The notes below the pieces were generated by a model. The model saw only the letters and a list, made by a program, of their open reading frames with translations, made no database searches and was not told the origin of the DNA. This document shows positions 1 through 35,949 of a DNA stretch of 35,949 nt, piece by piece (position 1 is the stretch's first letter; each line of letters starts with the position of its first letter). Source of the stretch: a virus. Location of the stretch: positions 1 through 35,949 of the IMG/VR virus record IMGVR_UViG_3300035704_000016. One strand, written 5' to 3'. The translations under genes and the position numbers were made by a program.

Positions 1-870
1 CTGGTGGGCTTGGAAGTACTCCTGAGAGGTGACGTCGGTCTGGTAGATGCCCTGCTCGCGCTTGGCATGGGAAAGCGCCGTGGCACGGTCCTGGTTGGCA
101 CGAAGAGCGGCGAGGGAGAGCTGGTTGGTTTCTCGATGAGTGCCTTGGTTGAGGCGCCGAGACTGGACGCCGTAGTCCGTCAGTTGCCGCCCTAGGTCGC
201 CCTGCAAGTGGGCGCTCTGAGTCGCGAAATCTTCGCGAGCGCGGCCTTCGCGCAGGGCGATTTCTTCGTCCTGTTCGCGGTGCTGGCGTTCAAGTTCGAA
301 CTGGTCGTGGCCCTGGTTGGCACCCCGCACGGCCGCAGAGGCAGCATTGGAGCCGGCCTCGTCGGTGCCCTGCTGGATGCCGTGGGCCTGCTGGCCCTGG
401 GCTTCGGCGGCGTAGCGGTGCTGCATGTCGGTGAGGGCGCGTTCGTAGGCTTCGCCGCCCTGCTGTTTAGCGCGGCCTAGGTCTTCGATGTCGCGGGCGA
501 AGCTGGTGCTGAGTTGGCCCTGGGCGTAGCCGGCATCGGCCTGGGCGTAGCCGCGACTGCGGGCGATGTCGCTCTGACCCTGGCGCTGGGCAAGGAGCGT
601 TTCGCGCCGTTTCTGGCCGACATCCTGGTGCTGGCGGTGACCTTCGAGGCGGGTTTTTTCGATCAGGTCGAGCAGGCCGCGCTGAGAAGAGCGAACCTGC
701 GCTTCGAGGCCGGGATCGAAGGTGCCCGGAGGCGGCCCGGCGAGCTCGGGGAAGGTGTAGCCGAGGACGGCCCCACCGCCAGAGCGGCGAGACGGAGGGG
801 TTTTCTGTTTGTCGCCACCTCCGCCACCTCGAGCAGGTGCCTGAGTGCCGCCCGTCTGTCGTTTAGTCAC
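1..870 (-). CDS. Gln-rich coiled-coil virion-type protein, C-terminus off window
   Basis: An open frame starts at GTG 870 and runs off the left edge without a stop (290 codons visible). GGCGAGG sits directly before the GTG as a weak ribosome site. After a Gly/Pro-rich, basic first 40 residues comes a long stretch very rich in Gln, Arg, Glu, Ala and His with no Cys, predicted to be largely alpha-helical. YAQ repeats (AQADAGYAQGQ) occur in the middle. It is the last visible gene of the late operon, after tail nozzle and tail collar genes, so an internal ejection protein or a tail-associated fibrous protein is the best inference. No family is recognised. The three plus-strand frames over this stretch look like antisense shadows. 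Confidence 0.75.
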   Translation of the reverse strand, partial: MTKRQTGGTQAPARGGGGGDKQKTPPSRRSGGGAVLGYTFPELAGPPPGTFDPGLEAQVRSSQRGLLDLIEKTRLEGHRQHQDVGQKRRETLLAQRQGQSDIARSRGYAQADAGYAQGQLSTSFARDIEDLGRAKQQGGEAYERALTDMQHRYAAEAQGQQAHGIQQGTDEAGSNAASAAVRGANQGHDQFELERQHREQDEEIALREGRAREDFATQSAHLQGDLGRQLTDYGVQSRRLNQGTHRETNQLSLAALRANQDRATALSHAKREQGIYQTDVTSQEYFQAHQ

Positions 871-878
871 CCTCGCCA

Positions 879-1040
879 CTACAGGCCGCCTTTTTTGAGC
901 CGAGCATCCACAAGGGCGAGTTGGCCCGGGAGACTCTGCGAGGTGTTGAGCTGCTGCTGCTCGATCAGCGAGCGGACGAAGCGCTCGAGATCGGCCTCAG
1001 TTTTGATCCTGCCGATGCCGCCTGCATCACCGGGGGTCAA
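879..1040 (-). CDS. Small hypothetical protein (53 aa), TTG start
   Basis: The frame opens with TTG at 1040, overlapping the TGA of the tail collar gene as TTGA, and ends with TAG at 879-881, nine bases before the next start. The product is MTPGDAGGIGRIKTE followed by an acidic/basic helix (ADLERFVRSLIEQQQ), ending LKKGGL. The 4-base stop/start overlap matches the coupling seen throughout this operon, and without this gene there would be a 170-bp hole. The helix-rich composition resembles small virion or assembly factors, but no function can be given. The start is not ATG and there is no clear Shine-Dalgarno sequence, so translation probably depends on coupling. Confidence 0.55.
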   Translation of the reverse strand: MTPGDAGGIGRIKTEADLERFVRSLIEQQQLNTSQSLPGQLALVDARLKKGGL

Positions 1041-1711
1041 GTCTTCACCATCCAGTTTACGACTTGGTAGGGGGGCATCTGCATTTCATCTTCGCCGCCC
1101 TGCCCGACTGAGCCGGTTCCTCCGACTATCGCGTGGACGTGCCCAAGTGTGTTGAAGTTCGTCGCCGTTCCGCTACCGCCGGGGGCAAGCGTGGTATAGG
1201 CGAAGCCGCTGCCTTCGTGGCGGGTGGCTTCGAAATAGGGCAGCGTATGGGGGTGAGCCGTACTCTCATCGCCCGAGTTGAAAGAGATCGAGTGAGAGTG
1301 TTTGCGTAGCTTCTCCTGGCCGGCCGACTGTCCTCGCGCGTTGCTGGCCGTCAGCCTTCCCGCTGCACCGTCGACCCCGGCCGGAAAACGACCACGCAGG
1401 TCTGGCACATTGAAGGTTGTCGAGCCGTCGCCGGCGCCATAGGCGGTCCCTAGCGCACTGAAAAGCGCAGCGAACGTCGCCCGTGAGACGGCCTGCCCTT
1501 CGCATAGCAGCCAGCCCGAGGGCGCCGCAGAGCGACCGGAGGCCTTGATATCGCCAGGTTCGGCAAGCGCCTGGCGCAACACAGAAGCGAGGTTTTCCGC
1601 CGTGAGGCCGCCGTTGACCTGGGCGACGATCGCATTGAGGTCCGCCATGACGTCAGCAGCGACGGCATCGGTGTGGGCGACCAGCGTTTTCGGAAGGACC
1701 ACGAGACCCAT
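1037..1711 (-). CDS. Phage tail collar domain protein (short fibre)
   Basis: A 224-aa protein with a phage tail-collar domain (the family that also contains microcystin-dependent-type proteins). The signature is at about residues 64-112: PSGWLLCEGQ, then an alanine/phenylalanine helix, then G-T-x-Y-G-x-G-D-G-x-T-T-F-x-V-P-D-L-R-G-R-F. The C-terminus ends QVVNWMVKT, which is typical of the family, where the final strand closes the domain. The first 60 residues are helical and may connect to the tail. In this family the domain sits at the tip of tail fibres or collars and contributes to receptor contact. The gene starts at ATG immediately after the TAG of the nozzle gene (TAGATG), so the two are probably co-translated. 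Confidence 0.85.
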   Translation of the reverse strand: MGLVVLPKTLVAHTDAVAADVMADLNAIVAQVNGGLTAENLASVLRQALAEPGDIKASGRSAAPSGWLLCEGQAVSRATFAALFSALGTAYGAGDGSTTFNVPDLRGRFPAGVDGAAGRLTASNARGQSAGQEKLRKHSHSISFNSGDESTAHPHTLPYFEATRHEGSGFAYTTLAPGGSGTATNFNTLGHVHAIVGGTGSVGQGGEDEMQMPPYQVVNWMVKT

Positions 1712-3535
1712 CTAGACCACCTTTGTCAATCGGACACCGCCCGGTCGGGCGACAAACACGACCACGCTTCGGATCGTGAGTTTCGCAACCGGGTCGGCGC
1801 ATTGGATGCGGAAGCGGGCGTAGCGCGCTCTCGTCGCCGAGCGCCACGTCCAGGCGTTCTGCGCGAGGGCCGCCGCCGGCCCGAAGTTGGGGACGGCCAT
1901 GCCGTCGAGAAGATCGAACTCGAGTTCTTCCCCGGCCGCCCATTCGAACTCGTCCCAGTTGACCTCGTTCCACGCCGGGATCCCTTTCCTGCGGATACCC
2001 GTGCCGATCTCGGCGGTGATCAACGGTTCTTCGCCGGTGTCAGCGGTCAGCTCGTAGAGCAGGTCAAGCCGGCGGAAGCGTGCGATCGCCAGGTTGCCCG
2101 CTTCGTAGTCGCGGGTGATCAGCGCGAAGTTCGGCGTTGTGCCGTCGTGATCTTTCTTGACGGCGGCGGTCGGGAGGAAGTAGGTCGAGACGTCCACGAG
2201 GCGCCCATCGCTGCACGCCGCATAGACCGCCGGGATTTCGCCGGGAACGGCCGGGTCACGCCGCACCGCGGCGGAGATCTTCGCGCCCGAGCCGGCCTGG
2301 TAGGTCCAAGGGAAGAGCTCACGACCGCGAGATCGATAAGGACGGTCCATCCGACAGGTCAGGAGGTCGACCGGCACGCCGCTGGAGTCGAGCACCGGTA
2401 GGAAGTAGTGGTCGCGGTCGACCCAGGCAGCGCCGGGGACGTGGCCTTCGAGGACGTGCTGGCGATAGAGCGGTGCGATCGCTTCGCTGAGCTGCGTCGG
2501 TGTGCTGGTCCCGTCCATCAAGTAGACGTCGTCGGTCGCCGGCACCACGAGCGAGCCAGAGAAGCCTGTGATGCCTGCTGGCCCCCAGAGCACGATGTCG
2601 CGGCTGAAGAGATCGAGGCGATGAAGGTCGGCACCAAGGCTGTCGACGATCGGCACGGCCAAGTTGGAGGCCACCGTCACGCCACCGGTGTGCATGATCA
2701 GGGCGCGGTCGACGCCGATCGACTCAACCCCGAGGATGATCACGCCCTCTTGCAGCACATGACGGTTCTGGACCACCGTTTCCGAGGGAGGGATTTTGGC
2801 TTCCCACAGGTGCGGCTTGTCGGGCTCGGAGAAGAGGAATTCGTTACCGGTGCAAACGATCAGCCGCCGCCCGGAGACCGCGATCAGGTCGGCCGTCTTG
2901 TAGGGCGCCGTTGCGTCCTCGAGAGGCTTGAGGGTGTAGGCGATCGCGGCTTCGGTGGTCCCTTCGTAGAGATCGCGAAGTTCGATTTCGGTGTCTGAGC
3001 GCACAGCACTGACCACGTAGACGCGCTGACCGCCTTTGGCGAGGCGAAACAGCATCCCGATGTCGACGTTGGCGAGCCATTTCGTGCCGGCGCCGACGAC
3101 GTTGCGGGAGCCATTGGTGGCCGTTATAGAACCGGTGTTGTATTCCGCAGTCTTCCTCGAGCCGCCCCAGATTTTGCCGCCGGGGATGAAGAGCATTCCC
3201 TGGATGGCCCGGGCGAGCTTCGGCACGCTCGAGTAGCCACCGAGGCCGAGGCTGATTGGCGTTTTGCCGTCTTCAGCCAGGGTGCCATATGCGCTCGTGG
3301 ACGCCAGGAACGTGCGCCTGCCGGGCTGGAGCCACCCATCCCACACGTAGCGCAGGGCGGTGCCGAACGGAGCGTTAGCGACGGCGACAGAGCCTCCGCG
3401 CTTGAAGATCGAGCCGTCGTCGCTTAGCAGCCCGTTTTCACCGAGGAAGAAGCCGCGGGGGTCGATCAGGTGAGGCGCAACGTCTCGCTGCTCGCCGGCG
3501 GAGAAGTCGAGTTGGGCTTCCCTCCCGAGCGGCAT
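1712..3535 (-). CDS. Tail nozzle / DNA-stabilisation-like protein
   Basis: A 607-aa beta-rich protein without membrane segments. It opens with MPLGREAQLDFSAGEQ and has regularly spaced short strands and turns, as in the propeller-like tail nozzle proteins of podoviruses (P22 gp10, T7 gp12). Position supports this: it follows the adaptor gene with a TGATG overlap and precedes the tail collar protein, matching the order coat, adaptor, nozzle in P22-like and T7-like phages. The early segment GLLSDDGSIFKRGG resembles the conserved start of such stabilisation proteins. Sequence-level identification by eye is weak, so the call rests on size, composition and gene order. Confidence 0.6.
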   Translation of the reverse strand: MPLGREAQLDFSAGEQRDVAPHLIDPRGFFLGENGLLSDDGSIFKRGGSVAVANAPFGTALRYVWDGWLQPGRRTFLASTSAYGTLAEDGKTPISLGLGGYSSVPKLARAIQGMLFIPGGKIWGGSRKTAEYNTGSITATNGSRNVVGAGTKWLANVDIGMLFRLAKGGQRVYVVSAVRSDTEIELRDLYEGTTEAAIAYTLKPLEDATAPYKTADLIAVSGRRLIVCTGNEFLFSEPDKPHLWEAKIPPSETVVQNRHVLQEGVIILGVESIGVDRALIMHTGGVTVASNLAVPIVDSLGADLHRLDLFSRDIVLWGPAGITGFSGSLVVPATDDVYLMDGTSTPTQLSEAIAPLYRQHVLEGHVPGAAWVDRDHYFLPVLDSSGVPVDLLTCRMDRPYRSRGRELFPWTYQAGSGAKISAAVRRDPAVPGEIPAVYAACSDGRLVDVSTYFLPTAAVKKDHDGTTPNFALITRDYEAGNLAIARFRRLDLLYELTADTGEEPLITAEIGTGIRRKGIPAWNEVNWDEFEWAAGEELEFDLLDGMAVPNFGPAAALAQNAWTWRSATRARYARFRIQCADPVAKLTIRSVVVFVARPGGVRLTKVV

Positions 3536-4179
3536 CAGCGGTTGTGGCCGGCGACGTGCGCCTTGTGGGGGCCCGCACCGGTGCGCTTGTTGGCAAGCAC
3601 GAAGAGTTCGCCCGCTCGAGCGTCGGCGCGCTCGAGGAAGTAGTTGCCGGACTGAGGATTCTCATCGACGTCCTCGTAGGCGATGCCCTTGGCGTAGTCG
3701 AGGATCGCCCGGCGGAACTCGACCGGGAAGGGGATGGTGTCGCCCGGCGCCATGTCGGCCGGCGTGATCGCCGAGAGGCCGGTGACCGAAAGGCCGTCCT
3801 GGGAGGGCGGCAGCCACAGCGAGAACTTCCTTTCGATGCCGTCTTCGCCGAAGCGCTCCGCGAAGATGCCGCCTTCGCTGGGCCGCGTCAAGCTCATCCG
3901 GCCAAGCCGCAGGTCCCACAGCGTCGGGAGATCGCTGCGTTCGTAGGGGTAGCCGGCGACGGCGACGCGGAGGAGTTTGACCACGTTGCCGGGGAGGTCG
4001 TACTCCTCCTGGGTGGCGACGGTGGGGCCAAGTTCGAGCTCGGCGCGGATCCACTCCGATCGCGACGCAAGCCGCTTCGCCCCCTCGTTGAGGAGCAAAG
4101 CGGCCTGCGGCCCGTTGAACTTAAACCCAGAACTCTCCGGGCCTTCGAGCTGTTCGATCGCGTCAGCGAGCGTTTCCAC
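3535..4179 (-). CDS. Head-tail adaptor protein (gp4/gp11-like)
   Basis: A 214-aa protein read from GTG 4179, with GAGGT four bases upstream; an in-frame TGA lies just before that. The N-terminal helix bundle (LLLNEGAKRLASRSEW) and the late helix pair (FRRAILDYAKGIAYED, then FLERADARAGEL) are the usual pattern of podoviral adaptor or tail-tubular-A proteins, in which an alpha-helical ring sits under the portal. A short central domain (LPGNVVKLLRVAV) would be the beta insertion of these proteins. The gene ends in a TGATG overlap with the nozzle gene. The family match is by pattern and order. Confidence 0.6.
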   Translation of the reverse strand: METLADAIEQLEGPESSGFKFNGPQAALLLNEGAKRLASRSEWIRAELELGPTVATQEEYDLPGNVVKLLRVAVAGYPYERSDLPTLWDLRLGRMSLTRPSEGGIFAERFGEDGIERKFSLWLPPSQDGLSVTGLSAITPADMAPGDTIPFPVEFRRAILDYAKGIAYEDVDENPQSGNYFLERADARAGELFVLANKRTGAGPHKAHVAGHNR

Positions 4180-4197
4180 GCTGACCTCAGCCCTGGA

Positions 4198-4743
4198 CTA
4201 GCCCTGCGGCGGCGCGGCGGCCGGCGTGCCCTCCGGGCTCTCCGCGGGTACGAGATCTTCCGCGCCGGGCGTCGGGCCGACTGCGGCCCCCAGCCTGATG
4301 CGCTCGATCTCGTGCTCGGGAGTGTCCGGCTTGGCGGGCGCTGCGACTCCGGCGTTGGCGATCGCAGCCTCGCAGGAGGCGATCACGTCGGGGCGCGAGA
4401 GGTTGGTCCGCTCCCCGACCAGGATGTCGGCGATCGCGGCATAGTCGCCCGCGAACGTCAGATCCATGATCCGCCTGTGCAGCTCCGCCGTCGAGGCGCC
4501 GGCGCGGCCCGGCTCGCTACCGAGCTCGAAGAAGAGCTTCTCGTAGCTGTCGGATTCGCGAAGCTCCTGAAGCTCCTCGGGATCGCTGACGACCAACCGG
4601 CCGTCGATGAACTGGGAGCGCTTGCCGGGGGTGTTGATGAAGTCGCCATTCTCGCCCAGGGGCTTGCGGCGAGCGTTTTCCCTGACGACGCAGAGATTGT
4701 TCACCGGACTGACGAACGTGGTGGTGCTTGTTCCATCGCTCAT
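4198..4743 (-). CDS. Hypothetical protein between major capsid and adaptor (181 aa)
   Basis: Starts at ATG 4743 behind a clear ribosome site (AAAGGAACCCTTC before ATG) and ends with TAG at 4198. The N-terminal half is mixed (FVSPVNNLCVVRENARRK, then GDFINTPGKRSQFIDGRL). The middle is helical and acidic. The last 35 residues are Pro/Ala-rich and probably disordered. The N-terminal pattern of a short beta-rich segment plus a GKRSQF-type loop resembles small proteins found next to capsid genes, but I do not recognise a family. Head completion or decoration protein is a positional guess only. Confidence 0.75.
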   Translation of the reverse strand: MSDGTSTTTFVSPVNNLCVVRENARRKPLGENGDFINTPGKRSQFIDGRLVVSDPEELQELRESDSYEKLFFELGSEPGRAGASTAELHRRIMDLTFAGDYAAIADILVGERTNLSRPDVIASCEAAIANAGVAAPAKPDTPEHEIERIRLGAAVGPTPGAEDLVPAESPEGTPAAAPPQG

Positions 4744-4769
4744 GAAGGGTTCCTTTCCCCTTCGACTAG

Positions 4770-4793
4770 GCGGCGAGGCCGAAGCCCCGCCGC
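4770..4793 (-). other. UUCG-tetraloop hairpin behind the major capsid gene
   Basis: On the minus strand the sequence reads GCGGCGGGGC, then TTCG, then GCCTCGCCGC. That is a 10-bp stem with one G-U wobble closed by a TTCG loop, starting about 10 bases past the capsid stop. The wobble pairs only in the minus-strand transcript (it is an A-C mismatch in the other). No T-run follows, so this is more likely an mRNA-stabilising or processing hairpin than an intrinsic terminator. Confidence 0.6.
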
Positions 4794-4803
4794 GCTCGCC
4801 GAT

Positions 4804-6138
4804 CTAGGACGTGATGTTGACGATCTTGCCGTGGGTGAGGGCCTGGCCGTAGACGAAGCCGCACTCGGTCAGGTACTCGTCCTTCTTCCCGTCCTGCCCG
4901 GGCGCCTGGATGTTGTGCTTGATGTGGGTGTCGCGGTTGCCTTCGTCGCCGTTGAGGTACTTGTAGCCGACGTTGGCGAGGTCGACGATCCACAGCTGCT
5001 TGGAGAGTTCGACACCCTCCATCAGCCAGTGCGTGACCAGGTTGAGGATTTTGCCGTGGGGGGTGATCAGCTGCACCATGTGGATCCCGTAGGTGAGGCT
5101 GGGATCGGGCTGGGTGACGATCACCTTGGACCGCGGGTAGGTGGTCAGGATCGAGCTGACCGTTGCCCCGGAGATCCCGAGCTTCGTCCGGCTGCCGAAG
5201 CGGAACGGCGACGTCAGCGAGGACCAGAACTCGGTCTCCGTCATTTCGCCCCCGACGTCGGTGATGTTCTGGGTGGCGAAGTGGTTGAAGCCGCCGGTCG
5301 TGCGACGGGCGTTGGTGCCGGTCAGGTCGACCGAGGGTTTACCCAGCATCGCCGCGTACTCGATGTCCTTCGCGTGCTCAATGCCCGCGTGGTTCATCTG
5401 GCGGTCCCAGTCCCGCGGCTGCGTGCGGTCACGGGTGGCGAGCTGTGTTGCGGTCGCGTCGATCGGTTCGCGGAAGATCTGGGTGAAATTTTCGATTTCC
5501 ACCGGGTTCTTGCTGCGAGCCGGCTTGTCGAGCGCGCCCTCCTGGGCGGCCGAACCGACGCGGATGAGCTCGTCGCCGACTTTCATGATCGCGGCCGTCG
5601 AGCCGATTCCACGGACGGCGACTATTTTTTCGGCTTCGATCGAGGTCACGCGGACCACCTCGCCGGTGCGGGTGTTGAAGGCGAGATCGTCAGCGGCCCA
5701 GAGGGTCGCCGTGCTCACTTTGATTTTGGTTTCGACCGCCGATGCTTCGGTGCCGACTTTGTCGAAACGGGCGTTGAGCTTGTCCTCCATCCAGGTGTAC
5801 TTTGGGTTTATGGCCTGGGTGGATTCGGCCTTCTTGCTGAGGATCAGGAGCGGTGAGGAATCCGGCTCGAGCTCGAGGATCTGCTCGCGCATATCGATTT
5901 CGAGGATGCCGGTAGCCAGGTTGGTGGTGGATCGCTGGCCCGTCACTTCTTCCCCGCCGGCGAAGGGCGCGGCGAAGAGCCGTGCCCGGTCGGGGTTGCG
6001 GATCAGCGAGAAGGTCTCCTCGATGGGCAGCTCCTTGAAGCCGCGGATGATGCCCTGAACGAAACGCGCGCGACTGGCCCTGCGTAGAGCCCGAGCCGAA
6101 AGCCACGCGGTTGCTGCTATGGCGATGAGGGTGAACAT
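4804..6138 (-). CDS. Major capsid protein, SU10 / DUF5309 type
   Basis: A 444-aa HK97-fold coat protein. Family signs are FTQIFREPIDATATQ at about 218-232, the helix with H-A-G-I-E-H-A-K-D-I-E at 250-260, TGGFNHFA at 281-288, the strand KVIVTQPDPS near 338, and the C-terminal KKDEYLTECG at 418-427. All belong to the SU10-type major capsid family. The start is ATG 6138, because AGGAGA lies 10 bases upstream. The longer frame to 6438 would overlap the scaffold gene by 250 bases. The product forms the icosahedral shell together with the upstream scaffold. Odd point: the first 20 residues (FTLIAIAATAWLSARAL) are hydrophobic, then basic, which is unusual for a coat protein. Confidence 0.88.
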   Translation of the reverse strand: MFTLIAIAATAWLSARALRRASRARFVQGIIRGFKELPIEETFSLIRNPDRARLFAAPFAGGEEVTGQRSTTNLATGILEIDMREQILELEPDSSPLLILSKKAESTQAINPKYTWMEDKLNARFDKVGTEASAVETKIKVSTATLWAADDLAFNTRTGEVVRVTSIEAEKIVAVRGIGSTAAIMKVGDELIRVGSAAQEGALDKPARSKNPVEIENFTQIFREPIDATATQLATRDRTQPRDWDRQMNHAGIEHAKDIEYAAMLGKPSVDLTGTNARRTTGGFNHFATQNITDVGGEMTETEFWSSLTSPFRFGSRTKLGISGATVSSILTTYPRSKVIVTQPDPSLTYGIHMVQLITPHGKILNLVTHWLMEGVELSKQLWIVDLANVGYKYLNGDEGNRDTHIKHNIQAPGQDGKKDEYLTECGFVYGQALTHGKIVNITS

Positions 6139-6181
6139 CTGTCTTTTTTCTCCTGTGTCACGGCCTGCATCGCCACACGAG

Positions 6182-7177
6182 CTAGATCCAGATCTTGCTA
6201 AGACCTCGACCCGGACTCGCGGCAACGATGCCAGCGGCCATCTGATCGGGTTGTGATACGGCACTTCCGGGGTTTCCCCCGCCTGGTGTCTCGATCGGAA
6301 CCTCTCCGCCTGGGCCAGGTGCGGCAGGTTTCTCCTGCTGCATGGCCTCGAGCTGCTTCGCAGCCAGGTGACAGAGCTCAAGGAAGCCGGGCTCGCCGGC
6401 GGCCTCGGGACTCCCGAGGATCTGCTGAGCCCAGCCACGGGCGCGCTGAGAGATCGACGACTGATAGGCGGGATCCCGGAACTCGGGGTAATCCTGCGTC
6501 AGCGCGATCGCCTCGCTGCGGCGCCGCTGGGTCTCTTGACCTGCGATGTAGGGGTCGACGCGTTCCTTGATCATCCGCTGCGCGACCTGCTCGGCCCGCT
6601 GGTCGATGAGTTGATCCACGAACGCTCTCTCGTCCCCTGGTGCTCCTTGGGGTGGGACGACCGGTTGCCCGGCCTGCGGAGGCACGCCAGGCATCGCCTG
6701 GGGCGCTCCCTGTGGCAGTCCGAGGCCAGCGGCCTGGGCTGCGGCAAGTTGCTCGGGCGTGTAGCCCTGGGGCTGCGCCTGGGGCGCGGCGGGTGTCGGC
6801 TGGCCGAACAGCTCGGCGGCGAGCGGGTCAATCGCCGGGGGGGCGATTTCGTCCATGCGCTCGATCAGCGTCTGCGCCCAGTCGGGGGGCGTAGGAGCGG
6901 CCGCCGACTCCGCGCCAGGCGCAGGGGCGGCATCCGGCGTTCCAGGGGTCGTCGCCGGCGCTGTGGCAGCAGGGGCCTGCGGGGAAGCGGCCGCGGGTGC
7001 GGGTGCGGCCTGCTCTGGCGCGGCTGGTGCGGGGGGCTGAGCGACCGCGGCGGTGCCGGCGCCGAAGGTCTCGCCTCCGGCCATCGGCGCGACGCCGTGG
7101 AGCGCCTCGAAGTCTGTGGCCCACGTGGAGAGGGCAGCGGGATCGGTTGGGACGGCGATTCTCGGGTTCGGGTTCAT
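6182..7177 (-). CDS. Putative scaffolding protein
   Basis: A 331-aa protein located directly before the capsid gene, where scaffold genes normally sit. Residues about 40-190 are extremely rich in Pro, Ala and Gln and likely disordered. Around 195-285 there is a charged helical segment (DQLIDQRAEQVAQRM, ERVDPYIAGQETQRRR, then a YPEFRDP-containing loop) of the kind scaffolds use to contact coat protein, followed by a Pro/Gly-rich tail. The ATG overlaps the preceding stop as ATGA, with GGAGG upstream. The identification rests on composition and position; scaffolds diverge quickly. A tail-end KIWI motif could be the coat-binding tip, but that is speculation. Confidence 0.6.
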   Translation of the reverse strand: MNPNPRIAVPTDPAALSTWATDFEALHGVAPMAGGETFGAGTAAVAQPPAPAAPEQAAPAPAAASPQAPAATAPATTPGTPDAAPAPGAESAAAPTPPDWAQTLIERMDEIAPPAIDPLAAELFGQPTPAAPQAQPQGYTPEQLAAAQAAGLGLPQGAPQAMPGVPPQAGQPVVPPQGAPGDERAFVDQLIDQRAEQVAQRMIKERVDPYIAGQETQRRRSEAIALTQDYPEFRDPAYQSSISQRARGWAQQILGSPEAAGEPGFLELCHLAAKQLEAMQQEKPAAPGPGGEVPIETPGGGNPGSAVSQPDQMAAGIVAASPGRGLSKIWI

Positions 7178-7527
7178 GATTCCTCCTCGGCCGCGGCGGT
7201 GCGTTCAGCCTCGCCTCGGGCCTCTAGCTTTGCCCGCCGTTGCTCGGCGGCCTTGCGGATTGCCTCCACAGCGTTTGGCAGCTCCCCCATGCCGGCGACG
7301 TAGCCCATCTGGCGGGCGTAGTCGGCCTGGCTGCGGGTAGGACCGTTGATCAGCGACTCGAGGACGTTTGCGCGCCCCTTTGCCACGAAATCCATGACGG
7401 CTGCGAAACCCGGCTGCGCCTGCAAGTTCTCGACCTGCTCGGCCAGCGCGAAGAGCTCGGGAGACGTCGCCTCCTGAAGTCCTCGATTCCAGTGCCCCGT
7501 AACCGTCGGCTGTACTCGACTCTCCAT
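7174..7527 (-). CDS. Hypothetical helical protein before the scaffold (117 aa)
   Basis: Read from ATG 7527 (MESRVQPTV), because longer versions run into the gene at 7563; it ends in an ATGA overlap with the scaffold start. The product is almost wholly helical: FALAEQVENLQ, PGFAAVMDFVAKGRANV, RSQADYARQMGYVAGM, and a strongly charged C-terminus (AEQRRAKLEARGEAER). No family is recognised. Its place between the receptor-binding cassette and the scaffold, and its coupling to the scaffold, suggest a head-assembly helper. The ribosome site is poor (CTCTCCGG upstream). Confidence 0.65.
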   Translation of the reverse strand: MESRVQPTVTGHWNRGLQEATSPELFALAEQVENLQAQPGFAAVMDFVAKGRANVLESLINGPTRSQADYARQMGYVAGMGELPNAVEAIRKAAEQRRAKLEARGEAERTAAAEEES

Positions 7528-7562
7528 CGGGCCGGAGAGTAGGACTGAGAGCGGACGGCGGT

Positions 7563-7853
7563 CTAGCCGGGACTGTGTTCCGGATACCGCTGCGGCGGTT
7601 TGAGGCTCTGCCCCATTTTGCCCGGCACGAAGCGTGCGTAGCGCCATTTTTTGCCAACTTCGGCGCCTGCGTAGTAGGCGTGGGCTTCGGTGAGCCCGGT
7701 GAAGGTCACGGCAGTTGCGCCTTCGACGCCTTCTTTCGTCTGGATCGCCGACGTGGTGGGTGGCTTGGCGGTGTTGAGGATCGCGGCGGCATCGTAGACG
7801 CCGATCACGGTCCCAGACGGAAAGACCTCCGGCCTGTCGAGCGTGAATTCCAT
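7563..7853 (-). CDS. Stand-alone adhesin anchor module (96 aa)
   Basis: A 96-aa protein that matches the first 80-90 residues of two large receptor-binding proteins encoded nearby. Compare VFPSGTVIGVY (residues 10-20) with VFPVGTTVKAY in the gene at 9125 and TFPIGTVVGIY in the gene at 10651, and EVGKKWRYARF near residue 65 with EVGGKWRYVAF. The predicted structure is a small beta sandwich. After the module there are only about 20 Pro-rich residues, so this copy has no fibre or enzymatic domain. It may cap the attachment site, be a degenerate paralogue, or act as an adaptor ring subunit. It starts at ATG 7853 and ends with TAG at 7563. Confidence 0.75.
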   Translation of the reverse strand: MEFTLDRPEVFPSGTVIGVYDAAAILNTAKPPTTSAIQTKEGVEGATAVTFTGLTEAHAYYAGAEVGKKWRYARFVPGKMGQSLKPPQRYPEHSPG

Positions 7854-7867
7854 GCCGGAAAAGGTAG

Positions 7868-8035
7868 CTAGACGCGCAGACGGCGTCGGCGGCGAGCGGC
7901 TCGCTTAGAGGCCAGGCGCGGTAGATCCTGCGGGTGCTGGCCGAAGGCCGTCTTGCCGCGCTTCATGGCGGCGAGCGCGGGGCCCTGGCGTGGAGTTCCT
8001 TTGCGGTAAGGCTGCGTGCGGCGGGTTGGACGCAT
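7868..8035 (-). CDS. Small Arg-rich basic protein (55 aa)
   Basis: ATG 8035 follows the TGA of the upstream gene after one base, with AAGGGT as a ribosome site. About a third of residues are Arg or Lys, ending in a run of arginines (KRAARRRRRLRV). There is no acidic cluster, so the calculated charge is very high. Very basic small phage proteins can be nucleic-acid-binding or packaged with DNA; here that is only a possibility. The longer frame reaching 8248 lies inside the neighbouring gene and is rejected. Confidence 0.55.
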   Translation of the reverse strand: MRPTRRTQPYRKGTPRQGPALAAMKRGKTAFGQHPQDLPRLASKRAARRRRRLRV

Positions 8036-8036
8036 C

Positions 8037-9122
8037 TCAGACCCTTGGCGGTAGGTTGCCCGCGGCGATCGCGCTGGGGCGATAGGAGGCGTCGACAACC
8101 TGGAGGTCGGCCCAGGGGATCTGTTCGGCGAGGCCGCCGGCGCCGCTGGGGAATTTCGACCAGATCGCTTCTTTGCCGCCGAATTTGTTTTCCGGTCCCT
8201 TCCAAGGATCGTTCGTCGTGGCCTGGGAGCCAGGAACCGTGTATTCATTGGCGCACTTGATCGAGACGTTGCCGGCGCTGTCGTTCACGTACATCCCGAA
8301 GTCGCGGATCGCCGTGCAGACGGTGCGAATAGCCGAGTCGGCGATTTTGCTCAGGTCGTAGGCAGCGGGCAGCCGGAAGCACATGCCCTGCTGGATCGCT
8401 TCAGCTTCTTCGGAGGCGCCGTCTGCCTTGCTGGCGGGCCAGCGGAAGGTGGGTGCTTTGGCGTTGCCGGCTTTGGGCACCGCCAGGGCGAGCGCGTGGG
8501 GGATGTAGCCGCGCTGCACCTCGGCCGGCAGGATGGCGCCGCCGAGGAAGGGCAATCCCGACGCCGAGGCGCTGAAGTGACGGGACCCTTCGATCCCGGG
8601 CCACGAGGTGTCGTCGAAGAAGCCCACGCTTTTCGCGACGTCCTCGTAGCCGGCACCGGCCTCGCAGTGGAAGCCAGCCTTTTCGAGCCAGCCGGCCGAG
8701 CAGCCTGTGGCCTGACCACCGGAGTGAGGGCCGTCGACCTCGAACTTCGAGAACTTCCACAGCTCCCACATGTCGGCGGTGCCATCGAGATTGCGCCGCA
8801 CGATGACCACGTGGTTGTCGCCGGGGAACGGGCCCGGGGGACGGCACTGCGGCGGGATCGGCACCGCCGCCATGATCGTTTCGAGGTCTTTCCAGTAGGG
8901 ACTCGTGCCGGCCTCTGCTTCGGGCTGGTCGATCCGCACTGAGACGGTCGGCGTCGTTGGCGTCGCGAAGAAGATCGAGACCGAGAACGTCTGGTAGCTG
9001 AAGCCGTAGGTGGCCGCTTTACCCTGGCCGGTCAGCTTCCCGACGAAGGTGGCACTGTCGGGATCAACCCGCGCGCTGGCGGGAAGCCGCTGATTCCAGA
9101 AGCTTGCCGGAGAGAAGAACAT
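8037..9122 (-). CDS. Actinobacterial FWN-family protein in receptor-binding cassette
   Basis: A 361-aa protein beginning MFFSPASFWNQRLPA. It has further blocks that I recall from secreted proteins of Solirubrobacter/Conexibacter-type bacteria: a VSVRIDQP strand, the PIPPQCRP loop, DNHVVIV, a MWELWKF block near residue 118, FLGGAILPAEVQRGYI, HALALAVP, a FRWPASKADG loop near 228, and a late GMYVNDSAG strand. Cys pairs in the middle may be disulfides. Where the family is annotated its function is unclear; cell-wall or polysaccharide association is often assumed. Sited among tail fibre genes, it may bind or process the host surface. It starts at ATG 9122 and has no obvious signal peptide. Confidence 0.65.
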   Translation of the reverse strand: MFFSPASFWNQRLPASARVDPDSATFVGKLTGQGKAATYGFSYQTFSVSIFFATPTTPTVSVRIDQPEAEAGTSPYWKDLETIMAAVPIPPQCRPPGPFPGDNHVVIVRRNLDGTADMWELWKFSKFEVDGPHSGGQATGCSAGWLEKAGFHCEAGAGYEDVAKSVGFFDDTSWPGIEGSRHFSASASGLPFLGGAILPAEVQRGYIPHALALAVPKAGNAKAPTFRWPASKADGASEEAEAIQQGMCFRLPAAYDLSKIADSAIRTVCTAIRDFGMYVNDSAGNVSIKCANEYTVPGSQATTNDPWKGPENKFGGKEAIWSKFPSGAGGLAEQIPWADLQVVDASYRPSAIAAGNLPPRV

Positions 9123-9124
9123 GG

Positions 9125-10642
9125 CTAGTAGGTGAGCAAGTAGGGCGCCTTGGAGGCGACCGGTTCGGTGGGAGGCACGAAGGGAGTCACGGTTTTGAAT
9201 TCGGCCTGAGTTGCCTTTTTGGAGGGGTTGAGATTGAAGGCCCCCATGCAGGTTCCGGTCGCCGATTCGAAGAGGATCGAGACCCAGAGGATCTGCGGTT
9301 CGGTGAGAGTCAAGGCGGCTTCGAAGGCGACCTTTTGGATGGCTTCAGCGGTTCCCTGAGCCGCCCCCGCGGAGACCGCTACCCGTTCGCCAGCCGCGTT
9401 ATAGACGGCGACGATCACTTTGCCGTTGGAGACGGTCCCCACTTGGTAGGTGATGCCGGTGAGTTTGCAGGGGTTGAGGATCTTGACCGGGAGCCAGTAC
9501 TCGACCAGCGCCGTGGGGGCGAAGGAGCCCGAGCCGCTTCCCCAACCGTCGACCGAGAACCTCGAGCCGAGCCCCAGGTTGCCGATCCTCGAGGCCGTGA
9601 CACCTTCCGGCGGGATGCTGAGGGTGTTGCCCGCCTTCGCCAGACCCGTGCCAGCCGTGATCTCGCCAGCACCGGAGAACTGCGTGAATTTGACGGCCGT
9701 CGTGCCGACTGTGAAGCCCGGGGCCTTGGAAGCGAAGGTCCAGCCCGAGCCAGCATTGGTGGTGCCGCTCTCGACGAAGACGAAGGCGCCCTCGAACTCG
9801 GTCGCCTGGTCCATCTCGACCGATCGCGTGAGGATGAAGGGCAGCGCGACGCCGCCGGTCTGCGTGACCACGTAGAGCCCGTTGGCGGCTTCTTCGACCT
9901 GATTCTTGACGAGGATGTGCTGCCCGACTTCCACTCCGTTTTCGGTGTCGAGTTTGAGCGCGCCGTTGGCGGTCCCCGTGATCGTCGCGCCTTTGCCTTC
10001 TGTGCCGTTCACGTAGACACTGAGCGGCAGCGCTTCGGTCGTTGCGAGGGCGGCCGAGGGCTTAGGAGAGAGCCCCTGGATCGCGGCGTTGACGGCGTTG
10101 AGGACCGCTTCGGATGTCGGAGCGTGAGTGTTGTCGGCCGAGAGCGTTGTCAGGAGTGTGCGGATGCTCGGCGTCCCTACCGCGCCGTCGATGTAGGCAC
10201 CGGCGAAGTCGGCGGGGGTGATGAGAGCATTCGCGAGATTGGCGACGAGTTCCGATTCTTCTCCGGCGCCCTTTCCCCGCCACAGCGCGACGTTTTTCCC
10301 AGCCGTCTGCTGGATGTAGAAAGCCCCCAGAGCGAATTCGCCGGGCGCCCCTTCACCAGTCGTCGCCTGTAGGCCTTTGGCGGTCGCTTTTGGACTTGCC
10401 GTCCTGAATGCCACGTAGCGCCATTTTCCGCCTACTTCGGCAACGGCCTCGTATCGAGTTTCTGAGGCGAGACCTTCGAGAGCCAGATTGCCGCTCGCAT
10501 CCACGACGGCTTCTGCGGTAACGGCACCCAGGGGAGCACCTTCGGGGGGCTGGCTCAGCGGCAACGGCCAGTTGGTGCGCAGGTAGGCTTTGACCGTGGT
10601 GCCCACCGGGAAGACCTGCTGGTTGTTGAGTATAAATTTCAC
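9125..10642 (-). CDS. Tail fibre protein with shared anchor module
   Basis: 505 aa in three parts. Residues 1-85 are the anchor module (VFPVGTTVKAY, EVGGKWRYVAF). Residues about 185-325 form the widespread phage-fibre repeat domain: ATTEALPLSVYVNGTEG, GATITGTANGAL, QHILVKNQ, NGLYVVTQ, FVFVESGTTN, GWTF. It ends in the typical AGEITAGTGLAKAGNTLSI-like linker. Residues 365-505 form a C-terminal beta-sandwich likely to bind carbohydrate. The start is GTG 10642 with AGGAG five bases upstream. The protein probably trimerises and recognises a cell-surface sugar. Its TAG lies two bases before the next ATG. Confidence 0.8.
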   Translation of the reverse strand: MKFILNNQQVFPVGTTVKAYLRTNWPLPLSQPPEGAPLGAVTAEAVVDASGNLALEGLASETRYEAVAEVGGKWRYVAFRTASPKATAKGLQATTGEGAPGEFALGAFYIQQTAGKNVALWRGKGAGEESELVANLANALITPADFAGAYIDGAVGTPSIRTLLTTLSADNTHAPTSEAVLNAVNAAIQGLSPKPSAALATTEALPLSVYVNGTEGKGATITGTANGALKLDTENGVEVGQHILVKNQVEEAANGLYVVTQTGGVALPFILTRSVEMDQATEFEGAFVFVESGTTNAGSGWTFASKAPGFTVGTTAVKFTQFSGAGEITAGTGLAKAGNTLSIPPEGVTASRIGNLGLGSRFSVDGWGSGSGSFAPTALVEYWLPVKILNPCKLTGITYQVGTVSNGKVIVAVYNAAGERVAVSAGAAQGTAEAIQKVAFEAALTLTEPQILWVSILFESATGTCMGAFNLNPSKKATQAEFKTVTPFVPPTEPVASKAPYLLTY

Positions 10643-10650
10643 GACTTCTC

Positions 10651-12750
10651 CTAAGTTTCAATGTTACCTGTCACAACGTTTTCTGCGCCTACGGTGACAA
10701 CCTGCCCGGTAACGTTGTTGTTGGCTGTGTTTGCGGTGATGATGTTTTTATTTGAAGCTTCTATTGCTCGAACACCATACGCTTGAGTTCGTTCCCCACC
10801 GGCGCGAGTATCCGAGAATTCACACCCAACGATCCTTACGTAAGTTGCACTCTTGAGTTGACACCCATAACCAGTCGTACTCTTACCGTTGTCAAGACTT
10901 ATGCAACCAGTCATTGACGACCGAAAGGCAAAGGCGACCCCCGCTTCAGGGCTCTGCCAATTAAACCCGTGCCGTCCGTTTTCAAAGGCAAAGCAATTGC
11001 TTAGAGCTAGCCGGGGGCATTCAAGCAGCCATCCATCCGTTATGTTTTTCACAGCAGTAACGTTACTGAAGGAAACCGCCTTCGTCTTGACCGTGGCAGA
11101 AACGGCCGTCACAGTAATTCCAAAGGTGTTGTTTTCACTGAAACCGTCGGCAACCGCGACTTGCTCGTTGTTTGTAGAACCAGCCTGCCGAATAACAAGC
11201 CCCTGCGATCCGGCGTTATTACGAGCCGTCCAATTTGTGATTGAACACTGAAAAGCGAAGGCGAAACGGATAGAAGGCGCGGCGGGAGTGTCACGGGCCG
11301 TGGCCTGATCGACATGTACATGGCTTGCATGAATCCGGTGAGCCTGCGCTTTATTCGGGGACGCTTCTCCACTATTGACATTTGATAGTTGACCAACACA
11401 AAACCCGCCGAAGCGCGTATCGGATGAAATCAAGCCGCGCACGTCGACCTCCCGAGCCCCAGCACGAATCACCACCCCGTACCCGGCGTCACCCCATAGT
11501 TCAGTTTCTTCACCTTCGGTCAAGAATTTGGACTGCCACCCCGCGCCCTTCACAATGACGTTTGAGATAGCCCCATGAGTGGTAGGCAGCGGTTCGGCTC
11601 CAGTCCGCACGCCATTTTCGATCGCGGCCTGGTCCCCCGACACCTCAATTGCACTAAGGGGGATATTACGACAGACAATCGAGTCAATAACAAAACCGTC
11701 GACACCATAGAGTTCAATTCCGCAGCCACGACGTGCATCGGTCGCCGCAGACACCGATTGACCGTCAAGGATGAGATTGCAGATTCCGATATTTACATCG
11801 CCTTCACCCGCTTTAACCGTCGCGCGAAAGTTGCGGATTAGAGTGAACGATTGATTCGCTGCCGTTAGTACGGTGCCTGTGCCCGTAAGCGTTACGTTCG
11901 AGAAAACCACGAGTGATTTAGTCAAAACATAAGTTTTGGATCCGAAAATCACCGTGCCGCCCCCAGCAGTATTAGCGGCATTAATCGCATCCTGGGGAGT
12001 TTTGAAACCATCTACTAGGAAAAAGGGAGATTCACCCTTGTCGCCGGCGCGACTAAAGTCGACGTTGAGCAGGTCTTCGGCCGCGAACGTCCCAGTCTTG
12101 ACGAGGCATTCAACCGGGTAGCGCACCGCCGTCCCTACGACGGTGCCGGCGCCGGTGATGCGAAAGATCGCGACGACCGCGGGGTTGCCGACCTTGCGCA
12201 GAGAGAGGAAGCCTTTAGTCGAGTTGGTCGAGTCGTCGAAAGAAAGCAGGAAGGCGACGTTGGGCGCTCCGTCGGCATCGGTGTTGTTGATCGTGATGGT
12301 CGTCGCTTCTTCGATCAACGCCGGTTTTTTGTTGAGCTTGAGGTGCTGAGCGCCGGAGACCGTTTCTTCGGTGTTGATTTCGTAGAGGTAATGCAGGCCG
12401 GATGCGCGACCTTCGGGCCCGGTCGCCCCGGTGTCACCTTTTTCACCTTTTTCGCCCATGGGGCCGGCGCCGCCCTCTTTACCGGGAGGCCCGATGTTGG
12501 GGTTTGGTTTCGGCGTCGCATAGCGCGAGACGATCCAGGCTTCACCCTGCTGAGCGGCGAGCACATAGGTGCTGCCGTCCTGGGCGAGTTCACCGAGGTT
12601 GAGTGAGCCGTCTTCGGCGACGACCGCTTCGCCGATGCGATCGCCGACCGGTGTCGGGTTACCTGAGTCGAAGAGGGCATCGCGGTAGATGCCGACCACA
12701 GTGCCGATCGGGAAGGTCTCCATTACATTCGGAAGGATCACGTCGCTCAT
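10651..12750 (-). CDS. Tailspike: anchor module, collagen-like stalk, beta-helix
   Basis: 699 aa. Residues 1-80 are the anchor module (TFPIGTVVGIY). Residues 88-118 are Gly-x-y repeats (GPPGKEGG, GEKGEKGDTGATGPEGR), a collagen-like trimeric stalk. Residues 120-225 form a linker domain. From about 240 there is a right-handed parallel beta-helix of the pectate-lyase type: FKTPQDAINAANTAGGG, YVLTKSLVVFSNVTL, then asparagine-rich coils to the end. Such proteins are often capsule or exopolysaccharide depolymerases, but no active site is identifiable by eye. DNA for the beta-helix part is much less GC-rich than the first third, suggesting acquisition by exchange. The start overlaps the portal stop as ATGA. 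Confidence 0.85.
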   Translation of the reverse strand: MSDVILPNVMETFPIGTVVGIYRDALFDSGNPTPVGDRIGEAVVAEDGSLNLGELAQDGSTYVLAAQQGEAWIVSRYATPKPNPNIGPPGKEGGAGPMGEKGEKGDTGATGPEGRASGLHYLYEINTEETVSGAQHLKLNKKPALIEEATTITINNTDADGAPNVAFLLSFDDSTNSTKGFLSLRKVGNPAVVAIFRITGAGTVVGTAVRYPVECLVKTGTFAAEDLLNVDFSRAGDKGESPFFLVDGFKTPQDAINAANTAGGGTVIFGSKTYVLTKSLVVFSNVTLTGTGTVLTAANQSFTLIRNFRATVKAGEGDVNIGICNLILDGQSVSAATDARRGCGIELYGVDGFVIDSIVCRNIPLSAIEVSGDQAAIENGVRTGAEPLPTTHGAISNVIVKGAGWQSKFLTEGEETELWGDAGYGVVIRAGAREVDVRGLISSDTRFGGFCVGQLSNVNSGEASPNKAQAHRIHASHVHVDQATARDTPAAPSIRFAFAFQCSITNWTARNNAGSQGLVIRQAGSTNNEQVAVADGFSENNTFGITVTAVSATVKTKAVSFSNVTAVKNITDGWLLECPRLALSNCFAFENGRHGFNWQSPEAGVAFAFRSSMTGCISLDNGKSTTGYGCQLKSATYVRIVGCEFSDTRAGGERTQAYGVRAIEASNKNIITANTANNNVTGQVVTVGAENVVTGNIET

Positions 12751-14657
12751 TTTTCACTCCCGGCGGATTCGTGCTCGCCTTCAGCGGGCGGCGCTGGGGG
12801 CTGAGGCTCGCCGGAGGGCGCGGCATTGGGGTTGCCACCGTCCAGCGGTGGGCCGCCGGCGGAGGTGAGGGCCCTGACGAGCTGCTCCTTTGGTACCCCT
12901 TCCTGGGCGAGCCGGTCGAGGGTCGCCGCCGGCACCATCGGTTCGGGTGGCGCAAGCCAGTCCTGTGGGTGGTCGACGCCCATTTTGCCCACCGACCACT
13001 CGACGAGCTTGTGCTGGTCGACCGCCGGGTTCTGCCCGAAGAGAGTCATTGCCATCTGGGCGTCGGCGCGGTTTTGGGGGATGTTTTCGGGCTGGGTGCC
13101 GCCAGAGACGGAGCGGATGTCGAATTCGCCCATCAGCGCCTCGGGCCCCAGTTCGAGCCACGCCCAACGACGATCGGGTTCTCCCGGCTGCGGGCGCGCG
13201 GGGATTCTCACGGTGCGATTGGCGAGGATCCGCTGCTGAGAGAGGCTGACGAACTGCTGGGCGCCGGGGTCGATGACCTCTAGCTCGAGGCGCCGGGTCT
13301 TGTTTTCGATCCGGCGCGAGGCCGCGCTCTGCACGAGCTGCACGCCGGTCGCGGTGTCGCCACCGCCCGAGAGCCCGGCGCCGGCGATGACGTCGCTGAT
13401 GCCGGAGGTGCGGTCGATGTCGGCACCGATGCGGTCCTCCTCCTCGTAGCCCGAGGCGGGGATGTCGCCGACCGGGATCGGGAAGAGCAGCTCGCGCGGA
13501 TCGCCGTTGACCGGGATCGCGTAGCCGGGCCCAAACTGGATGTCCTCGCGATCGACGTGGCCGTCCATGTAAGCGAAGGTGCGCTGGAGCACGAGGTCGG
13601 CGTTGTAGCGGCGCTGCGTGCGCAGAGTGTTGAGCTCTTCCTGGAGCTGCTCGATCGGCTCGATCTCGCCGATGCCGTGGAACTCGTGCGTCACCTCGGT
13701 CGGGCGGAAGACCTGGAACGGCAACTCGCCGTGCCAGTTCGGGTTCGGCCCGGAGGCGACGATTACCTGGCGATCGAGGATCGTGACCACCTGGTCGCCG
13801 TCGTGGAACTCGAGCACCTCGTGGACTGCCTGCTTGCCCGCGGCGCCGGCCGGGGAGACGCCGGCGCCATGAGTTGGATCGCCGGCAGTTTTCCGTTCGT
13901 TCCACACCTCGTCGTACTTCTTGCCGTCGGCGAGGGCGTTGAGCTGATCGTCACTCAGTCCGTCGAGGTTGCGCCACTGCTGGCTTTCGACCATCCGCTT
14001 GACGTAGCGGGTCGAGCGCCAGGTGCGGTGGTAGGCGCCTTCGGCGAAGTCGATATTGGCGCAGAAGGGGTCGACGATGAAGTCAATCGGGTCCACGGCG
14101 TCGGCGTCGGGGTCGTCGAAGATCTCGTGCAGCACTTCGGCCTGCACCATCCCGTTGGGACCCGCCGAGGGGACCATGCTCTTCTGCACCCGGTATTCCT
14201 TTTTCCAGCGCGTCTTCTGGATCCCGGTGCCGTAGATCAAGCCGTCCTTGGCGATCGTCTGGAGCTTCAGCGGGTATTTGATCTGTTCCTGCTGGGCTTC
14301 GATCAGGCCTTTGATTGTCGGCGTGTTGGTTTCCGAGGAGAGCGTGCGCGGGAGCACGGTCATCTCGGGGTTGCTGGCGAGCATTGCCGGCACGATCGTC
14401 TCGACGGTCGAGAAGCACATCGGGATGAACAGCTCAGGCCCAAACTCGCTCTGAGCATCGCGCACGATCGAGTCCTGACCGCGGGGCGAAGACGTCGCCT
14501 GGAGGGTACGGCGGAAGTCCTGATAGTTGCGGTAGAGCGCGTAGAAGTGGTTCGCCCGCTTCATCCAGCGTTTGTGGTACGGCTCCCACTGGCCGAGCTG
14601 CCGGATGATTTTTTCGAGGAGCTGCTTGTCCTCGGGGTTCTGCCGCAGGTCCGCCAA
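12747..14657 (-). CDS. Portal protein
   Basis: 636 aa, with the features of portal proteins of P22-like and related podoviruses: an N-terminal helix (LLEKIIRQLGQWEPYHKRW), the region PELFIPMCFSTVETIVPAMLAS near 78-98, GLIYGTGIQKTRW near 140, a FIVDPFC beta region, the stem-like helical stretch EPIEQLQEELNTLRTQRR near 325, ISDVIAGAGLSGGGDTATG, and a disordered Pro/Gly C-terminus. Portals form the 12-subunit ring through which DNA is packaged and ejected. The annotated start is TTG 14657 and the ribosome site is weak. The stop overlaps the tailspike start. Confidence 0.85.
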   Translation of the reverse strand: MADLRQNPEDKQLLEKIIRQLGQWEPYHKRWMKRANHFYALYRNYQDFRRTLQATSSPRGQDSIVRDAQSEFGPELFIPMCFSTVETIVPAMLASNPEMTVLPRTLSSETNTPTIKGLIEAQQEQIKYPLKLQTIAKDGLIYGTGIQKTRWKKEYRVQKSMVPSAGPNGMVQAEVLHEIFDDPDADAVDPIDFIVDPFCANIDFAEGAYHRTWRSTRYVKRMVESQQWRNLDGLSDDQLNALADGKKYDEVWNERKTAGDPTHGAGVSPAGAAGKQAVHEVLEFHDGDQVVTILDRQVIVASGPNPNWHGELPFQVFRPTEVTHEFHGIGEIEPIEQLQEELNTLRTQRRYNADLVLQRTFAYMDGHVDREDIQFGPGYAIPVNGDPRELLFPIPVGDIPASGYEEEDRIGADIDRTSGISDVIAGAGLSGGGDTATGVQLVQSAASRRIENKTRRLELEVIDPGAQQFVSLSQQRILANRTVRIPARPQPGEPDRRWAWLELGPEALMGEFDIRSVSGGTQPENIPQNRADAQMAMTLFGQNPAVDQHKLVEWSVGKMGVDHPQDWLAPPEPMVPAATLDRLAQEGVPKEQLVRALTSAGGPPLDGGNPNAAPSGEPQPPAPPAEGEHESAGSEK

Positions 14658-14663
14658 GGGGGC

Positions 14664-15029
14664 CTACTCTGGACTCGCGCCGTTCCCGTTGGCAGCCGCA
14701 GCGACCTCGGGCTCCTCGACCGGCTCGGGGACCGACTGCGCAACCGCCTGAGCCGCGGCGCCTTGGACCTTCGGCGCGAAGCTGTGCCAGCGGACGAGGA
14801 TTCTCGTGGTGGCGACGCGACCGGGCGAGATCTCTTCGCGGGCCGCCGCCATCGACATCACGCCACCGATGTTCTGGAGGACCGCGCCGCAGGCCACCAT
14901 CGCACGCTCGAGCTCGACCGGATCGGGGATCAGCTCACCCGTCTGAGTCGCCAAGTAGCAGTTGATCTCCCACACTCGCTCCGAGGGCGTCGTGTGAGTC
15001 GGATCGGCGGGGACGGTGGCGCTCTCCAT
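14664..15029 (-). CDS. Hypothetical protein between portal and terminase (121 aa)
   Basis: ATG 15029 has a perfect AGGAGG with good spacing. The first 85 residues look globular (ERVWEINCYLATQTGEL, PVELERAMVACGAVLQNIGG, ATTRILVRWHSF). The last 35 are Pro/Glu/Ala-rich and likely disordered. The product has no recognised family. Position between the large terminase and portal suggests a role in packaging or portal assembly, but nothing in the sequence proves it. Confidence 0.75.
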   Translation of the reverse strand: MESATVPADPTHTTPSERVWEINCYLATQTGELIPDPVELERAMVACGAVLQNIGGVMSMAAAREEISPGRVATTRILVRWHSFAPKVQGAAAQAVAQSVPEPVEEPEVAAAANGNGASPE

Positions 15030-15092
15030 GCGTGAAATCCTCCTGAGATTCGGCGGTCGGGTCGCCGAGAGTTCACCACCCAGAGCGGACGG

Positions 15093-15344
15093 CTACTGCT
15101 GGCCGTAGCGCTTGCGCTGGAACTCCATCGCTTCCTCGTCGAAGGGCAGCCCGGAGATCAGCGGGTTCTCGGCCTCCTCGGCGGCGTGCTCCTCGGCGAG
15201 GTCGAGCAACGCGCCGCGGTTGCGCTCGACGCACTTCGTGACGTGGGGAATGTAGTCATCGAGGTCGTAGAAGGTGGCCCCGCAGCCCGGCACGTTGCAC
15301 TGGTGCTTGGGGCCGGCGCCGGGTGGTGTCCAGATCTTGCTCAT
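15093..15344 (-). CDS. Zinc-finger-like small protein next to terminase (83 aa)
   Basis: ATG 15344 overlaps the terminase stop as ATGA. Residues 16-39 carry C-N-V-P-G-C-x(12)-H-V-T-K-C (the first pair spaced like a C2HC or C2H2 finger), and the rest is acidic and helical (DLAEEHAAEEAEN, FDEEAMEFQRKRYGQ). This is a single-finger protein of a type commonly found beside packaging genes in actinophages. Binding to DNA or to the terminase is possible. No further function can be read. Confidence 0.75.
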   Translation of the reverse strand: MSKIWTPPGAGPKHQCNVPGCGATFYDLDDYIPHVTKCVERNRGALLDLAEEHAAEEAENPLISGLPFDEEAMEFQRKRYGQQ

Positions 15345-17197
15345 CGCTGATAGCTCCGTGGTCGGACTCTGAGGGTCGGAGCCTGCACCTTACGAGGCGC
15401 CGGCGACGTCGAGCGCGAGCGCCGCAGGGGCTTTTCGTGGGCGATGAACTGGCCGATCATGTAGGGATCGATGAGGTCGTCGAAGTAGTCCTCCTCGGCG
15501 CCCATCTTGCCCTTCTCGTCCTTGACGAAGGTCTGGGCCTCGCTGGCGAGGGCTTTGGAGCGGATCCCGTCGTGGCCGGTGCGCAGAAGTTCCTTGAAGT
15601 GGTCGACGACCTGGGGCTTCGTCTTGACGTCCATCGACCAGCCCAGGCGCTGTTCGGGCTTCTCGCCCTTTTGCTCGGCGGGCCGGCGGAAATAGAGCAT
15701 CGGGTACTTGAAGTAGCGCCACAGCCGCGTCGCGATCGACACGCCATAGCCGCCGGTGATCTCGATCGCGACCCAGGGCAACCACTCGGGGCCGAAGAGC
15801 TGAGCGGCAAGGAAGAGCTCCTGGGCGACCACGTCGGCGTCGATGCCGCGGGCGTGCCACTCCGCGACCTGTTGAAGCGTGCGGTGGTTGATGATCTCAA
15901 GACCGAAGTAGTCGGTGCCCTCGGTCGCCGTGTCGCGGCCGGAGCTCGAGTCGGCGGTGATCACGTACTGGCCCGGCGGCCGGGGCGGATCCTCACGCCG
16001 GTCACCGAGGTCGGGTTCCTCCCAGCGGCGCCACATCGGCGTCGCAACCCCGACGTCGGCCTCGGCCTCGGGCACCCAGATGGGCTTGCGCGGGATCTGG
16101 ATCACCCGCCCCATGTAGGTCGACTCCTCCCATTCGGTCGGCTTGATCACGCCGCGCTGGGCGGTCGGATCGGTGCGATTAGTGCGGTCGATCACCTTGG
16201 CAACCAGCGACGGTGCGAAGACCTGACGCCCGGTCGACAGGAACGCCTCCTCCCAGGTGGCCGGGAACTCCTGCCAGAACGCCCGCAGGTCGCCATGGCA
16301 GCGGTTGATGATCGCCCAGCGCCGCCACGCGAGCTGCTCAGGGGTGACGCCAAGCTCGACCAGCGCCGGCTCGTCCTCGCCGAACTCGCCCTGACCGACC
16401 TTGGCGATGAATTCGGCCCGATCGTCCTCATTACCGAAGGCGATCTGGTAGTCGGGCTCCTCGTACCACGGAATGAAGAGCGGGTAGAAGTCGGAGTTGC
16501 CCGAGATCGCGGCGACCCAGAGCCGACGGAAGAGATTGTAGCCGTTGGCCGTCGACTCGATGACGATCATCGTGCCGGGCAGGTTGCCGACCGTAGAGAG
16601 GATCGCCATGAGCTTCTTCTCGGGCGCCTGGTAGAAGGCGAGCTCGGAGAGGTGAAGGCTGTGGTACGTGAAACCGCGGCCACCCTCGTACTCGTTGGCG
16701 GTGTCGACGTAGTAGCTCGAGTTGAGACCGGCGTGCCCTTCGAGACGACGCTGGCGTGAGGGCTCGCCGAGCTTGATTTCCTGCCCTTTGCGCGAGCTCA
16801 CCACCGGCGGCTTCAGCGCCAGCCCGGCGATTTCCTCGTTGGGCAGATTGGCGTACATCGTCTCGCCGATCTGAAAGATCTCCGAGGACGTCTTCTTGTC
16901 GTGGGCGAGCACCAGCGCTTTGTGGTTTTCGCGCTGTGAGATCCGCTTGATCATGCAGCCCTGCACGATCGTGGAGATTCCCTCGCGCCGGGCCTTCAGG
17001 ACGATGACCCGCACCGGCTTGTCTTCGGCTTCCTGGCGCACCTTGATCGCGAGGAAGCGGTCCTGCGCCGGCTTTGGATCCAGCCGGACGATCTGCTCTT
17101 CCTGGTTGACGATGCTCAAGCAGTTGCGTGCGTAGTAGCGATCGTCGGTGAGGAGGCGATCTCGCGCTTTGGCGAGCTGCTCGGCCGTGGGGCTCAC
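15341..17197 (-). CDS. Large terminase subunit (TerL)
   Basis: 618 aa, the DNA-packaging motor. The ATPase part shows a degenerate Walker A LKARREGIST (67-76), a Walker B LHLSE with the catalytic Glu (181-185), and the coupling motif ESTANG (214-219). The nuclease part shows an RNase H-like first acidic site in ADSSSGRD (D416), a second in VAIEITGGYG (E479), and a late acidic cluster EDYFDDLIDPYM near 575. The start is GTG 17197, overlapping the stop of the short upstream frame as GTGA. It forms the packaging complex with the portal and presumably a small subunit encoded elsewhere. Confidence 0.92.
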   Translation of the reverse strand: MSPTAEQLAKARDRLLTDDRYYARNCLSIVNQEEQIVRLDPKPAQDRFLAIKVRQEAEDKPVRVIVLKARREGISTIVQGCMIKRISQRENHKALVLAHDKKTSSEIFQIGETMYANLPNEEIAGLALKPPVVSSRKGQEIKLGEPSRQRRLEGHAGLNSSYYVDTANEYEGGRGFTYHSLHLSELAFYQAPEKKLMAILSTVGNLPGTMIVIESTANGYNLFRRLWVAAISGNSDFYPLFIPWYEEPDYQIAFGNEDDRAEFIAKVGQGEFGEDEPALVELGVTPEQLAWRRWAIINRCHGDLRAFWQEFPATWEEAFLSTGRQVFAPSLVAKVIDRTNRTDPTAQRGVIKPTEWEESTYMGRVIQIPRKPIWVPEAEADVGVATPMWRRWEEPDLGDRREDPPRPPGQYVITADSSSGRDTATEGTDYFGLEIINHRTLQQVAEWHARGIDADVVAQELFLAAQLFGPEWLPWVAIEITGGYGVSIATRLWRYFKYPMLYFRRPAEQKGEKPEQRLGWSMDVKTKPQVVDHFKELLRTGHDGIRSKALASEAQTFVKDEKGKMGAEEDYFDDLIDPYMIGQFIAHEKPLRRSRSTSPAPRKVQAPTLRVRPRSYQR

Positions 17198-17367
17198 AGG
17201 TAGTCGCTGAGGCTCGCGTGGTGCGGCTGGGGTGGTTTGCGCACCGTCGGAGGCCGTGGGACGGCCGCTGGCTTGACGGGAGCGGTACTGGAGGCCTGGA
17301 GCTTGGCACGACCCAGGAGCGTGCTAGAGGGCCTGACGATGCCCTGGGTGCTTAGGAGTCGCGCCAC
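17194..17367 (-). CDS. Possible small protein upstream of TerL (57 aa)
   Basis: A frame from GTG 17367 to TGA 17194-17196, overlapping the TerL GTG by four bases. The product is Pro/Lys/Ala-rich in the middle (STAPVKPAAVPRPP) and ends HHASLSDYL. It fills the only gap between the HAD gene and TerL, and its stop is placed for translational coupling. Against it: there is no clear ribosome site, and composition alone could produce an open frame of this length in GC-rich DNA. Confidence 0.4.
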   Translation of the reverse strand: MARLLSTQGIVRPSSTLLGRAKLQASSTAPVKPAAVPRPPTVRKPPQPHHASLSDYL

Positions 17368-17397
17368 GCGGCGAGACTAGCGGCGGCGCCTGACGCG

Positions 17398-17901
17398 CTA
17401 GAGGTCGAAGAAGGTACCGGCGGGGATGAACTCAACTCCAGCCGCGTCCGCGGCTTCACGGTCGCCGTCGAGGTCGCCGACCATTGTCACATCCGTACCG
17501 CCCGCCATGTAGTGCGTTGCCGTCGCCTCAACGATCATCGCCCCGCTGGGCTTGCGCCGCTCATGCCCCTCGCGATAGCGAGCGATCGTCGCCCGCGGAT
17601 GCGCGAAGCAGGCGTGAATCGAGAACGGCTGACTGAAGAAGCCGTCGAGCAGAGCCACGGCACGGCCGATCCGCGCCCACGCCTCGATCTCCGTCGCGTA
17701 GCCCCAGGCCACGCCGCCCTGATTGGTGACGATCGCAAAGCGGTCGCCCTCCTCGGCCGCCGTCTTGACCACCTCGTGGACGTTGGGACGGAGCCGGGGC
17801 TCGGTGAAGATCTCGCCGGGTCTGGGCCCCAGCTTGCCGTCGACTTCCTCCAGCGCGGACTCGACCAAGGTGCCGTCCAGATCGAAGCAGAGGAGGCCCA
17901 T
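17398..17901 (-). CDS. HAD-superfamily phosphatase (HisB/PNKP-like subgroup)
   Basis: 167 aa with the four HAD motifs: nucleophile motif FDLDGTLVES (Asp7 and Asp9), motif II in IVTNQGGVAWG, a Lys in ERRKPSGAM, and the acidic motif MVGDLDGDREAADAAG near the C-terminus. The spacing fits the subgroup of heptose-bisphosphate, histidinol-phosphate and polynucleotide 3'-phosphatases. Phage relatives repair nucleic acid ends or modify nucleotides; the substrate here is unknown. The gene is coupled to the one before it through TAATG, at the start of the packaging part of the late operon. Confidence 0.8.
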   Translation of the reverse strand: MGLLCFDLDGTLVESALEEVDGKLGPRPGEIFTEPRLRPNVHEVVKTAAEEGDRFAIVTNQGGVAWGYATEIEAWARIGRAVALLDGFFSQPFSIHACFAHPRATIARYREGHERRKPSGAMIVEATATHYMAGGTDVTMVGDLDGDREAADAAGVEFIPAGTFFDL

Positions 17902-18050
17902 TAGTGGTCGATTGCCTTTTTGACGATCGCGACGACATCGCTTGTATACCCACAGGCCGCCGCGGCCTCGAGGGCCATCTGGTAACGCGCGGCGAGGGCG
18001 GCGACGGCCATGAGTTCCTCTCGGAGCTTGCGCTCTTCGTCGAGTGTCAT
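17901..18050 (-). CDS. Small helical protein (49 aa)
   Basis: ATG 18050 overlaps the stop of the upstream gene as ATGA, and its TAA overlaps the HAD start as TAATG. The product (MTLDEERKLREELMAVAAL..., ending VVAIVKKAIDH) is two short helices with one Cys in the turn. The longer frame to 18113 is rejected because ATG 18050 is at the coupling point. Function unknown. Confidence 0.65.
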   Translation of the reverse strand: MTLDEERKLREELMAVAALAARYQMALEAAAACGYTSDVVAIVKKAIDH

Positions 18051-18904
18051 GCCGGTGCGCCGCAGTCGGGACACGGCCCTGGAGATCGCTTCACGGTTCC
18101 GCACTGCGAGCAAGAGGTCGGGCCCGGCGTGGGCTGCTCGATCGAGGCATCCGGCGCCAGACCGGACATCGCGGCGGCGGCGTAGCGGCGGTACTCGGCC
18201 TCGGCCTCGTAGCGCGCGATGACGACGGGGCGCCCCTGGAACTTGAGCTCGGTCGTGCGCCGTTCGAGGTAGGCCAGTTGGGTCTCGCCGGGCTGGATCT
18301 CGGGTCCGAGCGCAGCATCGCTGAGATCGATATCCATCCCAGAGGCTTCATCAGCGAGCTGCTCGGCGGTTGGCTCGGGCGGCGTGGTCTTCTCCGGGCC
18401 CGGAATTGAACCGGCCCCGTCTATAGCCGCGGGAGGCTCGTGCGAGGATGCGCCAAGCAACCCATCGCCCTCGCCCGGAGAAGTCTCTGGCGACGGCGCG
18501 GGGGCGGTGTCAGCTCCGCCAGAGGCTAGCGCGTCAGCCTCTCGAGTCTCCGCACCGTCGCCTGCTGGTGCACCACCGGCGCCAGTGACCGCTGGAGCCG
18601 GGTCAGGCGGCTCCGAAGCCGTGCTGCCTGCCGCCTGACTCGACTCCTCCGCGGTGAGCGCCTCGAGCACTTCGGTCAAGAGGTCCGCGACCGCCTGCTG
18701 GTCCTCCTCACTAGCCGCGGCCGCCGGGATCAGGACGATTCCCTGCTCCCTGACGACGACGACGTGCTTCGCGAGTAGAACGTCGCGCAGATAGGCGCTC
18801 TTGTCCTCGAAGCCGGCGTCCCTTGCGGCCCTGCGCAGATGCTCGTCCTCCGTCGCGTAGACCCGGAAGCGGACCTGCTTGTCGCGTTTGGGCTCGATCG
18901 CCAC
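18047..18904 (-). CDS. Ribbon-helix-helix protein with C-terminal zinc ribbon (285 aa)
   Basis: Residues 8-48 resemble a ribbon-helix-helix DNA-binding domain as in mobilisation-type and Arc-type proteins: KQVRFRVYATEDEHLRRAAR, then DKSAYLRDVLLAKH. Residues 85-180 are Pro/Ala/Gly/Glu-rich and probably disordered. Residues 200-255 form a charged helical block (LAYLERRTTELKF). The last 25 residues form a zinc ribbon: C-S-Q-C and C-P-D-C separated by about 10 residues. The combination suggests a regulator or packaging/DNA-organising factor rather than a plain antitoxin. The gene starts at ATG 18904. The upstream membrane-protein frame overlaps its first third. Confidence 0.7.
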   Translation of the reverse strand: MAIEPKRDKQVRFRVYATEDEHLRRAARDAGFEDKSAYLRDVLLAKHVVVVREQGIVLIPAAAASEEDQQAVADLLTEVLEALTAEESSQAAGSTASEPPDPAPAVTGAGGAPAGDGAETREADALASGGADTAPAPSPETSPGEGDGLLGASSHEPPAAIDGAGSIPGPEKTTPPEPTAEQLADEASGMDIDLSDAALGPEIQPGETQLAYLERRTTELKFQGRPVVIARYEAEAEYRRYAAAAMSGLAPDASIEQPTPGPTSCSQCGTVKRSPGPCPDCGAPA

Positions 18905-19040
18905 GGCGGAAGTTGTACCACACCGAAAGGAAGATGTGGCACAAACCGCCGATTACGACCGTGCCGAGCACCACCAGACCACCTCCGACCAGCACGACCG
19001 CCATCGCCAGGTAGAGCAGTTCCCAACCGTGATCGGTCAC
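18711..19040 (-). CDS. Small membrane protein, holin-like (109 aa)
   Basis: GTG 19040 overlaps the stop of the upstream zinc protein as GTGA. Residues 6-42 form one long or two short membrane segments (LLYLAMAVVLVGGGLVVLG, then VVIGGLCHIFLSVWYN), followed by a basic tail (FRRGDR, many Arg). The last 64 codons overlap the ribbon-helix-helix gene in another frame. Holins have this size and the pattern of membrane segment plus basic tail, and the late-operon position fits. No endolysin is seen beside it. The long overlap lowers confidence in the C-terminal part. Confidence 0.5.
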   Translation of the reverse strand: MTDHGWELLYLAMAVVLVGGGLVVLGTVVIGGLCHIFLSVWYNFRRGDRAQTRQAGPLPGLRDGGRASAQGRKGRRLRGQERLSARRSTREARRRRQGAGNRPDPGGRG

Positions 19041-19237
19041 GAGCGCTGTCCCTGCTGCTCCTGGGTGGTCATATGCCACTGATCGCAAAACATGCACCGA
19101 TAGACGGCGTGGGGCTGATTGAGGCCGTGTGGGGCCTTTAGCGCCTTCTTACGAGTTCGATAGCAGAGCTTGCCGTTTGCCGAACAATTCCCGTTCGCAC
19201 CCTTACTGCGGTCTCCAATCGGCGGCAAGCCCCTCAT
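19037..19237 (-). CDS. Small zinc-knuckle protein (66 aa)
   Basis: ATG 19237 overlaps the previous stop as ATGA. Cysteines and histidines are spaced C18, C25, then C48-x-x-C51-x-x-x-H55 in KLCYRTRKKAL...YRCMFCDQWHMTT. I know this pattern from many small actinophage proteins, where the N-terminal Cys pair and a C-terminal C-x-x-C-x-x-x-H hold one zinc. Function unknown, probably nucleic-acid or protein binding. Confidence 0.75.
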   Translation of the reverse strand: MRGLPPIGDRSKGANGNCSANGKLCYRTRKKALKAPHGLNQPHAVYRCMFCDQWHMTTQEQQGQRS

Positions 19238-19647
19238 CGCCGTGCCCACTCCTGAGCGGCAATCCATCGCGCCACCTGAGTCGTAGCGCCGCGACCGTGC
19301 AGTTCGTTCGCGCGTTGATCGATGAACGCCTCGCGGGCGGCGTTGACCATAGGCGGCACTTTCGGTGTCAGCGAGCCCGGGGTGGTGCCGGCGTCGACCG
19401 GGATGGCCCCGACCGTCCTCGCCAGCACCGGGTCCGCTTTTGCCCCCGCATCGGCGGTCGAAGAAACGGAACCGCCGGGTCGCTCCCTCCCTCCGGCTAC
19501 CGGGATCGTGACGCCGCCACCGAGTGAGGCGAGCACGAGATCGCGGCAATACCCGGTCGTCGTCTTGCCCTGGGACTCCGCCACGGCGCGCACCGAGGCC
19601 TTCTCCTCGTCGGAGACGCGGAACTGGATCAGGTTGTAGCGGCTCAC
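19234..19647 (-). CDS. Ribbon-helix-helix regulator (137 aa)
   Basis: GTG 19647 overlaps the preceding stop as GTGA. Residues 1-45 fit a ribbon-helix-helix fold: YNLIQFRVSDEEKASVRAVA, then KTTTGYCRDLVLASL. A long Gly/Pro/Val-rich linker follows, then a helical C-terminus (AREAFIDQRANELHGRG, TTQVARWIAAQEWARR). It is the second gene of the late operon, and a tandem 11-bp repeat lies inside the operon promoter, so autoregulation by this protein or by the one at 18047 is plausible. The longer minus-strand frame to 19971 is a read-back into the neighbouring gene. Confidence 0.7.
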   Translation of the reverse strand: MSRYNLIQFRVSDEEKASVRAVAESQGKTTTGYCRDLVLASLGGGVTIPVAGGRERPGGSVSSTADAGAKADPVLARTVGAIPVDAGTTPGSLTPKVPPMVNAAREAFIDQRANELHGRGATTQVARWIAAQEWARR

Positions 19648-20333
19648 CGCAGCTCCTCGATCACCCGCGAGACCAGGTCGTCGGCGATCCGGAAGCCGTC
19701 GGCCTTGCCCAGGGCCCGCTGCTCGAGGATCGCACCGGCGGGTCCGAGCCGTCCGCAGACCTCCGCGTTGTGGCGCTCGAAGGCGGCGATCTTGGTGAGC
19801 TCCCTGCTCACCGAGATGAGCCGACTGCGCAGATGCCGCCGTTCGATCCGGCGACCCAGCCGAGCCAGCAGGCCCGTCGGTACCGCGGGGACAGGCCCGT
19901 CGCGAAGCGGCCCGAGCGTTCCGGCCTCGATCTCTCGCCTCTGAAACTCGGCAATCGAGTACGGCCTCCACTCGCCGGCCTCCCAGAACTCAACATCGTC
20001 ATACCAAGGGCGGAAGCGCGTCGCGAACTGCCGTCGCCCCATCTTGATCACGCCGTAGTGAAACTTCGCGCCAGCGGTCGATGCCGGTGGTGGCCCTCCC
20101 TCGTGGTCGCGCAGCACGCCGATTGCGGCGCCGGCACCCTCGCGTTCTGGGTGACCCCAGAACACCAAACCCACCGCGCCCTCAACCCGGTTCGCCGCGT
20201 GCTGCCCGGCGTGCCCGGCGCTTCGGGCACAGACGTGGCCGTCCGACGCGGACTTGTGACCACACCGCGGTTCGGCGAACTCCCCCGCCATCATCGCCAT
20301 TTCCCCTGCCAGTTCGCCCTCGTCAGTCGCCAT
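19644..20333 (-). CDS. Hypothetical protein, first gene of late operon (229 aa)
   Basis: Read from ATG 20333 (MATDEGELAGEM) with AGGAGA ten bases upstream; the longer frame to 20462 would cross the promoter. Residues 22-46 hold a Cys/His motif, C-G-H-K...H-V-C...G-H-A-G-Q-H, a motif I have seen in other actinophage small proteins. The middle contains an aromatic-rich segment (FRPWYDDVEFWEAGEWRPYS) and the C-terminus is helical and charged. No family is recognised. A regulatory role is possible because it heads the operon. Confidence 0.7.
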   Translation of the reverse strand: MATDEGELAGEMAMMAGEFAEPRCGHKSASDGHVCARSAGHAGQHAANRVEGAVGLVFWGHPEREGAGAAIGVLRDHEGGPPPASTAGAKFHYGVIKMGRRQFATRFRPWYDDVEFWEAGEWRPYSIAEFQRREIEAGTLGPLRDGPVPAVPTGLLARLGRRIERRHLRSRLISVSRELTKIAAFERHNAEVCGRLGPAGAILEQRALGKADGFRIADDLVSRVIEELR

Positions 20334-20379
20334 TTCTTGCCGGTCTCCTCTCGCTGCGGTTGGTCTCTCTCGAGGCCCC

Positions 20380-20407
20380 AGTGTATGACAAATGTATGAC
20401 AAGTCAA
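20380..20407 (-). promoter_or_regulatory. Candidate late-operon promoter
   Basis: On the minus strand: -35 TTGACT at 20407-20402, a 16-base spacer, and -10 TACACT at 20385-20380, about 45 bases upstream of ATG 20333. The hexamers match sigma-70-type consensus in four of six positions each. It sits just upstream of the first gene of the roughly 20-kb minus-strand gene run, so it is the best candidate for the late promoter. The spacer contains the tandem repeat listed separately. Confidence 0.6.
20382..20403. repeat. Tandem 11-bp repeat inside the promoter spacer
   Basis: Two units, TGTATGACAAA (20382-20392) and TGTATGACAAG (20393-20403), identical except for the last base and placed exactly one helical turn apart. 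They fill the space between the -35 and -10 boxes, so a protein bound here would block the promoter. Ribbon-helix-helix dimers typically bind short direct repeats, and two such proteins are encoded downstream. Confidence 0.65.
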
Positions 20408-20719
20408 GCGACTGGTCGTGGATATGGGGGAGGAGGTATACAGCCGCCGCATGGGAACCCACGGGCGTCGAAGGGGTGGGTGGGGGCGTCGCCTCCGCCG
20501 TTCTCTACACAGAACGGTGTGGATGGTCGATCAGCCGCAAACCGCACTGCAATGCGGGATGGTGCTGATATGCGCGCATCATGGTGATGATCGAGGTGCA
20601 TCGCATACGCTACATGCGCTTACTAGTGGTAAGTGGCGAAGACCGTCGTCTCCATCAACCCACCTTCCACCCGAACCGCAACAGCGCGCACCGCGAAGCG
20701 CCGTCTCTACTCCGTACGA
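20408..20719. other. 312-bp gene-free stretch with several inverted repeats
   Basis: No convincing gene. It contains an inverted repeat with 7-bp arms, CCGTTCT/AGAACGG, around CTACAC (20498-20517). Further smaller ones follow: CCGCA/TGCGG around CTGCAA near 20544, the perfect 10-bp palindrome ATGCGCGCAT near 20570, and CTTAC/GTAAG around TAGTG near 20619. The cluster is too dense for simple spacer DNA and could be a regulatory or recombination site. A 65-codon minus-strand frame here overlaps the promoter and is not supported. Confidence 0.5.
20498..20517. repeat. Perfect 7-bp inverted repeat (operator or hairpin)
   Basis: CCGTTCT, 6-base loop CTACAC, AGAACGG. The arms match exactly. No T-run follows on either strand, so a protein-binding operator fits better than an intrinsic terminator. 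It lies about 90 bases upstream of the late promoter. Confidence 0.5.
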
Positions 20720-21196
20720 CTACGTAGATGGAGGCCGTTGGGCACGGCGTAGCGGAACGTTGCGACCCACCTTGCGCATCCGTTGCACGTAGCCCTGGAT
20801 CGAAGACCAGGATCGGCCCATCTCGGCTGCGATCTCCTTGGTGCTGAGTCCCTTCGCCCAGAGCGTTTCGATCTCGGCGTAGATGAACGCACGGTCCTCG
20901 CGAAGGCAGCGCTTGCAGGCACGGACGTTGGCGCCTTTGGCAGGCCTTGAGCAGACAGGGCACACGCTCTTGCGTTGGCGCCGCGCCCGTTGCCGATCCC
21001 TGGAACGTTCCCTTCGCAGGTTGCGTTTGCGCCGAAGGTTCTTCCTGTGCGCGTAGATCTTCGCTTTGTCAGGATTCAGCCAGCGATAGATCGTGTTGCG
21101 GTTGAAGCCAAGACGGTAGGCGATCATCCCGGAGGAGTGACCCTTGGCACGCAGAACCCGAGCCAACTCGCGCTGCTCAGGCGTTGAGCGGGGCAT
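20720..21196 (-). CDS. Double helix-turn-helix protein with central zinc knuckle
   Basis: 158 aa. Residues 8-42 form a helix-turn-helix as in site-specific recombinases and homeodomain-like regulators (LRAKGHSSGMIAYRLGFNRN, then TIYRWL). Residues 46-76 are a run of Arg/Lys. Residues 79-97 carry C-P-V-C and C-K-R-C. Residues 110-140 form a second helix-turn-helix (LWAKGLSTKEIAAEMGRSW, then IQGYVQRM). Two different DNA-reading heads around a zinc knuckle suggest a sequence-specific DNA organiser or regulator. It starts at ATG 21196 inside the end of the candidate small terminase gene (20-base overlap). Confidence 0.75.
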   Translation of the reverse strand: MPRSTPEQRELARVLRAKGHSSGMIAYRLGFNRNTIYRWLNPDKAKIYAHRKNLRRKRNLRRERSRDRQRARRQRKSVCPVCSRPAKGANVRACKRCLREDRAFIYAEIETLWAKGLSTKEIAAEMGRSWSSIQGYVQRMRKVGRNVPLRRAQRPPST

Positions 21197-21815
21197 CCTC
21201 AGGCACGGCGTGTACGCTGTCGCCGTTCACGCCAGCGCCCGGCGGGGTCAAGGCTTTCGCCTCGTCGGGCGCGCTTTGCTTCGGCTTCGGCCCTGGCACG
21301 CCGCGTGCCTCCGTCAGCACGACGTCGGCAGCGGGCACGGTCTCGTCGCCTTCGGCCAGTTGCTCGGCAAAGCTCGAGGGCACGGGCTCTGCGGCGGCGT
21401 CTTCCGCGGTGCGCGCTGGCTTCGCGGTCGCGGCACGCGTCTCGCTCAGTTTGTGGATCCGTTCCAGCGCGGTGGCGAGTTTGCCCACCTGCACGGCGTC
21501 GAGCCGGCCCGATCGCTCCTTCGTCTCCTGGCGCGCGATCTCACGCTCCGCGAGGCGCAGCAAGCGGGCCTGAAGCTTGTCGAGCGCGGCGTCCGTGGAC
21601 AGTTCCGCGATCTGCGTCGTGTACAGCTCGCCACGGCTCTCAGCGATGAGCCGGTAGATCTCGTTGGCGTGAGAGGCGGAGATTCGAAACGGGTCGACGC
21701 CTTCGTGACCCATCGAAGCGATGCGCTTGACCTCCTTGCCGCTCTTGCCCTGTCGCTTGAGCTCGTAGACCAGGTCCTTCTGCGCGGGGGTCAATCGGTC
21801 GGGGGAAGCTCCCAT
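21177..21815 (-). CDS. Candidate small terminase subunit / DNA-binding protein (212 aa)
   Basis: Read from ATG 21815 (MGASPDRLTPAQKD), because the frame before it crosses the divergent promoter. The N-terminus has a helix-turn-helix-like region (LVYELKRQGKSGKEVKRIA, then ISASHANEIYRL). A helical block follows (DAALDKLQARLLRLAEREI, VQVGKLATALERIHKL), a pattern of DNA-binding plus oligomerisation seen in small terminases. The last 70 residues are Pro/Ala-rich and disordered. It is separated from the large subunit by 4 kb, which is unusual, so the assignment is tentative. Confidence 0.5.
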   Translation of the reverse strand: MGASPDRLTPAQKDLVYELKRQGKSGKEVKRIASMGHEGVDPFRISASHANEIYRLIAESRGELYTTQIAELSTDAALDKLQARLLRLAEREIARQETKERSGRLDAVQVGKLATALERIHKLSETRAATAKPARTAEDAAAEPVPSSFAEQLAEGDETVPAADVVLTEARGVPGPKPKQSAPDEAKALTPPGAGVNGDSVHAVPEDAPLNA

Positions 21816-21871
21816 GCCGTGCAGGCTAGGCACGGCATCGGCGGCCAGAAGATGCACGCGATGGCGCCGTG

Positions 21872-21899
21872 TTGCAATTCTGCGCGCCTGTGGTACAAA
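21872..21899 (+). promoter_or_regulatory. Candidate promoter of the plus-strand operon
   Basis: -35 TTGCAA (21872-21877), 16-base spacer, -10 TACAAA (21894-21899), 40 bases before ATG 21940. It lies in the 124-bp divergent gap between 21815 (minus start) and 21940 (plus start). TTGCAA is its own reverse complement, so the same hexamer could serve a minus-strand promoter with a weaker -10. The rest of the gap shows no other strong signal. Confidence 0.5.
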
Positions 21900-21904
21900 T
21901 AGAT

Positions 21905-21917
21905 CGCCAAGCAACCC
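21905..21917 (+). repeat. Leader repeat CGCCAAGCAAYCC, copy 1
   Basis: CGCCAAGCAACCC at 21905-21917, about 23 bases before the first start codon of the plus-strand operon. A second copy (CGCCAAGCAATCC, 22845-22857) lies at a similar distance before the start at 22873. The two copies sit in untranslated leaders of the two independently started genes, so a shared translational or transcriptional element is possible. Confidence 0.4.
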
Positions 21918-21939
21918 AACCCTTGAAAGGGGTTTTGCG

Positions 21940-22428
21940 ATGAGTGACACACGAAACGGCGTCGATGAGACAGACGCAGCGAGCTACGCAGAGACCGCCA
22001 TGCGCGGCAGGTTGGATGATCTAAGCGAGTTGACCAAGGCCGCCGGGTACAGCGGTAGGGGAGTCATTGCGGTCTCCGCAGCCAAGCTAGAGGCCTTGGG
22101 CTTCGACCGAGAAGGCGACCCACTCAATGAGCAAGCCGAGCGACTGCTTGACGAGTACCCGCTCTGCGTCGAAGCGACGACGACGTTTGAAATCGTGCTC
22201 GGCACTGGCGGCCCTGACGATCGGTTGCTGATTGAGTGCGGCGCCGTCGGACACCACACGGTCTTCGGCGCCGGCCATACGGTTGAGAGCAAGAAGCCGG
22301 TATACGAGATCCGTCGAGTGCTCTACCGCTACTCATGGATGGGCTCGGCCGAGGTCGAGTTGGTCGGAGAGGACCGCGAGACCGCCGAAGAACTGGCCCG
22401 CCACGTTGTGCCGGAGCTGGTCGAATGA
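21940..22428 (+). CDS. Hypothetical protein, first gene of plus-strand operon (162 aa)
   Basis: ATG 21940 follows GAAAGGGG with eight bases of spacing; the longer frame from 21814 crosses the promoter and the divergent start. The product is acidic with mixed structure: LDDLSELTKAAGYSG, LEALGFDREGDPLNE, LCVEATTTFEIVLGTGGP, RLLIECGAVGH, VYEIRRVLYRYSW, AELARHVVPELVE-like end. I recognise no family. The beta-rich C-terminal half (VEATTTFEIVL...LLIECG) could be a small sandwich. It ends in an ATGA overlap with the next gene. Confidence 0.75.
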   Translation: MSDTRNGVDETDAASYAETAMRGRLDDLSELTKAAGYSGRGVIAVSAAKLEALGFDREGDPLNEQAERLLDEYPLCVEATTTFEIVLGTGGPDDRLLIECGAVGHHTVFGAGHTVESKKPVYEIRRVLYRYSWMGSAEVELVGEDRETAEELARHVVPELVE

Positions 22429-22610
22429 GCTTCGCAGAGCACATCGAACGGCTGCGCTGCATCAGCGAGGGCATGGGCGACCTCTACTCCAACGACGAGG
22501 TCCTCGCCGTGGGTGTCGGCTACGGCATCCCTGGCGCGCTCACGATTGAGCAGATGGCGAAAGAAGCCGACGAAGAGCTGGCCGAGCTACTTGAAGGGGC
22601 GACGGTCTGA
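22425..22610 (+). CDS. Small hypothetical protein (61 aa)
   Basis: ATG 22425 overlaps the previous stop (ATGA), and its TGA overlaps the next start (TGATG). The product is helical and acidic (MSFAEHIERLRCISEGMGD, IEQMAKEADEELAELLEG). The longer frame from 22335 is rejected. Function unknown. Confidence 0.65.
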   Translation: MSFAEHIERLRCISEGMGDLYSNDEVLAVGVGYGIPGALTIEQMAKEADEELAELLEGATV

Positions 22611-22795
22611 TGAGGGCCAAGGCAACAATCAACCTCGGCAAAGAAAAGATAGCGACCTACGAGGAGCCGACACCGCTACTCGCGTTCCGCGCCGCCGTCG
22701 CTCACGCGGAGACGCACTGGCTGGGCATCGCTCCCCGGATCGAGAGCGAGGAGACGTTGCGAATCGAAGTTGACTGGCCCTACCGGCCGAGCTAG
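22610..22795 (+). CDS. Small hypothetical protein (61 aa)
   Basis: ATG 22610 is coupled by TGATG to the gene before. Residues 1-18 look like a strand-rich start (KATINLGKEKIATYEE), followed by a helix (LLAFRAAVAHAETHW) and a final strand (LRIEVDWPYRPS). Its TAG is immediately followed by the tRNA-like element. No family recognised. Confidence 0.65.
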   Translation: MRAKATINLGKEKIATYEEPTPLLAFRAAVAHAETHWLGIAPRIESEETLRIEVDWPYRPS

Positions 22796-22838
22796 CCGCG
22801 CTTGGAGCGCCGCCCCGGTTCGATTCCGGGGCGCGGCC
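22795..22838 (+). other. tRNA acceptor/T-arm-like element, possible attP core
   Basis: GCCGCGC (22795-22801) pairs fully with GCGCGGC (22831-22837), as a 7-bp acceptor stem. Inside lies CCCGG-TTCGATT-CCGGG (22814-22830), a textbook T arm with the conserved GGTTCGANNCC box. Only 12 bases separate the 5' acceptor strand from the T stem, so D and anticodon arms are absent. It could be the 3' part of a tRNA gene carried as an integrase attachment core, a decayed tRNA, or a structured RNA end. The inner 8-bp stem CGCCCCGG/CCGGGGCG alone could act as a hairpin without a T-run. Confidence 0.5.
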
Positions 22839-22844
22839 TTGTAG

Positions 22845-22857
22845 CGCCAAGCAATCC
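22845..22857 (+). repeat. Leader repeat CGCCAAGCAAYCC, copy 2
   Basis: CGCCAAGCAATCC lies in the leader of the gene starting at 22873, 15 bases before the start codon and just upstream of AGGAGG. It matches copy 1 at 21905 in 12 of 13 positions. A transcription start between the tRNA-like element and this gene is possible, but I see no clear promoter. Confidence 0.4.
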
Positions 22858-22872
22858 CAAAGGAGGAAGCAA

Positions 22873-23163
22873 ATGCACGGTCCACTGGCCCTTGTGGCCG
22901 AAGATCCTGATGGCGGTTTCGTCGTCTGCGATACCCGAGACGGTCTCGACATAGCGTGGAGACACGATCTATCCGACGCGGCGGGGATCGCGGCGAAGCT
23001 GAACGGTCGCTACCCCGCCGGCACGCCGGCACCCGCTCGAGACTCGCTGATCCATGAGGTCATCTGCGATCGGATCGGCGAAGTCCCCGCGCTCGATCTA
23101 AGCGAGTTGGACGCGCTGAACGCTCGCGTTGTGCCTCAATTGAAAGGAAAAGATGAGAGATAG
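22873..23163 (+). CDS. Hypothetical protein (96 aa)
   Basis: ATG 22873 has a perfect AGGAGG. The product begins MHGPLALVAEDPDGGFVVCD and continues with RDGLDIAWRHDLSDAAGIAAKLNG, resembling small proteins built of a beta hairpin and helix. A charged helix follows (DSLIHEVICDRIGE). No family recognised. It overlaps the next start by 11 bases. Confidence 0.7.
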   Translation: MHGPLALVAEDPDGGFVVCDTRDGLDIAWRHDLSDAAGIAAKLNGRYPAGTPAPARDSLIHEVICDRIGEVPALDLSELDALNARVVPQLKGKDER

Positions 23164-23407
23164 CACCCGAGCAGTGGAAACAGCGCTCAGAGAGCGCGGT
23201 TACACACGAGGAGGCTACGTCAAGGGACGCTTCCTCTTTGATGCTCCGAAGGGAGGGCGGGTCAACCTCAGTCTTACGCAGGCGCGTAGGCTCACCGGCA
23301 TTGCCTCTCCCAAACACACAGCCCACAAGGCTGAACCCGCGTGGGGGGACTGGGCGATGGTTGCAGCCTTGAATGAAGGGCCGCATGGGCCATTGGAGGC
23401 GCCATGA
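23153..23407 (+). CDS. Hypothetical basic protein (84 aa)
   Basis: ATG 23153 lies behind GAAAGGAAAAG. Residues 1-45 look like a small nucleic-acid-binding fold (STRAVETALRERGYTRGGYV, then RFLFDAPKGGRVNLSLTQAR). The rest is short and unstructured. The gene ends in an ATGA overlap with the helix-turn-helix gene. Function unknown. Confidence 0.65.
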   Translation: MRDSTRAVETALRERGYTRGGYVKGRFLFDAPKGGRVNLSLTQARRLTGIASPKHTAHKAEPAWGDWAMVAALNEGPHGPLEAP

Positions 23408-23832
23408 GCGGCCGCGTAACGGCCTCCGAGCATCACCCGAAGGGGAACGGTCCCCCCCCTCTACGCCTGGGGACCCGCGGCGGGGAGACCGTACTCGAAG
23501 CTCAAGTACTCCCGCGAGTGGGTGCACTGGAGCAAACGGCCCTCATCTCCGCGTTTGGACTAATGGCCGTACCTCTCTCCAAGCGCGGCGCCGTCCACCT
23601 GGCGAATTGGTTGCGTGAATGGTCACGCCCCCAAAGTCACACCAAGCTGGTCGGCCCCGCCGAGATCGTCAAAGCCCACAAGATCAGCTCGCGCACGCTG
23701 GCGAACTGGCGCAAGCACCCGACCTTCCCCAAGCCTCTCGCCGAACTGGCGCAGGGGCCGGTGTGGGAACGGGATGCGGTACGGACCTGGGTGAAGTTGG
23801 ATCGGCCGGGACGGGGAAGGCCGAAGAAATGA
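23404..23832 (+). CDS. AlpA/excisionase-like helix-turn-helix protein (142 aa)
   Basis: ATG 23404 overlaps the preceding stop (ATGA). The C-terminal 60 residues match the small winged helix of AlpA/MerR-like excisionases: LVGPAEIVKAHKISSRTLAN, then WRKHPTFPKPLAEL, a short wing GPVWERDAVRTWVK, and a basic end (RPGRGRPKK). Such proteins bend or occupy attachment-site DNA, or act as small regulators. The N-terminal 80 residues are unlike the family. Placed near the tRNA-like element, it is a good excisionase candidate, but a transcription factor role is equally possible. Confidence 0.7.
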   Translation: MSGRVTASEHHPKGNGPPPLRLGTRGGETVLEAQVLPRVGALEQTALISAFGLMAVPLSKRGAVHLANWLREWSRPQSHTKLVGPAEIVKAHKISSRTLANWRKHPTFPKPLAELAQGPVWERDAVRTWVKLDRPGRGRPKK

Positions 23833-23966
23833 AACCGCTCGACGCTGTGCTGCTGGCCCTGATCTTCGCCGAGAGCTTCGGAATGGTCGTTGTCTTCGGA
23901 CCAGCACCCGCCCTCGTGATGCTCGCCGCGCTTACGGCGATGGTCGGCCTAGGTCGACCGCGCTGA
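23829..23966 (+). CDS. Small membrane protein (45 aa)
   Basis: ATG 23829 overlaps the previous stop as ATGA; it is the last gene before the terminator. Nearly all residues are hydrophobic (VLLALIFAESFGMVVVFG, PALVMLAALTAMVGL) with two short membrane segments and a basic end (RPR). Tiny phage membrane proteins may be holins, antiholins or superinfection-exclusion factors; which one cannot be said. Confidence 0.6.
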   Translation: MKPLDAVLLALIFAESFGMVVVFGPAPALVMLAALTAMVGLGRPR

Positions 23967-23995
23967 CCGTCACGCATAAGGTCGGCTCCCCAAAA

Positions 23996-24035
23996 CGCAG
24001 ACGGCCCGGCATATTTCAGCCGGGCCGTTTCTGCG
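23996..24035. terminator. Bidirectional terminator between convergent operons
   Basis: A long hairpin: CGCAGACGGCCCGGC, loop ATATTTCA, GCCGGGCCGTTTCTGCG. The inner 10-bp stem is perfect and the outer CGCAG/CTGCG adds five pairs with small bulges. The plus-strand RNA has TTT inside the stem edge, and the minus-strand RNA has TTTT directly after CTGCG. It lies between the end of the plus-strand operon (23966) and the end of the minus-strand early operon (24061). Confidence 0.85.
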
Positions 24036-24060
24036 ACAAGGGCTATACCCGCGACGGAGC

Positions 24061-24666
24061 TTAGCTCGCGCCCTCCTCGGAAGCGGGAATCGGCGGGGTC
24101 GGCGGCGCCGTTGGCGTCTCTTCCGACCCCGTCACGCCCTCTTCGTTGGCTGGCGGGGTCTCGAGTGGCGGGGTCGGTTCCGGCTGAGGAGCATCTTCCG
24201 GGGCAGGATCGGGCGCCTCGGGCGTCGTGACCGGGGCCGCCTGGAACACATGCACCGACAGAGTGTCGTTGTCGTAGCCGGCCGTCGGCACGTGGCCAGG
24301 ATTGGCGTGACCAGTGAGACCAACGTGGTAGTGGACGTCGGGGTCGTCGACCGGACCCACCGCGCCGCTCAGGTAGAGCGTCGCAGCGGCCGACTTGGCG
24401 GCTTCGATCTGGTCGATCACGTACTGGGCCGCCTCACCCTCGAATTCGAGGGCATTGATCGCGCCAACGACCTCGGGCCCGGGGACTGGCTTCGATACTG
24501 AGAGATTCCACATGCGGACTACCTTTCGTTCGATTTGAGTACTCGTCGGGAAATGTGACACATCTCCGTGCGCCGGACATTTAGCAATTTGGTCCAACGC
24601 CTCAGGGTTGGGGAGAAGCGCGTCGTAAGAACAGGTGCATCCCCTTGGTGCCGCCAGGTTTGTCAT
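24061..24666 (-). CDS. Hypothetical protein with Pro-rich tail (201 aa)
   Basis: ATG 24666 overlaps the stop before it as ATGA. The N-terminus has a Cys/His cluster, C-T-C-x...C-P-A-H. Residues 52-140 are globular (MWNLSVSKPVPGPEVVGAIN, then EGEAAQYVIDQIEAAKSAAA, YHVGLTGHANPGHV). The last 60 residues are Pro/Glu/Thr-rich and disordered. A second possible start at MWNLSV has a GAAAGG site, so two products are conceivable. Last gene of the early operon. Function unknown. Confidence 0.65.
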   Translation of the reverse strand: MTNLAAPRGCTCSYDALLPNPEALDQIAKCPAHGDVSHFPTSTQIERKVVRMWNLSVSKPVPGPEVVGAINALEFEGEAAQYVIDQIEAAKSAAATLYLSGAVGPVDDPDVHYHVGLTGHANPGHVPTAGYDNDTLSVHVFQAAPVTTPEAPDPAPEDAPQPEPTPPLETPPANEEGVTGSEETPTAPPTPPIPASEEGAS

Positions 24667-24980
24667 CGACTCACCACTAGCTGCAACGGACGAGAATGCG
24701 GCTGAGGCTCGCTGACAGGCGTTTTATGGGCGATCTCCAGCTTCTTGAGGGGTGAGATCGTCCTGAGCAGCTTGTGGACGTCACGAGCGTTGGGAGGAGC
24801 GCTGAAGGTCCCCTTGCAACGGCGTTGGCGACCCTGCGCTTCACCGGAGTAGACCATCACGCACCAGCGTCCATCCCCGGCTTCCCAGTCCAGCCACCAG
24901 TAGCACGGGCCTTCGTGTCCCCACTTGCGCGGGCAATCGTGAGCGCCGTGGACGTCGCTCGAGCGCCAACAGAGCTTCAC
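24663..24980 (-). CDS. Cys/His-rich small protein (105 aa)
   Basis: GTG 24980 overlaps the methyltransferase stop as GTGA. The first 30 residues carry C-W-R...H-G-A-H-D-C-P-R-K-x-G-H-E-G-P-C, a zinc-knuckle-like motif resembling the one near the start of the protein encoded at 19644. Trp-rich strands follow (YWWLDWEAGDGRWCVMVY), then a basic C-terminal helix. I do not recognise a family. Nucleic-acid or protein binding is the most one can say. Confidence 0.65.
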   Translation of the reverse strand: MKLCWRSSDVHGAHDCPRKWGHEGPCYWWLDWEAGDGRWCVMVYSGEAQGRQRRCKGTFSAPPNARDVHKLLRTISPLKKLEIAHKTPVSEPQPHSRPLQLVVSR

Positions 24981-25675
24981 AACGCCGCCGTGAGGTATCC
25001 GCCGATGTAGTGGATATAGGCCGGCGGAATGGCCTGCACCAGCTCGGCGTTCGTCATCCAGTCGATACCCATTGCTGCTTGGCGGAGGGCAAACTCGCCC
25101 GAGTAGTTGCAGTTGCCGTGGACGCCTACGACTGTGGCGAGCTGGCCTCGATCGGCCATGCGCTTATCGAGAGACTGGAAACGAGGCGTCTGCCAGGAGT
25201 GGTCACAGGACAAAGGTTTGATGGGGAAGTTGCTCTCGAAGAGGCGGTGACGGCGAAGGTTCAGGCCGAAGCTAGAGCCGCAGAGCCGGACAGGGTCGTG
25301 AAGAGGCGAACCGACCACGTTCTCGATTACGTAAGGCAGACCGGCGGCGATAAGGAGCTCGCGGATGCGGGCGATCAGGTCCGGGTGGCGCCCTCGAGCG
25401 TTGCTGGGGGTGATCGTGCTGTATCGAGGACACGGCGGTGAGGCATGGACAGCGTCGGGCATCAGAATCGTAAGCCCCGGCCCACAGAACAGCGCGCCGT
25501 CTTTCGCCAAGGCCGTCGCCATCTCCAGCGCGTCCGCCTGAATAAATGTGTCGCCGCAGTAGTTGGGCTGCGGATTGACATCCACGCCAACCACTTGGAA
25601 GCCGGCGTCCTGGTAGCCCTTCGTGCACCCTCCGGCGCCGCAGAAGAGATCGAGGATAACCGGAGGTTTACTCAC
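24977..25675 (-). CDS. C5-cytosine DNA methyltransferase
   Basis: 232 aa with the core motifs in order: cofactor motif DLFCGAGG (9-16), acidic end of the next strand VGVDVNP (29-35), catalytic SPPC (Cys82), IENV (117-120), and RRHRLFES (141-148). A short target-recognition region and a C-terminal IPPAYIHYIGGYL follow. It methylates cytosine in a short DNA sequence. As a lone phage enzyme it probably protects DNA from host restriction or alters packaging or regulation. The start is GTG 25675, overlapping the previous gene by eight bases. The longer frame to 25819 is a shadow. Confidence 0.92.
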   Translation of the reverse strand: MSKPPVILDLFCGAGGCTKGYQDAGFQVVGVDVNPQPNYCGDTFIQADALEMATALAKDGALFCGPGLTILMPDAVHASPPCPRYSTITPSNARGRHPDLIARIRELLIAAGLPYVIENVVGSPLHDPVRLCGSSFGLNLRRHRLFESNFPIKPLSCDHSWQTPRFQSLDKRMADRGQLATVVGVHGNCNYSGEFALRQAAMGIDWMTNAELVQAIPPAYIHYIGGYLTAAL

Positions 25676-25913
25676 CGCGACGCCGCCGAGCATCCTCGCG
25701 TGCCTTCTGGGCGGCCGTACACGTTGCCCAGTGCGGCTTATAGCGCAATTCCGTCCCAGCCTCAGCACGGCGCGCTCGGGGTGGATCGGTGCTGCCGTTG
25801 AAGTCGAGGGTCCACTCACCGTCGTCGACCGGCGAGTGGTCCATCGGCGTCATCCTCCCGCTCGCTGTCTTCGCCCAGATGATCCCCTCGCCGCAGTATT
25901 TGCAGTTAGCCAT
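25668..25913 (-). CDS. Zinc-knuckle protein next to helicase loader (81 aa)
   Basis: ATG 25913 (MANCKYCGEGIIWAKTASG) lies behind GAGGAGAGCA; the longer frame to 25943 lacks support. C4-x-x-C7 at the start and H-W-A-T-C near residue 65 form a C2HC knuckle. The middle is a small beta region (GEWTLDFNGS), and the tail is Arg-rich. Proteins of this type commonly sit beside replication genes in actinophages. Single-stranded nucleic-acid binding is plausible but not shown. Confidence 0.75.
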   Translation of the reverse strand: MANCKYCGEGIIWAKTASGRMTPMDHSPVDDGEWTLDFNGSTDPPRARRAEAGTELRYKPHWATCTAAQKAREDARRRRGE

Positions 25914-26742
25914 TGCTCTCCTCGGATTGGTTGGACTGCTCAAGTGAAAGGCGGTTGTCGCGGCCGGGGAGCTCGAAGACGTCGAGACCGGCCACGCGCG
26001 ACATCACGGCGTCGCCGAACTTGTCGCCGATCTGGGTGGGCGGCAGGTTGGTCGTGATCAGCAGCGCGGCGCCGGCCTGCAGACGCGTGTCGATCGCGGC
26101 GAAGACCTGGTTGATCGCCCACTCGCTCGGATTGATCTTGTCGAGGTCGTCGAGGATCAGCGCGCCCTTGCCGGCGAGTACCGAGATCGCCTCCTTGCGG
26201 GCTTTGTCGTTGAAGGCGGCGCCGAGCTGGGCGATTAGCACCGGCATCGACACCCAGCGCACGTCCCACTGTTGGAGCCTCGACCAGGCCGCCGTGGCCG
26301 CCAGCCGGGTCTTCCCGGTACCGACGTCGCCCCACAGGCACATCCCGCCGGGACGCTCGATCTCCGCCCATTTGCGCACCTGGTCGACGACGTACTTGCG
26401 GCCTTCCTCGGGCAGCATTTCGTTGAAGTAGAAGCCGTGGAGCGCTTTCGGCAGGTTGGAGGCCGAGAGCCGTTCGCGCAGCGCGGCGGCGTGGTTCTCA
26501 CGGGCCTCACGTTCCTCTTCGCGGGCCTCGCATTCGTCGCACATCAGCCCGTTGACGATCCGCGGCGCCCTGCCGGCAGCGATCGCGCGGGCGATCCCGT
26601 TGGGCTTGAGATCGCTGCGCAGCTTGATCTCGACCTGGCACGACCGGCATTTGGTGTTGATCTGCCACACAGGGCCGTTCTCGCTCTGCACGGTCTCCAG
26701 GGGGACGAGGCGGTCGAGCTCTTCGAGCGTCGCGATTTTCAC
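25906..26742 (-). CDS. dnaC: DnaC-like replicative helicase loader (ATPase)
   Basis: 278 aa. An N-terminal zinc site (C32, C35, C68, C71) is followed by an AAA+ domain: Walker A GDVGTGKT (138-145), Walker B LILDDLDK (195-202), sensor LITTN (228-232) and an SRV arginine (about 249). The family loads a DnaB-type helicase at an origin recognised by an initiator. The gene just upstream is that initiator. GTG 26742 overlaps its stop as GTGA. No DnaB-type helicase is seen in the window, so the phage probably uses the host helicase. Confidence 0.9.
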   Translation of the reverse strand: MKIATLEELDRLVPLETVQSENGPVWQINTKCRSCQVEIKLRSDLKPNGIARAIAAGRAPRIVNGLMCDECEAREEEREARENHAAALRERLSASNLPKALHGFYFNEMLPEEGRKYVVDQVRKWAEIERPGGMCLWGDVGTGKTRLAATAAWSRLQQWDVRWVSMPVLIAQLGAAFNDKARKEAISVLAGKGALILDDLDKINPSEWAINQVFAAIDTRLQAGAALLITTNLPPTQIGDKFGDAVMSRVAGLDVFELPGRDNRLSLEQSNQSEESNG

Positions 26743-27536
26743 GGCGCCAGTTCGGGATTGCGCTTCGTGGTGTCGTAGGCCGCCCGAGGATTGGCTTCTC
26801 CGGGCAACGGAACGCGTTCCGAGGATGGCGCTTTGAGCTTCTCGAGGCAGAACTCCACGCGCTCCCGGCTACGGAAGATCAGTTCGAAATCAGTTTTGCC
26901 CTTCTCGACGTGCCAGCGGCTGCCAGCGAGACCTCGGATCGCATCGCGGAGTTCGTCGATGGAACTATCAGCCAAGCGGGCCCGAAGATGGCTGCGGCGC
27001 TTCGCGGTGAGCTGTGTCGAGCCGTTGCGTCCGGTCAAGGATCGCCAGAGATCGAAGAGTTCTTGGATGTGGCCGGTGTCATCTTTGTTGACTGACTCAC
27101 CGCCGGAGGCACTTTCTTTCTCTTTGTTGTTTTCTTTCCTTATTAGTGGCTGCCTACTTTTTTGACACCCAGGCGTCGAGGGCTGCCTACTTTCTGGGCT
27201 GCCTACTTTCTGGGCTGCGTCTACTTTCTTAACAGGGATGCCATAAAGCCAGCGGTTGGATTTGGCGTGTCGGCGGTCGACCATTCCCTTCTTGAGGAGG
27301 CCAGTGAGGGCGCCCGATACGGCCTGTCGAGAAAGCCCGGTTAGCCCGGCCAGTTGGCCGGTGCTGAGAAGACGCATTTCAACCCCCCAGCCGAACGTCT
27401 GCCGAGCGATCATCGAAAGCACCTGCCACTCGGAGCCAGAGCACTCGAGCAGGTACTCGTCGAAGAGCGCGTTGGGAATCTGCGTGTAGCCGGGAGGCGG
27501 AACCGACCGCTTCGCCGTTGGCTCCGCCTCCCTCAC
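26739..27536 (-). CDS. Winged-helix replication initiator, lambda O-like
   Basis: 265 aa. Residues 15-100 form the N-terminal winged helix of phage replication proteins: GYTQIPNALFDEYLLECSG, SEWQVLSMIARQTFGWG, LAGLTGLSRQAVSGALTGLL, then a wing ending WLYGIPVKK. Residues 103-150 are a linker encoded by repeated, AT-rich DNA. The C-terminus (155-265) is helical and would bind the helicase loader. The start is GTG 27536 with GGAGG ten bases upstream. The order initiator then DnaC matches lambda O and P. The gene's own DNA looks like the origin. Confidence 0.82.
   Translation of the reverse strand: MREAEPTAKRSVPPPGYTQIPNALFDEYLLECSGSEWQVLSMIARQTFGWGVEMRLLSTGQLAGLTGLSRQAVSGALTGLLKKGMVDRRHAKSNRWLYGIPVKKVDAAQKVGSPESRQPSTPGCQKSRQPLIRKENNKEKESASGGESVNKDDTGHIQELFDLWRSLTGRNGSTQLTAKRRSHLRARLADSSIDELRDAIRGLAGSRWHVEKGKTDFELIFRSRERVEFCLEKLKAPSSERVPLPGEANPRAAYDTTKRNPELAP
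27109..27147. other. AT-rich, one-strand-purine tract beside the iterons
   Basis: On the initiator coding strand this stretch is almost entirely A and G (about 39 bases, with only a few T or C) and is far richer in A/T than its surroundings. It encodes a Lys/Glu/Asn-rich linker. In lambda, an equivalent tract next to the four O-binding iterons is the unwinding region of the origin. Confidence 0.5.
27148..27233. repeat. Four iterons inside the initiator gene, candidate origin
   Basis: Plus-strand copies: GGCTGCCTACTTTTTTG (27148-27164), then GGCTGCCTACTTTCTG twice in exact tandem (27181-27196, 27197-27212), then GGCTGCGTCTACTTTCTT starting at 27213. The common core is GGCTGC-n-CTACTTT. The first copy lies 33 bases before the second, about two repeat lengths. 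They encode the initiator linker, residues about 103-131. Four repeats plus an adjacent AT-rich tract in an initiator gene is the lambda origin layout. Confidence 0.65.
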
Positions 27537-27538
27537 GG

Positions 27539-28102
27539 CTACTCGGCCTCCGGTAGCTCGAGCTCGAGAGCCTCGAACACCGGCTTGACGAGGGACTCGG
27601 GGAGGCGCTGCTCGAGGTATTCCTCGAGGCGCAGGATCCCGCACAGCGTGGCCGACTGCGCCTTGGAGGTCGACTTGACCTCGCCGCTGAGCTTGTTGAT
27701 CGTGTCCTGGTCGTTGTCGCCCGTCACCTGCAAGGTCGAAACGGTCAGGAAGCGATCGCTGCGGTCGAACTGACCCGCGAGCTCGATCTTGCCGCCCTTC
27801 AACTTCAGGACGCACGAATCGGGCACCCGGCCGCCGACCTTGAGACCGAGCTGGCGGTTGCTGCCGATCGTCAGCTCGGTTTTGGGCGCCTCGTCTTCGG
27901 CGCCGTCGTCGGGCAACTCGGCCGCCGGCGTCGGGGGCTCGCCGGCCGGTGACTCCTCGCCCTCGGGCGGCGGCACGTAGCCGTCGTCACCGGGCTGAGC
28001 ACCGCCGGGGATGCCTGTTCCGTCATCGATGCTGGCCTCGCCCAAGCCGTCGTCCTCCTGCACGGCCTCTGGGGCCGTTCGCTCTTCCGTGGCTGTCTCC
28101 AT
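27539..28102 (-). CDS. Hypothetical acidic protein with beta-domain (187 aa)
   Basis: ATG 28102 has AAAAGGAGG upstream and overlaps the previous stop as TGATG. The first 70 residues are Asp/Glu/Pro-rich and disordered. Residues 75-145 form strands (TELTIGSNRQLGLKVGGRV, VLKLKGGKIELAGQF, FLTVSTLQVTGD), then helices (CGILRLEEYLEQRLPE, LVKPVFEALELEL). Lying just upstream of the initiator, it could be a replication accessory such as a single-strand binding or clamp-like protein, but no motif proves this. Confidence 0.75.
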   Translation of the reverse strand: METATEERTAPEAVQEDDGLGEASIDDGTGIPGGAQPGDDGYVPPPEGEESPAGEPPTPAAELPDDGAEDEAPKTELTIGSNRQLGLKVGGRVPDSCVLKLKGGKIELAGQFDRSDRFLTVSTLQVTGDNDQDTINKLSGEVKSTSKAQSATLCGILRLEEYLEQRLPESLVKPVFEALELELPEAE

Positions 28103-28251
28103 CAGGCAGCCTCCTTTTCATTTGTGGTACAGGTCCCCTCCGGAGGCGCCGGGGTGATCTCAGCTAGCGCACAGCGGTCGAAGTCACCGCGCTCATGGCG
28201 GCGTCCGCAGTCCGGGCAGAGAGGCGGGAGGTCGGTCTGTCCGGCGCTCAA
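28102..28251 (-). CDS. Small zinc-knuckle protein (49 aa), start uncertain
   Basis: The frame ends in TGATG with the next gene. The only plausible start is TTG 28251 (MSAGQTDLPPLCPDCGRRHE); upstream of it the frame crosses terminator-like hairpins. Motif: C12-P-D-C15, H19, C27. No ribosome site is obvious. The coupling and Cys pattern support a real gene. Confidence 0.55.
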   Translation of the reverse strand: MSAGQTDLPPLCPDCGRRHERGDFDRCALAEITPAPPEGTCTTNEKEAA

Positions 28252-28303
28252 TGTGTAATGGAGGGGAGATTCAAGGTAGGGGAAGCAATAGCCCCCCGGT
28301 CGG

Positions 28304-28333
28304 ACGGCTCCTTTCGAGGGGCCGTTTGTCTTT
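28304..28333 (+). terminator. Plus-strand intrinsic terminator 1
   Basis: ACGGCTCC, loop TTTCGA, GGGGCCGT, followed by TTTGTCTTT. An 8-bp stem with one G-T pair. The T-run is on the plus strand only, although the surrounding genes are on the minus strand. It may stop antisense transcripts or end a short plus-strand RNA. Confidence 0.6.
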
Positions 28334-28350
28334 CTGGAACCGGGCGCGAC

Positions 28351-28359
28351 TGCTAGAGT
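28351..28359 (+). promoter_or_regulatory. Extended -10 promoter for a plus-strand RNA
   Basis: TGC directly before TAGAGT, matching the extended -10 pattern TGnTAnnnT. The region 17 bases upstream (TTTCTG) is a poor -35, which extended -10 promoters tolerate. It is followed about 30 bases later by a strong terminator hairpin. Confidence 0.4.
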
Positions 28360-28365
28360 CCGCGC

Positions 28366-28431
28366 CGGTTGGAGCTCTCGGTATTGCCTACGGCCGCCCC
28401 TCGCACGAAAGGCGAGTGGGCGGCCGTTTTC
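28366..28431 (+). ncRNA. Candidate small non-coding RNA (about 66 nt)
   Basis: The interval between the extended -10 box and the second terminator would give an RNA of about 66 bases whose 3' half is the terminator hairpin. No start codon with a useful frame lies inside. It is antisense to nothing known, because the minus strand has no gene here; the nearest ends are 28251 and 28433. Expression is inferred only from the promoter and terminator. Confidence 0.35.
28390..28430 (+). terminator. Plus-strand intrinsic terminator 2
   Basis: CGGCCGCCCCTCGC, loop with ACGAAAG, GCGAG, one bulged T, then GGGCGGCCG and TTTT. Fourteen pairs, an extra A-T pair, and a one-base bulge make it one of the strongest hairpins in the window. 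The T-run is on the plus strand. It ends three bases before the stop codon of the JAMM gene. Confidence 0.7.
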
Positions 28432-28432
28432 G

Positions 28433-28909
28433 TTAGAGGATGCCGGCGAAGAAATCGGGGTTGGGCCCGAGACCATCGCCCCCGCAGTACGGGCACAGTT
28501 CCTGGTCGAACTCAAGGTCGTGGTCAACGCTCTGCCAACCGCTCCCACCGCATCCGAGGCAACGGGCTCGACCGACTATCACCCACGTCAGCCCCGGCCA
28601 CGACCTCGCGATTTGACGATCGCGCTGCGATGGGTCGGGGTGGCCCTTCGGATGGCTGTGATAGATCCCCACGAGGTCGTGGCCGTCGGTCTCGATCTGC
28701 TTGAGGATCGCGATCTGGTCACGGGGTGCGATCAGGAAGCTGTCCGTGGGGCTCTCAGCGGCGTTGACAGCCCCGTAGAGGTGGAGTCGGCCCTCCGGGT
28801 AGCGATCGGTCGCCGGACCCCGTGAGATCAGCCCACAGCACTCCTCGGGGTCATCGGCGAGCGCGCGGCGGCGCAGCTCTTCGCGTAGCCAATCGTTGAG
28901 CTCGATCAC
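28433..28909 (-). CDS. JAMM/MPN-type zinc metallopeptidase with DnaJ-like knuckles
   Basis: 158 aa. The JAMM signature is complete: Glu in PEECCGLI (22/23), then H84-S-H86 in GIYHSHP, and S94-x-x-D97, with exactly ten residues between the second His and the Asp. Near the C-terminus are C-L-G-C-G-G-S-G (117-124) and C-P-Y-C-G-G-D-G (139-146), two CxxCxGxG zinc knuckles as in DnaJ. JAMM enzymes cleave isopeptide or peptide bonds, including ubiquitin-like conjugates. In phages they also occur in tail assembly, but this gene is in the replication operon. The start is GTG 28909 (GTGA overlap). The longer frame is rejected. Confidence 0.82.
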   Translation of the reverse strand: MIELNDWLREELRRRALADDPEECCGLISRGPATDRYPEGRLHLYGAVNAAESPTDSFLIAPRDQIAILKQIETDGHDLVGIYHSHPKGHPDPSQRDRQIARSWPGLTWVIVGRARCLGCGGSGWQSVDHDLEFDQELCPYCGGDGLGPNPDFFAGIL

Positions 28910-29232
28910 GTTGTCGTCTTCCTGGCCGGCTGCCACTTGCCGCCAACGAAGACGGCGCACCCGTGGCGCTCGGCAACCTTCAGACCGCGGCCGATCGTGG
29001 GGTGGGCGCGCAAGATGCAATGCACGCAGATCGGGTGGCAGTCGTCAATGGTCGGCTCAGTCGGCAGCGCCGGGGCGTCGCTGTAGTAGATCGTCAGGCC
29101 GTTGTCGGCCACGGAAGGCCCGTAGTCGGTCTCGATCGGCTTGCCATCGTTGACCGGCGGCCGGGTCTCGATCTGCACCACAGGGAGCCGACCGCCCACC
29201 GCGAGGCCCATCGTGCCGTGGCTGAGCTTCAT
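28906..29232 (-). CDS. Hypothetical Cys/His protein (108 aa)
   Basis: ATG 29232 overlaps the previous stop (ATGA), and its own stop overlaps the JAMM start (GTGA). The N-terminal half is beta-rich (MGLAVGGRLPVVQIETRPPV). The centre holds D-C-H-P-I-C-V-H-C and the C-terminus C-A-V-F-V-G-G-K-W, which may bind zinc. No family is recognised. Tight coupling to the JAMM gene suggests a common process. Confidence 0.65.
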   Translation of the reverse strand: MKLSHGTMGLAVGGRLPVVQIETRPPVNDGKPIETDYGPSVADNGLTIYYSDAPALPTEPTIDDCHPICVHCILRAHPTIGRGLKVAERHGCAVFVGGKWQPARKTTT

Positions 29233-29408
29233 TTCTGCACCCGCTCCATCGGGGGGAGCTCGAGCGGTTTACGCAGGATGTTCGAGGGCACGCGGCGACC
29301 CTCCGCCGGCACCTTCTTCTCGGCGAGCAGCTCCTGCCACTCGTCCTCCTTGAGGCGGTATCGCCAGGTTTTTGGCCGGGAGCCACCGGTGCTGCGCTCG
29401 TCCTTCAC
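29229..29408 (-). CDS. Small basic protein (59 aa)
   Basis: GTG 29408 overlaps the RusA stop as GTGA. The product is basic and helical, beginning MKDERSTGGSRPKTWRYRLK and continuing EDEWQELLAEKKV, with a Pro-rich end. The larger frame to 29816 is a shadow of RusA. Function unknown. Confidence 0.6.
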   Translation of the reverse strand: MKDERSTGGSRPKTWRYRLKEDEWQELLAEKKVPAEGRRVPSNILRKPLELPPMERVQK

Positions 29409-29902
29409 AACGGCGTCACTTTGATCACCGTGCGGGCCTGCTCCCACCATTCGACCCAATCCTTCGACGGCGACGGATGCAGGCGCACCACCTGGTCGTC
29501 GTCCTGCCACACGAGGCCCGTCAGGGCGTCCTCGGCGAGCTTGACCAGGTTGGAGAGGTCGGGACGGCCGGTCGGGAAGCGGGAGGCCATGCCGGCGGCG
29601 TTGAGCGTGCGGGCGTTGCGGCCCGAGCCGTAGTGCGTCGTTTTCGGCCGGGTCACGTAGAACTTGACGCCGAGCTGGACCGGTCGCCCCTTCTCCAGCC
29701 AGATCTCGCGGTGGCCGTGGCAACGTCTCCACTCTTCGACGATCTTGCCGACCTGTGCGGTGACGCGCCCGGGGATGATCTTGCCGCCGCTCTTGGGGTT
29801 GGTACCGGCCGACCACGGGATCGGATCGCCGGGGACCACGATCTCGTAGACCGGGGGGTCAACTAGGGAGTATGACCTTCTACTCAGTACTGGGATGTCC
29901 AT
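29405..29902 (-). CDS. rusA: RusA-like Holliday junction resolvase
   Basis: 165 aa, the usual size for RusA. The catalytic block at about 113-136 reads GRPDLSNLVKLAEDALTG followed by W-Q-D-D-D-Q-V, giving Asp115, Lys121, Asp125 and the Asp cluster 134-136. Upstream are PGDPIPWS and the strand VKFYVTRPK. RusA dimers cut four-way junctions made during phage recombination and replication. ATG 29902 follows the previous TGA by one base. The longer frame to 30061 is rejected. Confidence 0.88.
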   Translation of the reverse strand: MDIPVLSRRSYSLVDPPVYEIVVPGDPIPWSAGTNPKSGGKIIPGRVTAQVGKIVEEWRRCHGHREIWLEKGRPVQLGVKFYVTRPKTTHYGSGRNARTLNAAGMASRFPTGRPDLSNLVKLAEDALTGLVWQDDDQVVRLHPSPSKDWVEWWEQARTVIKVTPL

Positions 29903-29903
29903 A

Positions 29904-30317
29904 TCAGGCCGCCCCCGGGCAGCGATCTTCGAGTTGGGTCTCGAGGCCCCAGGCCGCGGTGAAGTCGACGACGTGCAGGGGGACGAGCCGACGTGGCACG
30001 ACCAGGGGCGGCATCCGCTGAGAGTCGAAGCGCTGGTGGTGCTTTTCGCAAGCGGGGACACCGTTGCGCGGATCCCATTCGGCGAGTTGGATCAACTCCC
30101 GGTCGAAGCCGAGCGCCTCCAAGGCGTGCCGAACGCGCTGACGCTTCAACCAGTGCGCGCCTTCGATCGTCCCCTCACAGAGATCGACGCTGAGACCCTC
30201 GCGAGTGCCGAACCAGCATGACCGTAGCCGGGTTGGATACCCCTCCCGAGCGTCGAAGACGACGGCGTCCCGCCACTTGCGGGTGAGTTCGATCAGCTCA
30301 AGGTCGCGGTGTGCCAT
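29904..30317 (-). CDS. HNH-type endonuclease (137 aa)
   Basis: ATG 30317 overlaps the preceding stop (TGATG). The motif region is C34, C47-x-G, IEGAHW (His55), R-N-G-V-P-A-C (Asn85, Cys90), then H-H (93-94). This matches the HNH pattern of a central His, an Asn, and a final His pair, with Cys residues for zinc. Such enzymes nick or cut DNA; in phages they help packaging or act as mobile endonucleases. Lying in the recombination part of the early operon, it is probably not the packaging HNH. Confidence 0.7.
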   Translation of the reverse strand: MAHRDLELIELTRKWRDAVVFDAREGYPTRLRSCWFGTREGLSVDLCEGTIEGAHWLKRQRVRHALEALGFDRELIQLAEWDPRNGVPACEKHHQRFDSQRMPPLVVPRRLVPLHVVDFTAAWGLETQLEDRCPGAA

Positions 30318-30568
30318 CAGTGTCCAGCCTCGACCAACTTGGAAAGTGGCTGCCAATCGTCGAAGGGGTACGTGGTGTGAACGCGGACCCCAAAGTGAGA
30401 GGTACCCTCGACCTCGAGAAGTGCCCGTTTCCCGGCAATTGCCTTGATACGTGCGCAGTCGATTGGCTCGGGCACCATTGCTCGGTTATGCACTGATTCC
30501 ATGATCTCGCGGCCGGGCACCGAAACAAGATCGCCCACACTCCAACAATTTGGTGACCTCCTGCCCAT
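30317..30568 (-). CDS. Small hypothetical protein (83 aa)
   Basis: ATG 30568 overlaps the integrase stop as TGATG, and its own stop overlaps the HNH start as TGATG. The first 15 residues (MGRRSPNCW) may be leader-like. The core VGDLVSVPGREIMES and RIKAIAGKRALLEVEG looks like a small SH3-like barrel of five strands. Function unknown; nucleic-acid binding possible. Confidence 0.6.
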   Translation of the reverse strand: MGRRSPNCWSVGDLVSVPGREIMESVHNRAMVPEPIDCARIKAIAGKRALLEVEGTSHFGVRVHTTYPFDDWQPLSKLVEAGH

Positions 30569-31392
30569 CAGGACACCAAGCTCTCCAGCCGCGCCAGCGC
30601 CTTCTCACGGTCGGGGTGACCGTAGCGCTGGCGGACGAGTTGCTCATCACACCGGAGCTGCCGCGCGACGTCCTCGGTGGTGGCGCCGGCGTCGAGCATC
30701 CAGGTCGCACAGTAGTGGCGCAGGTCGTGCCAGCGGATCCAGACGCCGGCGGCGAGACGCACGGCCTTCCACCGGGTCTGAAGCTGGTCGCGGCTGAGCG
30801 GGAAGAGGCGATCGGGACGCACGGGCGTCTCTGGGGTCGCGAGTTCACATCGCCGCGCAACGGATCGAGCCGCATCCGAGGGTAGGAGGATCCGCCCGGT
30901 GCTGCCTTTCTTCGGTCGCTTCAGACGACCATCCCGGGTGATCTGCCATTCCACGTCGAGTCGGCTGCGAGCCTTGGGGATGTCCTCGGCTGCGAGGGCC
31001 CGAAGCTCACCCTGACGGAGACCGGTGCGCTTGGCGAGCACGATCGCGTCATACAGGATGCCATCGGCATTTGCCTCGAGCTTCTTGATCTGCCTGTCAG
31101 TTGGGACCGTGATCGACTCTTCCTCAGGCTGGGGAAGCCGCAAGCTGGCGAAGACGTGGCTCTGGATCAGGCCGTCCACGAGGGCGTCGTTGAGCATCGC
31201 CCGGACGTAACGCACCTTGCCCGGGTTCGCGAGCGCCCAGGTCCGCGCCTCGGGGACGTCGATGTCTTCCGGGTCACGGCCGGCGAAGGCGGTGGCGAAG
31301 GTCCGGACCATCCGCCGGTTATGACGGTTGGTCTCTACATCGGGACGCGGCCAGCGGTCACTCCAAATATGGGCCAACTCGTCGCAAGTCAC
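30568..31392 (-). CDS. int: Tyrosine recombinase / integrase
   Basis: 274 aa read from GTG 31392 (GAGGG seven bases upstream); the longer frame to 31542 overlaps the gene before. Residues 1-85 form the core-binding domain. The catalytic residues are R126 in TGLRQGEL, the His-x-x-Arg in HDLRHYCA (H222, R225), and nucleophile Y257 in RQRYGHP. The usual His/Trp before the tyrosine (normally in LGH) is replaced by Cys (QLRC, about 248). It inserts phage DNA into the chromosome. Unusually it sits inside the early operon, with no attachment site visible next to it. Confidence 0.88.
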   Translation of the reverse strand: MTCDELAHIWSDRWPRPDVETNRHNRRMVRTFATAFAGRDPEDIDVPEARTWALANPGKVRYVRAMLNDALVDGLIQSHVFASLRLPQPEEESITVPTDRQIKKLEANADGILYDAIVLAKRTGLRQGELRALAAEDIPKARSRLDVEWQITRDGRLKRPKKGSTGRILLPSDAARSVARRCELATPETPVRPDRLFPLSRDQLQTRWKAVRLAAGVWIRWHDLRHYCATWMLDAGATTEDVARQLRCDEQLVRQRYGHPDREKALARLESLVS

Positions 31393-31447
31393 CGCGCGGC
31401 CCTCGTCTCTTCTGAAAATGGCATAAATCGGTACTGAATTTGGCCCC

Positions 31448-31891
31448 TCATAGGCGTTCGAATGTCCCGATGATCGCCTGGTTGCCGCGCTGGCACAGCG
31501 CCTTGATCTCATCGCTGCCGGTCTTCGCGGCGATCTCGTCAAACAGCTCCTTGGCTTTTTCGAGGGTGGTCACCGCAAGCGGCATCACGGCGCTGTAGCC
31601 CTGGGTGTAGCCCTCGCCCCTGCCAAGCCGCCAGCCCTCGTCGTAGATGTTCGCGTAGGCCTTGGCGGCGGCCTGGTAGCCATCTTCGTGACCGAGTTGC
31701 ATTCCTTCGACCATCCGGCTCCTGAGCAGCGAGTCGAGCATGTCGCCGTCGAGCCCCTTCGCGCGGCGATCGTGGGGGGTGCCGCTAACGCCAGCAATAT
31801 CCCCGGGTCGGGGATGCCGGTAGGGGTTGCTCGGGGCCTCCGCAGGGATCTCGAGGGAACGGATTGGCTCTTGGTTGGGGTTCTCGTTCAT
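31448..31891 (-). CDS. Hypothetical helical protein (147 aa)
   Basis: ATG 31891 overlaps the nuclease stop (ATGA). After a Pro-rich start (NPYRHPRPGDIAG), the body is helical: GDMLDSLLRSRMVEGMQLGH, YQAAAKAYANIYDEGW, TTLEKAKELFDEIAAK. No motif is recognised. Behind it lies a 55-bp gap (31393-31447), relatively AT-rich, before the integrase; I see no firm promoter there. Confidence 0.65.
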   Translation of the reverse strand: MNENPNQEPIRSLEIPAEAPSNPYRHPRPGDIAGVSGTPHDRRAKGLDGDMLDSLLRSRMVEGMQLGHEDGYQAAAKAYANIYDEGWRLGRGEGYTQGYSAVMPLAVTTLEKAKELFDEIAAKTGSDEIKALCQRGNQAIIGTFERL

Positions 31892-33177
31892 TGCGCCTCC
31901 TGCTCGCGCGCCCTGGTTTTCTCGGCCGCGAGCTCGTTGGGTGTGAGTGTCCGTCGGGTAAGCCGGGTGCTGACGCTCTGGGAGAAGAACTCGGACCAGT
32001 CGACGGGGATGCCGAGCTCTTCGGCGCGGGTGATCGCGCCACGCAGGCCGACGCGCCCCTTGACCTTCTTGCCGGAGCCGGGGACGCTGACTTTGTCCTT
32101 CAGCTTTTCGCTCTCGATCTTCTTCCACCGCAGCTCGAGGTCTTTGCCGTAGCGGATCGGCTTGCCGGTCGCCTTGGCGTAGCCTTTGATCGCCTCCCAG
32201 ATGGTTTTGCGGTAGAGGTCGTTGCGCTCCCACAGGATCGCCGCCCTGATCGCATCCTCTTCGGTGCGGATCTCGCCGCGGAACTCGCGCAGCGGCGCCG
32301 GAATCGGGCACTCTGCCGAGGCCGGGCAATAGTCACAGTGGTGGCCCATGATCGCCGGCCACTGCCAGTCGACCATCGCCCGGTCGACTTGGGCGACGAT
32401 CGCCTCCAAGTAGAGGCGCCAATCGAGGAGCGCGTCGCGGCTGATCACCGCTTCGCGGTAGGCCATTTCGCCCTCGTTCTGCCAGAACTGGCGGGGGTGC
32501 ACCTGGCGGAGACGGAACTCGGGCACGTGGCTGAAGCCAAAGGGCGAGCCGTCGATCGAGCCCTCGGCGAGAGAGAGCGCGTAGAGCACCAGCTGGAATG
32601 TCCCCGGCCACTCTTCCTTCGTGGGGACGTATTCCTCGTCGTCATCGTCGAGGCGCTCGGCGTTGTAGAAGGCGGACTTCCAATCGAAGACCGTGATCGA
32701 GTTGTCGTCGCCTTCAGCGAAGTCGATCGTGCCGGTGACGAGCCGGCCGTTGACCTCGAGCGAGACCGGGATCTCGACGCCCAGGACCTTCGCGGGGTCG
32801 ATGCGCAGGCCCTCGGCCACGTGGAACATCATCGACCGCAGCGAGTCGAAGCGGTCGGGCGAGACCGTCAAGTCGGTGCTCTCGACCAGCACCTCGTTGA
32901 GGATGTCCTTGGCGACTTCGGGAGGGCCCATCCGTTCGTTGCCTTCGATCAGGGTGATGATGAAGCGCTCGACTGCTCGGTGAAGCAGCGTGCCGCCGGC
33001 GAGCGGGTGGGTCAGTGCCCCGCCGTGATACTTGAGGTAGAGATAGGCCGAGCGGGGGCACTCCGTCGCCTTGGCGAGGAACGTCTGCCGGTAGGTGTCG
33101 GGCACCTCCGTCAGCGGCGTGACCGGCGGGAAGGTGCGCAGATCGATCGGGTCGATCGCCTCTACCTGCTTACTCAT
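31888..33177 (-). CDS. Cas4/RecB-like iron-sulfur nuclease
   Basis: 429 aa of the PD-(D/E)XK superfamily. C40 in TECPRSAYLYL and C281, C284, C290 in HHCDYCPASAECP make the four-Cys iron-sulfur site of AddB/Cas4 proteins. H66 lies in GTLLHRAVE. The active site is GTIDFAEG (D152), then TVFDWKSA (D165, K167), with Q195 and Y199 in TFQLVLYA. The last 120 residues are helical and basic. Relatives are 5'-to-3' exonucleases supporting recombination. A partner single-strand annealing protein is not recognised. ATG 33177 overlaps the preceding stop by eight bases. Confidence 0.87.
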   Translation of the reverse strand: MSKQVEAIDPIDLRTFPPVTPLTEVPDTYRQTFLAKATECPRSAYLYLKYHGGALTHPLAGGTLLHRAVERFIITLIEGNERMGPPEVAKDILNEVLVESTDLTVSPDRFDSLRSMMFHVAEGLRIDPAKVLGVEIPVSLEVNGRLVTGTIDFAEGDDNSITVFDWKSAFYNAERLDDDDEEYVPTKEEWPGTFQLVLYALSLAEGSIDGSPFGFSHVPEFRLRQVHPRQFWQNEGEMAYREAVISRDALLDWRLYLEAIVAQVDRAMVDWQWPAIMGHHCDYCPASAECPIPAPLREFRGEIRTEEDAIRAAILWERNDLYRKTIWEAIKGYAKATGKPIRYGKDLELRWKKIESEKLKDKVSVPGSGKKVKGRVGLRGAITRAEELGIPVDWSEFFSQSVSTRLTRRTLTPNELAAEKTRAREQEAQ

Positions 33178-33493
33178 GGTCGACCACCGGAACCTTCAGA
33201 TCGGTGCGATGGCAGACCGGGCACTCAGGGAAGCGCCCAGCCCGCCACGCAGCAGCGACGGCACCGAGGGCGGTCATATCGAGACCGCGGCGGCGAAGGT
33301 TCACCAAGCTGATGGCGACTTGAGCGTCCTGCTCGCTGTAGAGGTCAGGGCAACCCGGCTTGCCAGTGTCATTGCGGGCGATGCTCGGGACGATCAGCCC
33401 TTTGCTCTCCCAGGACTTCAGAGTGCGGTAGCCGATCCCAGCCCGCTTCGCGATTTGCGGCAGCGTCTGCGCCGCCTTCCCCTGCTTACTCAT
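33170..33493 (-). CDS. MerR-like helix-turn-helix protein with zinc knuckle (107 aa)
   Basis: ATG 33493 overlaps the previous stop (ATGA). Residues 10-60 match MerR-type winged helix: LPQIAKRAGIGYRTLKSWES, KGLIVPSIARND, then YSEQDAQVAISLVNLRRRGL. The C-terminus has C-P-V-C-H, a possible zinc site, instead of the long MerR effector helix. It could regulate early genes or lysogeny. The frame beginning at 33547 is longer but lacks a matching start. Confidence 0.75.
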   Translation of the reverse strand: MSKQGKAAQTLPQIAKRAGIGYRTLKSWESKGLIVPSIARNDTGKPGCPDLYSEQDAQVAISLVNLRRRGLDMTALGAVAAAWRAGRFPECPVCHRTDLKVPVVDHE

Positions 33494-33669
33494 CGGGTGT
33501 GTGGCTCCTCGGCAATCGCAGCGATCAGGGCACCACACCGACCGCATGTAACGTCCTCGACGCCGGTCACCGCGATCACGCCGTTCTCGCCGTCGCGGCG
33601 TATGTCGTCGCTCGCGATGAAGGCCTCAACCGGGTGGCCTTTTGAGCAGAAGCCGCTAAGCATCGCCAT
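33490..33669 (-). CDS. Small zinc-ribbon protein (59 aa)
   Basis: ATG 33669 lies behind a strong GGAGGTGGGAGACG site; an ATG two codons later is an alternative. The product has C8...H11 in GFCSKGHPVEAF and C-G-R-C-G near residue 42, forming a two-part zinc ribbon with a beta hairpin between (GVIAVTGVEDVTC). Function unknown. Confidence 0.65.
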   Translation of the reverse strand: MAMLSGFCSKGHPVEAFIASDDIRRDGENGVIAVTGVEDVTCGRCGALIAAIAEEPHTR

Positions 33670-34465
33670 CGTCTCCCACCTCCTTAGAAGAAGCACGTAG
33701 CTGACTGGGCGGCCACGGCGCGGTTGCGCTTTCCAAGGCGTCGCGGATCGTTTCGAGAATCTCGGCGTCCGACCGCCCGCCGCTCTGACCGTTCTCGATG
33801 ATCCGGCTCACGCGTCGGAGCTTCTCCTCAGCGTCACGGCCTACGCGCTCTCGCCGCTCTTGCAGGCTCTCCTCCTCCCCCTGCTCCCCGGAGGGTTCGG
33901 CGACAGGCTTCTTGCCGGTGCCTTCGCAGTAGTAGCAGGGGCGATCGCGTTCAAATGGCCCCGTCGGCCCGAGGCGGAACGCATCAAGAAAGCCGGTGCC
34001 TTCGCACGGGGCGCAGTCCTCCCCGGAGGGATAGTTAGCGCACAGATGGTCGTTCGGCTCGCAGGGCCGCTCGGGCTCGCAGACGTGTCCGTGCTTCTGC
34101 TTCCCGGAGGGATCGAGGGTGGCTTCGGCTTCGTGGACCAGTTCCATTGCGCTCGAATAGGCGGTGTAGTCGCCTAGCTCCTGGTTAACCCGTTCAGCTA
34201 GCTCCTCTGCCATGTCGAGCGCGGGCTGAACCGCCTCCCGCACCTCTAGTACCTCTTGGCGGGCTTGGTCGCGTTGGGCTTCGAGTTCGAGGATGCGGTT
34301 TTCAAGCTGAGCCTCGTCCGTCGCGGCCAGTTCATCCGCTCGCGTCTTCTCCTTCTCGTAGTCGGAGAACCAGCAGTACAGCCCGGACGCGTCCGGCTCC
34401 ATTGACTCCCGCCAGATCCGCTTGCCGACCTTCGGTGCTTCGAACCGCTCCACCCCCTCAGCCAC
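33656..34465 (-). CDS. Coiled-coil protein with DnaJ-type zinc knuckles (269 aa)
   Basis: GTG 34465 has GGAGG six bases upstream and overlaps the previous stop by eight bases. Residues 35-95 are a coiled coil (EKEKTRADELAATDEAQL, LEAQRDQARQEVLEVREAV). Around 125-185 the Cys residues form C-A-P-C-E-G-T-G and C-Y-Y-C-E-G-T-G, two CxxCxGxG knuckles, with extra Cys before. PSG-x repeats (PSGKQ, PSGED, PSGEQ) occur three times. The rest is charged and helical. A chaperone-like or structural role is possible; no family recognised. Confidence 0.7.
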   Translation of the reverse strand: MAEGVERFEAPKVGKRIWRESMEPDASGLYCWFSDYEKEKTRADELAATDEAQLENRILELEAQRDQARQEVLEVREAVQPALDMAEELAERVNQELGDYTAYSSAMELVHEAEATLDPSGKQKHGHVCEPERPCEPNDHLCANYPSGEDCAPCEGTGFLDAFRLGPTGPFERDRPCYYCEGTGKKPVAEPSGEQGEEESLQERRERVGRDAEEKLRRVSRIIENGQSGGRSDAEILETIRDALESATAPWPPSQLRASSKEVGDDGDA

Positions 34466-35108
34466 GGTCGGCCTCCAGGGTGTCTAGGACGGCGAGTGAA
34501 GCGCGGACCTCTTTGAGCTTCTCGCGCTGGCCGTAGAAGAAGCGGGCACGGTCTCGGGGGTCGACCGGAGTCGCAACATCAATCTGGTCGGCCTCTGTGT
34601 CCCAAACGTCGCCAAGCTCCTGGCAGCGCTCGATTTCGAGGTCAAGGATTTGCTTGATCGGCCCCAGCGCCTCCTTAAGCCGCTGACGCTCCTGGTCGGC
34701 TCCCCGTTTGAGGGCCTCCTCGAAAGCGGCGAGGATGCGCTCCGGGGTGTCCAAAGCGAACGCCTCGACTGCCGCGTCAAGCGTCTCGGCTTCACGGTTG
34801 TTTCCGTCGCGCTCTGCCCTGTCGGCCCAGCCCCTTACTTCTCGCCGCACCGCCTCCAAAGCGGCCAGTAGCTTGGCCTCCGGGATTGCCAGCCGCTCCC
34901 TCTCTTCCTCGGCTCCCTGTTTGCGGAGGACAGGTAGAGCGGCGGCGAGAGCGCGCTCAGCGATCTGGTTCGGCGTTTCGGTTTGCCGGTCGCCCATCGT
35001 GCCGCGTTCGATCTGCTCGCCACGGTGACGAAGCGCCTGGGCGATGACCTTCGCCGCTGGATGAATTGCCGAGTCCGGTACCTCAGTGGACTGCGTGTTA
35101 TCGGCCAC
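34458..35108 (-). CDS. Hypothetical coiled-coil protein (216 aa)
   Basis: Read from GTG 35108, which has GGGAGG six bases upstream; a TTG at 35156 in the same frame lacks such a site. Almost the whole product is helical and strongly charged (AERALAAALPVLRKQGAEEE, ALEAVRREVRGWADRAERD, ERILAAFEEALKRGADQERQ). A single Trp-containing turn and a C-terminal helix follow. It probably forms a parallel partner of the next gene's coiled coil. Function unknown. Confidence 0.65.
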   Translation of the reverse strand: MADNTQSTEVPDSAIHPAAKVIAQALRHRGEQIERGTMGDRQTETPNQIAERALAAALPVLRKQGAEEERERLAIPEAKLLAALEAVRREVRGWADRAERDGNNREAETLDAAVEAFALDTPERILAAFEEALKRGADQERQRLKEALGPIKQILDLEIERCQELGDVWDTEADQIDVATPVDPRDRARFFYGQREKLKEVRASLAVLDTLEADRG

Positions 35109-35186
35109 GACGTGCCTCCCGTCGAACTCGTAGGGTGATTTCCCTGGCCGGCGCAATCCGGCGCAGCCAGCGCAAGAGCCTCACGA

Positions 35187-35594
35187 TCACCACCGCAGCC
35201 GTACCGCCTCTTCGACCGCCATCAGCGTTTCTTCGAGCAGATCGACCGTGGCGCGGATCGTGAGGAAGTCGCGGTCAGGGGCGACGCGGCCGACCACAGC
35301 CTGCGTCGACCCGATGATGGTGGTGCAGAGCGAGAAGAGCTCGCGCTGGCCCTCGCAGGCAGGGATCAGCTCTGAAAGCTCGAGCGGCTCGGCCTCGAGG
35401 GCCGCCTCCTGGGCAGTTCCCTCGGCAATATGAATCGTGCCGGGCGTCTCCGGCGGCTGACGCTTGAAATTGACCGTCCAAGTCGCCCCACCCTCCCCCA
35501 TCTGCAGGCCGATGATCCCGTTGGGCGGCGCGCCGATGCTGCGCAGGACGCCCTCCTTGGCCGAGTGCCGGACTAGGAACTCTTGCGGGCTCAC
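35187..35594 (-). CDS. Hypothetical protein (135 aa)
   Basis: GTG 35594 overlaps the stop of the membrane-protein gene as GTGA. The N-terminal half is beta-rich (NGIIGLQMGEGGATWTVNFK). The C-terminal half has two helices with Cys (ELIPACEGQRELFSLC, then DLLEETLMAVEEAV). A 78-bp gap follows before the next gene. No family recognised. Confidence 0.65.
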   Translation of the reverse strand: MSPQEFLVRHSAKEGVLRSIGAPPNGIIGLQMGEGGATWTVNFKRQPPETPGTIHIAEGTAQEAALEAEPLELSELIPACEGQRELFSLCTTIIGSTQAVVGRVAPDRDFLTIRATVDLLEETLMAVEEAVRLRW

Positions 35595-35878
35595 GTTGGC
35601 CTCCTCGCCGAGAAAGCGCGATCGGCCGCCCAGTCGTAGGGCCGCGCTGGTTTGACGTGGAACGAGAAAAGCTCCGAGACCCGATCCTGGGGCAGCTGGA
35701 TTGGAAGAAAGAACGTGTCGCCGAAGGGTTCCCCCCGATACCGATTAATCCCTATCTGGGGGGGCTTTTTCGTGAAGTCCTGCTGAGGCGGCTGAACAGG
35801 CCGCCGGATCCACCACAGGAAGCCGAGCTGCACGGCCGCGAGCAGGATCACGACGAGGACAAACAGGAAGAGGGTCAC
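35591..35878 (-). CDS. Single-pass membrane protein (95 aa)
   Basis: GTG 35878 (MTLFLFVLVVILLAAV) has GGAGG seven bases upstream; the longer frame to 35926 is less likely. Residues 2-24 are one membrane segment, followed by WWIRR and a hydrophilic tail of 70 residues with a Pro/Gln start (RRPVQPPQQDF) and aromatic patches. The N-out or N-in direction cannot be fixed. It might be a membrane-anchored early regulator or an antiholin-like protein. Its start overlaps a partial upstream gene as GTGA. Confidence 0.65.
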   Translation of the reverse strand: MTLFLFVLVVILLAAVQLGFLWWIRRPVQPPQQDFTKKPPQIGINRYRGEPFGDTFFLPIQLPQDRVSELFSFHVKPARPYDWAADRAFSARRPT

Positions 35879-35949
35879 GGAGCGACCTCCAAGATGTCGT
35901 CGATACTGGAGGTCGGGACTACCCACCCAGCGTCGCTGCTATGGACCTC
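35875..35949 (-). CDS. C-terminal end of a gene extending off the right edge
   Basis: An open minus-strand frame from the window edge to TGA at 35875-35877, overlapping the membrane-protein GTG as GTGA. The visible residues are EVHSSDAGWVV and PTSSIDDILEVAP. Too short to identify. The overlap with a coupled start is the main evidence. Confidence 0.5.
   Translation of the reverse strand, partial: EVHSSDAGWVVPTSSIDDILEVAP

Follow-up and report, generated by a model that had tools for sequence, protein, structure and literature searches.

The module-headed genes

The analyzed window is a whole IMG/VR virus record (IMGVR_UViG_3300035704_000016; 35,949 bases) and encodes a portal protein of the SU10 type together with a major capsid protein. 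Three of its open reading frames, here named P1, P2, and P3 (Table 1), had been predicted to share an N-terminal anchor module, and all three were present on the minus strand at the coordinates originally given for them. The motifs on which this prediction relied were found as quoted, with FPSGTVIGVY at residues 11–20 of the 96-aa P1, FPVGTTVKAY at residues 11–20 of the 505-aa P2, and FPIGTVVGIY at residues 13–22 of the 699-aa P3. A second motif, EVGxKWRY, is present in two of the products as predicted (EVGKKWRY and EVGGKWRY in P1 and P2), and P3 reads QQGEAWIV in the same place. The description of P1 as little else than a module holds for this short protein. The designation of P2 as a fiber is reasonable because its residues ~150–350 match tail-fiber regions of other phages, and that of P3 as a tailspike is reasonable in view of a collagen-like stretch at residues ~82–119, with a tailspike match that is only weak (phrog_2234, E 0.011).

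Table 1. Features of the module-containing region of the window
Feature	Position	Strand	Basis or remarks
P1, stand-alone module, 96 aa	7563..7853	-	module spans residues 1-78, the last ~18 aa being a tail of low confidence; ortholog in L008 at 9617-9910
55-aa basic protein	7868..8035	-	delimits the cassette downstream; also conserved in the absence of modules
361-aa protein inside the cluster, no module	8037..9122	-	resembles minor tail proteins of Gordonia phages
P2, module and tail-fiber-like C-terminal part, 505 aa	9125..10642	-	tail-fiber matches
P2 N-terminal module, residues 1-80	10403..10642	-	homology, AlphaFold2 model
P3, module, collagen-like linker, and probable beta-helix tailspike body, 699 aa	10651..12750	-	
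P3 N-terminal module, residues 1-80	12511..12750	-	homology
SU10-type portal	12747..14657	-	upstream edge of the cassette

Homology and predicted fold of the module

The three modules, each of approximately 80 residues, align as homologues, as had been anticipated. Their pairwise Smith-Waterman scores of 96, 76, and 79 (z 12.7, 10.1, and 9.7) clearly exceeded the shuffle maximum of 54–55, and none of the 2000 shuffles per module pair reached any of the three scores. According to tblastn and profile searches, the window record contains exactly three copies.

The original prediction also expected one fold, and this was obtained for the two modules that were folded, those of P1 and P2. The AlphaFold2 models of these modules (pLDDT 84.4 for P1 and 89.6 for P2) contain six strands in the same order, although most alignment rows were common to both models, which hence are not fully independent. 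Both are predicted to form one FN3/Ig-like beta-sandwich. The best structure matches (VIA; Z 6.5–6.7, rmsd 2.6–2.7 over 66–68 residues) were mostly to FN3, CnaB, and similar domains; since Z stayed under 8, these matches indicate the arrangement of the strands only and no function was read from the fold. No phage docking domain stood out among the structure matches listed, and a Foldseek search with the module model against the PDB and BFVD gave no match at E ≤ 0.001. At the sequence level, a weak match to fibronectin (E 0.013) was obtained against PDB profiles. Among 47 module members there was no match to PHROG at E ≤ 0.01 or to the FN3 and Ig families of Pfam at E ≤ 0.1; at E ≤ 0.1, Pfam and NCBIfam each yielded two isolated matches, every one confined to a single member, so that no Pfam family and no convincing NCBIfam family covers the module. 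A description of the module was not found in the open-licence literature searched.

Distribution among related phages and genomic position

The portal of the window was aligned with one relative, and 60 loci were collected from viral_contigs by means of this alignment. A module profile was then iterated over six-frame ORFs and applied to 65 loci, including the window (cut-off iE < 1e-3). This census revealed 75 modules in 42 of the 65 loci, and the 75 matches in 9092 real ORFs compare to 0 in the same ORFs when reversed or shuffled. Several contigs are near-identical (e.g., L024/L025/L028, L053/L059, and L069/L070), so that the loci represent fewer independent genomes than their number suggests. 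At least one module was present in 22 of the 26 whole records, the other four having none. The start codon lies 3–12 residues ahead of the module in 64 of the 75 census rows, and the remaining 11 are mostly stand-alone proteins with an N-terminal extension. For phylogenetic analysis, 63 of the 75 rows were retained in the tree after exact duplicates and partial modules had been left out, with 47 in the main alignment and 33 in a second one.

Beyond these loci, tblastn detected no module in isolated phages at E ≤ 1. Scanning was done with the closer module subsets A4 and A5, and a single-protein, module-only scan gave no match. Type C modules (see below) scanned against genome_contigs yielded 23 pattern stretches with no relative among them, and a search of genome_contigs with the portal retrieved two distant Bacillota loci (27% identity) in which the module is absent.

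Module genes occur in runs of one to four, mostly between the portal gene and the gene of the small basic protein. Where a locus possessed both markers, modules were located between them in 24 of 36 cases. The other 12 had none there: six of these (L012, L014, L020, L033, L049, and L057) have less than 400 bases between the end of the portal match and the end of the basic ORF, and six (L019, L029, L030, L035, L042, and L047) have a longer stretch that is still free of modules. A few modules are located outside this cassette. One of them is P1, which is located just outside the portal-basic interval that contains P3 and P2, as is its ortholog in L008. Away from the cassette, L020 (2764-3606) and L010 (2139-3020) encode module-headed proteins of 280–293 aa upstream of the terminase gene.

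Several neighboring genes deserve mention; among the labels used for them and below, nozzle, adaptor, scaffold, and small fiber were assigned by eye and position. The small basic protein belongs to a family (TRRTQPYRKG...PG..L.AML.G....NPMD) found in 39 of the 65 loci, including L008 (9419-9586), and in most relatives its gene adjoins the module cassette or the portal on one side and the probable scaffold region on the other; it may have a role in assembly or packaging. Minor tail proteins similar to the second half of the 361-aa protein occur in 69 phage records, without exception from Gordonia phages, which is a weak hint at an actinobacterial host. At 1037-1711 (minus strand), after a nozzle-like gene, the window encodes a fiber with a collar domain (PF07484), which was found in 4 of the 26 whole records searched. 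A second recurrent fiber N-terminus, I..L..E.DL.R.L...LR, was recognized by eye in L059 (18268-20181), L057 (17670-19187), and L004 (11393-12127), where the genes follow the nozzle and small fiber genes (L059, L057) or a type D gene (L004); it is possibly a second docking signal.

Module types and exchange of C-terminal parts

The modules were sorted by eye into types A–E. Type A heads a protein of ~190–230 aa that is encoded beside the portal in most genomes with this type, type B is a stand-alone form, types C and D head fibers, and type E occurs in a different sub-clade as a single gene following the portal. The second part of the type A protein (~112 aa) is conserved, as the six members that are not truncated match one another there in all 15 pairwise comparisons; thus, not every module carries an exchangeable fiber.

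A different pattern was observed for types C and D, whose 57 within-type pairs all matched in the module and in just nine cases in the C-terminal part (E ≤ 1e-3; this comparison includes L055, which is cut by the contig end). The clearest case is the pair L054/L069, with modules 82.5% identical and remainders of 664 and 406 residues that lack any match to each other. The P2 and P3 modules of the window are 61 and 54% identical, respectively, to their counterparts in L008, the closest relative, and neither of the two C-terminal parts matched. In the five pairs examined, identity falls sharply past residue 80–120, just after the module. Ten module proteins were scanned against Pfam and PHROG: five had pectate-lyase or beta-helix matches (two of these below the Pfam cut-off), one matched collagen and LamG, and four had no match. 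By these domain matches, the C-terminal parts of several members resemble depolymerases or receptor-binding domains. The proposal that the module would be found fused to other C-terminal domains is thus borne out by related phages, in which it precedes a wide variety of C-terminal parts. Judged from the sequences, a module that is kept while the C-terminal part is replaced shows the pattern usually seen in domains that anchor proteins to the virion.

Descent of the modules and stand-alone forms

The relationship among the slots of the cassette was analyzed in five related genomes that have the full A-B-C-D order. Modules in the same slot of different genomes shared 55.6% identity on average (n = 40), compared to 31.6% for different slots within a genome (n = 30). 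In 77 of 80 comparisons, the module most similar to a given one in another genome occupied the same slot; none of 5000 permutations reached the observed value. Consistently, in the tree each of the three window modules pairs with its own counterpart in L008 (support 98/96, 100/99, and 98/99), the gene order being different; the module tree is based on few columns and contains many unresolved forks. Since modules are closer to the same slot in other genomes than to their neighbors, this slot-specific descent argues against one common, contested site, such as the shared virion site proposed in the original prediction, and for distinct partners or positions. It suggests that the modules have distinct addresses or form a hetero-assembly.

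The stand-alone copy had been proposed to be a cap, competitor, or adaptor. It is no oddity, as 15 of the 75 census rows are short stand-alone proteins. Type B accounts for 12 rows, 11 of which have a lysine/arginine-rich N-terminal tail, the exception being L050. The near-identical contigs L053 and L059 carry type B only, without any fused copy, which makes a general role as cap or competitor, in contrast to a possible one as adaptor, unlikely and also counts against type B existing merely to serve module-headed fibers. In L059, the large fiber-like gene has a different N-terminus and is placed after a small fiber gene. P1 is conserved in L008, yet does not belong to type B by sequence or position, which suggests repeated origins of stand-alone forms. 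The possibility that the 55-aa basic ORF is a type B basic tail separated by gene fission was rejected because this ORF forms its own family, which is present in module-less L014, L035, L049, and L057 as well as in genomes with type B.

A probable docking system for interchangeable fibers

The module is probably an FN3/Ig-like N-terminal docking domain for interchangeable fibers, with addressed types, in a clade of short-tailed phages with SU10-type portals. It would fix exchangeable fibers and tailspikes to the particle, and its genes make up a cassette beside the portal. Whereas the module stays in place, receptor-binding C-terminal parts would be swapped, with the boundary at about residue 80. 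This boundary is a pattern in the sequences, from which we infer docking, and attachment to the virion, on the tail or the capsid, is likely on these grounds. Where a phage has several copies, these would be of divergent types that differ in their partner or position; because of the slot-specific descent, the set may be understood as an addressed docking system and not as competitors for a single site. The stand-alone modules would then be constant subunits of an assembly, not decoys. A tentative elaboration, which we consider rather doubtful in its full form, is a hetero-oligomeric collar of paralogous FN3-like modules. Type A and stand-alone type B would be its constant subunits and offer distinct sockets, the polycationic tail of type B would pin this type to the particle or to DNA, and each swappable fiber would bear the module type matching its socket.

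An alternative is that the module docks specifically onto the capsid, its proteins being head fibers or decorations functionally like the phi29 gp8.5 head fibers, which bind at quasi-threefold sites of the capsid. The cassette is surrounded by head genes, with the portal on one side and the probable scaffold gene on the other, the window has its separate collar-type fiber after the nozzle-like gene, and two near-identical records possess the stand-alone module only. Furthermore, gp10 of SU10 is described as Ig-like and compared to the epsilon15 minor capsid protein and the base of the phi29 head fiber, with its place left unassigned in the pertinent part of that report (PMC9509320). The position of the cassette and the properties of gp10 make this a serious rival. 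However, several C-terminal parts are depolymerase-like tailspikes, and the maps of L008 and L043 show, by eye, only a small fiber gene after the nozzle, so that large fibers would have to come mainly from the cassette. By the same criterion, the cassette-less L014, L049, and L057 instead have a candidate fiber gene that comes after the nozzle and small-fiber genes. On balance, docking onto the capsid appears unlikely.

Less probable still is that the module serves not as an anchor but in adhesion, as an accessory Ig/FN3-like domain with weak affinity for glycans on the cell surface. The predicted fold would fit, and Ig-like decoration domains of phages have been described as mediating host adhesion, some of them via carbohydrates (PMC7602432, in the part concerned with such domains). 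The position of a promiscuous adhesion domain should vary, whereas the module is extremely N-terminal in the large majority of census rows; moreover, it is slot-specific and remains conserved in proteins whose receptor-side C-terminus has been replaced. Very improbable is a role mainly as an N-terminal trimerization or folding cap without its own virion contact, which would suit the location ahead of collagen-like and beta-helix parts but not the conservation of stand-alone copies that have no fiber, nor the slot-specific divergence, which a generic cap does not need.

If the docking interpretation is right, the module is a marker for those receptor-binding proteins of uncultured phages that escape recognition by homology because their C-terminal parts vary too much, and could be used to find new fibers and depolymerases in metagenomes. 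Several paralogous sockets would evolve side by side, and the multi-specificity of one particle would become directly testable.

Comparison with known systems

Docking of fibers by an N-terminal anchor is already known, and by analogy the paralogous, slot-specific set of FN3-like modules would be a variant of this principle. Podophages such as T7, K1-5, G7C, and KP32 have anchor and anchor-branched receptor-binding protein (RBP) systems which, as outlined in the relevant portion of PMC6872550, share with the module a conserved N-terminal part and an exchanged C-terminal receptor-binding or depolymerase part. Further points in common are the presence of several RBPs per particle and, in K1-5, of adapter proteins that lack a receptor domain. 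According to the same account, the RBPs of one such phage differ in their N-terminal parts (anchor, T4gp10-like branch, or short conserved peptide), whereas in the phages analyzed here paralogous copies of a single FN3-like module, of slot-specific types, stand at the start of adjacent genes.

In phi29 gp8.5, a small N-terminal beta domain fixes the fiber to the particle, as stated in the parts of PMC6542822 and PMC7602432 that deal with it, and the module would do likewise. The gp8.5 base consists of two small beta-barrels (~110 residues) encoded by one gene, in contrast to the one FN3/Ig-like module in several paralogous genes found here. Accessory Ig-like and FN3 domains of phages have the fold class in common with the module, which differs by its fixed N-terminal position and by the lack of a match to the Pfam Ig/FN3 families. 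The Kuravirus SU10 shares the families of the portal and the major capsid protein with the window, which by eye also has nozzle-like and adaptor-like genes. The long fibers of SU10 dock on the adaptor, and a portal-adjacent module cassette is not among the features reported for this phage in the corresponding section of PMC9509320.

Follow-up and report, generated by a model that had tools for sequence, protein, structure and literature searches.

The segment at 27227-27112 of a 35,949-bp phage sequence (the window, meaning the whole stretch of DNA that was analyzed) is very probably the replication origin of the phage, embedded in the initiator gene as in lambda and also in P22, L, and 80alpha. 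A preliminary description had proposed a self-contained origin of the lambda type, and as judged from sequence this is the best-supported reading. It draws on a winged-helix initiator, iterons that repeat at the level of DNA, an adjacent tract of least stability, an overlapping loader gene, the layout found in relatives, and covariation between the recognition helix of the initiator and the iteron sequence. The embedded origin appears to add a new example to a known arrangement, and the helix-iteron covariation is the part that specialists may find new.

In the mechanism that we propose, which follows that of lambda (PMC7466680), the winged helix would bind the four AAAGTAGGCA-type iterons through a recognition helix starting at S69-R70-Q71. 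The bound array would strain the adjacent purine-rich AT tract until the tract opens, and the C-terminal domain, together with the coexpressed DnaC-like loader, would deliver the replicative helicase of the host to the strand thus exposed. Helicase placement is the role known for the DnaC-like loader family. We infer iteron binding by the initiator, with indirect support from the helix-iteron covariation, and we also infer melting, loading, and use as an origin.

Features of the proposed origin and the genes that contain and follow it
Feature	Position	Strand	Remarks
Initiator gene, O-like	26739..27536	-	265 aa, GTG start; PF04492 and phrog_18020 matches
Recognition-helix codons	27291..27329	-	Residues 70-82 by DSSP on the AlphaFold2 model; begins in TGLSRQA
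Iteron 1	27213..27227	-	AAAGTAGacGCAGCC, 2-nt insertion
Iteron 2	27197..27209	-	AAAGTAGGCAGCC
Iteron 3	27181..27193	-	AAAGTAGGCAGCC
Iteron 4	27148..27160	-	AAAGTAGGCAGCC, adjoins the tract
Purine-rich AT tract, presumed unwinding element	27112..27144	-	Local stability minimum
DnaC/IstB-like AAA+ helicase loader gene	25906..26742	-	4-nt overlap with the initiator gene

The initiator, the loader, and their genomic setting

The initiator comprises a winged helix (approximately residues 17-100), a linker, and a C-terminal domain. Residues 17-91 match PF04492 (Phage_rep_O) with an E value of 1.4e-11 and 45.2 bits, against a curated cut-off of 28.7, and the best PHROG is phrog_18020, "replication initiation O-like" (E=2.6e-23). 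An AlphaFold2 model built from five sequences has a mean pLDDT of 52.6; the winged helix is modeled at a pLDDT of ~70-90, residues 111-158 form a low-confidence stretch in a linker predicted to be disordered, and the C-terminal part is poorly modeled. With a domain score above the curated cut-off and a winged helix in the model, the protein is a lambda O-like member of PF04492. A search of solved structures by sequence found no initiator. No lambda O structure is among the fold matches listed, which carries no weight as proof.

In the PDB, the folds that match the winged helix belong to MarR-like regulators and to other proteins with winged helices. The resemblance to MarR-type regulators would suit a reading in which the array consists of sites for the same protein that mainly regulate transcription of the initiator-loader pair, or copy number, while the main origin lies elsewhere; iterons of other replicons can double as control sites. 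We consider this unlikely, because the array is located mid-gene, ~310 nt past the initiator start codon, rather than at a promoter. A scan of the region with the sigma-70 pattern, the only pattern used, found nothing promoter-like, and the adjacent unstable tract and the embedded origins of relatives better fit an origin.

As described previously, a gene for a DnaC-like loader follows the initiator gene. By family match, its product is an AAA+ protein of the DnaC/IstB type (IstB_IS21, E=3.9e-12; phrog_50, DnaC-like helicase loader, E=2.5e-30); in position and probable role, it is a likely analogue of lambda P. Upstream of the initiator operon, a terminator-like hairpin of 12 pairs is present on the plus strand at 28301-28328; the likely genes around it are on the minus strand, opposite to the hairpin. 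Two genes upstream of the initiator region, 28433-29020 encodes a JAB-domain (PF14464) protein with zinc-ribbon-like cysteines.

The window is the entire IMG/VR record, which is classed as linear and could therefore be a fragment. The phage genome has a GC content of 65%, and scans with Rfam and for tRNAs were both empty. The actinobacterial setting suggested earlier found no support, as terminase and capsid have weak matches, which fall in phages of Proteobacteria and cyanobacteria. A further reading would give the array no part in initiation, making it a site for partition or incompatibility, as in plasmids, or for packaging or recombination. Plasmid iterons can indeed serve incompatibility, but the window encodes an integrase-family protein, the terminase gene lies ~10 kb from the array, and a location within an O-like gene, with a loader gene as neighbor, is characteristic of replication. 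Such a role is thus quite improbable.

The iteron array and the unstable tract

The four repeat copies that had been described, including an exact 16-bp tandem (iterons 2 and 3), are present at 27227-27148 on the minus (coding) strand as three exact copies of AAAGTAGGCAGCC and one copy with a 2-nt insertion. The iteron is a 13- to 16-nt direct repeat without a strong dyad, and the spacing is irregular (18, 16, and 33 nt). The array falls, as stated in the preliminary description, in the linker-coding part of the gene: the iterons encode residues 104-130, mostly inside the low-confidence stretch. A linker that is predicted to be disordered and thus free to vary might have produced such repeats as a by-product of repetitive or low-complexity protein sequence. 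However, the iterons occur in frames 0, 0, 1, and 1 and encode the differing peptides KVDAA, KVGSP, ESRQP, and KSRQP; being in two reading frames, they are repeats of DNA and not of peptide.

We compared the gene with 10,000 protein-preserving versions of itself, 5,000 with synonymous codons permuted and 5,000 with codons resampled. The longest 3-fold exact repeat is 13 nt in the observed gene and at most 11 nt in the recodings, and the longest 2-fold repeat is 23 nt compared to a maximum of 16 nt. None of the 10,000 recodings reached the observed repeat lengths, which makes an origin of the array in the linker protein very improbable. The iteron 12-mers are also unique in the whole window in having three copies within 150 bp. 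The iteron array is therefore a feature of the DNA, beyond what the synonymous null models produce. One near-match, the minus-strand sequence AAAGGAGGCTGCC at 28105-28117, appears to be a ribosome-binding site that serves the preceding gene and was set aside as a chance occurrence.

Directly after iteron 4, the coding strand reads AATAAGGAAAGAAAACAACAAAGAGAAAGAAAG from 27144 to 27112. The preliminary description had called this tract AT-rich and composed of A and G only; it is AT-rich and unstable, but its composition is 30 purines out of 33 positions, with two C and one T. The stability profile that had been suggested as a check was calculated with nearest-neighbor energies. Only 0.02% of the window is less stable than the tract when scored in 40-bp windows and 0.01% when scored in 60-bp windows, and 27110-27149 is the least stable 40 bp of the region. 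Hardly any DNA in the window is less stable than this tract. The window is strongly AT-rich elsewhere, at 10.4-12.5 kb; this region (10400-12500) contains a tail-fibre-like gene, has a GC content of ~53% compared to 65% for the genome, and was possibly acquired. Cumulative GC skew had been named as a result that could speak against the origin by placing it elsewhere. As a control, the cumulative skew of lambda has neither a maximum nor a minimum at its known origin, so GC skew is uninformative on the position of an origin.

Relatives and the covariation of recognition helix and iteron

Searches by protein pattern, for the initiator in both viral and genome contigs and for the loader in viral contigs, found no close relatives, and the exact double iteron had no match in viral contigs. 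A first alignment was too divergent for use as a search query. Distant relatives keep the layout of winged helix, iterons, and A-rich tract with a wholly changed iteron sequence. Examples are Acinetobacter phage Ab9 (iterons CGCCAAACT), an Acinetobacter phage-plasmid (AATGG/CTACCCC repeats), and locus L083 (iterons AGTGGAAAAACTCCACT), in which the purine tract is very like that of the window. The layout with other iterons also occurs in Bacillota genomes and phages and in many prophages. A set of 72 loci, which includes some that are not initiators, contains 46 with significant direct repeats immediately past the winged helix. For 42 of the 46, the 40-nt stretch richest in A begins downstream of the first repeat and no farther than 120 nt from the last. 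Direct repeats serve as iterons in several O-like relatives as well.

Scans for the iteron itself were less selective. A loose double AAAGTAGGCA scan returned two loci, L007 and L008, neither with an O-like gene at the repeats, and L007 has two copies only. A triple AAGTAGRC scan returned 72 stretches, many of which look like coding repeats (EVDEA, for example) and few of which are within initiators; that scan alone is therefore not evidence. At 3840-4140, L008 has AAAGTAGGCACCA repeats and their inverse outside long ORFs, beside a large primase/helicase-like gene. The phage looks unrelated, yet the repeat core equals the iteron core of the window.

In the window, the helix GLSRQA is paired with the iteron core TAGGCA. 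The AAAGTAGGCA core is also present in winged-helix initiators with the helix start TGLSRQG (L031 and L033, the latter with a genome copy, L091). The iteron had been described as unrelated to that of lambda, which is correct, but its core is not unique, as it recurs in Firmicutes phage initiators. Because L031 and L033 were obtained through the iteron scan, further initiators were fetched by protein similarity alone; the comparison, clustered at 90% identity, covers 75 winged-helix clusters. At least two TAGRCA copies were present in all seven GLSRQ[GA] clusters not chosen through the iteron, compared to 1 of 65 other clusters. The Fisher p value is 5e-9 with 90% clustering and 6e-4 with 70% clustering, where SRQ and SRT members fall together in one cluster, and both values overstate independence, since the queries carried SRQ helices and the clusters are mutually related.

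Closely related sequences vary at the helix as well. In what amounts to a natural near-experiment, L164 (GLSRQG) has AGTAGGCAAC and L235 (GLSRTG), 83% identical to it, has AGTGCGCAAA; GLSRKG relatives have iterons CTACCCAA. Across the closely related Lactobacillus-type set (L164, L234, L235, and L236-L241), one helix position and the iterons change together, with the pairs SRQ/TAGGCAA, SRT/TGCGCAA, and SRK/TACCCAA in the linkers after the winged helix. In a Lactobacillus phage group, TAGGCA copies are retained while copy number changes.

On balance, these pairings lead us to favor a readable code in O-like/DnaD-like phage initiators, in which a few residues where the recognition helix begins (SRQ, SRT, or SRK) would specify the central bases of the iteron (TAGGCA, TGCGCA, or TACCCA, respectively). 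Two O-like phages with GLSRQN are exceptions, as their site is of the TTAGAGACA type; SRQ by itself therefore does not determine the site. These phages, the irregular spacing, and the lack of a clear dyad count against an embedded origin in the window. Literature searches showed no earlier report of helix-iteron covariation among the titles and abstracts listed, which does not prove its absence from the literature.

The analysis places a probable replication origin and its module in a GC-rich phage without close relatives in the scanned collections. The covariation is the more useful by-product. If the code is true, the origin of an unknown phage would be predictable from its initiator protein, and vice versa, and the code would extend to the GC-rich phage studied here, in which the domain is only ~31% identical to the reference group. 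Origins in uncultured phages could be located in this way, as each initiator gene would encode the reading helix and also contain its target sites, and the many natural helix-site pairs could be used to learn how winged helices recognize DNA.

Comparison with known systems

In lambda and Stx phages, the origin is embedded in the O gene, and Stx variants have six iterons (PMC7466680). Lambda shares with the window an O-family winged-helix initiator, four mid-gene iterons, and an adjacent A/G-biased, AT-rich tract, and lambda O and P overlap by 4 nt, as do the initiator and loader genes here. The lambda tract ranks at 0.7% on the stability scale within lambda, compared to 0.02% for the tract in the window. 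Further differences are the iteron sequence, the spacing of 16-33 nt, the DnaC/IstB-like family match of the loader, and the GC content of 65%. The lambda iteron is a 19-bp imperfect inverted repeat with a clear dyad, whereas the repeat in the window, at 13-16 nt and without a strong dyad, is not of this ~19-bp inverted form. Since several O-like relatives use direct repeats, the inverted repeat defines the iteron of lambda itself and not embedded origins as a kind.

Gene 18 of the Salmonella phages P22 and L encodes distant O homologues, and in each phage the gene contains iterons of its own (PMC8022706). The partner gene in these phages encodes a DnaB-type helicase, not a loader as in the window (PMC8022706), and the phage L iterons, TGTCCAACGGA, are unlike those described here. 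ORF20 of Staphylococcus phage 80alpha is not complementable in trans, which suggests that the gene contains the origin (PMC5499656); ORF20 and ORF21 form an initiator and loader module, as in the window. The DnaD/O-like initiators of Carboxydothermus and Lacticaseibacillus phages (L091, L093, L095, and L164) combine TGLSRQ with TAGRCA, as in the window. Their winged helices are ~31% identical to that of the window, and copy number and spacing differ; in L091, AAAGTAGGCA is identical to the window over 10 nt, and the iterons are spaced at 12 nt.
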